A DNA stretch of 44,966 bases from Fibrobacterota bacterium (GTDB taxonomy: Bacteria > Fibrobacterota > Fibrobacteria > UBA11236), in NCBI GenBank assembly GCA_947482115.1, contig CANKII010000011.1, positions 1 to 44,966 of the forward strand, given 5' to 3'. Positions 1 through 44,966 of this stretch are shown piece after piece (the first letter of the stretch is position 1; every line of letters starts with the position of its first letter). The translations under genes and the position numbers were made by a program. The notes below the pieces were generated by a model. It did not search any database. It saw only the letters and a program-made list of their open reading frames with translations, and was not told the DNA's origin.

Positions 1-101
1 GGGGACACACCCGTTCCCTTCCCGAACACGGAAGTTAAGCCCCAACGCGCCGATGGTACTACGGGCAACGTCCGTGGAAGAGTAGGTTCGCGCCAAGGTT
101 A
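1..101 (+). rRNA. rrf: 5S ribosomal RNA, 3' portion (cut by window start)
   Basis: The sequence shows the conserved 5S core, including CCGAACACGGAAGTTAAG (about 23-40), then the loop with GATGGTACT and the 3' arm with GTGGAAGAGTAGG. The 5' end lies outside the window and the exact 3' end near 101 is estimated. A strong terminator follows about 12 bp later, so this is probably the last gene of an rRNA operon read on the plus strand. Confidence 0.93.
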
Positions 102-112
102 TACTTATCATC

Positions 113-147
113 AAACAGCCACCTCGCTTGAGGTGGCTGTTTGCGTT
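113..147 (+). terminator. Rho-independent terminator after 5S rRNA (probably bidirectional)
   Basis: A perfect 13-bp stem (113-125 with 130-142) with loop GCTT is flanked by A-rich and T-rich sequence on both sides. It ends the rRNA operon on the plus strand. It also lies just past the stop of the minus-strand DTW gene, so it could terminate that transcript too. Confidence 0.85.
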
Positions 148-165
148 TAAGAGAGGATTGATCTC

Positions 166-810
166 TTAGACCGAATAGGAAAATGGCTTAGGCTTGCGGC
201 CTGTGCGATTCGGTGTGACAATAAAGTCTTGGTATTGCTGAAGCAAGGATTCTGAAACAGAGGTGGGTTCGTTCAAATACGGAAGCGTATGCGCGATGGA
301 TTCAATCGTCGCAAGTCCGGCCTCCTTGGCTTGATTTCTCTTCGAAGCCTGATTCACATTAAGGGCGATGCGATTCACGCGTAGCAGCCAGGGATTTCTC
401 CACCATGTGGAATGAGCCTGCTTCCACGAGCCATCAAGAATAATGATGCCTTGCAGGAAAGACGCATCTTCGAGCGGTTCTTCCTTGCGATTGAACAATT
501 GAAATGGTTTCTCGAGCTTGTGGTTGCCTTTGAGATAGAGTGCGGCCCACTTGCTGGGCTCTGCCGTTTCAATCCCCGATGCCTTTTTCAAATTGGGCCA
601 CGATAATCCGACTCGGAGGATGCTGTTCGGCAGAATCAAATTGGCGAGGCGTGCGGAGTTCCAAAGTTTGAGTTTTTCCTGGGGGTGTTGCAGGATCAAC
701 ACACGGGTTTTGGTGGGAAAGCTCGCGACCTTGCCGCAAATGCATTGAGACAGAGGACGTGAACAATCTGGGCAGGCTTCAGTTTTATTGATTTTTTGAT
801 TCTGACTCAT
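166..810 (-). CDS. tapT: DTW domain protein, probable tRNA-uridine aminocarboxypropyltransferase
   Basis: The family (TapT/YfiP, DTWD1/2) transfers the 3-amino-3-carboxypropyl group of SAM to a tRNA uridine to make acp3U. The N-terminus carries the typical four-cysteine cluster CPDCSRPLSQCIC (residues 13-25). The family-defining D-x-(T/S)-W motif is present as LDGSW near residues 125-129, followed by the A-rich segment KQAHSTWW. The length of about 214 residues is normal. I take the ATG at 810; an in-frame TTG at 819 would add three residues, and neither has a clear Shine-Dalgarno site. It lies 71 bp downstream of pfkA on the same strand and may share its transcript. The DTW-domain assignment is firm; the modified position (U47 in E. 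coli) is inferred from the family. Confidence 0.82.
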   Translation of the reverse strand: MSQNQKINKTEACPDCSRPLSQCICGKVASFPTKTRVLILQHPQEKLKLWNSARLANLILPNSILRVGLSWPNLKKASGIETAEPSKWAALYLKGNHKLEKPFQLFNRKEEPLEDASFLQGIIILDGSWKQAHSTWWRNPWLLRVNRIALNVNQASKRNQAKEAGLATIESIAHTLPYLNEPTSVSESLLQQYQDFIVTPNRTGRKPKPFSYSV

Positions 811-881
811 GGAAGTCAACGGTATTAATATTGCGGGCTCGAGAAGCCCTTTAAGCGTGAATTAATTGGATGTGCTTCTGA

Positions 882-1856
882 TTACATCGCCAGTCGCCGG
901 GCCAAATCCAGCAACTCGCGATCCAGTTCCTTCTTTTTTCCCACGGCGTCGGCAAAGGGGACTAAAACCATTTTATTCGACGCTTCTCCGGCCATCTTTC
1001 CGCTTTCCCCTGCCATTGCTGCACGTACCGCAAATGCGCCGAGACTGGTTGCCAGCATCCGATCCCGTGCCGTGGGGGAGCCTCCGCGTTGCAAATGGCC
1101 CAGCACACAAATGCGATAATCATCCCCGCTCAAGGAGCGCAAGTCCTTGGCGACTGCGGCGGCTCCACCGGGATAAGCGCCTTCAGCGACCACCAGAATG
1201 CTGCTTGTTTTTCCGGACTTTTTCCCGGCTACGAACCGGTCCACAATGGCCTGAATATCCACGGGTTCTTCTGGCACCAGAATTTCCTCGGCCCCGCCGT
1301 TCAATCCCACTTGCAGGGCAATGAATCCTGAATCGCGACCCATGACTTCGACCAGGAAAAAACGCTCATGCGACATCGCCGTATCGCGGATTTTATCGAT
1401 GGCGTCCAAAGCTGTGCTGACGGCAGTGTCATAACCGATGGTTTCATCGGTACCGTAAAGATCGTTGTCGATGGTGCCGGGCAGCCCGATGATTTTTCCG
1501 TCCCATTCCTTTTCCAGCGCCATGCAGCCTTGCAGAGTTCCGTTGCCACCGACGGCGATCAGCGCATCGATGTGATGGGCTCGTAAATTCTCCGCAGCCT
1601 TTTTAATTCCTTCCGGCGTGCGAAATTCGGGACAGCGTGAAGTGTGCAGAAAAGTTCCGCCGCGTTGCAGGATGTTGGAAACATCACGCGGGCCGAGAGG
1701 GATGAAGTCCGCTTCCAGAAGTCCGTAATAGCCGCGCTGTGCACCCAGCACGTGGTGGCCGAGGAAGCAGGCTTCGCGCACGATGCCGCGCAAGGCGGCG
1801 TTCATCCCCGGAGCATCGCCTCCGCTGGTGAGAACTGCGAATCGCATGTGTGCCAT
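882..1856 (-). CDS. pfkA: 6-phosphofructokinase with an atypical GGNG motif
   Basis: Group A phosphofructokinase, the committed step of glycolysis (fructose 6-phosphate to fructose 1,6-bisphosphate). At 324 residues it is the normal bacterial PfkA length. Visible motifs: LTSGGDAPGMNA (9-20), the catalytic loop PGTIDND (126-132, catalytic Asp130), MGRDSG (172-177) and HLQRGGSPTARDR near the C-terminus. The Gly in PGTIDND fits ATP rather than pyrophosphate use, since PPi enzymes carry Lys there. The odd feature is GGNGT at 103-107: most homologues have GGDG (ATP type) or GGDD (PPi type), so the metal-binding Asp is Asn here. Codon AAC is plainly read. The start could be Met1 or Met4 (1847). The phosphoryl donor is therefore likely ATP but not certain. 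Confidence 0.9.
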   Translation of the reverse strand: MAHMRFAVLTSGGDAPGMNAALRGIVREACFLGHHVLGAQRGYYGLLEADFIPLGPRDVSNILQRGGTFLHTSRCPEFRTPEGIKKAAENLRAHHIDALIAVGGNGTLQGCMALEKEWDGKIIGLPGTIDNDLYGTDETIGYDTAVSTALDAIDKIRDTAMSHERFFLVEVMGRDSGFIALQVGLNGGAEEILVPEEPVDIQAIVDRFVAGKKSGKTSSILVVAEGAYPGGAAAVAKDLRSLSGDDYRICVLGHLQRGGSPTARDRMLATSLGAFAVRAAMAGESGKMAGEASNKMVLVPFADAVGKKKELDRELLDLARRLAM

Positions 1857-1923
1857 GAATTAAGAGCTAGCATTTTTCAGGGTAAAATCCGGTGGTATCA
1901 GGGAAGAAATGAATGACGGAATT

Positions 1924-1962
1924 ACAAAGCGCAGAGAAGCATTTTCTCCGCGCTTTGTTGTT
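1924..1962 (-). terminator. Strong hairpin behind the O-methyltransferase gene
   Basis: ACAAAGCGC (1924-1932) pairs with GCGCTTTGT (1950-1958), and inside it GAGAA (1934-1938) pairs with TTCTC (1944-1948) around a 5-nt loop. It sits 9 bp past the methyltransferase stop and upstream of pfkA. The T-rich tail is on the plus-strand side, so as a minus-strand terminator it is imperfect; it may act mainly as a 3'-end stabiliser. Confidence 0.6.
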
Positions 1963-1967
1963 TCAGC

Positions 1968-3044
1968 CTACTTATACGCGATGGCCGCACTGGTTGGCCC
2001 AGCCAAGGGCATCCATTCGGTTTTGGAAAATCCAGCCTGATGCGCCAGACGATCGAAATCGTTGAAGGTGAAATCCGCACCGGTCTTGGTTTCGATCATC
2101 ATATTCAATGACATGAGCAAGCCGAACGTGTTCACGGAACGGTTGTTGTCGATGATGTTTTCGATGCAGACGAAAGCTCCGCCTTTGGGCAGTGCTTCGT
2201 ACGCTTTCTTGATCAGAACGAGTTTTTCCTCGTCATTCCAATCGTGGAGAATATTGCCCATGGTGATGACATCGCTTTGGGGCAGTACGTCCTTGAAGAA
2301 ATCTCCCCCGGCTGTTTTGATTCTCGAGGACAACTCGAACCGATCGATGGTTCCCTTGGTCACTTTTTCCACGACGGGTAAATCGAAGTTGATGCATTGC
2401 ATATCGGGGTTGTTCATCGCCACCTGAACACAAAGCGATCCATTGGCTCCGCCGACATCGCAGAAGGTGGAATACTTTGAGAAGTCGAACTGCTTGGCGA
2501 AGGCCATGAATGCGCCCATTTGAATGCCGGACATAGCCTGAAGAAATTCGCTGAGCGCTTCCGGGTCGCCGTAAATGGCGTCGAACTGGTTTTTCGAATC
2601 GTCAGTGGCGTACTTGATTTCGTTTTGCGGCAAACCGGTTTTGAGTCCTTCATCCAAATCGGCCCAGAAGCGGTAGAGCCGGTTGTTGGCCATTTCCAAA
2701 ATCCCGCCGAGATAGGAAGGTTTGTTTTTGTCGAGAAAGAAATCCGCATCGGGAGAGTTGGAGTAAACACCATCCGCGCCCAATCCTTTTCGGGTCAAGA
2801 ATCCCAATGAGACGAGTGCATCGAGGAAGTCGAGGTAAGAGCGTTCGTGCAATCCCAAATTCTGGCGAATCTGATTCCCGGAAAGCGGTTGTTTCGCCAG
2901 CAAGGTGAATAGTTTGAATTGAACGGCGGTGAGCACTGTTTTGGATGCCCAGAATCCCATTCCGATTTTCAGAATGTGTTCGGGGTTGTGATGTTTGGCG
3001 TGTGCGGCGGTTTCCGTCTTTGGCATTTCGAGAGTGGCTTCCAT
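1968..3044 (-). CDS. SAM-dependent O-methyltransferase, COMT/ASMT-like
   Basis: A class I methyltransferase with an N-terminal dimerisation/winged-helix domain (about residues 25-105) and a Rossmann SAM-binding domain. The SAM motif appears as FCDVGGANGSL, and the catalytic-His region as GNILHDWNDEEK, matching the His-Asp pair of plant-type caffeate and acetylserotonin O-methyltransferases and bacterial CrtF. Length from the chosen start is 358 residues. I prefer the ATG at 3044 because a good GGAGGAAA ribosome site lies just upstream; an upstream in-frame start would add 12 unlikely residues. The substrate is not readable from sequence; small-molecule or quinone/carotenoid-like hydroxyl groups are typical for the family. 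A Crp/Fnr gene lies directly upstream on the same strand and may control it. Confidence 0.83.
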   Translation of the reverse strand: MEATLEMPKTETAAHAKHHNPEHILKIGMGFWASKTVLTAVQFKLFTLLAKQPLSGNQIRQNLGLHERSYLDFLDALVSLGFLTRKGLGADGVYSNSPDADFFLDKNKPSYLGGILEMANNRLYRFWADLDEGLKTGLPQNEIKYATDDSKNQFDAIYGDPEALSEFLQAMSGIQMGAFMAFAKQFDFSKYSTFCDVGGANGSLCVQVAMNNPDMQCINFDLPVVEKVTKGTIDRFELSSRIKTAGGDFFKDVLPQSDVITMGNILHDWNDEEKLVLIKKAYEALPKGGAFVCIENIIDNNRSVNTFGLLMSLNMMIETKTGADFTFNDFDRLAHQAGFSKTEWMPLAGPTSAAIAYK

Positions 3045-3060
3045 GGTTTCCTCCTTGGTG

Positions 3061-3076
3061 TTCGCGGCAATGCGAA
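3061..3076. promoter_or_regulatory. Inverted repeat before the O-methyltransferase gene
   Basis: TTCGC-N6-GCGAA is a perfect 5-6-5 inverted repeat 16 bp before the methyltransferase start, immediately followed by the palindrome CACATGTG (3078-3085). The 5-6-5 spacing resembles Crp/Fnr operators, and a Crp/Fnr gene is adjacent. This is a candidate site only; the arms do not match the E. coli CRP or FNR consensus. Confidence 0.3.
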
Positions 3077-3127
3077 ACACATGTGAAGAAGTTATTCCCG
3101 GAAGCGGCTGGAATCCATTGACGTTGG

Positions 3128-3736
3128 TTAAGATTTTCCCGGTTTTTCCGTGAGCCGTTTTCGCAGGCGACTGAGCGATTCCGGCTCAATTCCGAGGTAA
3201 GAAGCGATATAATGCAGGGGAATGCGCTGGAAAAGCTGGGGCTGCTGCTGGGCTAAAAGGAGATATTTCTCTTCCGGAGTCCCGGATGTGGTCACAGAAA
3301 TACGCTTGAGGGTGGCGAAATGCGAGCGCTGTATTTTATCCTCGTGGAAGGCCTTGTATTTGGGAAATTGTTCGCAGGTTTTTAAAAAGTTTTCACGCGA
3401 GAGCAGTAATAATTCGGAATCTTCAAGAGCTTGTGCGTTATAGATGGTCGGTTTTTGGAGGAAAAAACTTTCCAAATCGCCAATCCACCAGTCCTCCAGC
3501 GCGAAGTTGAGGATGACTTCCTTGTCATGCTCGTTGATGACATAGCGCCGGAGGCAACCTTTGTTCACATAGGCGGTGGCATTGCAAATCTCACCGGCCC
3601 GAAAATGGTGGTCTTTCTTTTTCAGGCATTTGACTTCCCAGAGTTTCAGGAATTCCTCGAGCTGCGCATCGGTAAACTCGGCCTGTTTGCGCAGGGTTTC
3701 GATGAACTTGGGCTGGGCTTTCTGGAGATTAAGCAC
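3128..3736 (-). CDS. Crp/Fnr family transcriptional regulator
   Basis: At 202 residues it has an N-terminal cyclic-nucleotide-binding-like beta-roll (about 25-125, including FRAGEICNATAYVNKGCLRR and VILNFALEDWWIGDLESF) and a C-terminal winged helix whose recognition region reads LHYIASYLGIEPESLSRLRK. This is the layout common for Crp/Fnr proteins of Bacteroidota-like genomes. It lacks the N-terminal cysteine cluster of FNR, so an iron-sulfur sensor is unlikely; the canonical cAMP-binding Arg-Ser pair is also not evident. It lies 83 bp upstream of the O-methyltransferase, with an inverted repeat between them, which suggests local control. The effector is unknown. Confidence 0.85.
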   Translation of the reverse strand: MLNLQKAQPKFIETLRKQAEFTDAQLEEFLKLWEVKCLKKKDHHFRAGEICNATAYVNKGCLRRYVINEHDKEVILNFALEDWWIGDLESFFLQKPTIYNAQALEDSELLLLSRENFLKTCEQFPKYKAFHEDKIQRSHFATLKRISVTTSGTPEEKYLLLAQQQPQLFQRIPLHYIASYLGIEPESLSRLRKRLTEKPGKS

Positions 3737-3803
3737 AGGTGAAAACTACCCAATTTTTCGCATGGTCAAAAACTGGAGAATCCGAGGAAATTCAATCCAG
3801 TAG

Positions 3804-4742
3804 TTAAGACGTTGGAATGGATGGGAATTCATGAAATCTTCGATTCCAGCCCATAAGAAATTTTTCTCTGTAGTATTTAAAGAGATATTGATCCGCGTTT
3901 GAACTTTTAGGGAATAGAAGATCACGTGTAAAGCTGCCGTATCCGAATCTTATGCCATCATCTTGAAGTCGAACCGGAACTCTAATTTGACTCGTAACGG
4001 CCAAGATTCTAGGGTTCCAATCTTGTTTAAGTTTATGAGTAAGGTATGATGCGAGTTGATTTGTTAGCTCGGACAAAAAACGTGTGAACTCGTTGTCATT
4101 CTTAAACTCCCTTATGAACATGCTTGGGTTCAAAATTTTATCGAGGGAGATCATCACAATTCCAATGGCGTTTTGATCGGTACTTAATGCAAGTCTTTTT
4201 TCGAGCTGAACAATTGCTTCGTTGGTTCTCTTGATGAGCCTTTTCATGTTTTGTGGGCGTTTACATTCTATATAGACTTCCGTATTGAGCACGTTCGTCT
4301 TGATATCATAAATTGAATCAATGTCGATTGGAAAGCCTGCATTAAGAATGGATGCAGCCGTACTTAACTCAAATCCAATATTTCTTGCTTCGTTTGAGTT
4401 CTCATTTTCATCGAGATAGGTTTCCGGTCCATGGAGTAGCTTTTGTATTGCAGATGATAGCCCGGGGATTTCTTTTTTGTCAAAAGCCTTTCGAAGGAAA
4501 TTTATGCTATCGATTTCGTAAAAAGTATGAAGGATACTGTTGATGTTTTGTGTTTCGAAATCATTCAGCAAGCCCTTGTTTTGCGCCTCGATTAGACGCC
4601 TAACAAAGCCATCATATTTTCCATATCGAGTGGCATTTGGTTCCCCAATATTAAGGGAACGAATCCATTCTTTTGTTACCTGGTATTCTTGAAGTACCGA
4701 TTCAGCGGATAGGCGTATAGTATTGGGCGGTTGCCTCTCCAT
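3804..4742 (-). CDS. Orphan PD-(D/E)XK nuclease-like protein
   Basis: I do not recognise a named family. The 312-residue protein contains a plausible PD-(D/E)XK core: Glu125 in GFELSTAASILNAGF, acidic residues in DIDSIYDIK (140-148), then EVYIECKRP (155-163), where E-C-K matches the ExK catalytic pair of Mrr- and HJC-type nucleases. After it comes a helix rich in Lys/Arg, and the N-terminal 110 residues look all-helical. The gene is visibly more AT-rich than gyrB and recF next to it, which suggests acquisition. It starts 8 bp behind the gyrB stop on the same strand, so it may be transcribed by read-through. A restriction or defence role is possible, but no methylase or helicase partner is present. 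No strong ribosome site precedes the ATG. Confidence 0.6.
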   Translation of the reverse strand: MERQPPNTIRLSAESVLQEYQVTKEWIRSLNIGEPNATRYGKYDGFVRRLIEAQNKGLLNDFETQNINSILHTFYEIDSINFLRKAFDKKEIPGLSSAIQKLLHGPETYLDENENSNEARNIGFELSTAASILNAGFPIDIDSIYDIKTNVLNTEVYIECKRPQNMKRLIKRTNEAIVQLEKRLALSTDQNAIGIVMISLDKILNPSMFIREFKNDNEFTRFLSELTNQLASYLTHKLKQDWNPRILAVTSQIRVPVRLQDDGIRFGYGSFTRDLLFPKSSNADQYLFKYYREKFLMGWNRRFHEFPSIPTS

Positions 4743-4750
4743 TTTGAAGT

Positions 4751-6718
<1,968 letters not shown>

Positions 6719-6720
6719 TT

Positions 6721-6788
6721 AGGGCGTCCGGCCGGACGCCCCTACAACCCATCGTATCTTCGGTTGGGCGGATTGAAATCCGCCCCTA
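6721..6788. repeat. Two REP-like palindromes between dciA and gyrB
   Basis: Unit 1 (6721-6743) is a near-perfect palindrome with arms AGGGCGTCCGG and CCGGACGCCCCT. Unit 2 (6766-6787) has arms GGGCGGAT and ATCCGCCC. Both end in the same CGCCCCTAC followed by R-A-A, while the inner palindrome bases differ. Such extragenic palindromes with a constant edge and variable core are common REP-like elements. They could also form hairpins in the dciA-gyrB mRNA. Confidence 0.7.
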
Positions 6789-6799
6789 CGAAAACAATT

Positions 6800-7093
6800 C
6801 TACCGTAACCTTACGTCTTTGACCACGTTCACACCCAAAATTTGATTCGCGCGTTTGCGCAGGGCTTCCCGCTGATAATGCAATTCATTCCGCCACGCTG
6901 CATCCGCAACCCGAATGCTGAGAACGCCCTCTTTGAGGGAATCCAGTTCCGCGATATGCGCCGCCTTTTCACCGGTCAGTTCCGTCCATTGATTCCGCAG
7001 GCGGGACTCGTGCAAAATATGCCCGAGACCCTGTGTTTTCAGGGTTTCCAGCAAGGCGCCTTGAATCGACACGGGAGGGCTTCCGTATGCCAT
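6800..7093 (-). CDS. dciA: DUF721/DciA family protein, probable replicative helicase loader
   Basis: A small 97-residue protein with the DUF721 core: RLRNQWTELTGEKAAHIAE followed by LSIRVADAAWRNELHYQRE (residues about 28-78), and a conserved downstream segment with KRANQILG. DciA binds and loads DnaB helicase in bacteria that lack DnaC/DnaI. The start overlaps the recF stop as TGATG, so the two are translationally coupled. recF-dciA-gyrB is a common order near replication genes. No dnaA or dnaN is present in this window. Confidence 0.82.
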   Translation of the reverse strand: MAYGSPPVSIQGALLETLKTQGLGHILHESRLRNQWTELTGEKAAHIAELDSLKEGVLSIRVADAAWRNELHYQREALRKRANQILGVNVVKDVRLR

Positions 7094-8208
7094 CAGGCGA
7101 TTTGTCCGCGTTCCAAGGTGAAAACCTGATTGACAGCGAAGGGTAAATCTTCCCGTCGCGGAGTGGCGATGAAGGCTTGTCCGCGATCCGCGATCAAGGC
7201 TCCAAAGCGTTCGCGCCGTCCCTGATCGAGTTCGGCGAATACATCGTCCAACAACAGGATGGGAGGAAGCCCGGAAGCTTCTTCGAGTAGTCGTGCCGCA
7301 GCCAGTTTCAAGGCTAATGCCACGGATCTTTTTTGCCCTTGTGATGCGTAGTCGCGCACGGTTTTTCCATCGAGAAAACTTAGCAAATCGTCGCGGTGGG
7401 GGCCAACGGAAGTGAGTCCGTATTCACGGTCCTGGGAGCGTTTTTCACGCAGCTTTTGGAGGAAGTTTTCTTTGAGTGCGGAAGGCTCAAAATCGGGTCC
7501 TAAAGACCGTGTCATCTGTAATTCCAAGGACTCTGATCCCTGTCCAATTTCACGATAAAATTCCATGGCCTTCGGAGCCAGTTTTTCCACCAGATTGAAA
7601 CGGCGCAGGACAATCTCCACGCCCGCTTCGGCGAGAGCGTGGTCATAGGCCATGAGCAATGCTTCCTCGTCCGCGCCAAAGTTCAGGCGCAAGGCGGCAT
7701 TGCGCTGTCGTAACGCCTGCCGGTAACGGCGCAGGATTTCCAGACCTGTGGCATCGTGCTGGCATAAAAGCACATCAAGGAAGCGTCGCCGCTCCTGAGG
7801 TCCGCTGCGCAGAATATCGAGGTCTTCAGGGTTGAAAGCCACCAACAGGAAATGCCCCAGCAAGTCACCCAGTTTTCGGCTTTCGGTGACGCCCAGCTTC
7901 ACGCGGCATCCACCGTCACCATATTCCACCGATTGGTTCTGCGCCCTTCCCCCGATCATCCCCTCGCCCCGGATTACAAAGGATTCCTGGCCCCACGCGA
8001 CCATCTCCTTGTCCTTGCGAGTTCGCTGGGAATGCGCGAGGCAGAGGAAATGCAGGCTTTCGAGAAGATTGGATTTACCCTGGCCGTTGGACCCGACGAT
8101 GAGATTGATGCCGGGTCCGGGATGGACGTTTAGCCCGTGCAGATTACGAAAGTGGTGGAGAGTCAGACGGTCAATTCGCACATGAGAAGGGTAGAATTCC
8201 GGGGGCAT
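7093..8208 (-). CDS. recF: DNA replication and repair protein RecF
   Basis: SMC-like ABC ATPase that helps load RecA at single-strand gaps with RecO and RecR. Visible motifs: the N-terminal strand-helix LTLHHFRNLHGL, Walker A VGSNGQGKSN, the ABC signature YASQGQKRSVALALKLA and Walker B ILLLDDVFAELD. I take the Met at 8208, giving about 371 residues and placing the conserved N-terminus about ten residues in. Upstream in-frame ATGs at 8229 and 8253 would run into the divergent hldE start at 8252. Its stop overlaps the dciA start. Confidence 0.93.
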   Translation of the reverse strand: MPPEFYPSHVRIDRLTLHHFRNLHGLNVHPGPGINLIVGSNGQGKSNLLESLHFLCLAHSQRTRKDKEMVAWGQESFVIRGEGMIGGRAQNQSVEYGDGGCRVKLGVTESRKLGDLLGHFLLVAFNPEDLDILRSGPQERRRFLDVLLCQHDATGLEILRRYRQALRQRNAALRLNFGADEEALLMAYDHALAEAGVEIVLRRFNLVEKLAPKAMEFYREIGQGSESLELQMTRSLGPDFEPSALKENFLQKLREKRSQDREYGLTSVGPHRDDLLSFLDGKTVRDYASQGQKRSVALALKLAAARLLEEASGLPPILLLDDVFAELDQGRRERFGALIADRGQAFIATPRREDLPFAVNQVFTLERGQIA

Positions 8209-8251
8209 TCCTGTGGCGGAAGCCAGCATGAATTTGATAACTTCATGGCCC

Positions 8252-9700
8252 ATGGATATTCACGATTCCCTTGCGCGCTTCGATGCATTAACCCTTCTGG
8301 TTCTCGGCGACAGTTTTGTCGATGAATATGTCTCGGGGGATTGTTCCCGGCTTTCTCCGGAAGCGCCTGTCCCCATCCTGCGGGTGGATTCCGCAAAAAC
8401 AAAACGTGTGTTGGGTGGCGCAGCCAATACGGCGGCCAATATTGCGGCATTGGGTGGCAAACCGATTTTGTTCTCCTTGTATGGCTCGGATGCAACCGGC
8501 AAAGCGTTTGAAGCATTGTGCGCCGGCGTGGGCGTGGCGGTGGAATCTTTTCAGGACGGAAGGCCTACCATCGTCAAAACACGGTTGGTGGGACAACGGC
8601 AGCAATTGCTGCGAATCGATCACGAAGAAACACACGATATTGATGCAGCGATGGAAGCCAAAGTTTTGGCGGCATTCCGAAAGCGCCTTTCCAAAGCCGA
8701 CGGGATTGTGCTTTCCGATTACGCCAAAGGTTTTTTGACGGAAGCTTTGACTCAAGTACTGATCCGTGAAGCGCATGCGGCGGGGAAGGCTGTCGTTCTC
8801 GACCCGCGCCCGCAGCATGCGAAACGCTATGTGCAATGTGATTACATCACGCCGAATTGGAAAGAATCGTTGGGATTATTGGGTCGCACCGGTGATTTGG
8901 AGCCGACGATTGACAATGTCCGCATTATCGGAGATGAATTGCGGCTATGGCTGAAAACGCATGTGTTACTCACCTTGGGCCCACAGGGCATCGCTTTTTT
9001 TGATCGGGATTCCGGAGAATTTCTTCACATGCCCACGGCGGCCCGCGAAGTGTATGATGTTTCCGGGGCGGGGGACACCGTGGTTGCCGCATTTGCATTA
9101 GCCTTGGCGGCGGGGCTGTCACATCGCGATGCCGTGGAACTGGCCAATCGCGCCGCAGGAATTGTGGTCGCAAAGCTAGGCACGGCCACGGTGACGCGAG
9201 ATGAGTTGCTCCAATCCGATTTGAAAAGTTCGCGCTTGCTGACACGTTCCCAACTTGCGCCTTTGGCGGAAATGTTGAGGACGCAAGGAAAGCGCGTTGT
9301 CACCATCAATGGTTCCTTCGATTTGATGCATGCGGGCCATCTCTACATTCTGGAAGAAGCGAAAGCTCAAGGTGATGTGTTGATCGTGGGCCTCAACAGC
9401 GATGCTTCGGTTAAGCGGTACAAATCCAAGGATCGGCCGATTATTCCGGAAAGCGAACGCGCCAAAATGTTGTTGAGTCTGCGGTGTGTGGATTATGTGC
9501 ATGTGTTTGATGAAGATGTTCCCATGCCTTTTCTGGATGAGATCAAGCCTCAGGTGCATGTGAATGGCTCCGAATATGGCGCGGATTGTATCGAAGCCCC
9601 AACAGTTAAACGCCATGGCGGGACTATTCATGTTGTGGAAAAAATCCCCGGCTTGTCCACCAGCCAAATCCTCGACAAAATTCGCAATCTGCCGTCCTAA
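8252..9700 (+). CDS. hldE: Bifunctional heptose 7-phosphate kinase / heptose 1-phosphate adenylyltransferase
   Basis: Makes ADP-heptose for the inner core of lipopolysaccharide. The N-terminal PfkB/ribokinase domain (about 1-315) shows VLGGAANTAANIAALGG and the catalytic YDVSGAGDTVVAAFALALAAG. The C-terminal nucleotidyltransferase domain (about 340-482) shows TINGSFDLMHAGHLYIL with the HxGH motif, and ends in IPGLSTSQILDKI. Length 482 from the Met at 8252, close to E. coli HldE (477). An in-frame ATG at 8213 would add 13 residues inside the divergent recF. Its presence means a Gram-negative envelope with heptose-containing LPS, in line with the surface-sugar genes further right. Confidence 0.92.
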   Translation: MDIHDSLARFDALTLLVLGDSFVDEYVSGDCSRLSPEAPVPILRVDSAKTKRVLGGAANTAANIAALGGKPILFSLYGSDATGKAFEALCAGVGVAVESFQDGRPTIVKTRLVGQRQQLLRIDHEETHDIDAAMEAKVLAAFRKRLSKADGIVLSDYAKGFLTEALTQVLIREAHAAGKAVVLDPRPQHAKRYVQCDYITPNWKESLGLLGRTGDLEPTIDNVRIIGDELRLWLKTHVLLTLGPQGIAFFDRDSGEFLHMPTAAREVYDVSGAGDTVVAAFALALAAGLSHRDAVELANRAAGIVVAKLGTATVTRDELLQSDLKSSRLLTRSQLAPLAEMLRTQGKRVVTINGSFDLMHAGHLYILEEAKAQGDVLIVGLNSDASVKRYKSKDRPIIPESERAKMLLSLRCVDYVHVFDEDVPMPFLDEIKPQVHVNGSEYGADCIEAPTVKRHGGTIHVVEKIPGLSTSQILDKIRNLPS

Positions 9701-9965
9701 TCCACCCCTTGTTATCATAAAGCCCATAGATGAGTTTTATTTTTCTATAAAACAGAGCTGATTTGTTAGCGAAAAAATGAAATTATTCCGATTTAAAAAA
9801 CGCTTAATCTCTCATTTTTATTAAAAATAAGGCCTTTTTTATCCTTTTGGCGTTATTATTACCTCAAAAACAGTTTGCTTTCCCGCTCCGTTATCGGATA
9901 CATTGTGGATGACTTCAAAATGAAGCCTTTGGAACCCTCTCAGGAAACCACAAGGAGACCGTGTC
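9701..9965. other. AT-rich intergenic region between hldE and a lipoprotein gene
   Basis: The 265 bp are strikingly AT-rich, especially 9731-9870. A weak A/T stem (GTTTTAT 9734-9740 with ATAAAAC 9747-9753) may end hldE transcription. The rest probably holds the promoter with an UP-like element for the lipoprotein gene, whose AAGGAG ribosome site is at about 9952-9957. I see no DnaA-box cluster and no convincing small gene. Confidence 0.45.
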
Positions 9966-10721
9966 ATGAAAACTTCAATCACTCAAACTCTCAGATGGGC
10001 AAGTGTAGCAGCGCTGGCCGCTTTCGCTTTCACGGGCTGCATGACCCAATCCGTCAAGGATCCTTCTCCTGCGGATGGCGGGAACGGATTGATCAATCAG
10101 GAAACCTCAAGCATGGGCCAGATATATGCCTCTTCCGCCCTTTCCAAAGCCGGTGCTTCGGATACAGGCGAGCTCATCATCAAAACAAGGACTCTGGACA
10201 CCACGTGTCTCCCCGGACCCTGTTTTGTGCGCGACGCTCAATTCACAACTCCCAACGGAAAATTTGATCGGGAACGACGGGATACGGTTTGGCTGCTGGA
10301 TTCTCACGGAGCCTACATGACCGTGTTTGCCCCACGTCAGGCCACACAAATCCGGCACAATCGACATGTGACCCGAATCAACAACAGTACCGGCAACCAG
10401 ATAGACATTCAATTCAACACGGTGTTGACCTGGGCCGTCGATGGAACGGATACCGTGGGTGTGTGGAGCGGAACCATCACGGGAACATTGAATGGTGTTG
10501 AATTCAAGAACGCCACCATCAGCGGTGTCAAGCGCCTCTTTACACCGGGAGCGGGCTTCGGTCCTCCGATGGATGGCGACATCAAATGCCAGCGCGGTGA
10601 TTTTTCCATCGACATCCATTTTCAAGGTGGCGGCAGGGCTGGAGTGGATGTCCGGGACAACCGCAACGGAAAAGAACATCACTTGGACATGGTCGGAGAA
10701 CTGGAAGTTCAAAAAAGCTAG
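9966..10721 (+). CDS. Putative lipoprotein, unrecognised family
   Basis: The 251-residue product begins with a short basic n-region, a hydrophobic segment and a lipobox ending FAFTGC (Cys about 20), so it should be an SPII lipoprotein. The mature part is rich in beta-prone segments and polar residues (for example GVWSGTITGTLNGVEFKNATISGV) and has a second cysteine pair, TCLPGPC, near residue 80. I recognise no domain. The ATG has a good AAGGAG site and follows a 265-bp AT-rich region, and a strong terminator comes 18 bp after the stop, so it is a single-gene transcript. It is adjacent to, but separate from, the TIGR02147/lipoprotein pair. Confidence 0.75.
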   Translation: MKTSITQTLRWASVAALAAFAFTGCMTQSVKDPSPADGGNGLINQETSSMGQIYASSALSKAGASDTGELIIKTRTLDTTCLPGPCFVRDAQFTTPNGKFDRERRDTVWLLDSHGAYMTVFAPRQATQIRHNRHVTRINNSTGNQIDIQFNTVLTWAVDGTDTVGVWSGTITGTLNGVEFKNATISGVKRLFTPGAGFGPPMDGDIKCQRGDFSIDIHFQGGGRAGVDVRDNRNGKEHHLDMVGELEVQKS

Positions 10722-10738
10722 CGGGGGGAAGATGGGGG

Positions 10739-10772
10739 GCAACTCCCGGTTCGCGCCGGGAGTTGTTTTTCT
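10739..10772 (+). terminator. Rho-independent terminator after the 9966 lipoprotein gene
   Basis: AACTCCCGG (10741-10749) pairs perfectly with CCGGGAGTT (10756-10764) around a TTCGCG loop, with outer C-G and G-T pairs, followed at once by a T-run. Confidence 0.9.
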
Positions 10773-10818
10773 TCCTCTTCCAAAAGTGGGGAACTTATCT
10801 TAACGGAATGACAGAACT

Positions 10819-10846
10819 CACCGCTTCCTTCGAGCGGTGGGTCTTG
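10819..10846 (+). terminator. Short hairpin ahead of the TIGR02147 gene
   Basis: CACCGCT (10819-10825) pairs with AGCGGTG (10833-10839) around a 7-nt loop, followed by a loosely T-rich stretch. It lies 30 bp before the ATG at 10870. It may be a second terminator or a leader hairpin affecting the downstream pair; the tail is too poor to decide. Confidence 0.4.
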
Positions 10847-10869
10847 TTATTCTAACACATGAGAGAAAA

Positions 10870-11748
10870 ATGGAAGTAAAACCGGAAATTTCACAACGCC
10901 CGAGCGTCTATCAGTACGACGATTTCCGGGCGTTTCTCCGGGATGCATTCGAGCACAAAAAAATCCAGGAACCGGGTTACTCCTATCGCAAATTTGGATT
11001 GGCCGCAGGCATTGCGAATCCCGGTTATCTGCTGGACGTCATCATTGGCAAGCGCACTCTGAGCCGGAATCAGGCTTTGAAAATGGCGCCCGTGTTTGGA
11101 TTGAATGAATCTGAAACGGACTTTTTTTTGCTGCTGTCCGAATTCGGACAAAGCAAAAAAGATTCGGAACGTCACGAGTTGTATCAGGATCTCCTGACCC
11201 GGCGGAATCGCAGCCGCTTTGCGCGGCTCAGCCCTTCCCTCGTCAAGTATTACCAGGACTATCACTATTCGCTGGTGCGTTGCGCCGTGGAGGCGATGGA
11301 TTTCCGCGGGGATGCCGAGGCGCTGGGCAAATTTCTCGATCCGCCGCTCGCTCCGGCCATGGCGAAGAAATACCTTCAGGACTTGGAGGAATGGCATTTG
11401 ATCGTGAGGGGTGAGGATGGCAGGTATCGTGTCACGGAAAAATTCGTGGAACCTCCCCCCACATTATCAGCCATGGTTCGCCGTTTGAACCGGGATTGGA
11501 TTTTACAGGCAGCGGAAGCACCTTTCAAATTCGGCCCTTCTGATCGGCATGTATCGACTCTCCTGCTGATGGTGAGCGAAGAAACGCGCCGGCAGTTGCT
11601 GGATAAAGTGGAGGAGTTTCGCAAGGAGGTTTTGGACCTCGTGGAAAAAGACCCGAATCCCGAGACAATCCTGCAATTGTCCGTGCAGCTTTTTCCGAAG
11701 TCCCGACAGCATTCCGGAAATGGCCGTGGAATAAAGGGGAAGACATGA
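10870..11748 (+). CDS. TIGR02147 family protein (Fibrobacter-type paralogous family)
   Basis: The 292-residue protein matches the TIGR02147/DUF4423 pattern: an N-terminal YQYDDFRAFLRDAFEHKK, then YSYRKFGLAAGIANPGYL, a VIIGKRTLSRNQALK segment and LNESETDFFLLLSEFGQ, followed by a helical C-terminal domain. The first 80 residues resemble a helix-turn-helix DNA-binding fold, so a regulatory role is likely but not shown. I use the ATG at 10870, since the sequence before it has no similarity to the family. Its stop overlaps the next lipoprotein start (ATGA), so the two are translationally coupled. The family is known chiefly as an expanded paralogous set in Fibrobacter, which is the main taxonomic hint here. 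Confidence 0.82.
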   Translation: MEVKPEISQRPSVYQYDDFRAFLRDAFEHKKIQEPGYSYRKFGLAAGIANPGYLLDVIIGKRTLSRNQALKMAPVFGLNESETDFFLLLSEFGQSKKDSERHELYQDLLTRRNRSRFARLSPSLVKYYQDYHYSLVRCAVEAMDFRGDAEALGKFLDPPLAPAMAKKYLQDLEEWHLIVRGEDGRYRVTEKFVEPPPTLSAMVRRLNRDWILQAAEAPFKFGPSDRHVSTLLLMVSEETRRQLLDKVEEFRKEVLDLVEKDPNPETILQLSVQLFPKSRQHSGNGRGIKGKT

Positions 11749-12962
11749 ATTTCCTTTTTAAACCCGTCGTCCTGGCTTCCGTCGCACTCGCCGCCGTTTT
11801 TTCCGGGTGCATATTTGACAGCTATCCAAATCCAAAGGTCGCGGGCGGTGAGGACTTTCCCAACACCATCACTCCCCTCGGCAAGGTGACGGCCGTGAAC
11901 ATCAGTTCCTATTCGAATTGGGATCAATTTCAGAGCATCGATACCACGCCGGATTTATCCACGGACAGCCTGATCAAAATCTTTGTATCCGCAAAAATTG
12001 CGGTGGCGAAACTAGCGTCTGTCGCGAGGAGCACTTCGAGGGACACTGCCATTGCGGTACTGCAGCCGGGTCCAAATGGCCTGTTCACTCTTCAGACAGT
12101 CCGTGTCGATGGAGGAGTGGACGGCAAATTGGCCACCAAGGCGGACAATCTTGTGGAGGAGTACAGCGTTTTACGCGGGCGCCAGAACGGCACACAAGTC
12201 GACACGCTCGAATGGACTCAACTGGTGGATGCGGACAATGATGGATATCTGTGGGCAGCCGGTGATTCGGGCATTGTGGAATTGCGTCGTCAAATTGAAA
12301 ACCCGCTTGGGAAACCCAATGTGGGCCGGTTGACGTCGGTGCTCAAGGCGCGCATCAACAGCCGGGGCAAGACTTCCGTTCCTGTTTTTTACACGGAACG
12401 CTGCCTTCTTCGCAACGGAGACACAACGGTATTTGCGGCGAAAGGAATCCGGGGACCCGATTCGCTTTTCACGCCGGGGGACAGCTCCCTCGTGACCTTT
12501 GACAGAATGCCGTCTGCGGGTGATTCGTTGTTGGATTCCAGGGCCCGTTACTGGGTGCGTTTGGGCAAGCTGTCCCGGCCCTTTTCAGACAATGCGCTGC
12601 TGCGTTTTGAAATCCGTAATCGACGCAAATCCGGAGTGATTCGTTACGACTCCATCGCCTTTACCCCGGACTCCGCAATGTTCTCGGGACACATCGATAT
12701 TCACGGGAGTTTCGTCGCCTTGGCGCAGGACGAAACCGGCGGAGTCAAGAGTCAGGTGGCAGGAATCTTCCGCAACGACAGCATTCAGGCCAATATGCGG
12801 GAGACCCGCGACGGGAAGATCAAAAACTATCACATGATCTATGACGGTAGGGGTGTGATTGAAAGCCGCGATACCTTGCCGGATGATCATGCATGGGATG
12901 ACGAGTGGAAGCCGGCCCGGTATGATGATTCCGGCACTGTCTGGAAAATAGAACGCAAATAA
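11745..12962 (+). CDS. Putative lipoprotein coupled to the TIGR02147 protein
   Basis: A 405-residue product with a signal peptide and lipobox VFSGC (Cys about 22). The mature chain is rich in Asp, Ser and Thr and looks mainly beta-stranded; a DADNDGYLWAAGDSG segment (near 165-180) resembles an acidic calcium-binding loop. I recognise no named domain. The start codon overlaps the stop of the TIGR02147 gene by four bases, which argues for co-expression and a shared role, perhaps a regulator with its envelope partner. It ends exactly where the convergent glycosyltransferase begins (no intergenic bases at 12962/12963). Confidence 0.75.
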   Translation: MNFLFKPVVLASVALAAVFSGCIFDSYPNPKVAGGEDFPNTITPLGKVTAVNISSYSNWDQFQSIDTTPDLSTDSLIKIFVSAKIAVAKLASVARSTSRDTAIAVLQPGPNGLFTLQTVRVDGGVDGKLATKADNLVEEYSVLRGRQNGTQVDTLEWTQLVDADNDGYLWAAGDSGIVELRRQIENPLGKPNVGRLTSVLKARINSRGKTSVPVFYTERCLLRNGDTTVFAAKGIRGPDSLFTPGDSSLVTFDRMPSAGDSLLDSRARYWVRLGKLSRPFSDNALLRFEIRNRRKSGVIRYDSIAFTPDSAMFSGHIDIHGSFVALAQDETGGVKSQVAGIFRNDSIQANMRETRDGKIKNYHMIYDGRGVIESRDTLPDDHAWDDEWKPARYDDSGTVWKIERK

Positions 12963-14072
12963 TTATCCGTAGCGCATTCTTCTAAAAGCCTTCCATGCCG
13001 TCTCCATATCGAGATGAGTGAGGCACGCCTTGTAATCCGGATTCAAACAACGGTGGCCGCAGGGACGGCAGGGCATGGGTTCCACCTGAACACATTGGGT
13101 ATTCGGGCCTTTGGGCATGACCTGTTGCGCGTCCGAAGAACCGTTAATCCATAGAACGGGTTTTCCATAATATCCGGCCATATGCCCTACAAAATTATCC
13201 GTTGAGATCACCCCGGACGATTTTTGGATTTCGTCGGCGACATGCATCAAGTTGCCGCTGATGAATTTCACGCGCTGTGACCAGCGTTGATGGAATTGTT
13301 TGAAGCCTTCGTTTCCGTCCGGCGCTTCCAGAATCCGGAAGGAAATGTTTGCTTCCATCAAGCGTTCCAGAAATTCATCCCATCGATCCAGGGGCCAGTT
13401 CTTGGTGTCCTTGCGCGTCCAGCAGGAAATGATCCATACGTTGGAAAATGTTGCGGGATGAATCGATGGCGGGTCTTTTTTGGAAGAGGAAATTTCAAAC
13501 TTTGAACTCAGCGCGTTGCGTTGGGTAAGAAATCCAGATGCCACGGCTGCATTCTTATCCGCTTGATGCACGGCATCTTGTGGAATGGAGAAAAGGGCAT
13601 CGAAGAAAACGGCATGGGAACGGGAATAGGAAACGACTCGATGCGCTCCCGCAATCTTGAGCCAGAATGCACTGCGGGGATCGGCATCGAAATCCAAAGC
13701 AACCGGGCCAAGTTGTCCGCGCAACTTCCATGCGGAACGGAAGGTGCGAAAGAAGGGTGTGATTCCGGGCCGGATAAAGAAAGAGTTGTCAAAAGCCAGG
13801 CCTTGCAATCCTTCCGAGACAAGTATTTCAGCACAATCCGGTCGGCAAACAACACGGATGTCCATTTCTCCGGCCAAAGTTTTGAGAGCTGGAAGCGCCA
13901 TGAACAAATCGCCCACCAGATAGCTTTGGAATACGGTGAGGGGCGCCGGATTGTTGGATGTCCGTGTCTGAAAAAACCAAAGCAGGGGTTTGATAAAAGG
14001 CTCGGCGCATTGGGCCCACATGCCGTGACCGGATCTGCGTTTCAGGTTTGGATTTTCAGGCGTTAAAGTCAT
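12963..14072 (-). CDS. Glycosyltransferase family 9 (heptosyltransferase-like)
   Basis: GT-B enzyme of the ADP-heptose:LPS heptosyltransferase type. The N-terminal half shows VFQSYLVGDLFMALPALKTL, the counterpart of the family GDxxxxxPxxxxL motif; the C-terminal half shows VWIISCWTRKDTKNWPLDRW and GVISTDNFVGHMAGYYGKPVLWI, the usual sugar-nucleotide site with an S/T-D-x-x-x-x-H-x-A pattern. A Cys-rich CRPCGHRCLNPDYKACL segment near the end is typical of GT9 proteins. I start at the Met at 14072 (369 residues), because an upstream extension would run over the divergent gene and shows no GT9 similarity. With hldE in the window, an LPS-core or surface-glycan role is reasonable. Confidence 0.83.
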   Translation of the reverse strand: MTLTPENPNLKRRSGHGMWAQCAEPFIKPLLWFFQTRTSNNPAPLTVFQSYLVGDLFMALPALKTLAGEMDIRVVCRPDCAEILVSEGLQGLAFDNSFFIRPGITPFFRTFRSAWKLRGQLGPVALDFDADPRSAFWLKIAGAHRVVSYSRSHAVFFDALFSIPQDAVHQADKNAAVASGFLTQRNALSSKFEISSSKKDPPSIHPATFSNVWIISCWTRKDTKNWPLDRWDEFLERLMEANISFRILEAPDGNEGFKQFHQRWSQRVKFISGNLMHVADEIQKSSGVISTDNFVGHMAGYYGKPVLWINGSSDAQQVMPKGPNTQCVQVEPMPCRPCGHRCLNPDYKACLTHLDMETAWKAFRRMRYG

Positions 14073-14129
14073 CCCGCCACAAAGTAACCAATTTGTAATT
14101 TCAGACCCTTCCACTTCAATGCGGTACCC

Positions 14130-15233
14130 TTGCCAGCTAAACCGGAAATTCTTCTCGCCATACTGACCGATTTGGGGACGGATCATCGCTGTTTCAAATT
14201 GGCGACATCGTTGCGCCGGTTGGGTGTCACGCCCGTCATTTATTGCGACAAACCCCTGCATCCCTTGGGAAAGGCCTGGGAAGAATTTGATGTACGGGTG
14301 ATTACTGGAGAATCCCATCAGAAAAGATTTTTCCCTGTTTTTCTTTCCTTCCTTTTTCACATGATACCGATCTTGTGGCGCAGTCCGGCCCAGGTCTGGA
14401 TTTCATTGGATGCGCCGCCGTTTTTTTGGCTGGCCTTTTGGGGGAAGCTGCGCGGCCGCACGGTCGTTTATGATTCACACGAGTTGTTCCTCGAAACTCC
14501 GATGGTGTTGAACCGATCCAGTCGCCGGATATTTTGGGGGTTGTGGGAGCGTGGTGGTTTTGCTTTAATCTCCAAGTCCATTACGGTAAGCCCCGCCATC
14601 GTCAACCGGTTGCGGGAGAAGCATTCAGGAGTTGAGCTTTATCTGCTTCCGAACATGCCATTGCATTCCGCTGCGCCGGTTGTGAATAAGCCTCCGGTTG
14701 CGCAGGGAGTCCGTTTGATCTTTCAAGGTGGATTGCGCGTGGCCACCGGTCTTCCGGAATTATTCGCCGCCATGAAATCACATCCCAATTTTCACCTTGA
14801 TGTTTACGGGGCGGGAACAGAGAACGATCGGCTGCGAGAATCGGCTCGAAGCGAAGGGGTTCAGGACAAGGTTGTTTTTCACGGCATGGTTCCCTTTGAA
14901 AGTTTGGCGGAGATTATTTCGCCAGCCCATATCGGCATTCATTTGATGCAGCCTGTTTGCGACAGCTTTGCATTGACGTGGGCCAACAAGATTTTCGATT
15001 ATACCCAAGCCCTCGTTCCAGTACTTTTGAGCGATAACCCGGCTCATCGTGAACTGTTAAAGGAATTCCGCGTGGGGGTTGTGGTGGATTCGTTCTCTTT
15101 CGAAGCCATCACAAAGGGACTTGAGGAAATTCTGGCCGGCTACGAAAATTTTGTGGAAGAATGCCACAAGGCCCGCGAGCATTGGCATTGGGATAGTTAT
15201 GCCAAAGGTTTGGGGAGTTTCCTGAAGTTATGA
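14130..15233 (+). CDS. GT4-like glycosyltransferase
   Basis: A 367-residue GT-B glycosyltransferase. The C-terminal donor half is clear: LIFQGGLRVATGLPELFAAMK, LDVYGAGTENDRLRESA and VVFHGMVPFESLAEIISPAHIGIHLMQP, which correspond to the family 1/4 strands and the loop before the E-x7-E region. The N-terminal acceptor half has TDLGTDHRCFKLATSLRRLG and VVYDSHELFLE. It appears to start at a TTG (14130); no ATG is in frame before the conserved N-terminus. It overlaps the flippase start by four bases (ATGA), so both are co-translated. A role in adding a sugar to a surface glycan is inferred. Confidence 0.82.
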   Translation: MPAKPEILLAILTDLGTDHRCFKLATSLRRLGVTPVIYCDKPLHPLGKAWEEFDVRVITGESHQKRFFPVFLSFLFHMIPILWRSPAQVWISLDAPPFFWLAFWGKLRGRTVVYDSHELFLETPMVLNRSSRRIFWGLWERGGFALISKSITVSPAIVNRLREKHSGVELYLLPNMPLHSAAPVVNKPPVAQGVRLIFQGGLRVATGLPELFAAMKSHPNFHLDVYGAGTENDRLRESARSEGVQDKVVFHGMVPFESLAEIISPAHIGIHLMQPVCDSFALTWANKIFDYTQALVPVLLSDNPAHRELLKEFRVGVVVDSFSFEAITKGLEEILAGYENFVEECHKAREHWHWDSYAKGLGSFLKL

Positions 15234-16696
15234 CGGCCAACGCAAAAGCAGGCTCCCTCGGGCGCGAAGCCGGATCCGCCATGCGCTGGAATGCAGCGGC
15301 AGCAGGGGCAACCTTGTTGTCCCAGTTTCTGCAACTCGTGGTATTGGCCCGATGGTTGGACCCTGCGGAATTTGGTTTGGCAGCCGCCGCCATTTCCGTG
15401 GCGGGATTTGCGCAAGGGCTTGCGGATTTGGGATTGACCAACGCCTTGGTTCAGCGCGATTCCATCGAAGAGAATGCGTGGTCCAGCGCATTGTGGGCCT
15501 GTGTGCTGGGCGGCATTATTCTCTTCCTCGGCTTGTCCATTGTCTCTCCGTTTTGTGCAACACTATTGCATTTGAAAGGATTGACTCCGCTTCTCTGCGC
15601 GGCGGCTTTCACCTTGCCCTGGGCCGGTCCGGCTTTTGTATTTCAAGCGGAACTTCAGCGTCGATTAAAGTTTTCCCGGTTGGCTTTGGCGGAGATCACG
15701 GCTGCAATCGCATCGCTTGCTGTTGCTCTCGGTTGGGCGGCTTGGCATCGGGATGCCATGGCTTTGGTTGCCGGTCAGGTGGCCTTGCTATCTGTTCGTT
15801 GCGGGGCGTTGTTCTTTGCTTCATCGCTGCGTCCTCGCCTGCATTTGAATTGGAAGGATCTTCGCCCATTGGCTTCTTTTGGCGGGTATCAATTGGGTGA
15901 ACGCATTTTGAATTACGCGTCCGGAAATCTGGATCGTCTTTTGGTTGCGCGCTTTCTGGGCCCGGCGGCTGCCGGATTTTATGCGGTAGCATCTCAAATC
16001 GCCCTGCGTCCGCTGGCGCTGATCGGACCTTTTGTATTCCGCACCTTGTTTCCACTGTTCGCCCGCTTGCAACAGGAAAAAGAGCGACTTGCATCCTCCC
16101 TGTTGCGCTCATTATCCTTGCTCAGTTTAATCTCCGCCGGAATTTATGCCCTGTTGTTCGGCCTGGCCGAACCTCTGTCACATGTTTTGCTGGGAACGAA
16201 ATGGAATGCCTCGGTCCCGGTATTGCGGGTCTTGACGGGATTGGGTTTCTTGTGGGCCGTTTCGAATCCGCTTGCCAGCCTGACGTTGGCGCTGGGGCGC
16301 GCCGGAACCGGGTTTTGGATCAATGTGCTTGCGCTGGCATCCAACAGTCTGTTTGTTCTCATCGGTTCCCATTATGGACTGACAGGCGTGGCTTGGGGCA
16401 TGGTGGTTTCCGTGGCTTTGATGATGCCGTTGGATTTCATTTTGGCGCGATGGTGGATAGGCGTGGGGACTTTGCGGATGTTGTGGGCAATGACGTGGGC
16501 GCTTCCACCCGCCATTGTTGCCGCTTTGGCGATGTGGAAATTTGGCGCGTGGGATCCCGGTCTTCAGCCTTGGCCTGAATTAATTCTCAAGGGAGGCCTA
16601 GGCTTTGCCGTTTTCATGGCGACCGCGTGGCTTTTTCAGCGTCAGCGGGTGCGGGAAGCCTTTGAAGAAATTATCTCCAAATTACCGGGCCGATAA
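15230..16696 (+). CDS. Polysaccharide flippase, Wzx/MOP superfamily
   Basis: The 488-residue protein is an integral membrane protein with about a dozen predicted hydrophobic segments. The N-terminal pattern (SAMRWNAAAAGATLLSQFLQ, then WLDPAEFGLAAAAISVAGFA and GLTNALVQRD) is that of WzxC/Wzx-type lipid-linked oligosaccharide translocases. LASFGGYQLGERILNY and the segment LDRLLVARFLGPAAAGFYAV also fit. It would flip a lipid-linked glycan across the inner membrane. It is coupled to the GT4 gene by an ATGA overlap and converges with the frnE-like gene over 15 bp. Confidence 0.85.
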   Translation: MTANAKAGSLGREAGSAMRWNAAAAGATLLSQFLQLVVLARWLDPAEFGLAAAAISVAGFAQGLADLGLTNALVQRDSIEENAWSSALWACVLGGIILFLGLSIVSPFCATLLHLKGLTPLLCAAAFTLPWAGPAFVFQAELQRRLKFSRLALAEITAAIASLAVALGWAAWHRDAMALVAGQVALLSVRCGALFFASSLRPRLHLNWKDLRPLASFGGYQLGERILNYASGNLDRLLVARFLGPAAAGFYAVASQIALRPLALIGPFVFRTLFPLFARLQQEKERLASSLLRSLSLLSLISAGIYALLFGLAEPLSHVLLGTKWNASVPVLRVLTGLGFLWAVSNPLASLTLALGRAGTGFWINVLALASNSLFVLIGSHYGLTGVAWGMVVSVALMMPLDFILARWWIGVGTLRMLWAMTWALPPAIVAALAMWKFGAWDPGLQPWPELILKGGLGFAVFMATAWLFQRQRVREAFEEIISKLPGR

Positions 16697-17326
16697 GTCC
16701 GCCCATGCTTTTTCGAAGATTTCCAGAAAAGTCTTTACGGGTTGTGCTCCCGAGATTCCGTACTTTCGATTGACGACAAAAAACGGGACTCCGGTGATGC
16801 CGAGTTTGATCGCAAGTTCCTCATCAGTGCGGACTTCGTCGGCAAAAGCATCACCTTCCAGTGCAGCACTAGCTTCATCCGCATTGAGTCCCACTTCTCC
16901 AGACAATTTCACCAAAGTGTCCACATCGCTGATGGGTTCGCCTTCGGTGAAATAAGCTTTGAGCAAACGTTCCTTCATCGCATCCTGTAGTCCATGCTTC
17001 GCCGCGAAATGGATTAAACGATGCGCATCGAAGCTGTTTCCATATTGCGCGATGTCGAAGTGATATTCAAGTCCTTCCTGCGCCGCCTGGAGGGTGACGC
17101 GGTCGTGGAGCGCGGCGGCCTGCACAATGCTGATCCCGTACTTTTTCGCCAGTCGCTCATCCGAGGTGCCTTCAAAGTGTTGCGGGGCTTTGGTATCCAA
17201 TTCGAAACTGCGCCAGCAAATTTCGACTTCATCGCGATGTTCGAATCGTGCGAGGGCGGATTCAAAGCGGCGTTTACCGATGTAACACCAGGGACAAACC
17301 ACATCCGACCAGATTTCAATTTTCAT
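16682..17326 (-). CDS. DsbA family protein, FrnE-like
   Basis: A 214-residue thioredoxin-fold protein with the redox motif CPWC (residues 11-14 in WSDVVCPWCYIGKRR), an inserted helical domain, and the cis-Pro region GITGVPFFVVNRKYGISGAQP. This matches the FrnE/2-hydroxychromene-2-carboxylate isomerase-like branch. No signal peptide is evident, so it is likely cytoplasmic. Its start overlaps the end of the degenerate asparagine synthetase gene by 11 bp, so it is probably co-expressed with it. FrnE proteins are linked to polyketide maturation and oxidative stress elsewhere; the role here is unknown. Confidence 0.85.
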   Translation of the reverse strand: MKIEIWSDVVCPWCYIGKRRFESALARFEHRDEVEICWRSFELDTKAPQHFEGTSDERLAKKYGISIVQAAALHDRVTLQAAQEGLEYHFDIAQYGNSFDAHRLIHFAAKHGLQDAMKERLLKAYFTEGEPISDVDTLVKLSGEVGLNADEASAALEGDAFADEVRTDEELAIKLGITGVPFFVVNRKYGISGAQPVKTFLEIFEKAWADLSAR

Positions 17327-18941
17327 AGGGAATGTCCTGCTCTTGAATAAATGCCAGCCAAATCTCCGCTGTCAAATAGCGGCCCAGTATCATGGATTCA
17401 TCATGGCCCTGGAAATGTCGTTGCATCCGGTTTTCCAATTCCCCCGGAGCGAGCAAACGGCCGATGCGGGAACCGGAACTTAATCGTGCGCGCAGGAAAT
17501 CCGCCGCCGATCCTTCACGCAACCATTGGGAGTAATCCGTGTACCCGTCGTTTCCAATCTTGAGGCGGCGGCGCAAGCCGCGCATCTTCACGGCCCATCG
17601 TTCACGCCAGCGGGAAGCGCTAATCGGCAACCCGGTTTTCTCCCACGGAAGGGAATCGAAAAATTCCGGGAACTCGCGCAAAAGCATGGCGCGGTAGATG
17701 CGTGAATCCCGCAGCCACGCATCCGGCAACGACAGGGTTTTCGCCATCAGGAGAGTATCGAGGAAAGGCAGGCGGTAAACGAGACTGGTTCCGCTGTGAT
17801 GCAGGGCTTGAAGAATGAAGCGGCGGCCGCGATCCACATAGCGGGTCATGAACCGGGAAGCGGGTCCACCGGTATTCTGAACCGGGAAGGCGGTCCAACG
17901 TCCTCCCAACAAGCCGTCCCCCAAAAAACCGTTCAGGCAAATATCCATGCGCGCTTCCAAAGTTGGGAAACTTTCCATGCCATGCAAATCCAGAATATTG
18001 ATATGGCCGTCGGTTTGGATGACGTCTTTCGCCCTCGCTTCCAGCCAGCCTTCGCCGCCAAGGGGAACGAATGTATGGGAAGATCCACGCAATATTGCCG
18101 CAGCCTTGGCGATGGCTTCATCCGCACAACCGGGTTTTCCGAAGGTCAAGGTTTCAGGTGCGGGTGCATTGCGGGGAATCGCGGCGAGAATGGCGCGGGA
18201 ATCCAAACCACCGCTCAAGGTGACTCCGAGATTGTCTCCATGTCCGCAACGCCGCGTCACGGCCTTGCGGAACAGATTGCCCAACTCGGCCACGGTGGCA
18301 TCCCATGAAGGAGTACCAGATACTTGTTGGTTTTCCAACGTGAAATATTGTTCCCGAACCCATTGTCCGGATTTCAAATCATGAGTGAGGCGTAAGCCCG
18401 GACCCAGTAACTGTACGCCGGAAAACCAGGTCGTTCCGCCCAACGGGTGTCCATGTTCCAGAAATTGTTTCAAACAAGCGTGGTCGAATTGAAGCAGGTC
18501 ACCGGGCAGATTCAGAAAGCCGCGCAATTCTCCACTCCACGCGGGAACACCTTCCATGCGAAGGTACAGGTATTTCAATCCGTAGGGATCGGTGATGAAA
18601 TGGAGTTTGCCGGCGGCGGGATCGTAAATGACGGCTGCGAAGGCTCCGTTCCAGACTCTGGATATTCCCGAAGCGAGTTGCTCCGCGAGTTCTCCGCCGG
18701 GCATGGGACCTTGATCATCGAACGCTTCGCCGTCAATCCAAACTTGAATGCCATTGGGCCCCCGCCAATGGGTTCCGCCATGATGTGGTTGACGAAGAAC
18801 CAAACCTGCGGCGATGTTCTGATCTGAAAATGCAGGAAGCGCGTGATGATTCGGATGATGCCTCAGACTTCCCAGTATTTCTTGCAATTGTTTCTGAGGA
18901 GGCTCTTGTCCCCGTGCGATAAAACCGCAAAGACCCGGCAT
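17316..18941 (-). CDS. Asparagine synthetase-like protein with a degenerate glutaminase domain
   Basis: The 541-residue protein has the AsnB two-domain layout. The C-terminal synthetase domain keeps the PP-loop as LGVTLSGGLDSRAIL. The N-terminal Ntn-type glutaminase half is altered: the first residues are MPGLCGFIARG, so the cysteine is at position 5 rather than exposed at position 2, and the usual YNGEIYN region reads VWIDGEAFDD. Glutamine hydrolysis is therefore doubtful; the protein may use free ammonia or amidate/ligate another substrate. I choose the Met at 18941 because it overlaps the asnB stop as TGATG. Such homologues are frequent in surface-glycan clusters, where they are thought to modify sugars or peptides. 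Confidence 0.78.
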   Translation of the reverse strand: MPGLCGFIARGQEPPQKQLQEILGSLRHHPNHHALPAFSDQNIAAGLVLRQPHHGGTHWRGPNGIQVWIDGEAFDDQGPMPGGELAEQLASGISRVWNGAFAAVIYDPAAGKLHFITDPYGLKYLYLRMEGVPAWSGELRGFLNLPGDLLQFDHACLKQFLEHGHPLGGTTWFSGVQLLGPGLRLTHDLKSGQWVREQYFTLENQQVSGTPSWDATVAELGNLFRKAVTRRCGHGDNLGVTLSGGLDSRAILAAIPRNAPAPETLTFGKPGCADEAIAKAAAILRGSSHTFVPLGGEGWLEARAKDVIQTDGHINILDLHGMESFPTLEARMDICLNGFLGDGLLGGRWTAFPVQNTGGPASRFMTRYVDRGRRFILQALHHSGTSLVYRLPFLDTLLMAKTLSLPDAWLRDSRIYRAMLLREFPEFFDSLPWEKTGLPISASRWRERWAVKMRGLRRRLKIGNDGYTDYSQWLREGSAADFLRARLSSGSRIGRLLAPGELENRMQRHFQGHDESMILGRYLTAEIWLAFIQEQDIPYEN

Positions 18942-20794
18942 CAGCGCACCCGGATGGAAGCGGGGTTTTCTCCGAACGCAAAAATACGGCCCCATACTTC
19001 CAAAGCGATGAGACGGAATCGAAGCACGGAATCGCCGCTGTGAAAAGCATTCAACTGTTCACTGTTCAGTCCGGTCCATTCCGAGATAAAACCGTTCTCC
19101 AAAATATCCGGTCTTTCGGGAAGATAGCGTTCCCATGGCACGGGGAAACCCATTTTGGGTCGATCCACAATGGAGCCCGGCAAATATTTGCGGGCGACGT
19201 TTTTGAGCACTTTTTTGCCTTGTGATCCTTGAATCTTTGCGGCTAGAGGAAGGTTCAAAGCAAAATCGAAAATATTGTTTTCCAGAAAAGGCACGCGGCC
19301 TTCAATGGAGTTGGCCATCAGAATGCGATCGGTGCGATGTAGAATGCTTCGCAGATGTCCCTGTAAATTTTCAAGCAGCAACGCCTGCACGGGAGCATCC
19401 TGTGCCGGAACTTGATCCGTGTAAGCAGCGAGGGCTTCATCCCAACGTTTCCACGCGCGAAAGTTTTCCGAGAAAAAGGCATAGCCTTTGTACATGCGAT
19501 CGATTCCCGGGGCCGGGTAACATAATCCGGCGGCGGCAAAACGCGAAGTTTCTTCGAGGGTGAAATTCGGTTTCCCCAATCCAAAATCCAGCAACTTGCG
19601 CAATTTATTCCATGCGCGTTCGGTGGTTTTTCCAAAACCCGCGAGACGTGCGCGGCCTTTTAGCAAACGCATCATGTCCTGATGCCAGGAATAGCCACCG
19701 AATAACTCATCCGCGCCTTCACCGCAGAGCAGAACCTTGATTCCATCACGATGGGCGCGGCGGGATATGAAATGCAAGCTCATGTCATTGGGATGATAGA
19801 TGGGCAGATCGAGGTGCCATGTGACTTCGGGCAGCAGTTCCCAAAATGTTTCGGGACGCATGCGTTCGACAATTAAATCCACACCCAAATGCTTCGCGGC
19901 CTGATGTGCGTACTTTTCTTCGCCGCCGGAGCCTTCCACACCGCAATGATACAGCGGTATATCCTTGCGCCGTTTCAACGCGAGTGCGGAAAGCAAAGTC
20001 GAGTCGATCCCGCCACTGCAAAGTGAAGCCAGCGGCGCATCGCTCTGCAAATGCAAATCCACGGAAGCTTCCAGATGACGTTCCAGTTCGGATTCCCACA
20101 GGGAGGGATTTTGAAGTTGGCGCATCCTTTCTGCGTTTACCGTTTTTGCGAGGGATGCGAAAGAACCGGATGTCGATTCTTCGGGTTCCATGTTCACTTC
20201 GAGATAGCATCCCGGTTCCAAGGCTTGAATGTTCTTGAAAGGAAGTTCTTCCTGTCCCACAAATCCCCGTGCCAAAACATCCTTCAAGTTTTCCAGTCGA
20301 TCCGGTTTTTGTTCAAAGGCTTTGATCTCGGAGGCAAATTCGACGCCGGTTTCATCAAGGCGGTAATACAGCGGTTTGATGCCCGCGCGATCCCTCGCCA
20401 AAAGCAACGATTTTGTTTTGTCATTCCAAAATGCAAAGGCGAACATCCCGTTGAGTTTCGACAGGCATGAAGCGCCCTGATTTTGCAAAAGCCGGTACAG
20501 GACTTCCGTGTCGGATCGGGTGTTCCAGTTCGCGTCCGGAATTTCAGAACGCAGTGCGAGGAAGTTGTAAATCTCGCCGTTGTAAACCAGTCGTTGTGAG
20601 TCGCCGCCGAAAGGTTGATGGGCTGCAGGTTCCGGATCCAGAATGCTCAGGCGTACATGGCCCAGAAACAAATTTCCACCGGAAAAATGTCCCTCATGAT
20701 CGGGCCCACGATGCGACAGGAGGGATAAACGACGCAGACAGATTTCGCGGTCAGATGCATTCTTGAACCGGAGTTGTCCGTAAATTCCGCACAT
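18941..20794 (-). CDS. asnB: Glutamine-hydrolysing asparagine synthetase
   Basis: Converts aspartate, glutamine and ATP to asparagine and glutamate. All glutaminase residues are in place: Cys2 in MCGIYGQLRF, LLSHRGPDHEG (about 26-36), YNGEIYN (71-77) and RSDTEVLY (93-100). The synthetase domain has the PP-loop SLCSGGIDSTLLS (258-270) and LLCGEGADELFGGY. At 617 residues it is a normal length. It lies 3 bp behind the methyltransferase gene and overlaps the next homologue as TGATG. In this setting it may serve glycan amidation as well as, or instead of, asparagine supply. Confidence 0.88.
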   Translation of the reverse strand: MCGIYGQLRFKNASDREICLRRLSLLSHRGPDHEGHFSGGNLFLGHVRLSILDPEPAAHQPFGGDSQRLVYNGEIYNFLALRSEIPDANWNTRSDTEVLYRLLQNQGASCLSKLNGMFAFAFWNDKTKSLLLARDRAGIKPLYYRLDETGVEFASEIKAFEQKPDRLENLKDVLARGFVGQEELPFKNIQALEPGCYLEVNMEPEESTSGSFASLAKTVNAERMRQLQNPSLWESELERHLEASVDLHLQSDAPLASLCSGGIDSTLLSALALKRRKDIPLYHCGVEGSGGEEKYAHQAAKHLGVDLIVERMRPETFWELLPEVTWHLDLPIYHPNDMSLHFISRRAHRDGIKVLLCGEGADELFGGYSWHQDMMRLLKGRARLAGFGKTTERAWNKLRKLLDFGLGKPNFTLEETSRFAAAGLCYPAPGIDRMYKGYAFFSENFRAWKRWDEALAAYTDQVPAQDAPVQALLLENLQGHLRSILHRTDRILMANSIEGRVPFLENNIFDFALNLPLAAKIQGSQGKKVLKNVARKYLPGSIVDRPKMGFPVPWERYLPERPDILENGFISEWTGLNSEQLNAFHSGDSVLRFRLIALEVWGRIFAFGENPASIRVR

Positions 20795-20797
20795 GTT

Positions 20798-21553
20798 TTA
20801 AGAATTCTCCTTGTGAGCTAAAAAAATCCAGTCTTCGGCATCATCGTTCGCCATCAAACGGCTTCGTTCGATTTCCACTACATCCAGCTGTTTTGAATAT
20901 TCCACCACTTCTACCTGAAAGCCTGCATTTTGCAAACGATTCTTAAAATCTTTCCCGTACAAACGTACATGGTCTTCCTGACCGAAACGACGGCGGCGTT
21001 CTTCAAGGTCGGTAATCGAAGAGTCTTCATCCGTGATGTCTCCACTCAACGGAACCTGCAATATTGCCAGGCCTCCGGGTTTGAGAATCCGCCACAATTC
21101 GTGGAGAGCGGTATTATCGTCCTGAACATGTTCCAGAACATGACAACAGAGTACCATGTCGAAAGTTTCGGAGCGAAAACCCAGTCGAGCCAAATCTGCG
21201 GCGACATCTCCTCTACCGGGTACGAGGTCGCATGTGACGTAATGCAGAGTCGGCAAAGCTTTCAAATGTTCCCGTATGCCCGGTTCTGGTGCAAAATGAA
21301 CGAGGGAAACCGGATTTTTTCCAAGACTTAATTCACGCCTTAAAAACAGTCCCAACAGGCGGTGTCTTTCGAGGGAAAGACAGCGGGGGCACATGGCTTC
21401 AGCGCGAACGGGGTCTCCCTTGGAAAGAAAGCGGTGGAAAGAGCCGCCGCATAAGGGACAATGCCGTTTTTTACCGGCCATCAAAAGACCGCGCACCCGA
21501 TAGTAAACCGAACGAGCTAAGGCCTTCCACTTCAGGCTACGGAGAATTTTCAT
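20798..21553 (-). CDS. SAM-dependent methyltransferase with N-terminal zinc-ribbon-like cysteines
   Basis: A 251-residue class I methyltransferase. Four cysteines in HCPLCGG and MCPRCLS (about residues 31-58) look like a zinc ribbon. The Rossmann domain has SLVHFAPEPGIREHL (SAM loop), FDMVLCCHVLEHVQDD and LWRILKPGGLAILQVPL, the usual UbiE/Methyltransf_11 motifs. I choose the Met at 21553 over one four codons upstream. It is the first gene of the minus-strand run methyltransferase-asnB-asnB-like-frnE and diverges from the DegT gene. Sugar or lipid-linked glycan methylation is inferred from context only. Confidence 0.83.
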   Translation of the reverse strand: MKILRSLKWKALARSVYYRVRGLLMAGKKRHCPLCGGSFHRFLSKGDPVRAEAMCPRCLSLERHRLLGLFLRRELSLGKNPVSLVHFAPEPGIREHLKALPTLHYVTCDLVPGRGDVAADLARLGFRSETFDMVLCCHVLEHVQDDNTALHELWRILKPGGLAILQVPLSGDITDEDSSITDLEERRRRFGQEDHVRLYGKDFKNRLQNAGFQVEVVEYSKQLDVVEIERSRLMANDDAEDWIFLAHKENS

Positions 21554-21633
21554 TATAGAGGTCAAATTGAAGACTTAAGTTACAAAAAGGGTATTTTTAA
21601 AATCGATTAAAAGGAACTCAAAGGATACTTCTC

Positions 21634-22821
21634 ATGTCGAAACTAGCCATTGACGGAGGCAAACCCGTCCGTGAACGCAAGGATTTTCTCGTTTTCGGAA
21701 CGCCGAAAATCGGCGAAGAGGAAATCGCGGGAGTGGTCGATTCCATGCGCCGCCGCTGGATTGGCACCGGTCCCAAGGTGGGAGAATTCGAGCAGGCTTT
21801 TGGCGCGTATAAGGGATCGCCGTATTCGGTGGCGGTGAACTCCTGCACGGCGGCATTGCACCTTTCCATTTTATCGCTGGGCATCGGTCCGGGTGATGAA
21901 GTCATCACCACTCCCATGACCTTTTGCTCCACGGTGAATTCCATTCTGCATGCAGGAGCGAAGCCCGTCCTCGCGGATTGCGATCCGGTCACCTTCAATA
22001 TCGATCCGGAAAAAGTCGGGCGTAAAATCACCAAGCGCACCAAGGCCATTCTGCCAGTGCATTTTGCGGGTCACTCCTGCGACATGGATGCGCTCATGCG
22101 TCTGGCCAGAAAACACAAACTGCGCATCATCGAAGATTGCGCCCATGCTTTGGAGACGGAATACAAGGGCCGCAAGGCGGGAACCTTCGGTGATTTGGGC
22201 TGCTTCAGTTTTTATGCGACGAAGAATTTGACGACTGCCGAAGGCGGCATGGTGACCACCACGAAAAAAGCCTTGGCGGATCGCATCAAGCGGCTGGCAT
22301 TGCACGGGATGAGCAAGGACGCATGGAAGCGTTACTCGGATTCCGGTTATGTGCATTACGACGTGGTGGATTTGGGCTATAAATACAACATGACCGATTT
22401 GCAGGCGGCCATCGGCCTCCCCCAACTTCGGGCATTGGAGGAAAACTGGAAACGTCGCCGTTTGATTTGGTCGCGTTTTCAGGAGGCCTTCTTCGATTTA
22501 GCCGTGGATCTTCCCGCAGAAGCTCCCGCACAGGAACGACACGCCTATCATCTCTACACGCCTTTGATCCACAAAAAGTTCAAACGCTCCCGTGATTGGG
22601 TGCTGAATGCGTTGACGGCGGAAAACATCGGCGCGGGCGTTCATTATCGCGCCCTGTGCGATCATCCTTATTATCAAAAGACTTTGGGTTGGAAGCGTCG
22701 CGACTTTCCCATCGCTGCGGACATCGGAGATCGCACGTTATCCCTGCCGCTTTCACCTGCCATGATAGACAAGGATGTGGAGGACGTGATTACGGCATTT
22801 CGGAAGGTGATGAAAGCCTGA
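21634..22821 (+). CDS. DegT/DnrJ/EryC1/StrS family aminotransferase
   Basis: The 395-residue protein is a PLP-dependent sugar aminotransferase. Visible motifs: FGTPKIGEEEI and RWIGTGPKVGEFEQAF at the N-terminus, VNSCTAALHLS (PLP phosphate site), EDCAHALE (168-175) and the PLP lysine in FYATKNLTTAEGG (Lys197). It would add an amino group to a nucleotide-keto-sugar for a surface glycan; the C-terminal third shows the usual GVHYRALCDHPYYQ and LSLPLSPAM segments. The ATG has AAAGGA nine bases upstream. It is divergent from the methyltransferase gene. The sugar cannot be told from sequence. Confidence 0.88.
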   Translation: MSKLAIDGGKPVRERKDFLVFGTPKIGEEEIAGVVDSMRRRWIGTGPKVGEFEQAFGAYKGSPYSVAVNSCTAALHLSILSLGIGPGDEVITTPMTFCSTVNSILHAGAKPVLADCDPVTFNIDPEKVGRKITKRTKAILPVHFAGHSCDMDALMRLARKHKLRIIEDCAHALETEYKGRKAGTFGDLGCFSFYATKNLTTAEGGMVTTTKKALADRIKRLALHGMSKDAWKRYSDSGYVHYDVVDLGYKYNMTDLQAAIGLPQLRALEENWKRRRLIWSRFQEAFFDLAVDLPAEAPAQERHAYHLYTPLIHKKFKRSRDWVLNALTAENIGAGVHYRALCDHPYYQKTLGWKRRDFPIAADIGDRTLSLPLSPAMIDKDVEDVITAFRKVMKA

Positions 22822-22866
22822 AAAACCGCTCGAATTTCGGGCCTCTTCCAAGTTACTTTTGAGCTT

Positions 22867-24309
22867 ATGAGCAACCCCTACGAACAATACGACAATCCCC
22901 TGATTCGGCGCTACGCCTCGGAGGGAATGAGCTTTCTCTTTTCACCACAATTCAAGCATCAAACCTGGCGCAAGCTCTGGATTCATCTCGCCGAAGCCGA
23001 GCGGGAACTGGGTTTACCCATCACTCCCGAACAAATCGCGGAGCTGAAGGCGCATGAAACCGATATCGACTTCGCGGTCGCGGAGAAGAAGGAAAAGGAA
23101 GTGCGTCACGATGTGATGGCGCATGTGCATGCCTACGGCGTGCAATGTCCCAAAGCGGCGGGCATCATTCATCTCGGCGCAACCTCGGCGTATGTGGCGG
23201 ACAACACCGACCTCATTCAAATGAAGGAAGGTTTGCAGTTGTTGCGCAAGCGTATGCTGCGCGTCATCGATTCTCTTTCCCGCTTCGCGAAGCAATGGAA
23301 GTCGCAACCCACCTTGGGCTTCACGCACTTTCAACCGGCGCAGCCCGTGACCGTGGGCAAGCGCGCCTGTTTGTGGATTCAGGATTTGCTTCTGGACTTG
23401 GAAGAATTTGAAGGCGTCATCGCCAGTCTTCCTTTTTTGGGAGTCAAGGGAACGACGGGAACGCAGGCGAGCTTTCTGGAATTGTTTGAAGGTGATCATG
23501 CCAAGGTGAAAAAACTGGATGCGGAAGTGACACGTCGTGCGGGATTCGCAAAAAGTCTTGCGGTGTCCGGGCAAACCTATACACGCAAGATCGATGCGCG
23601 AGTATTGGCTGCGCTTTCCAGTCTCGCGCAATCCCTGTCGAAATACTCCACGGATCTCCGCCTTCTGCAAAATCTCAAGGAGGTTGAAGAACCTTTTGAG
23701 AAGGAACAAATCGGTTCTTCGGCCATGGCCTACAAGCGCAATCCCATGCGCAGCGAACGCATCGGATCGCTGGCCCGCTTCGTCGAATCGTTGCACGGCT
23801 CGGTGGCGTTCACCGCTTCGACGCAATGGTTTGAACGCACGCTGGACGATTCTGCCAACAAACGGTTGTCGGTGCAGCAGGCTTTTCTGGCGGCGGATGC
23901 CATGTTGATCCTTGCGGAAAATGTTTCGTCAGGATTGGTCGTGTATCCGAAGGTGATTGAGCGCAGGTTGCGTGAGGAATTGCCTTTCATGGCGACGGAG
24001 AATATTCTCATGGCGGCGGTGAAGCGCGGTGGCAACCGGCAGGATTTGCACGAGCGCATCCGCGTCCACTCGCAGGAGGCTGCGCGTCAGGTCAAGGAAT
24101 TCGGTCTTGCGAATGATTTGCTGGAACGCATCTCGAAGGATTCAGTCTTTGCAATGGACATGACGGTTTTGAACAGCAATCTCGATCCTGCGTTGTATGT
24201 TGGTCGCTCTGCGGAACAAACGGATGAGTTTTTGAGTGAATGTGTTGCGCCTGCGTTGGCGCGGTGGAATGACTGGAAGAATTTGGGCGAAGAAAAACTG
24301 AGGGTGTAG
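22867..24309 (+). CDS. purB: Adenylosuccinate lyase
   Basis: Catalyses two fumarate-releasing steps of purine synthesis (SAICAR to AICAR, adenylosuccinate to AMP). At 480 residues it is a full-length member. The fumarase/aspartase signature is clear as [15 protein letters not shown] (283-297), together with [14 protein letters not shown], which carries a family active-site region, and [18 protein letters not shown]. The last 14 codons ([13 protein letters not shown] and stop, 24268-24309) recur in diverged form at 25531-25572 beyond vapBC. It starts 45 bp after the DegT gene and is probably co-transcribed with it. Confidence 0.93.
24268..24309 (+). repeat. Left copy of a 42-bp direct repeat (real purB 3' end)
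   Basis: This stretch is the last 14 codons of purB including its stop. It matches 25531-25572 at 34 of 42 positions with no gaps. The similarity begins sharply at AATGACTGG and ends at the stop codon, so the two copies flank vapBC and the 25018 gene like an attachment-site or recombination scar. Confidence 0.7.
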
Positions 24310-24310
24310 A

Positions 24311-24709
24311 TTACGCCCAGTTTTCCACTTCAAGTCCGTGGATGCGACTGAATTCTTTGACGTTATTGGTCACCAAAATCGTTGAAAGTGCGAGAGCATG
24401 TGAAGCGATCAGCAAATCGTTTCCACCGATGATTTTTCCTTTGCGCTCCAAGTCCGCACGAAGTTTTCCATAATATTGGGCTGCTGAGGTATCGTATTCG
24501 GCAACATCCAAAGGAATCAGGAATTCTTCCAATGCAGCTTGATTCCGGATACGTTCCTGGCTTTTTTCCACTCCGTATTGAAGCTCTGCCAGCGTAATGG
24601 ATGAAATTCCCACATCGCCGGGAATCAATGATTTGAAATGACGTAAAACCTTTTCGGGTTTTCTTTTGATGATGTAAATGCAAATGTCAGTGTCCAACAG
24701 GAATTTCAC
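24311..24709 (-). CDS. vapC: VapC-type PIN-domain toxin
   Basis: A 132-residue PIN endoribonuclease. Acidic residues that fit the metal site are Asp6 in FLLDTDICIY, Glu42 in SSITLAELQYGV and Asp98 in GGNDLLIASHAL, followed by ILVTNNVKEFSRI. VapC toxins cut tRNA or rRNA and are held by VapB. The gene overlaps vapB by four bases and ends 1 bp after the purB stop, convergent with it. It lies between the two purB-tail repeats. Confidence 0.88.
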   Translation of the reverse strand: MKFLLDTDICIYIIKRKPEKVLRHFKSLIPGDVGISSITLAELQYGVEKSQERIRNQAALEEFLIPLDVAEYDTSAAQYYGKLRADLERKGKIIGGNDLLIASHALALSTILVTNNVKEFSRIHGLEVENWA

Positions 24710-24933
24710 AACTCTTCCCGCTTTTGCAATTTCGGCTGGTTTCTTTCAGCCATGAAGTCTTCGGAGAAATGATCAAGGCTTTGGAATAGGCTGTCCCAAG
24801 GATTGTCTTTGGAAATCAGCACTACGGTGTTGCGGCTTTTCTTTGCGAACACTTCGGTTCCTTCAAAACGGAAGTCCTTGGGAAGTCTGACAGCCTGGCT
24901 TTGTCCGTTTTGGAATAATTTTGCGATACGCAT
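24706..24933 (-). CDS. vapB: VapB-type antitoxin (AbrB/MazE-like)
   Basis: A 75-residue partner of VapC. The N-terminus MRIAKLFQNGQSQAVRLPKD is the swapped-hairpin AbrB DNA-binding motif; the C-terminus (WDSLFQSLDHFSEDFM) is the likely VapC-binding tail. It precedes vapC with a four-base overlap and has a GGAGGT-like ribosome site upstream. A perfect 16-bp palindrome lies 21 bp before the start codon, so autoregulation by the VapBC complex is expected. Confidence 0.85.
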   Translation of the reverse strand: MRIAKLFQNGQSQAVRLPKDFRFEGTEVFAKKSRNTVVLISKDNPWDSLFQSLDHFSEDFMAERNQPKLQKREEL

Positions 24934-24954
24934 GGAACCTCCTAGTCTATACCA

Positions 24955-24970
24955 ATTAGTATATACTAAT
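24955..24970. promoter_or_regulatory. Palindromic operator/promoter of vapBC
   Basis: ATTAGTATATACTAAT is a perfect 16-bp palindrome between vapB (minus) and the 25018 gene (plus). It contains TATACT-like -10 sequences in both directions, so VapBC binding here could repress vapBC and the divergent gene together. This is inferred from the typical organisation of VapBC loci. Confidence 0.65.
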
Positions 24971-25017
24971 ATTGGCCTATCGGCAAGAGATTGTTGTTTT
25001 GATCGGATGGGGGCTTT

Positions 25018-25518
25018 GTGATTCGTTTTTTTGCGTTAACTGTCCTTGTTCTGTCCTCCGCGGCCTTCTCTGATGGCGTGGTTCGCATCGTGCTGCCCAG
25101 CGGCGATTCCGGGTATTCGGTGACCTGTGAGAATTCGACGAACGTCAACAAGTGTTATGAGATGGCGAGTGACGTTTGTATATACGGGTACAAGATTCAG
25201 AGCAATGAAACGACGAACGGTGTCGTCACGGAGACGAACTCAAAGGAATATCAGGCATCGCACGGTTCCCGCACCACCGATGTGACATCGTCTTCGACAT
25301 CAACAGTCACGACGTCGAACAAGGGATTGTTGATCCATTGCAATCGCGATGCGGAAATCCAAGGCGCGAAGGCTGCGCAGGCCGCAGAACAGCAGCGGTT
25401 GAAGGATGAAGAAACGCGGAAGGCCGTGGCCGAGTTTGATCGGCATTGGGTGGCTTATACTTTGGGGATGGCCGCCGCACTCGCCGTGGTGTTGGGGCTT
25501 TATTTTGCGTTCAAGTAG
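25018..25518 (+). CDS. Small exported/membrane protein of unknown family
   Basis: A 166-residue product starting at GTG, preceded by a G-rich ribosome site (GGATGGGGG). It has an N-terminal hydrophobic signal (FFALTVLVLSSAAFS), a mature part with four cysteines (CENSTNVNKCYEMASDVC and a later HCNRD) and a Thr/Ser-rich stretch with VTSSSTSTVTTS, a charged coiled-coil-like segment (AAQAAEQQRLKDEETRK) and a C-terminal membrane helix (LGMAAALAVVLGLYFAF). I recognise no family. It diverges from vapBC, shares its intergenic operator region, and lies inside the purB-tail direct repeats. Confidence 0.65.
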   Translation: MIRFFALTVLVLSSAAFSDGVVRIVLPSGDSGYSVTCENSTNVNKCYEMASDVCIYGYKIQSNETTNGVVTETNSKEYQASHGSRTTDVTSSSTSTVTTSNKGLLIHCNRDAEIQGAKAAQAAEQQRLKDEETRKAVAEFDRHWVAYTLGMAAALAVVLGLYFAFK

Positions 25519-25530
25519 TGGGCTTTTAGC

Positions 25531-25572
25531 AATGACTGGAAGGATTCGGACGAAGAGAAGTTGAGGGGTTAG
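25531..25572 (+). pseudogene. Displaced copy of the purB 3' end
   Basis: In frame it reads NDWKDSDEEKLRG and stop, against [13 protein letters not shown] and stop in purB; 34 of 42 bases are identical and several differences are silent (GAA/GAG, AAA/AAG, CTG/TTG). That pattern means it derives from a homologous coding sequence, not from chance. It has no upstream reading frame. Its last four bases overlap the stop codon of the KAP gene on the other strand. Confidence 0.72.
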
Positions 25573-26909
25573 AAAAAACTCAAATGATTATTGATTAACC
25601 TATCGGTATAAACTTTTACGCCTTCTTTATGTCCTAGCTTTGAGAAAAAATACAGAAGATTTTGTTCAAAATCTTCTGCTTGATGTTTTAGCGTGCCAGA
25701 ATAATCGACTAAATAATTATCGACCAAAGTTTTCAGATTACTTTTATTGGCATCTGCCACAATTAAATAACCGATAAGTTCTACTGGTATAATATTGTCA
25801 TCGTTAACTTTCTCTTTTAGTCTTTGAATGATTGCTTTTGACGCATCTTGGTCAGACATATATCTCTCATATAACTCTTTGTCTCTAATCTTTGCGCCCA
25901 AAATAAAAATCAAGTATTGGAACGGAATATTTCCAATATTCCGTTGTGTTTTTAAAATGGTGTTGAAAACAACGCAATAGTGTTCCACTTCACGCAAGGA
26001 AAAATCCCAAAATTCAATCGTGTTAAGAATAGAAGCGGCGATAATTCGGGCGTCTATCTGTCTGTCGCGCAGTAGTTCTACTACTTGTGTTTTTTCGAGG
26101 CAGGCAAAGAGAAAATTTCTTTTTGTCGGAATTGGCAAAGCAAAATCCAAGTCAATTATTCGTTTTAGGTAAGACTCAGTGTCAGTATTGTTGCCGTACA
26201 GGCACCTTAAAGAGCCTCCTAATTGTTTGCGATCAATGGACAAGACAAAGATTATTCCTTCTACAGTGAAGATGTGCTTTATTCTTTCCAAAAGCTGTAC
26301 AGCATAGGTCGGTCTACACCTGTCTAATTCGTCAACGAATATTATGACGGGCTTTGGTTGAGAAGGTTCTGCTTGGCCAATGTCCTTGGCTAAGGCTTTC
26401 AGCGACTCTTTAAAATTTTCGATAGATGCTTTTGTCTCTGAATATTTTTCAATAGCATCTTCGGATATGTTTTGAGAAAGATCCTCAAGGGCTCCGTCAA
26501 CATCGGGATTTATATTCACAATACCATGAGTTGCTAAACGAGCCGCCACAGGTAAAGCCCGTTTCAATAAAAAGGCCCCTAAATTTTTTGCCTTTGAAAG
26601 AAATTGTGCCGTTTGATTTTCAGGGAGCCCTTCCTTAAAATGACTTACAAAAGAGATAAACGGGTCTTCAGAAAAATCGTTTTCCCAAGCATTGAAATAG
26701 ATGCAATGGTAACCGCTTGCTTCCAATGAAGCTTTCCACATTTTTACAAAGGTTGTTTTACCAGTGCCCCATTTAGAGTCGATTCCTAAAACGTATGGAG
26801 TATCGGTAGACGAAATTAAAGTTGTGAGGAGATCTGCAATTGGTTTCCGTTCAAGCTTGTCATTTGCGAAAGGGTTAGCTGGATTAACTTCTATTTCGCG
26901 TATTTTCAT
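25569..26909 (-). CDS. KAP family P-loop NTPase
   Basis: The 446-residue protein shows Walker A in LGIDSKWGTGKTTFVKMW (about 41-58), the KAP-specific FNAWENDFSEDPFISFV (72-88) and Walker B VIIFVDELDRCRP (188-200), then FVLSIDRKQLGGSL. These define the KAP group, named for Kidins220/ARMS and PifA. Bacterial members are often membrane-linked and some act against phage (PifA). Here a weak hydrophobic segment lies at 111-131, so membrane attachment is uncertain. The gene is clearly AT-rich compared with purB and aspS and sits 25 bp behind aspS on the same strand. Its stop abuts the purB-tail remnant, so it may belong to the same acquired region. Confidence 0.8.
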   Translation of the reverse strand: MKIREIEVNPANPFANDKLERKPIADLLTTLISSTDTPYVLGIDSKWGTGKTTFVKMWKASLEASGYHCIYFNAWENDFSEDPFISFVSHFKEGLPENQTAQFLSKAKNLGAFLLKRALPVAARLATHGIVNINPDVDGALEDLSQNISEDAIEKYSETKASIENFKESLKALAKDIGQAEPSQPKPVIIFVDELDRCRPTYAVQLLERIKHIFTVEGIIFVLSIDRKQLGGSLRCLYGNNTDTESYLKRIIDLDFALPIPTKRNFLFACLEKTQVVELLRDRQIDARIIAASILNTIEFWDFSLREVEHYCVVFNTILKTQRNIGNIPFQYLIFILGAKIRDKELYERYMSDQDASKAIIQRLKEKVNDDNIIPVELIGYLIVADANKSNLKTLVDNYLVDYSGTLKHQAEDFEQNLLYFFSKLGHKEGVKVYTDRLINNHLSFF

Positions 26910-26934
26910 GACTGCCTATCTGGAAATTAACGGC

Positions 26935-28749
26935 TCAAGTATTGGATTTCTCCGCCTGCGCCTTCTTCAACTCCGCCACAACCTTCGGATCAATCTGGAT
27001 ATGCAATTCCCTTAACTGCTTCTCCAACACCTCCGACGGCGCGCCCATCATCAAATCCTGCGCCCGCTGGTTCATCGGGAATGCAATAACCTCGCGGATG
27101 CTTTCCTCCTGCGCCAGCAGCATCACCATGCGATCCACACCCGGTGCAATACCTCCGTGAGGCGGAGCGCCGAGTTTGAAGGCGTTGATCATGCCGCCGA
27201 ATTTCTGGTTCACCACCTCGGGGCCGTAGCCTGCAATCTCAAACGCCTTGTACATGATCTCCGGCTTGTGATTCCGGATCGCGCCCGACGACAGCTCGAT
27301 GCCGTTGCACACGATGTCGTATTGATAGGCGAGAATGTCCATCGGGTCCTTGTTCAAAAGCGAGTCCATCCCGCCCTGCGGCATGGAAAACGGATTGTGC
27401 GAGAAGGCCACGCATTTGTTTTCCTCGTCGTACTCGAACATCGGGAAGTCCACGATCCAGCAAAAGCGGAACACGTCCTTCTCGATCAGATCCAAATCTT
27501 TTCCGAGTTTCACACGGAGCTGACCCGCCAGTTTCGCGGCCACCGAAGTCTTGTCGCAAATGAAGAATACGGCGTCGCCTTTTTCCGCGTTGCAGAGAAC
27601 GCGCAGGGCTTCCATGTGTTCCGGCGAAAGGAATTTGGCGATGGGGCCCTTCACACCTTCCTCGCCGTACACGAGATAGGCCAGACCTTTGGAGCCGATG
27701 CTTTGCGCGAAGTCCACCAGCTTGTCGAAAAAGCTGCGTGGCTGCGACGAGGCGTTCTTGACGGGAATGGCGCGCACGGATGCGCCACTCTTGACCGCGC
27801 TGGCAAAGGCCTGGAATCCGCTGTCTCTGAAAATGTCCGTGGCATCGCGGATTTCAATGGGGATGCGGAGATCAGGTTTGTCCGTTCCGTATTTCACCAT
27901 CGCTTCGCGGAAGGGAATATGCCGGAAGGAAATGTCGTCCATTTTCCACGTTGAGAATTCCTTGAACACGCCATGCACGACTTTTTCCACCGCGCTGAAA
28001 ACATCCTCCTGCGTCACAAAGCTCATCTCGATATCGAGTTGATAGAACTCACCGGGCGAACGATCCGCACGGGCATCTTCGTCGCGGAAGCAGGGTGCGA
28101 TTTGGAAATAGCGGTCGAAGCCGGCCACCATCAGCAATTGCTTGAACTGTTGCGGTGCCTGTGGCAGCGCATAGAAACGCCCCGGATGAATGCGGCTGGG
28201 AACGAGAAAGTCGCGCGCGCCTTCGGGCGAACTGCTGGTCAGAATCGGAGTCTGAAATTCGGTGAAGCCCTGATCCACCATGCGGCGGCGGAGCGAGGAA
28301 ATGATTTGACTGCGGAGCTGGATGTTGCGATGCAATTTTTCGCGGCGTAAATCGAGGAAACGGTATTTGAGACGTAACTCTTCGGGGCCACCGTCTTTGT
28401 CATCCACGAGGAAGGGCAGGGGATCGGCGGCGGATTGGATTTCAAAGGCATCGACCACGATTTCCACTTCGCCGGTGGACATGGACGAATTGATGGTTCC
28501 GGGCTCACGGGCCACGACATGGCCGGTGACGGTGATGACGCTTTCATAGCGCAGCTTGGTCGCGACTTCAAAAAAATCCCGTTCGGGGTGAAAAACGGTC
28601 TGGGAAACGCCGTAATGATCGCGCAAGTCGATGAAGAGGAAACGGCCGTGGTCGCGGCGGCGGAAGACCCAGCCGGAGATTTTTACGGTTTGGCCGACGT
28701 GTTCCTTGCGGAGTTCGCCGCAGGTATGGGATCGATAAGCATGCATCAT
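26935..28749 (-). CDS. aspS: Aspartyl-tRNA synthetase, probably non-discriminating
   Basis: A 604-residue bacterial-type class II AspRS. The N-terminal OB-fold anticodon domain shows [19 protein letters not shown]; the catalytic domain shows motif 2 ([19 protein letters not shown]), the bacterial GAD insert (about 280-420) and motif 3 ([13 protein letters not shown]). Two positions that I recall separating tRNA-Asp-specific from non-discriminating enzymes carry non-discriminating residues: His34, where E. coli has Leu30, and Gly84 in REPGTIN, where E. coli has Lys. If correct it also charges tRNA-Asn and would need GatCAB. The start may be either of two adjacent ATGs. Confidence 0.93.
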
Positions 28750-28794
28750 TTCAACCTGTTCCAGCTCAAAAGGGCATAAAAATTAGTTAGGAAC

Positions 28795-28820
28795 GCTGGC
28801 TTCGACTCCGCTCAGCCAGC
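28795..28820. repeat. Palindromic repeat unit A upstream of aspS
   Basis: GCTGGCT (28795-28801) pairs with AGCCAGC (28814-28820) around the 12-nt loop TCGACTCCGCTC. The loop is the reverse complement of the loop of unit B at 11 of 12 positions. Confidence 0.7.
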
Positions 28821-28842
28821 AAATGCTTCAAGTTTTGAGCTT

Positions 28843-28874
28843 TCCGCACCCTGAGCGTAGTCGAAGGGTGCGGA
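28843..28874. repeat. Palindromic repeat unit B, inverted relative to unit A
   Basis: TCCGCACCCT (28843-28852) pairs with AGGGTGCGGA (28865-28874) around the loop GAGCGTAGTCGA. The core TCGACTNCGCTC, seen in many genomes as an intergenic repeat, is shared with unit A on the other strand, while the stem sequence is completely different. Confidence 0.7.
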
Positions 28875-28991
28875 GTTTGCAGGGTGTGCGGGCCTGTTCT
28901 ACCTTCCATCCTTCTTGATTTACCCATTTCATGAGCGTTTTTCGTTCCTTTTGTTCCTGCGAGTGAACACTCCGAAAGCCGGATCGATGCC

Positions 28992-30317
28992 ATGCACGCC
29001 ATAGGTTGGGAAGCTTTAATTCTGTTGTTCCTCATTCTGGGGAATGGACTTTTTGCCATGGCGGAAATCGCGCTGGTTTCGAGCCGCAAAGCGCGTTTGC
29101 AGCAATGGGCTGACTCCGGTGACCCCAAGGCGCGCAAGGCGCTGGATTTGCTCCATACTCCCGGGCACTTTTTGGCCACCATGCAGGTGGGCATGACGCT
29201 CATCGCCATCATCGAAGGCGCATATGGTGGCAAGGAATTCGCCGATCATGTCGGAGAATGGTTTGTGCATCTCGGTTACTTCGGACGCTTCAGCCACATT
29301 CTCGCATTTTGGGTGGTCGTGCTATGCATTGCATACTTGCAGGTTCTGATTGGCGAGTTGGTTCCCAAGGCCTTGGCCTTTCGTTATTCGGAACACATTG
29401 CCCGGCATGTTTCCAGACCTGTGGATCGATTGATCCGTTTCGGCGCGCCGCTGGTGAAATTCCTGAATGCCTCCACTGAGGGATTGCTCAAGCTTTTCGG
29501 CGGCAAAACTTCGCGGGACTCCTCCGTCACGGAAGAAGAGATTTCGATGATGTTGGCGCAGGGAACCAAGGCAGGGGTTTTTGAAGCCAGCCAGCAGGAC
29601 ATGATGGAAAGCGTGATCGAGATGAGCGATCGCCGTATCACTTCCATCATGACCGCCCGTCCCGACATCGCATGGCTGGAAACCGATGCCACGGTGCAGG
29701 ATATTCAATCCGTGCTGGCCGCATCTCCGTATTCCCGCTTTCCCGTTTGCTCCGGAGGTTTCGATAATGTGGTCGGCGTGGTGCATACCAAGGCCATTCT
29801 CGCGCGGGTATTGTCGGGCGAGTCCGTGGATTTGCAGTCGCTGGCCAAACCCATTCCCACCATTCCTGATTCGGTGCATGTACTCAAGGCCCTCGAAGCC
29901 TTTCGCGCCTCCGGTGCCACCATGGCTTTTGTTTCCGATGAATACGGGAGCATACTCGGTTTGGTGACTTTGGACGATGTGCTCAGCAACATTCTTGGAG
30001 ACATGGCGTCGCAACAGGGACATATCGGCGATCCCGATTCCTTTCAGCGCCCGGATGGTTCGTGGTTGGTCGACGGCACCAAGCCGGTTGAGGAGATCAA
30101 GGAACTTTTAAATATTGAATCCCTGCCCGACGAGGATGAAGGCGCTTATCAGACTTTGGGAGGATTCGTCATGGCGCAATTGGGTCGCATTCCCAAGGTG
30201 GGCGATGCCTTTGAATCGGACGGCAGGCGTTACGAAGTGATGGACATGGACGGTCATCGCGTGGACAAAGTTTTGATCGCTAAATTACCGGCAATCGATT
30301 CGGAGGAGAAAGCATGA
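28992..30317 (+). CDS. CNNM/CorC family membrane protein (HlyC/CorC type)
   Basis: The 441-residue protein has the full domain row: an N-terminal DUF21/CNNM membrane domain (about 1-175, several hydrophobic segments, with NGLFAMAEIALVSSRKARL), a paired CBS module (about 200-335, for example SRFPVCSGGFDNVVGVVHTK and MAFVSDEYGSILGLVTLDDV) and a C-terminal CorC_HlyC domain (about 350-435). The family is linked to Mg2+ or Co2+ export and envelope stress. It diverges from aspS across the hairpin region and overlaps the next regulator by four bases. Confidence 0.88.
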   Translation: MHAIGWEALILLFLILGNGLFAMAEIALVSSRKARLQQWADSGDPKARKALDLLHTPGHFLATMQVGMTLIAIIEGAYGGKEFADHVGEWFVHLGYFGRFSHILAFWVVVLCIAYLQVLIGELVPKALAFRYSEHIARHVSRPVDRLIRFGAPLVKFLNASTEGLLKLFGGKTSRDSSVTEEEISMMLAQGTKAGVFEASQQDMMESVIEMSDRRITSIMTARPDIAWLETDATVQDIQSVLAASPYSRFPVCSGGFDNVVGVVHTKAILARVLSGESVDLQSLAKPIPTIPDSVHVLKALEAFRASGATMAFVSDEYGSILGLVTLDDVLSNILGDMASQQGHIGDPDSFQRPDGSWLVDGTKPVEEIKELLNIESLPDEDEGAYQTLGGFVMAQLGRIPKVGDAFESDGRRYEVMDMDGHRVDKVLIAKLPAIDSEEKA

Positions 30318-31009
30318 TTATTGCAACGCATACCCATCTTCTCAAAGGTGTGGATCTTTTCTCCGCCCTTACCGATGCCCAAATTGGATACATCGCCAGT
30401 ATGACGGTTGAACAGGGATATGAACGCGGCGAAACCATTCTCAAGGAATCGGAAACCAGCGAAACTTTTTTTCTGATCGCATCGGGTTCAGTTAAAGTGA
30501 TTATTTCCGCCGAGGACGGCCGTGAAACCATCTTGGCCACACTAAGCGAAGGAGATTTTTTCGGAGAGATGGCCTTGTTAGACGGCGAACCCCGTTCAGC
30601 CACGGTTCGTGCGGTGGGGAAGACCAAGCTTCTTCTCATCCATCGCGAAGATTTCCTGCAATGTTTGAAACGTCATCCGGATTTGGTACTGGCATTGCTT
30701 TCCGAAATGTCCAAGCGTTTGCGCGCTGCGGATCGGCAAATCTCCTCGCTGGCTCTCATGCGTGTTTACGGCCGTGTGGCCACAACTCTTCTCAAACTCA
30801 TGGAAGAGCGCGGTGTCCGGGTCAAGACCCGTGAAGGCAAGCCGATCATTGTGATTCACGCAAGGCCAACGCATCAAACCATCGCCGATATGTCCGGCAC
30901 CACGCGGGAAACGGTGACCCGCGTGTTCAAGATTCTGGAGTCCAAAGGCGCCATCGCCACTCCGGGTCGCGATCTTCTCATCCTCGAGGAGAGCCGTCTT
31001 CGATCCTAA
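30314..31009 (+). CDS. Crp/Fnr family transcriptional regulator
   Basis: The 231-residue protein has a cyclic-nucleotide-binding fold (about 10-125, with EGDFFGEMALLDGEPRSATV, a near-canonical PBC signature including the Glu and Arg that contact cAMP in CRP) and a C-terminal HTH_CRP helix pair (QTIADMSGTTRETVTRVFKI). It is therefore a better cAMP-CRP candidate than the Crp-like protein at 3128. It is translationally coupled to the CNNM gene (ATGA). Confidence 0.9.
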   Translation: MIIATHTHLLKGVDLFSALTDAQIGYIASMTVEQGYERGETILKESETSETFFLIASGSVKVIISAEDGRETILATLSEGDFFGEMALLDGEPRSATVRAVGKTKLLLIHREDFLQCLKRHPDLVLALLSEMSKRLRAADRQISSLALMRVYGRVATTLLKLMEERGVRVKTREGKPIIVIHARPTHQTIADMSGTTRETVTRVFKILESKGAIATPGRDLLILEESRLRS

Positions 31010-31034
31010 TGCGATTCTGAAGCGAAATTGAATC

Positions 31035-31772
31035 ATGTGGTTGAGATGGTTGACGAAGCCCCTTGTTCCCGCCCTGTTGGCATGGGGAGCCGTGTGTTTG
31101 ATCGTGTTCTATATGTTGAACGGTTGGCTCATGCCATCTTTTGCCGGGCGATTCGCCAGAACTTCCGAAGTGCCCAAACTTGTGGGATTGAAAATGGAAA
31201 AGGCGGGGGAGGTTTTGCAGCAGCAGGGCTTGAGCCTTATGCTGGATACCGTCTCCGATTTTAGCGCAGAAGTGGGCGCCGGGAAAATCATGTCGCAATT
31301 TCCCGATCCCGGCATGACGGTGAAGCGGGGACGGCGAATCTGGGTGCGCGTCAGCAAGGGCCGTCGCGCCGTTGAAGTTCCCGTCTTGCGCGGCATGTCG
31401 CAGCGACAGGCTGAGATTTCATTGCAGGAACGCGGTCTGCGTCTTGGTGGTGTGCATTATCTCTCCACGGCAGACGTTCCCGCCGGTGCGGTGGTCGGAA
31501 CGCATCCCGCTGCCAAAGCCATGGTGGAACGGGGGCGTTGGGTCGAAGTGGATGTTTCCTCAGGAATCAATCCGGCTGCAACCCAGATGCCATCTTTGGC
31601 TGGGCTTTCATTATCGCAGGCCCGTAATCAAATCGAAGCCTTGCATCTCACGGTGGGAACAGTCACCGAACGTCCCGATTCCAAAAGCCTGCCGCAAACG
31701 GTGCTCTCTCAAAATCCCTTGCCAGGCGCGCCGCTGAAAGGGGAGCCGGTTGATCTCGTGGTCTCTCCGTAA
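31035..31772 (+). CDS. Membrane-anchored protein with three PASTA domains, no kinase
   Basis: The 245-residue protein has one N-terminal membrane helix (PLVPALLAWGAVCLIVFYML) and three extracytoplasmic PASTA domains (about 45-108, 112-178, 182-245), each with the G-x-x-x-x-x-A pattern (VPKLVGLKMEKA, VPVLRGMSQRQA, MPSLAGLSLSQA). PASTA domains bind peptidoglycan or lipid II and usually form the tail of Ser/Thr kinases or PBPs; none is fused here. The ATG is 25 bp after the regulator stop. A role in envelope sensing is inferred. Confidence 0.85.
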   Translation: MWLRWLTKPLVPALLAWGAVCLIVFYMLNGWLMPSFAGRFARTSEVPKLVGLKMEKAGEVLQQQGLSLMLDTVSDFSAEVGAGKIMSQFPDPGMTVKRGRRIWVRVSKGRRAVEVPVLRGMSQRQAEISLQERGLRLGGVHYLSTADVPAGAVVGTHPAAKAMVERGRWVEVDVSSGINPAATQMPSLAGLSLSQARNQIEALHLTVGTVTERPDSKSLPQTVLSQNPLPGAPLKGEPVDLVVSP

Positions 31773-33234
31773 TTTACCCCTGGGAAAACCGGGCGTCGCA
31801 CTTCTCTTCGCACTTTATCTGATCGGATGCGCCGCTCATCCTGCGGTGAAGGCATCCTCAACCCGATCCAAATCGAACGAAGACATTCCGCTGGCGCATG
31901 ATTTTTTTCTGCGCGCCCGCAGTATGGAAATGGCTGGCCGTTCTGGTGTGGCGTTGGGATATTATCAGGTCGCCTACCGTTATAACTCCACCAATCGTGA
32001 TCTTTGCTTCATCCTGCTGGATCGTCTTAGGGATGCCGGGAAAATCGACTCGGCGATCTTTCTGGGTAAAAATTGTTTCCGGCTTCAGGGCGATTCCACC
32101 AGTCAGCAATATCAGTCGCTGGGCCAGGCTTATTTGCAAAAAGACAGTTTGCGCCCGGCCATGGAATGCTATCGCGAAGCGGTGAAACTCGATGATGAAG
32201 ATCGGGACGCGCTCTATATCCTGACGGGATTGTATGAACAGTTGGGGGATATTCCCCATTATGCGGCGGGTTTGAAAAAGCTGTTGCCCTTGATGGAATA
32301 TCCCGCCCGGCTTACGGGAAAGCTCTTGCAGGCCTATCAAATACTGGGTCAGCCGGATTCCGCCTTGGATGTTTACCGGGAGATTCTGAAAAAGTCACCG
32401 GGGAATCAGGAAACGCTTTTTGGCTATGCCACTCTCGCGCAGCAACAGGGCAAACCGGAAGAATCCTGGCCCGCTCTGAACAAACTGGTGGAACTCAATC
32501 CTGAAAACGCGATGTATCAATATTCGCTTGGTTCGGTCGGACTCGAATTGCGCAAACCGGAATCCCGCGATGCCCTTGAGAAAGCGGTTGCGCTTGAGCC
32601 TGCCATTCCCGATTATTGGGCGCGCGCCATTTATGCCGGGAAGGTTTTCGGAAAGGATTCCCTCGCCGAATTTCAATTGGCCCATCTTCCCGACAGTACC
32701 AAGCTCGGGGGACAAGTTCCCCTGTTTCATGGAATGGTGCATGTGCTGCTGGCGCGGCATCTCGAACCCCATCAACCGGGAGAGATTGCCCATGCGCTGG
32801 AGGATTCCGTTGCAGCGAAGAATCATCGCCTCATTGCCGTTGGGCTTTTCCGCGCCGCGCTCGACAAAAATCCCGATGACCGGATTCTTCTGTTTGAACT
32901 GGGGACGAATCTCGAAAGGCTCGGACAGCGCGACAGCGCGGTGCAAATACTGACTCGCCTGGTGAAAGCCGACACCTTGAATCCCGTGGCCCTCAATTAT
33001 CTCGGGTACATGCTGGTGGAGGACAACAGGGATCTCGATTTTGCCGGCAAACTGATCGACCGCGCCCTCGCCCTGAACCCACGGGATGGAGCGTATCTGG
33101 ATTCCAAAGGTTGGTGGTGTTATCGCAAGGGAGACTTGTCCGCCGCACGCTTCTTTTTGCAAAAAGCCCTCGAACGCATCCCCAAGGATCCCACCATCCT
33201 GAAGCATTTGAAAACACTGGAGGTGGGCCTTTGA
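31750..33234 (+). CDS. TPR-repeat lipoprotein
   Basis: A 494-residue protein with an N-terminal hydrophobic segment and lipobox ALYLIGCAAH (Cys about 27), then many tetratricopeptide repeats covering most of the chain (for example SLGQAYLQKDSLRPAMECYREAV-type and LGTNLERLGQRDSAVQIL units), including a canonical one near the C-terminus. It seems to start at TTG 31750, with AGGGGAG just upstream, 23 bp inside the PASTA gene. It is coupled to the next lipoprotein by a TTGA overlap. TPR lipoproteins of this kind act as scaffolds in outer-membrane or secretion complexes. Confidence 0.82.
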   Translation: MISWSLRNLPLGKPGVALLFALYLIGCAAHPAVKASSTRSKSNEDIPLAHDFFLRARSMEMAGRSGVALGYYQVAYRYNSTNRDLCFILLDRLRDAGKIDSAIFLGKNCFRLQGDSTSQQYQSLGQAYLQKDSLRPAMECYREAVKLDDEDRDALYILTGLYEQLGDIPHYAAGLKKLLPLMEYPARLTGKLLQAYQILGQPDSALDVYREILKKSPGNQETLFGYATLAQQQGKPEESWPALNKLVELNPENAMYQYSLGSVGLELRKPESRDALEKAVALEPAIPDYWARAIYAGKVFGKDSLAEFQLAHLPDSTKLGGQVPLFHGMVHVLLARHLEPHQPGEIAHALEDSVAAKNHRLIAVGLFRAALDKNPDDRILLFELGTNLERLGQRDSAVQILTRLVKADTLNPVALNYLGYMLVEDNRDLDFAGKLIDRALALNPRDGAYLDSKGWWCYRKGDLSAARFFLQKALERIPKDPTILKHLKTLEVGL

Positions 33235-33989
33235 GTTTTCGATGGGGGATGATATGGGGCGCGCTCTTGCTTTTGGTCGCATGCGCTCCCACCAAAGATC
33301 CCTTTGGAATGGCTTTGCGTGCAGGACACGCACCTTCAGTTGCAATTCCTGAATCCTTAAGCGTGGAGCTGGCCGTTCTTCCAAGTCAAAAGGGTGCGAC
33401 TCCTTTTTCGGCAAAGCTATACGCTCGGCCTCATCAACAATACCGGTTGGATGCCTTCGGGTTTGCGTCTTCCATCGTGGCATCTTATTTGTGGACGGAT
33501 TCGACAGGCTCACCGCAAGCCGGAGGACATTGGACTTTGCTGTTGAACGACAAGCGGGAAGTTTGGGAAGGCGAAGGCGATTCTTTGAATTTGAAATCCG
33601 CCGCATTGCGCATTCCGGATGTGCATGCCGTGCTGGGTTTTTTGTGGGGCGAACCGCTGCCGGGTTTCCGCAATCGCGACGACAGCGCATTGGCATGGAG
33701 CCGGGATACTTTGCGGTGGAGTTCACACGGTGTGAATTGGGCCGCACGCTTTGAAGCTTCCACGGGAAACTGTGTGGAAGTTCTTGCGCAGGATGGTTCG
33801 CTCGCCTTCCGGTATGCGAAACATCAGCGATACGGTTCCCGTATTCTTCCCGGCGAAGTCGAAGTTTTTGTGAACGGGGAATCCATGTTGTTGTTGCGGG
33901 TTACCCGGGTTGAAGAACATCCGGAATGGAAAAAAGATCCCTTTGCTTTGAAGGTTCCTGATAATTACGACCATCGTCGCAGCAACTAG
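33231..33989 (+). CDS. LolB/DUF4292-like putative lipoprotein
   Basis: A roughly 252-residue protein starting at TTG 33231, which overlaps the TPR stop as TTGA and has GGAGGTGGG just upstream; an ATG at 33249 is the alternative. The signal ends in a lipobox LLLVACAP. The mature part is beta-rich with PHQQYRLDAFGFASSIVAS and PGEVEVFVNGESMLLLRVTRVE, which looks like the LolA/LolB half-barrel and the DUF4292 group. DUF4292 genes follow TPR lipoprotein genes in many Bacteroidota, which fits this order. The assignment rests on pattern and synteny, not on a database match. Confidence 0.6.
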   Translation: MSFRWGMIWGALLLLVACAPTKDPFGMALRAGHAPSVAIPESLSVELAVLPSQKGATPFSAKLYARPHQQYRLDAFGFASSIVASYLWTDSTGSPQAGGHWTLLLNDKREVWEGEGDSLNLKSAALRIPDVHAVLGFLWGEPLPGFRNRDDSALAWSRDTLRWSSHGVNWAARFEASTGNCVEVLAQDGSLAFRYAKHQRYGSRILPGEVEVFVNGESMLLLRVTRVEEHPEWKKDPFALKVPDNYDHRRSN

Positions 33990-34013
33990 GAGGCTTTTTA
34001 GCTGTTTTTTGGG

Positions 34014-34042
34014 TTGGACTTTTGCCCTGCGCGTTCTAACTT
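34014..34042 (+). promoter_or_regulatory. Candidate sigma-70 promoter for tRNA-His
   Basis: TTGGAC (34014-34019) is followed by a 17-bp spacer and TAACTT (34037-34042), 13 bp before the tRNA. The -35 is good, the -10 is weak. Confidence 0.45.
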
Positions 34043-34055
34043 TGCCCTCTCCTGT

Positions 34056-34132
34056 GGCGGGTGTAGCTCAGTTGGTAGAGCAGCGGTTTGTGGTACCGCT
34101 GGTCGCGGGTTCAAGTCCCGTCGCTCGCCCCA
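34056..34132 (+). tRNA. tRNA-His (anticodon GTG)
   Basis: The cloverleaf is complete. Acceptor GCGGGTG (34057-34063) pairs with CGCTCGC (34122-34128) with two wobbles. The extra G at -1 (34056) faces C73, which is the histidine identity feature. The D arm is GCTCAGTTGGTAGAGC, the anticodon stem GCGGT/ACCGC holds loop TTGTGGT (anticodon 34090-34092), and the T arm is GCGGGTTCAAGTCCCGT. CCA is encoded. Confidence 0.96.
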
Positions 34133-34303
34133 TTTCCCCCCCTTAGCCATACTTGTTTTTTGGGTATTGCCTCCGTTTGTAACGATTTTTCTCCGAATTG
34201 ATACATCATCAAGTCGCTTTCTTGGGTCATAAACAAAGAGGGCGCAGTATATTGCATGGCATAGTCATGGGTAATGCCAAAAAATGGGCGGGAGGATTTT
34301 AAA

Positions 34304-36601
34304 ATGAAGCTGAGCAAGAAATTTGGAATACTGACTCTTTTGTTGTGCACGGGCGGATCTTTTGCCGCAGCTTTTAATGCCAACTGGGCGTTTCCGGTCG
34401 GTCTAAGAAACGTGACACTTCCCTTGAATGTACCGATGCCGCACAGTCTGAATGCTTCCGCAACATCCGGCGGGCCGGCCACAGGCTGTTCGTCAACGCC
34501 AACGCTGCCTGCGGGGCTCGTGGTAAATCTTAGCGGCAGCACCTGCAAGATTTCCGGAACTCCCACGGCTGGCGCACCCCAAACGGTTTACACCATCACG
34601 GCAACCACCAGCGCCGCATCCAGCACCACCCCGGAAACTCTAACTGTCACCCCTGTCATGAATCTGGCCTATACGCAGAGCTTCGCCACCTATGCAGTAG
34701 GTACGGCCATTGATTCCAATCTGGCAACCGTGGTGGGCTCTGCTCCGGACGGTTATGCCGTTACTTCAGGAACCTTGCCCGCAGGGCTGTCCTTGAATTC
34801 AACAACGGGCATCATTACCGGAACTCCAACCGCCGTTACGGCAGCTTCCAATGTGACCATCACGGCCACCAACGGTGCTTTCACCTCTTCGGTCACGCTG
34901 AATATTGCGGTTCAGGCCGCAGTGGATTACGGCTCCTTCAACATGTACAAGGGAATTACCTATACCCCTTCCGGTATGGCCAGGAGTATCGGGAATTATC
35001 CGCTGCTCGTCAAACTGGATTCCAGTAATTTCGACTTTACGAAATCGATGTCGGATATTTCCACAGTTCCAGCGGGAACAAATTACACCGGCCCGGGAGG
35101 CGCGGATGTTCGATTTACTCGTGCTGATGGGAAGACGGATTTGCCATTTCAAATCGAGCGTTGGGACGGACTCAATCGACGGGCGGAAATTTGGGTGCTG
35201 ATACCCGTGATATCGATGAACACACCCACCATCATCCGGGTGTATTTCGGAAAAACCGGGCAGACCACAACGAGCAGCGATACGGCCGTGTTTTCCACCG
35301 CCAATAAATTCCAGGCAGTTTGGCACATGAACCAAGGCGGTACTGGGAATGAAGCGGATGCAACGCAAAACGCTTATACGGGCACGGCGGTTGGCACCAC
35401 TCCTCCGGCCACTTCGACCGGGTTGATTGGTTTGGGTCGCAATTTCACAGGCGGAACGGCTTCTCAGGCATTCACCACTACGGCCACCAGCGTCACGGGA
35501 TTTGTCAACAACGGTTTTTACACCCTTTCCGCGTGGGTGAACGCGACTACCATCAACACGGGTACCTATTACACCATCATTCAGAAACACGATCGCCAGT
35601 TCGCGTTGCAAGTGAACAACAGCAATCCCAACAAATGGGAATCCGCTGAATACAATGCCGACAGCGGTGGCACGGCAGGCGCCACAGCCTACGGCTGGAT
35701 GGGCACCGGTACGGGAGCATCCACTAATGCCACCACCGGAGTGCATTACGTCGTCGGCCAGCATGACGGCTTCTATCAACGGATATATCTGGATGGCAGC
35801 CTGTTGCAAACCAACAACGCCACGGGCGGTACGGGGAACGCAGTGGTGTCGTCCAGTACCACTGCGCCGACCCTGACCAATGCCGTCACCATCGGCAGAC
35901 AGTCTGAGTCCGCCACCGGCAGGCCCTGGCTCGGCAACCTGGATGAAATCCGCATGCACAGCACCGTGCGTGATTCCAACTGGATCAAGGCTGATTATCA
36001 AACCCAATTACCAACGGGTACTGCGGTAGCATATGGAGCCAATGTCGTTTTGACTGTCATTCCGGTGATCTCAGTAAACCCCGCTGCGCAAACGGTTCAG
36101 CTTCCTGCGAATACCGCGAAGTTCTTCGTGGTGGCCACGGGCACGGGTCCCTTCACCTACAAATGGATTCGAACGCGTACCGCAGGAACGGACACGCTTG
36201 CTAACACGGGGATATTCACCGGTACGGCGACGGACACGCTCCGTTTAACGGGTGTCACCCTGTCAGACAGTGGCTCAACTTTTAAATGCATGGTGAGTAA
36301 TGCCGCAGGCCCGGCGGTGAGTGCATCCGCTTCGCTTACCGTGTTGTCTGTGGTGGTCGGTATTTCGCCTTCATACGTGGTGCACGTGAAAGGCTTGAGT
36401 CCATTTTCGTTCCGCATACCGGAGGGTGTGAATGCCGTTCGAATGACCGTGGAAAACATGAAGGGACAGGCAGTGTGGAACCGGGAGCTTACCCCGACGC
36501 GTGAGCGCACAGTATCCTGGAATGGCAGCGGCACGGATGGCCATGCGGTGTCTCCCGGAATGTATGTGGTTCGGTTGAAGTTTATTGCATCAGGGCGGTA
36601 A
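34304..36601 (+). CDS. Secreted multidomain protein (He_PIG, DUF2341, LamG-like, Ig, C-terminal sorting-like domain)
   Basis: A 765-residue protein from the ATG at 34304, which has GGGAGGA upstream. The signal peptide ends about residue 21 (GGSFAAA). Next come two He_PIG Ig-like repeats with the LPAGL.LN..TG.I.GTP signature (about 30-205), a DUF2341 domain (from about 207, with DVRFTRADGKTDLPFQIERW), a concanavalin A-like/LamG-like region (about 335-575, starting QAVWHMN), and an Ig-like domain (about 585-685). The last 80 residues (SPFSFRIPEGVNAVRMTVENM, then SPGMYVVRL) resemble FlgD-Ig or type IX sorting tails. Its first 570 residues are closely paralogous to those of the next gene. A surface or glycan-binding role is likely. 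Confidence 0.8.
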   Translation: MKLSKKFGILTLLLCTGGSFAAAFNANWAFPVGLRNVTLPLNVPMPHSLNASATSGGPATGCSSTPTLPAGLVVNLSGSTCKISGTPTAGAPQTVYTITATTSAASSTTPETLTVTPVMNLAYTQSFATYAVGTAIDSNLATVVGSAPDGYAVTSGTLPAGLSLNSTTGIITGTPTAVTAASNVTITATNGAFTSSVTLNIAVQAAVDYGSFNMYKGITYTPSGMARSIGNYPLLVKLDSSNFDFTKSMSDISTVPAGTNYTGPGGADVRFTRADGKTDLPFQIERWDGLNRRAEIWVLIPVISMNTPTIIRVYFGKTGQTTTSSDTAVFSTANKFQAVWHMNQGGTGNEADATQNAYTGTAVGTTPPATSTGLIGLGRNFTGGTASQAFTTTATSVTGFVNNGFYTLSAWVNATTINTGTYYTIIQKHDRQFALQVNNSNPNKWESAEYNADSGGTAGATAYGWMGTGTGASTNATTGVHYVVGQHDGFYQRIYLDGSLLQTNNATGGTGNAVVSSSTTAPTLTNAVTIGRQSESATGRPWLGNLDEIRMHSTVRDSNWIKADYQTQLPTGTAVAYGANVVLTVIPVISVNPAAQTVQLPANTAKFFVVATGTGPFTYKWIRTRTAGTDTLANTGIFTGTATDTLRLTGVTLSDSGSTFKCMVSNAAGPAVSASASLTVLSVVVGISPSYVVHVKGLSPFSFRIPEGVNAVRMTVENMKGQAVWNRELTPTRERTVSWNGSGTDGHAVSPGMYVVRLKFIASGR

Positions 36602-36630
36602 TTCATACATCCTCATACATCCGCCGCACA

Positions 36631-36669
36631 GGTTCCATTCGATTGTAGCTTGGAACCCCCCCCTTTTTT
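36631..36669 (+). terminator. Candidate terminator of the first large secreted protein
   Basis: GGTTCCA (36631-36637) pairs with TGGAACC (36651-36657) across a 13-nt loop, followed by a C-run and six T. The spacing between stem and T-run is longer than usual. Confidence 0.4.
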
Positions 36670-36922
36670 GGTAAAAACTGAACATAGTCTTGTTGGAATG
36701 GCCTATTTCAACCTCATTTTTTATCAAATCTTCCCGTGAAGGCCTCATCGGTGAAAAAGATCAACGGGCGCTTCAGCCTTTGACACGAATTTTCGTGTTA
36801 CGAAAGGTATCAGACTGAAGTTGGAAAAGAGAGATAAAGAGCGGAAAAGGGTAATATTCGTTAACATTCGGACTATTTCTGGAGGTATATTCAGTTACCC
36901 GGATGAAATATTTTGGGAGATA

Positions 36923-36950
36923 TTTTTTAGTGATTCGCGTCACTGAAAAA
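36923..36950. promoter_or_regulatory. CRP-like inverted repeat upstream of the giant gene
   Basis: AGTGA-N6-TCACT (36929-36944) lies inside a longer symmetry with T-runs on the left and A-runs on the right. It differs from the E. coli CRP half-site TGTGA by its first base. It is centred about 133 bp before the ATG at 37069. Two Crp/Fnr regulators are encoded in this window. Confidence 0.45.
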
Positions 36951-37068
36951 TGATTTGGGACGGAGTTTGGAGCTTTTCAGCCCACGAGTGTCCTAAAATG
37001 CAGGAAGTTTAGCGTAACTGTGGCGTGTGAGTTGGTAACGGGCTGTGACTTTTAAAGAGGATGGCATT

Positions 37069-40000
37069 ATGAAAATGAAACTCGGCAAGAAACTTGGAAT
37101 ACTGACTCTTGTGTTGGGTATGAGCGGTGCCTTCGCTGCGGCTTGGAATGCCAACTGGGCATTTCCGGTGGGTTTGAGGAACGTGGTGTTACCGCTGAAC
37201 GTTGCCCTGCCTCATAGCCTTAACGCCAGCGCAACTTCGGGTGGACCGGCCACGGGTTGTTCCTCAAGTCCAGCCCTGCCCACCGGTCTCACCGTCACAT
37301 CAAGCGGCAGTACTTGCAAGATTTCCGGGACACCCACGGTGGCGACTCCTCAAACGGTTTACACAATCACATCAACCACCAGTGCGGCTTCCAGTACAAC
37401 TCCGGAAACGCTTACGGTGGCTTCCGTCATTTTGCGTGGTTACACCCAGAACGTTGCCAACTATGCCGTGGGTGCAGCTATCGATTCCAATTTGGCATCC
37501 ATCATCGGTTCCGCCCCGGATGGTTATTCCGTGACTTCTGGAACTTTGCCTTCAGGTCTTTCCTTGGATGCCGTTACGGGCGCTATTACAGGTACACCCA
37601 CTACGGTGGCTGGAGCAACCAATGTGACTATCACTGCGACTAACGGTTCTTTTACTTCATCAGCCACCCTCAGTATCGCCATCCAAGCCGCAGTGGATTA
37701 TAACTCCTTCAGCAATTACAAGGATATCACCTACACGCCTACAGGTGGATTGGTCAATAACGTGGGGAATTACCCCCTGCTCATCAAATTGACTTCCAGC
37801 AATTTCGACTTCACACAATCGACCTCCGACATTTCCTCCGTTCCTGCAGGAACGAACTATACCGGCACGGGTGGCGCGGATATTCGTTTCACCCGTGCAG
37901 ATGGCGTGACCGATTTGCCCTACCAGATCGAACGCTGGAATTCCACGAGTCAGCTCGCTGAAATTTGGGTGTTGGTGCCATCGATTTCCAAGAGTACTCC
38001 CACCACTATCCGGATGTACTTCGGAAAAACGGGACAGACCACCACCAGTAGCGCCACGGGGGTCTTTTCCACCGCCAACAAGTTTCAGGCCGTCTGGCAC
38101 ATGAATCAGGGCGGCACAGGCAATGAGTTGGATGCGACACAAAATGGATATACTGCCACGGCAACGGGTACTGCAAATCCCACCACTACCTCTACCATGA
38201 TTGGTTTGGGCCGTAATTTTGCCGGCGGTACTGCGTCACAATGTTTTAGGGCATTGACAGCCAGAAGCGTCACCGGTTTTTCACAGAATGGCTTTTATAC
38301 AATCTCCGCTTGGGTTAATCCTACCACGGTTGCTGCCAGTACTTATTACACAGTTATTCAAAAGCATGACAGACAATTCGCCTTGCAGATCACCAACGCT
38401 GCTACCAACGTGTGGGAATCTGCCGAATACAACGCGGACTCCGGAGGTGCTGCTGGCGCAACTCCTTATGGTTGGCATGGGGCTGTAAATCAGACGACTA
38501 GGAATGCTGTAACAGGTGTTCACTATTTAGTTGGACAACACGAGGGCTTTTATCATCGGCTTTATTACGACGGAGCTTTGGTTTATAACAATGGTGGTAG
38601 TACTGGTGTGTCTTCGCCGGGGACTAACACTCCTATACTTGATAGCGCGGTCACCATCGGTCGGCAAGCGGAATCCACCAATGGCAGACCTTGGCTTGGA
38701 AACCTGGACGAAATTCGCATGCATAATACTGTGCGCGATTCTAGCTGGCTTAAAGCGGACTTCCAGACGCAATCACCTACCGGCACGGCAGTGACTTATG
38801 GCGCCACCACGCCTACCAGCACGGATGCTCCGTCGGGCATCAGCTATTCCAGTAATCCCGCCTCCTATGATGGTGGTTCTGCAATTACACCCAATACCGC
38901 CACTCTCTCTGTTGGCTATTCCTCCAACTGGACGGTCACGCCTGCACTGCCAACAGGTTTATCCTTAAACTCTGCCAACGGTACCATTTCCGGAACGCCC
39001 ACTGTGGCAACCGGTGCTGCGAATTATCAAGTTAAAGCCACCAATAATTTTGGTGCGGATTCGACTTTGGTGAACCTCACCGTGAATGCCGTTGCCCCGT
39101 CGAATCTGGTTTACTCCAACACCACTTATACCTTTGGTGCCAACCAGTCGAGCACGTCGGTCACTCCCTCGGTGAACAAAGGCGGACTTGTAGCGACTTA
39201 CACCTCGGATCCCCTTCCTGCTGGATTGAGCATTGACGGCGTCACCGGTATCATCTCCGGCACCCCGACAACGGGTACGGCGACTGCGACGTACAACGTT
39301 TACGTCACGAATACCTCGGGCAGTACATCAATTGCTCTCAGCATCACGGTGCTGAACCCCATTGCCACATTCACCTATGACACGCATACCCTGACGCTTG
39401 GCAAGAATGTGGCCATGACGGCGGATAATGCCACGGTGACGGGAACGGATCCGTTCACACCGGTGAAATTCTTTGTGGGCACGACTTTGCCAGCGGGTCT
39501 TGTCCTGGATTCACTCACAGGCACTGTGTCGGGAACTCCCACAGTGAATCTGGCTGCGACCAAATACGGAATCACGGCCAAGAACGGGATTACGGCGTTT
39601 AATCGCACGGATACGCTGACGATCTCGATTCCGAATGCGCCTACTGCGCTGACATATTCCTCCAATACTCCAATTTATGAGGATGGGCAGGCGATTGCCA
39701 CCAACTCACCCTCGCCATCGGGCACGACTCCGTTCCTGCCGGTCACCTACGCGGTGACTGCGGGTTCGCTGCCTGCGGGTTTGACGCTCAACGCCGATGG
39801 AACCATCACGGGTACTGTTTCTGTGGGTGCTTCCGCCAGCAGTCCCTATGCGGTTTCCATCACAGCCACGAATCCATCGGGGTCGGCTACGGATTCCATC
39901 CTGGTGATCACCGTGCTCAGTTCGGAGGATTATTCGGGCTGGACTTACAACAAGAGCATGACGCTGAATACGTCCACGTTGGCGGCAGGCGTGACCACGG

Positions 40001-43000
40001 CGCAGACAAACTTCCCTGTTCTGGTTCGCCTGACCGGCAGTCACGCGACGGTTTTCAGTCAAGCTATGGCAAACGGTGAGGACATCCGTTTCACGAACGG
40101 AAGCGGAACGCATTTGCCCTATCAAATTGAACGCTGGAGTTTTGCTCCCGGAGACACTTCTGCGGCCATTTGGGTGGCGGCGGATAATGTGGCGGCCAGC
40201 AATACAACCACCATCAAAATGTACTGGGGCAACGGTTCTGCCACCAGCCGCTCCAATGGCGCGGCCGTGTTCAGCAGCGGCTATGTTGGCGTATGGCATT
40301 TGGGAGATGCCACGGGCATCGATCCACGTCCTAACGCGGTGGCTGGAGCTCCTACCGCGAAACTGGCCAACAACTTTACCGGCGTGGAGTTTGGCGGCGG
40401 AGCGGGTACCTATGTCATTCCAAACGGTGTCATCGGCAAAGCGGACACTCTCCGTGGCGGCGGTACAAGGGCCGTACCAACCGCCGCAAGCGATTACCTC
40501 AACATCGGTGATAATGCGGACAGCACGCAGGCCTCAAACACAGCTCCCTATTACCAAGGCAAGAACACGTATACCGGATACAGTAATTTCAGTACCGGCT
40601 TCACATATTCGTTATGGGTAAAACCCACGCAGGGTGCTGCAGGTAACTTCACCTACATGCTCGAGCTTGCAACAACGAATGGGGCTTCCAATAACATTCA
40701 ATTCTTCCGCCCCAATCAGGACAGCGTCTATCGATACGAACACGTTAATAACACCACCAGCGGTGGCACCAAGTCTTCAAATGCCAGTACCATGAAGCCC
40801 TTTAATACATGGCAGCACATTGTTGTGACTGTGGGAACAGGTAGCACCCCCACCGTGAACTTGTACAAGAACGGGGCTACGATGTTCACGGCCTCGAACG
40901 CGACGAATGCCATGGCCAACATTCTCCGTACCAATGCCTGGATAGGAAAATCCAATTACACGGGGGATTTTTATTTCAGAGGCGCTTTTGACGAGCCCGA
41001 AATCTCCAACGTGGCCCGCTCTTCCGACTGGATCCGATTGACCTATAAGAACCAGAAAACGGGTGTCACTCCCGTGTTTGATCTTTCCTATTCAACCCCC
41101 ACCGCATCTTACACCTTTGGTTCAGCCATCACGACCAACAGCCCGTCGGTCACGGGTAATGCGACTCGTTATTCCGTGTCTCCGACTTTGCCCGCAGGCT
41201 TGACATTGAGCAGCTCAACCGGTGCCATCACTGGTACACCGAGTGGTACGGCATCTTCGGCTACGGATTACACCATCACGGCGTTGAGCGACAGCGCATG
41301 GTCCACCACCGCCACGGTGAACATCACCGTCCTCGCGGCTCTACCGACTGTTGCGTACACCCCGACCTCGGTTTCCTATCGCGCTGGTGACATTATTTCC
41401 AAGCTGACTCCGACCATCAGCACGGGTGGAGAAACTCCCGTTATCACCGTCTCTCCGTCTCTTCCTTCGGGCCTCAGCCTGAATTCCACCACGGGTGTCA
41501 TTTCCGGCGCTCCGACTTCCGCTCAAGGCGCGGCGGACTATGTGTTCACCGCGACCAACAGTTCCGGTTCCAGCATGGATACGGTGAACATCACCGTCAC
41601 AGCGGGTGAGGACTATTCTTCATGGACTTATCACAGCGACATGACCTTGAATACGACGACTGCAGGTGCGAACGTGTCCACCGGCGTGGGCAGTGTTCCC
41701 GTGCTGGTTCGTCTGACCGGAAAACATGCGGTGGTGTTCAACCAAGCGCAATCCACAGGTGCGGACATCCGTTTCACCAACGCAGGCGGCAGCCACCTTG
41801 CGTATCAGAAGGAGCGTTGGAGTTTTGCGCCGGGAGACACCTCTGCAGCCATTTGGGTTCTTGCGGATACCGTTTCCGCGAGCGGCACCACCAATGTGCG
41901 CATGTACTGGGGCAACGGTTCAGCCACGGATGATTCCCGCCCGACGGCGGTGTTTGACACGGCGAACGGATTCCAAGGTGTGTGGCATTTGGGTGAAGCG
42001 ACGGATGCGAGTGTGGGCGATGCAACGGTGAACAACTTCACCGGCACACCCGGTACCACCGGTACGGGCGGCAATCCGTTTGACACCACGGGTGTCATCG
42101 GCCAAGCCAAGAGCTTCCGCGTCACCACATTTTCAGGTGGTGCCGGTACGGCGGGAGCATTTTACTCCATGGCTGGAACCGCAAGCAGCAAGCTGAATTA
42201 TCTGGAAGGTTCGATTTATACGGTCTCGGCCTGGGTTCGGGCCTACGACATCGTCAACTCCGGAAAGATCGTGTCCAAGGGGGACAGGCAGTATTACCTG
42301 TCGAAACGGAATACGGGAGCAAGTTGGGAGTTTTCAGAGAACAAGGCCGCTACGGGTTATCAGCAATGGCGGCAGGCTTCTGTGGCGAACCAGTGGAAAT
42401 ACATGGTGGGCGTCCGTCTAAGCAGCGCCACCGGTTCTGCGGGCGGAGCGATGTACATGAACGGTTCCACAGCCAACACCGCTTTTACAACGGGTGGTGC
42501 GGCTGCGAACGTCACAACCGACATCGTGAACATCGGCCGTGACCCGAATCAGGGCGGAACCCCGGGTTATTACTTCACCGGTGCGATTGATGAAGTGACG
42601 ATTTCAAACGTGGCACGCTCTGCGGGTTGGATCCAGTTGAATTACATGAATCAGAAGCCGGGTGTGACGCCGCTGTTCAACCTCAACTATCCGGTGTCGT
42701 CCCCTGCGTACACGAGCCTTATACCGATTCCCACGGATTCGCCGACGGTTGCAGGTAATGCGACGCGTTTTGCCATTGACTCGGCTCTTCCCGCCGGTCT
42801 TTCATTCAGCACTGCCACGGGAGCGATTACGGGAGCTCCCTCGGTACCTTTTGCTTCGCGCAACTACACGGTGACGGCTTACGGTGACAGCGCGTGGTCC
42901 ACGACGACAACCTTGAACATCACGGTGAATGCCAACGCGGGTCCTCCGACCAATCTGACTTACTCCCCGAACACCCAGTTGTTCGGAGTAAACGTTGCTG

Positions 43001-44966
43001 GATCAGGCGTTACCCCGTCTGTCATTAACGGGGATACGACGGTTCGTGTTTACTCTTCCGATCCCCTTCCTGCGGGCCTCTCCATCAACAGTGCCACGGG
43101 TGTGATTTCGGGAACACCGACGACACCGCAGGCGGCACAAAGCTACATGGTCCGGTTCACGAACAGCTTTGGTTATGATTCGACGCTGGTGAGCATTCGT
43201 GTGACGGTGGCTCCAAGCAACCTGCACTATGCCATCAACCCTGCGGTGCTAGTGAAGACCATCCTGTTCACGGACACTCCGACGGTGACCGACACGGTGA
43301 CGAGTTATTCCATCGATACGACATCGATCAAACTTCTCCCCACCGGCATAGCTTTCAGCAAGACGACGGGTATTTTCTCCGGCACCCCCACGGCGGTGAA
43401 GGTGGCGACGAGTTACATCGTTACGGCCACCAACCTTGCGGGTTCGGACACCGAGACGATAACCTTGACGGTGAATCCTGCGGCTCCGACAGCGTTGAAC
43501 TATGCCGCTTCGGTTTCCTATCAGGTGGGGGATTCTGCAAGCATTACCCCCACGTTCACCGGAGAGGGTCTGACCTTCTCCGTGAATCCGTCCTTGCCTT
43601 CGGGCCTGAATCTCAGTTCCTCCACGGGTGTGATTTCGGGAACCACGGCTGCGACTGCTTCTGCGACGGATTATGTGATCACAGCGTCGAATGCAACGGG
43701 TTCCATCATGGATACCATCAACATCACCGTGGCGTTTGATGATTACAACACCTGGGGACATTCCGCGAGTCTGACGCTCAACACCACAGCGGCAGGGGCT
43801 GGAGTCACTACGAGCGGTGTGGGTAAATTCCCTGTATTAGTGCGTTTAACCAATGCGCATCGCAGCGTATTCCAGCAGTCTCTTGCCGGTGGTACGGACA
43901 TCCGTTTCTCAAACGCAGGTGGAACCCATCTTCCATATCAAATCGAGCGCTGGAGTACGGTGCCCGGTGATACTTCGGCAGCCATCTGGGTGCAGGCGGA
44001 TACTGTCTCAGCCAATGGCACTACCACGGTCAACATGTATTGGGGCAACGGAGCTGCCGTGGATCGATCCAACGGTACTGCGGTATTCATTCCCTCGAGC
44101 GGATACTTGGGCGTCTGGCATTTGGGAGATGCTACGGGAACTGCCGGACGGCCAAACGCCGTGACCCCGGGTTCTAATTCCGCTACTCCTTCCAATGGCG
44201 TGCTTGCTGTGCCTCCTGCCGTGTCCTTGGCTCCCGTAAAAGGCATCATCGGCATGGCGGATTCCCTGCCCAGTGGTACCACCAACGGAACCTTTCTCGA
44301 CTTGGGTGTTCTTCCCGCAGGCTATCAAACCGCCTTCACCGGTGGATTGACTTATTCGTTGTGGGCCAACATTGCGGCTGGCACCCTTGCATATACCCGC
44401 CTTGTGGATATTGGCCCAACATCGGGTCAAGCCAATGAACTTTGTCTGCGTCGAGAGAACCAAACCGCTAATATGGGTGCTGAGCTGCGCAATGCCGCAA
44501 CCTATACCGGTAACACGCCGCTGGCCACGAATTATTGGCAAGGGGGAACGGGCTACCATCATTTTGTCGTGACTTTGAGTCCTTCCACCGTGAACTCGGG
44601 CAAAAATGTTGTCATCTATAAGGACGGTGTGCCGACGACTGGAACCCTTGGGCTATCCCTTATAGCAGCTCCCCGCGTTGTGGGTCGGCTTGGGATGGGC
44701 GGTGTTGGTGATGGCAATCCGCCTGGTTTGGTGGCGTTTGACCAAGTTGAGATTTCCAACACGACCCGTTCGGGGGATTGGGTGAAGTTGAGTTATAAAA
44801 CCCAGAAGGCGACAACGGCCCCTGTGTTCGCATTGACGTATCCCGTAACGACGGCGAACTTCAACCAGAACGCAGCGATTACAGCGGACTCTCCGTCGGT
44901 GATGGGTACATCTACGCGTTTCACGATATCCCCGACCCTTCCGACGGGCCTTACGTTCAGCACGAC
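37069..44966 (+). CDS. Giant secreted repeat protein, He_PIG / DUF2341 / LamG-like (3' end outside window)
   Basis: I read this frame from the ATG at 37069 to the window end without meeting a stop, so at least 2,632 residues are present and the C-terminus is missing. AAAGAGG precedes the ATG. The signal peptide ends near residue 23 (SGAFAAA). He_PIG repeats are marked by LP-x-G-(L/I) at about residues 73, 160, 627, 716, 807, 901, 1374, 1465, 1907, 2000, 2090, 2176 and 2624. Four DUF2341 domains start near 210, 953, 1514 and 2223, each followed about 125-130 residues on by VWH(M/L), the start of a LamG-like region. Units 2-4 share DIRF(T/S)N and MYWGNG. The first 570 residues match the preceding gene. 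Expected to be a cell-surface adhesin or glycan-binding protein. Confidence 0.85.
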   Translation, partial: MKMKLGKKLGILTLVLGMSGAFAAAWNANWAFPVGLRNVVLPLNVALPHSLNASATSGGPATGCSSSPALPTGLTVTSSGSTCKISGTPTVATPQTVYTITSTTSAASSTTPETLTVASVILRGYTQNVANYAVGAAIDSNLASIIGSAPDGYSVTSGTLPSGLSLDAVTGAITGTPTTVAGATNVTITATNGSFTSSATLSIAIQAAVDYNSFSNYKDITYTPTGGLVNNVGNYPLLIKLTSSNFDFTQSTSDISSVPAGTNYTGTGGADIRFTRADGVTDLPYQIERWNSTSQLAEIWVLVPSISKSTPTTIRMYFGKTGQTTTSSATGVFSTANKFQAVWHMNQGGTGNELDATQNGYTATATGTANPTTTSTMIGLGRNFAGGTASQCFRALTARSVTGFSQNGFYTISAWVNPTTVAASTYYTVIQKHDRQFALQITNAATNVWESAEYNADSGGAAGATPYGWHGAVNQTTRNAVTGVHYLVGQHEGFYHRLYYDGALVYNNGGSTGVSSPGTNTPILDSAVTIGRQAESTNGRPWLGNLDEIRMHNTVRDSSWLKADFQTQSPTGTAVTYGATTPTSTDAPSGISYSSNPASYDGGSAITPNTATLSVGYSSNWTVTPALPTGLSLNSANGTISGTPTVATGAANYQVKATNNFGADSTLVNLTVNAVAPSNLVYSNTTYTFGANQSSTSVTPSVNKGGLVATYTSDPLPAGLSIDGVTGIISGTPTTGTATATYNVYVTNTSGSTSIALSITVLNPIATFTYDTHTLTLGKNVAMTADNATVTGTDPFTPVKFFVGTTLPAGLVLDSLTGTVSGTPTVNLAATKYGITAKNGITAFNRTDTLTISIPNAPTALTYSSNTPIYEDGQAIATNSPSPSGTTPFLPVTYAVTAGSLPAGLTLNADGTITGTVSVGASASSPYAVSITATNPSGSATDSILVITVLSSEDYSGWTYNKSMTLNTSTLAAGVTTAQTNFPVLVRLTGSHATVFSQAMANGEDIRFTNGSGTHLPYQIERWSFAPGDTSAAIWVAADNVAASNTTTIKMYWGNGSATSRSNGAAVFSSGYVGVWHLGDATGIDPRPNAVAGAPTAKLANNFTGVEFGGGAGTYVIPNGVIGKADTLRGGGTRAVPTAASDYLNIGDNADSTQASNTAPYYQGKNTYTGYSNFSTGFTYSLWVKPTQGAAGNFTYMLELATTNGASNNIQFFRPNQDSVYRYEHVNNTTSGGTKSSNASTMKPFNTWQHIVVTVGTGSTPTVNLYKNGATMFTASNATNAMANILRTNAWIGKSNYTGDFYFRGAFDEPEISNVARSSDWIRLTYKNQKTGVTPVFDLSYSTPTASYTFGSAITTNSPSVTGNATRYSVSPTLPAGLTLSSSTGAITGTPSGTASSATDYTITALSDSAWSTTATVNITVLAALPTVAYTPTSVSYRAGDIISKLTPTISTGGETPVITVSPSLPSGLSLNSTTGVISGAPTSAQGAADYVFTATNSSGSSMDTVNITVTAGEDYSSWTYHSDMTLNTTTAGANVSTGVGSVPVLVRLTGKHAVVFNQAQSTGADIRFTNAGGSHLAYQKERWSFAPGDTSAAIWVLADTVSASGTTNVRMYWGNGSATDDSRPTAVFDTANGFQGVWHLGEATDASVGDATVNNFTGTPGTTGTGGNPFDTTGVIGQAKSFRVTTFSGGAGTAGAFYSMAGTASSKLNYLEGSIYTVSAWVRAYDIVNSGKIVSKGDRQYYLSKRNTGASWEFSENKAATGYQQWRQASVANQWKYMVGVRLSSATGSAGGAMYMNGSTANTAFTTGGAAANVTTDIVNIGRDPNQGGTPGYYFTGAIDEVTISNVARSAGWIQLNYMNQKPGVTPLFNLNYPVSSPAYTSLIPIPTDSPTVAGNATRFAIDSALPAGLSFSTATGAITGAPSVPFASRNYTVTAYGDSAWSTTTTLNITVNANAGPPTNLTYSPNTQLFGVNVAGSGVTPSVINGDTTVRVYSSDPLPAGLSINSATGVISGTPTTPQAAQSYMVRFTNSFGYDSTLVSIRVTVAPSNLHYAINPAVLVKTILFTDTPTVTDTVTSYSIDTTSIKLLPTGIAFSKTTGIFSGTPTAVKVATSYIVTATNLAGSDTETITLTVNPAAPTALNYAASVSYQVGDSASITPTFTGEGLTFSVNPSLPSGLNLSSSTGVISGTTAATASATDYVITASNATGSIMDTINITVAFDDYNTWGHSASLTLNTTAAGAGVTTSGVGKFPVLVRLTNAHRSVFQQSLAGGTDIRFSNAGGTHLPYQIERWSTVPGDTSAAIWVQADTVSANGTTTVNMYWGNGAAVDRSNGTAVFIPSSGYLGVWHLGDATGTAGRPNAVTPGSNSATPSNGVLAVPPAVSLAPVKGIIGMADSLPSGTTNGTFLDLGVLPAGYQTAFTGGLTYSLWANIAAGTLAYTRLVDIGPTSGQANELCLRRENQTANMGAELRNAATYTGNTPLATNYWQGGTGYHHFVVTLSPSTVNSGKNVVIYKDGVPTTGTLGLSLIAAPRVVGRLGMGGVGDGNPPGLVAFDQVEISNTTRSGDWVKLSYKTQKATTAPVFALTYPVTTANFNQNAAITADSPSVMGTSTRFTISPTLPTGLTFST

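Follow-up and report, generated by a model that had tools for sequence, protein, structure and literature searches.

One or several FhaB and/or DUF2341 domains occur in 82 of the 149 Patescibacteria proteins longer than 4000 aa that are covered in the cited part of PMC11809585. The archaeal DUF2341 proteins of pilus loci have been hypothesised to be pilus-tip adhesins by analogy with PilY (PMC4858521), and DUF2341 has also been described as an addition, with unknown function, to generic ion-transporter subunits (PMC12505986). Giant surface proteins and LamG proteins of nanohaloarchaea are thought to be host-binding (PMC10266531), and the ConA-like module of the minor pilin PilC of Streptococcus sanguinis binds sialylated glycans and glycosaminoglycans (PMC9934059). 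The T9SS is said to be present in several FCB phyla (PMC11285876); in Fibrobacter succinogenes its type A cargo carries a TIGR04183 tail, for which covalent attachment to the outer membrane was proposed (PMC6851124). All of these statements are those of the excerpts cited.

We analyzed a stretch of 44,966 bases (the window), which is the entire contig C11 of a 2.72-Mb Fibrobacterota genome assembled in 15 contigs and 99.4% complete. Its 3' part is occupied by a giant gene that reads from an ATG at 37069 and stays open through 44964 (2632 codons), as had been predicted; the mechanical frame spans 37045..44964 and begins with a GTG. Three Pfam domain types were identified in the giant, all scoring far above chance: He_PIG (PF05345; 12 stretches, 288.7 bits against a cut-off of 24, E 1.4e-87), DUF2341 (PF10102; 4 stretches, 197.8 bits against 23.4, E 3.2e-59), and Laminin_G_3 (PF13385; 4 stretches, 115.7 bits against 27.6, E 2.8e-33). 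The features of the giant, its upstream neighbor and the contig-end repeat are as follows (identities are between amino acid sequences).

34274..36601, plus strand: neighbouring DUF2341/LamG gene, 775 aa, with a FlgD-Ig-like tail at 26.1 bits, just below the cut-off of 27
37069..37143, plus strand: signal-peptide-like N-terminus, recognized by eye (basic start, hydrophobic core, Ala-Ala-Ala)
37147..37692, plus strand: He_PIG block a, 2 cores, 78% identical to the upstream gene
37693..38094, plus strand: DUF2341 of head 1 (PF10102 at 37873-38091), 75% identical to the upstream gene
38095..38823, plus strand: LamG of head 1 (Laminin_G_3), 69% identical to the upstream gene, boundary set by motif
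38824..39924, plus strand: He_PIG block b, 4 cores, 84% identical to the C4 giant
39925..40293, plus strand: DUF2341 of head 2 (PF10102 at 40072-40275), 95% identical to the C4 giant
40294..41052, plus strand: LamG of head 2 (Laminin_G_3), 67% identical to the C4 giant
41053..41607, plus strand: He_PIG block c, 2 cores, 92% identical to the C4 giant
41608..41982, plus strand: DUF2341 of head 3 (PF10102 at 41758-41979), 91% identical to the C4 giant
41983..42654, plus strand: LamG of head 3, 34% and 33% identical to the collinear heads of C4 and C8; head 3 was modelled
42655..43740, plus strand: He_PIG block d, 3 cores and a fourth by eye, 93% identical to the C8 giant and 80% to the C4 giant
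43741..44115, plus strand: DUF2341 of head 4 (PF10102 at 43891-44091), 76% identical to the C8 giant and 62% to the C4 giant
44116..44808, plus strand: LamG of head 4, 87% identical to the second of the LamG domains in a C8 gene of 846 aa, and 27% and 36% to the collinear heads of C8 and C4
44809..44964, plus strand: next He_PIG block, cut by the contig end, 100% identical to the C4 giant and 92% to the C8 giant
44818..44966, no strand: 149-bp exact repeat, the shared end of C11 and C4, exact with C8 over 128 bp

The order along the chain is two He_PIG, a head, four He_PIG, a head, two He_PIG, a head, four He_PIG, a head, and then one cut He_PIG. By motif pattern, the DUF2341 cores lie at residues 271, 1005, 1566, and 2277, with later spacings of 561 residues, exactly as foreseen in the original prediction, and 711 residues, where 709 had been given. 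The pattern finds 2, 4, 2, and 3 He_PIG cores per block; the fourth core of block d (near residue 2188) was read by eye and is consistent with the Pfam total. Both the four DUF2341 plus LamG units proposed earlier, for which the HMM search had been suggested, and the intervening He_PIG blocks of four, two and four are borne out by these counts, the two He_PIG that precede head 1 having gone unmentioned. A scan of positions 36590-37080 revealed no promoter and one terminator-like site, which is within chance. Elsewhere in the window, positions 31035-31769 encode a protein with three PASTA stretches that adjoins Crp-family and TPR genes, and positions 25572-26909 encode a KAP-family P-loop NTPase close to ordinary housekeeping genes.

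Because a 149-bp exact repeat common to the paralogues lies at the contig ends, the open end of the giant is an assembly break. The last 149 bases of C11 are exactly the start of C4 in reverse complement, and the giant DUF2341 genes on C4 and C8 run off their contigs at this repeat, C8 about 21 bases further on; the fourth giant, on C14, runs off its contig at another point. A search of the genome for the 3' end of the giant returned near-identical copies of its last 185 bases only at the starts of C4 and C8, where those contigs end as well. At the opposite end, positions 1-149 of the window are an exact 149-bp copy of the C15 5' end, another repeat common to broken contigs.

For the C8 sister giant, a continuation was found in a deposited contig (CANIWY010000019.1, hereafter L097), which is 100% identical to the start of C8 over 11,615 bp and then extends for a further 2.6 kb (about 860 codons) that encode additional He_PIG. 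Read in L097, the frame of the C8 giant is still open after 3243 residues, by which point it has encoded 4 heads and 19 He_PIG. Within our own genome, the L097 continuation is matched by the end of C14 and by shorter, weaker repeats. L097 is titled a Nitrosomonadaceae MAG yet shares its 11,615 bp with C8 without a difference, and it looks misbinned. In both the C8 (through L097) and the C14 giants, four N-terminal heads are followed by a long array of He_PIG only, which rules out a simple alternating head/stalk supermodule. By analogy, we infer that the missing part of the window giant would resemble that of the C8 giant.

The genome possesses 42 DUF2341 matches in 29 distinct frames of very different sizes (in the stretches fetched), and four of these frames are giants with four heads apiece. 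DUF2341 was found in all 10 genomes searched within the family, at 10 to 64 matches each and in frames of up to 5997 codons among the matches listed. Across a phylum sample of 60 genomes, DUF2341 was detected at E<=0.001 in 33 and over the cut-off in 30; the count per genome is 0 to 2 in the 26 sampled members of family f2, a family of the same class, with a best E of 1.4e-7. The 5997-codon frame of a relative (G005 contig C72, L084 3-17993) is open and carries five DUF2341 heads. A search for more relatives for the alignment yielded 20 viral-contig stretches that fit a pattern, none of them a relative.

Profile searches identified SprA (558.7 bits when neighbouring stretches are included, cut-off 200), a C25 peptidase (255.8 bits, over the cut-off), which is the family that includes PorU, and the PorV family (141.7 bits, cut-off 90) in the genome. 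The GldK model reached just 63.5 bits, its cut-off being 350, and gave matches in 4 of the 14 control genomes as well. For the T9SS type A tail, 32 matches at E<=0.001 were counted in the genome; the TIGR04183 model matches 2 of the 14 control genomes, over the cut-off in 1. Among the 24 stop-ended DUF2341 frames of the genome, a TIGR04183 tail is present in 12 and FlgD_ig in 14 at E<=0.01; the tails of the other 12 do not reach this level for TIGR04183, and several tail scores lie near the curated cut-off. In the relatives, four multi-head frames end in a stop (1983, 1480, 1453, and 4613 codons); FlgD_ig is present at E<=0.01 in three of them, and the fourth (L082) matches a FlgD model at E 0.025. 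Since the C-terminus of the window giant is absent from the assembly, its T9SS tail is proposed by analogy with these genes. A cell that bears T9SS probably has two membranes, and it is in such a cell that the PASTA protein of the window occurs.

Several further frames were noted in the same genome. The He_PIG-rich frames at L058 7623-12956, L059 8113-13056, L056 1122-2576, and L053 15773-19999 share a similar LGV-type C-terminus, and no T9SS-like tail was seen on them. A programmed frameshift on C1 (L058 12956) was considered and rejected by eye, as the stop directly precedes an apparent new gene with its own ATG. The DUF2341 frames at L041 143-2188, L033 607-1947, and L025 706-1944 are shortened or odd-tailed and are possibly decayed genes.

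Two structure models were built from nine sequences each. One, covering head 2 and the He_PIG that follows it, was of poor quality (mean pLDDT 53.0); the other, of head 3, was fair in parts at a low-confidence mean pLDDT of 58.8. Such a structure prediction of one DUF2341-LamG unit had been suggested earlier, and it returned a ConA-like jelly roll for the LamG of head 3. The top-ranking structures for this domain are ConA-like jelly rolls, among them many sialidase CBM40 domains, and TM-scores on the model are low, at 0.20-0.33 among the best 50 matches listed. Foldseek ranks a CBM40 first, at a TM-score of 0.32 on the model and an E of 1.5e-5. The sialidase-type CBM40 of Ruminococcus gnavus (6er3_B) aligns over 164 residues at Z 14.6 and rmsd 2.9, tied with the jelly roll of clostridial NTNHA and with jelly rolls of other kinds. 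PilC (PDB 7oa7) holds rank 7 as a loose match (TM 0.25, rmsd 9.7), and it is absent from the sequence matches of the head profile. The models support a lectin-type ConA-like fold for the LamG heads, for which glycan binding is putative. Kinship with clostridial neurotoxin/NTNH was rejected: identities are 7-18% among the matches listed and Pfam finds no toxin domain, so the high ranks were read merely as the shared jelly-roll fold.

Taken as a whole, the giant gene probably encodes a secreted protein of very large size that resides on the cell surface, and we assign a probability of about 0.6 to its being a T9SS-exported, multivalent, lectin-like surface adhesin. The domains, the T9SS genes, the tails of the paralogues and the lectin-type LamG fold agree with the secreted multi-headed binding protein of the original prediction; the alternation of modules that went with it is contradicted by the sister giants, and the polysaccharide or host surface named there is a candidate ligand. 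Missing from that prediction is the most telling feature, LamG heads that appear exchanged on a better-conserved scaffold of DUF2341 and He_PIG. The protein would leave the cytoplasm by Sec and then cross by T9SS through a C-terminal Ig-like sorting domain encoded beyond the contig end. Anchored at that end, it would use the He_PIG-only array as a stalk that holds four heads off the cell. The concave face of each LamG may bind a glycan, and weak single contacts would be summed across the four heads. The scaffold could then be re-armed with other LamG heads, and adhesion altered, through gene conversion or ectopic recombination among paralogues.

Judged by its sequence affinities, the giant is a mosaic whose parts resemble four or more paralogous genes. 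The 775-aa gene immediately upstream shares 73% identity with residues 1-579 and is the putative source or sister of this part. From residue 586 the chain is collinear with the C4 giant, and from residue 1863 onward its He_PIG and the DUF2341 of head 4 more closely resemble the C8 giant. From head 2 on, DUF2341 and He_PIG show 76-95% identity to the nearer collinear paralogue, and the three LamG domains 67%, 34%, and 36%. The 846-aa gene related to the LamG of head 4 sits near the opposite end of C8, in locus L041, and an exact 42-bp match between the giant and L041 begins at 44116, which is the first base of that LamG. In contrast to the scaffold, the LamG heads have the appearance of having been exchanged among related genes.

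A comparison of 41 heads in 820 pairs extends this pattern to the whole genome (one of 42 heads, cut by a contig end, was too short and was left out). DUF2341 similarity and LamG similarity correlate at r=0.19, as against 0.61 between halves of DUF2341 and 0.58 between halves of LamG, in pairs that are not independent of each other. Among the 10 pairs with DUF2341 similarity >=0.75, LamG similarity is <=0.40 in 8 and >=0.60 in 2. Conversely, DUF2341 similarity is <=0.61 in 6 of the 10 pairs with LamG similarity >=0.65, or in 5 by a strict cut, because one DUF2341 value rounds to 0.61. Giants and one-head genes on other contigs are likewise connected through similar LamGs, as for head 3 of the C4 giant and a C2 gene (LamG 0.74, DUF2341 0.49). 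The ancestry of LamG thus appears largely uncoupled from that of the adjoining DUF2341.

The apparent decoupling is strong in the genome of the window, and the claim is confined to it. Scores for the relatives, calculated from fetched stretches, are mixed. G008 (12 heads) has r=0.13, but its DUF2341 halves correlate at just 0.34. G005 (r=0.36) and G004 (r=0.38), with 10 heads each, reveal no clear decoupling, since their LamG halves themselves correlate at 0.39 and 0.42. DUF2341 and LamG are coupled in the 12 fetched heads of G006 (r=0.61). G001, G002, G003, G007, and G009, with fewer than 6 heads in the fetched stretches, were left out of the scoring.

Two other accounts of the mosaic were weighed. 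LamG could simply evolve faster than DUF2341 within the same heads, and LamG similarities are generally the lower (medians over head pairs of 0.34 and 0.46). We consider this very doubtful, because in several of the best-matching LamG pairs the DUF2341 domains are distant from each other (0.86 in LamG as against 0.50 in DUF2341 between head 4 of the window and the second head of the 846-aa gene), and the fourfold synonymous sites switch as well. Relative to the C4 giant, identical fourfold sites number 8/40 in the LamG of head 3 and 46/69 in its DUF2341 (p 3.2e-6); the LamG of head 4 has 88/117 identical with the 846-aa gene and 14/48 with the C4 head (p 5.5e-8). Two of the nine comparisons are not significant (LamG2/HePIG_c and LamG4/DUF4, both against C4, p 0.14 each). 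A chimera of paralogues made by the assembler is conceivable where contigs break at paralogue repeats, and it is still less probable: outside the contig-end region, exact matches between the giant and 40 own-genome stretches (L039-L078) extend to 101 bp at most, short of the 149 bp at which contigs break, so that a misjoin is unlikely. Moreover, the exchanged LamG of head 4 is 87%, not 100%, identical to its relative, and the separately deposited L097, which may come from the same sample, agrees completely with the C8 giant over the length that they share. An identical run of 101 bp exceeds a shuffle maximum of 69 and, together with patches of near-identity in He_PIG (fourfold sites against C8 identical at 67/76 in residues 2000-2119 and at 17/48 in residues 2240-2340), points to gene conversion among paralogues; uneven selection along the chain may also contribute to run lengths. 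The identical runs shared with C4 (68 and 77 bp, shuffle maxima 69 and 74) are less striking.

As to function, the giant might be a scaffold for feeding, whose T9SS-exported LamG heads act as carbohydrate-binding modules and hold dissolved or particulate polysaccharide near enzymes. ConA-like jelly rolls do serve glycosidases in this capacity (CBM40 of sialidases and the arabinanase AbnA are among the matches), and T9SS tails are reported on lignocellulose enzymes of F. succinogenes in the cited part of PMC6851124; Pfam, however, finds no enzyme domain in the giant or in the neighbouring DUF2341 gene, and we regard this role as rather unlikely. We give less credence again to a structural coat or matrix protein (S-layer-like or slime) in which the partners of the heads are other copies of the protein or polysaccharide of the same cell. 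The best PDB sequence match of the head profile is indeed an S-layer-domain protein (4qvs, E 1e-5), but a self-assembling coat is not expected to have variable heads on a more constant scaffold, nor do 29 DUF2341 frames of widely differing size in one genome fit it well.

For the lectin-like adhesin, head exchange is more interesting than the size of the protein, being a plausible way for the bacterium to vary what it sticks to. In these heads DUF2341, a domain of unknown function, is steadier than the variable LamG beside it; a testable role would be that of a docking or spacer domain on which exchangeable lectins are presented. A wider and more tentative proposal, possible rather than probable, is that continuing recombination among paralogues transfers some forty lectin-like heads, carried on 29 frames, to and from four giant T9SS stalks and so diversifies the binding of a probably free-living bacterium. 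Should heads still be exchanged today, the speed at which the surface is re-armed could be measured by population genomics within one species.

Each of the systems introduced above shares part of this arrangement. The Patescibacteria proteins likewise place DUF2341 in giant chains for which adhesion is proposed, but they belong to another phylum, and the cited part of PMC11809585 describes them without LamG partners, T9SS tails or exchanged heads. The archaeal type IV pilus-locus proteins are also large and carry DUF2341; their context is a pilus, and neither a He_PIG giant nor T9SS is mentioned in the cited part of PMC4858521. PilC resembles the window heads in placing an Ig-like module before a ConA-like one (excerpt of PMC9934059), and it differs from the giant as a single head on a type IV pilin with different anchoring. 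The F. succinogenes cargo has the same C-terminal sorting tail (TIGR04183) as the paralogues here, and the proteins described in the cited part of PMC6851124 are lignocellulose enzymes, unlike multi-head LamG giants. Narrow searches of the literature returned no published DUF2341/LamG family with exchanged heads. The proposed exchange system may be likened to the antigenic-variation loci that diversify the surfaces of pathogens. A large modular adhesin is thus a known kind of protein, and the new part is the steadier DUF2341 paired with an exchangeable LamG.
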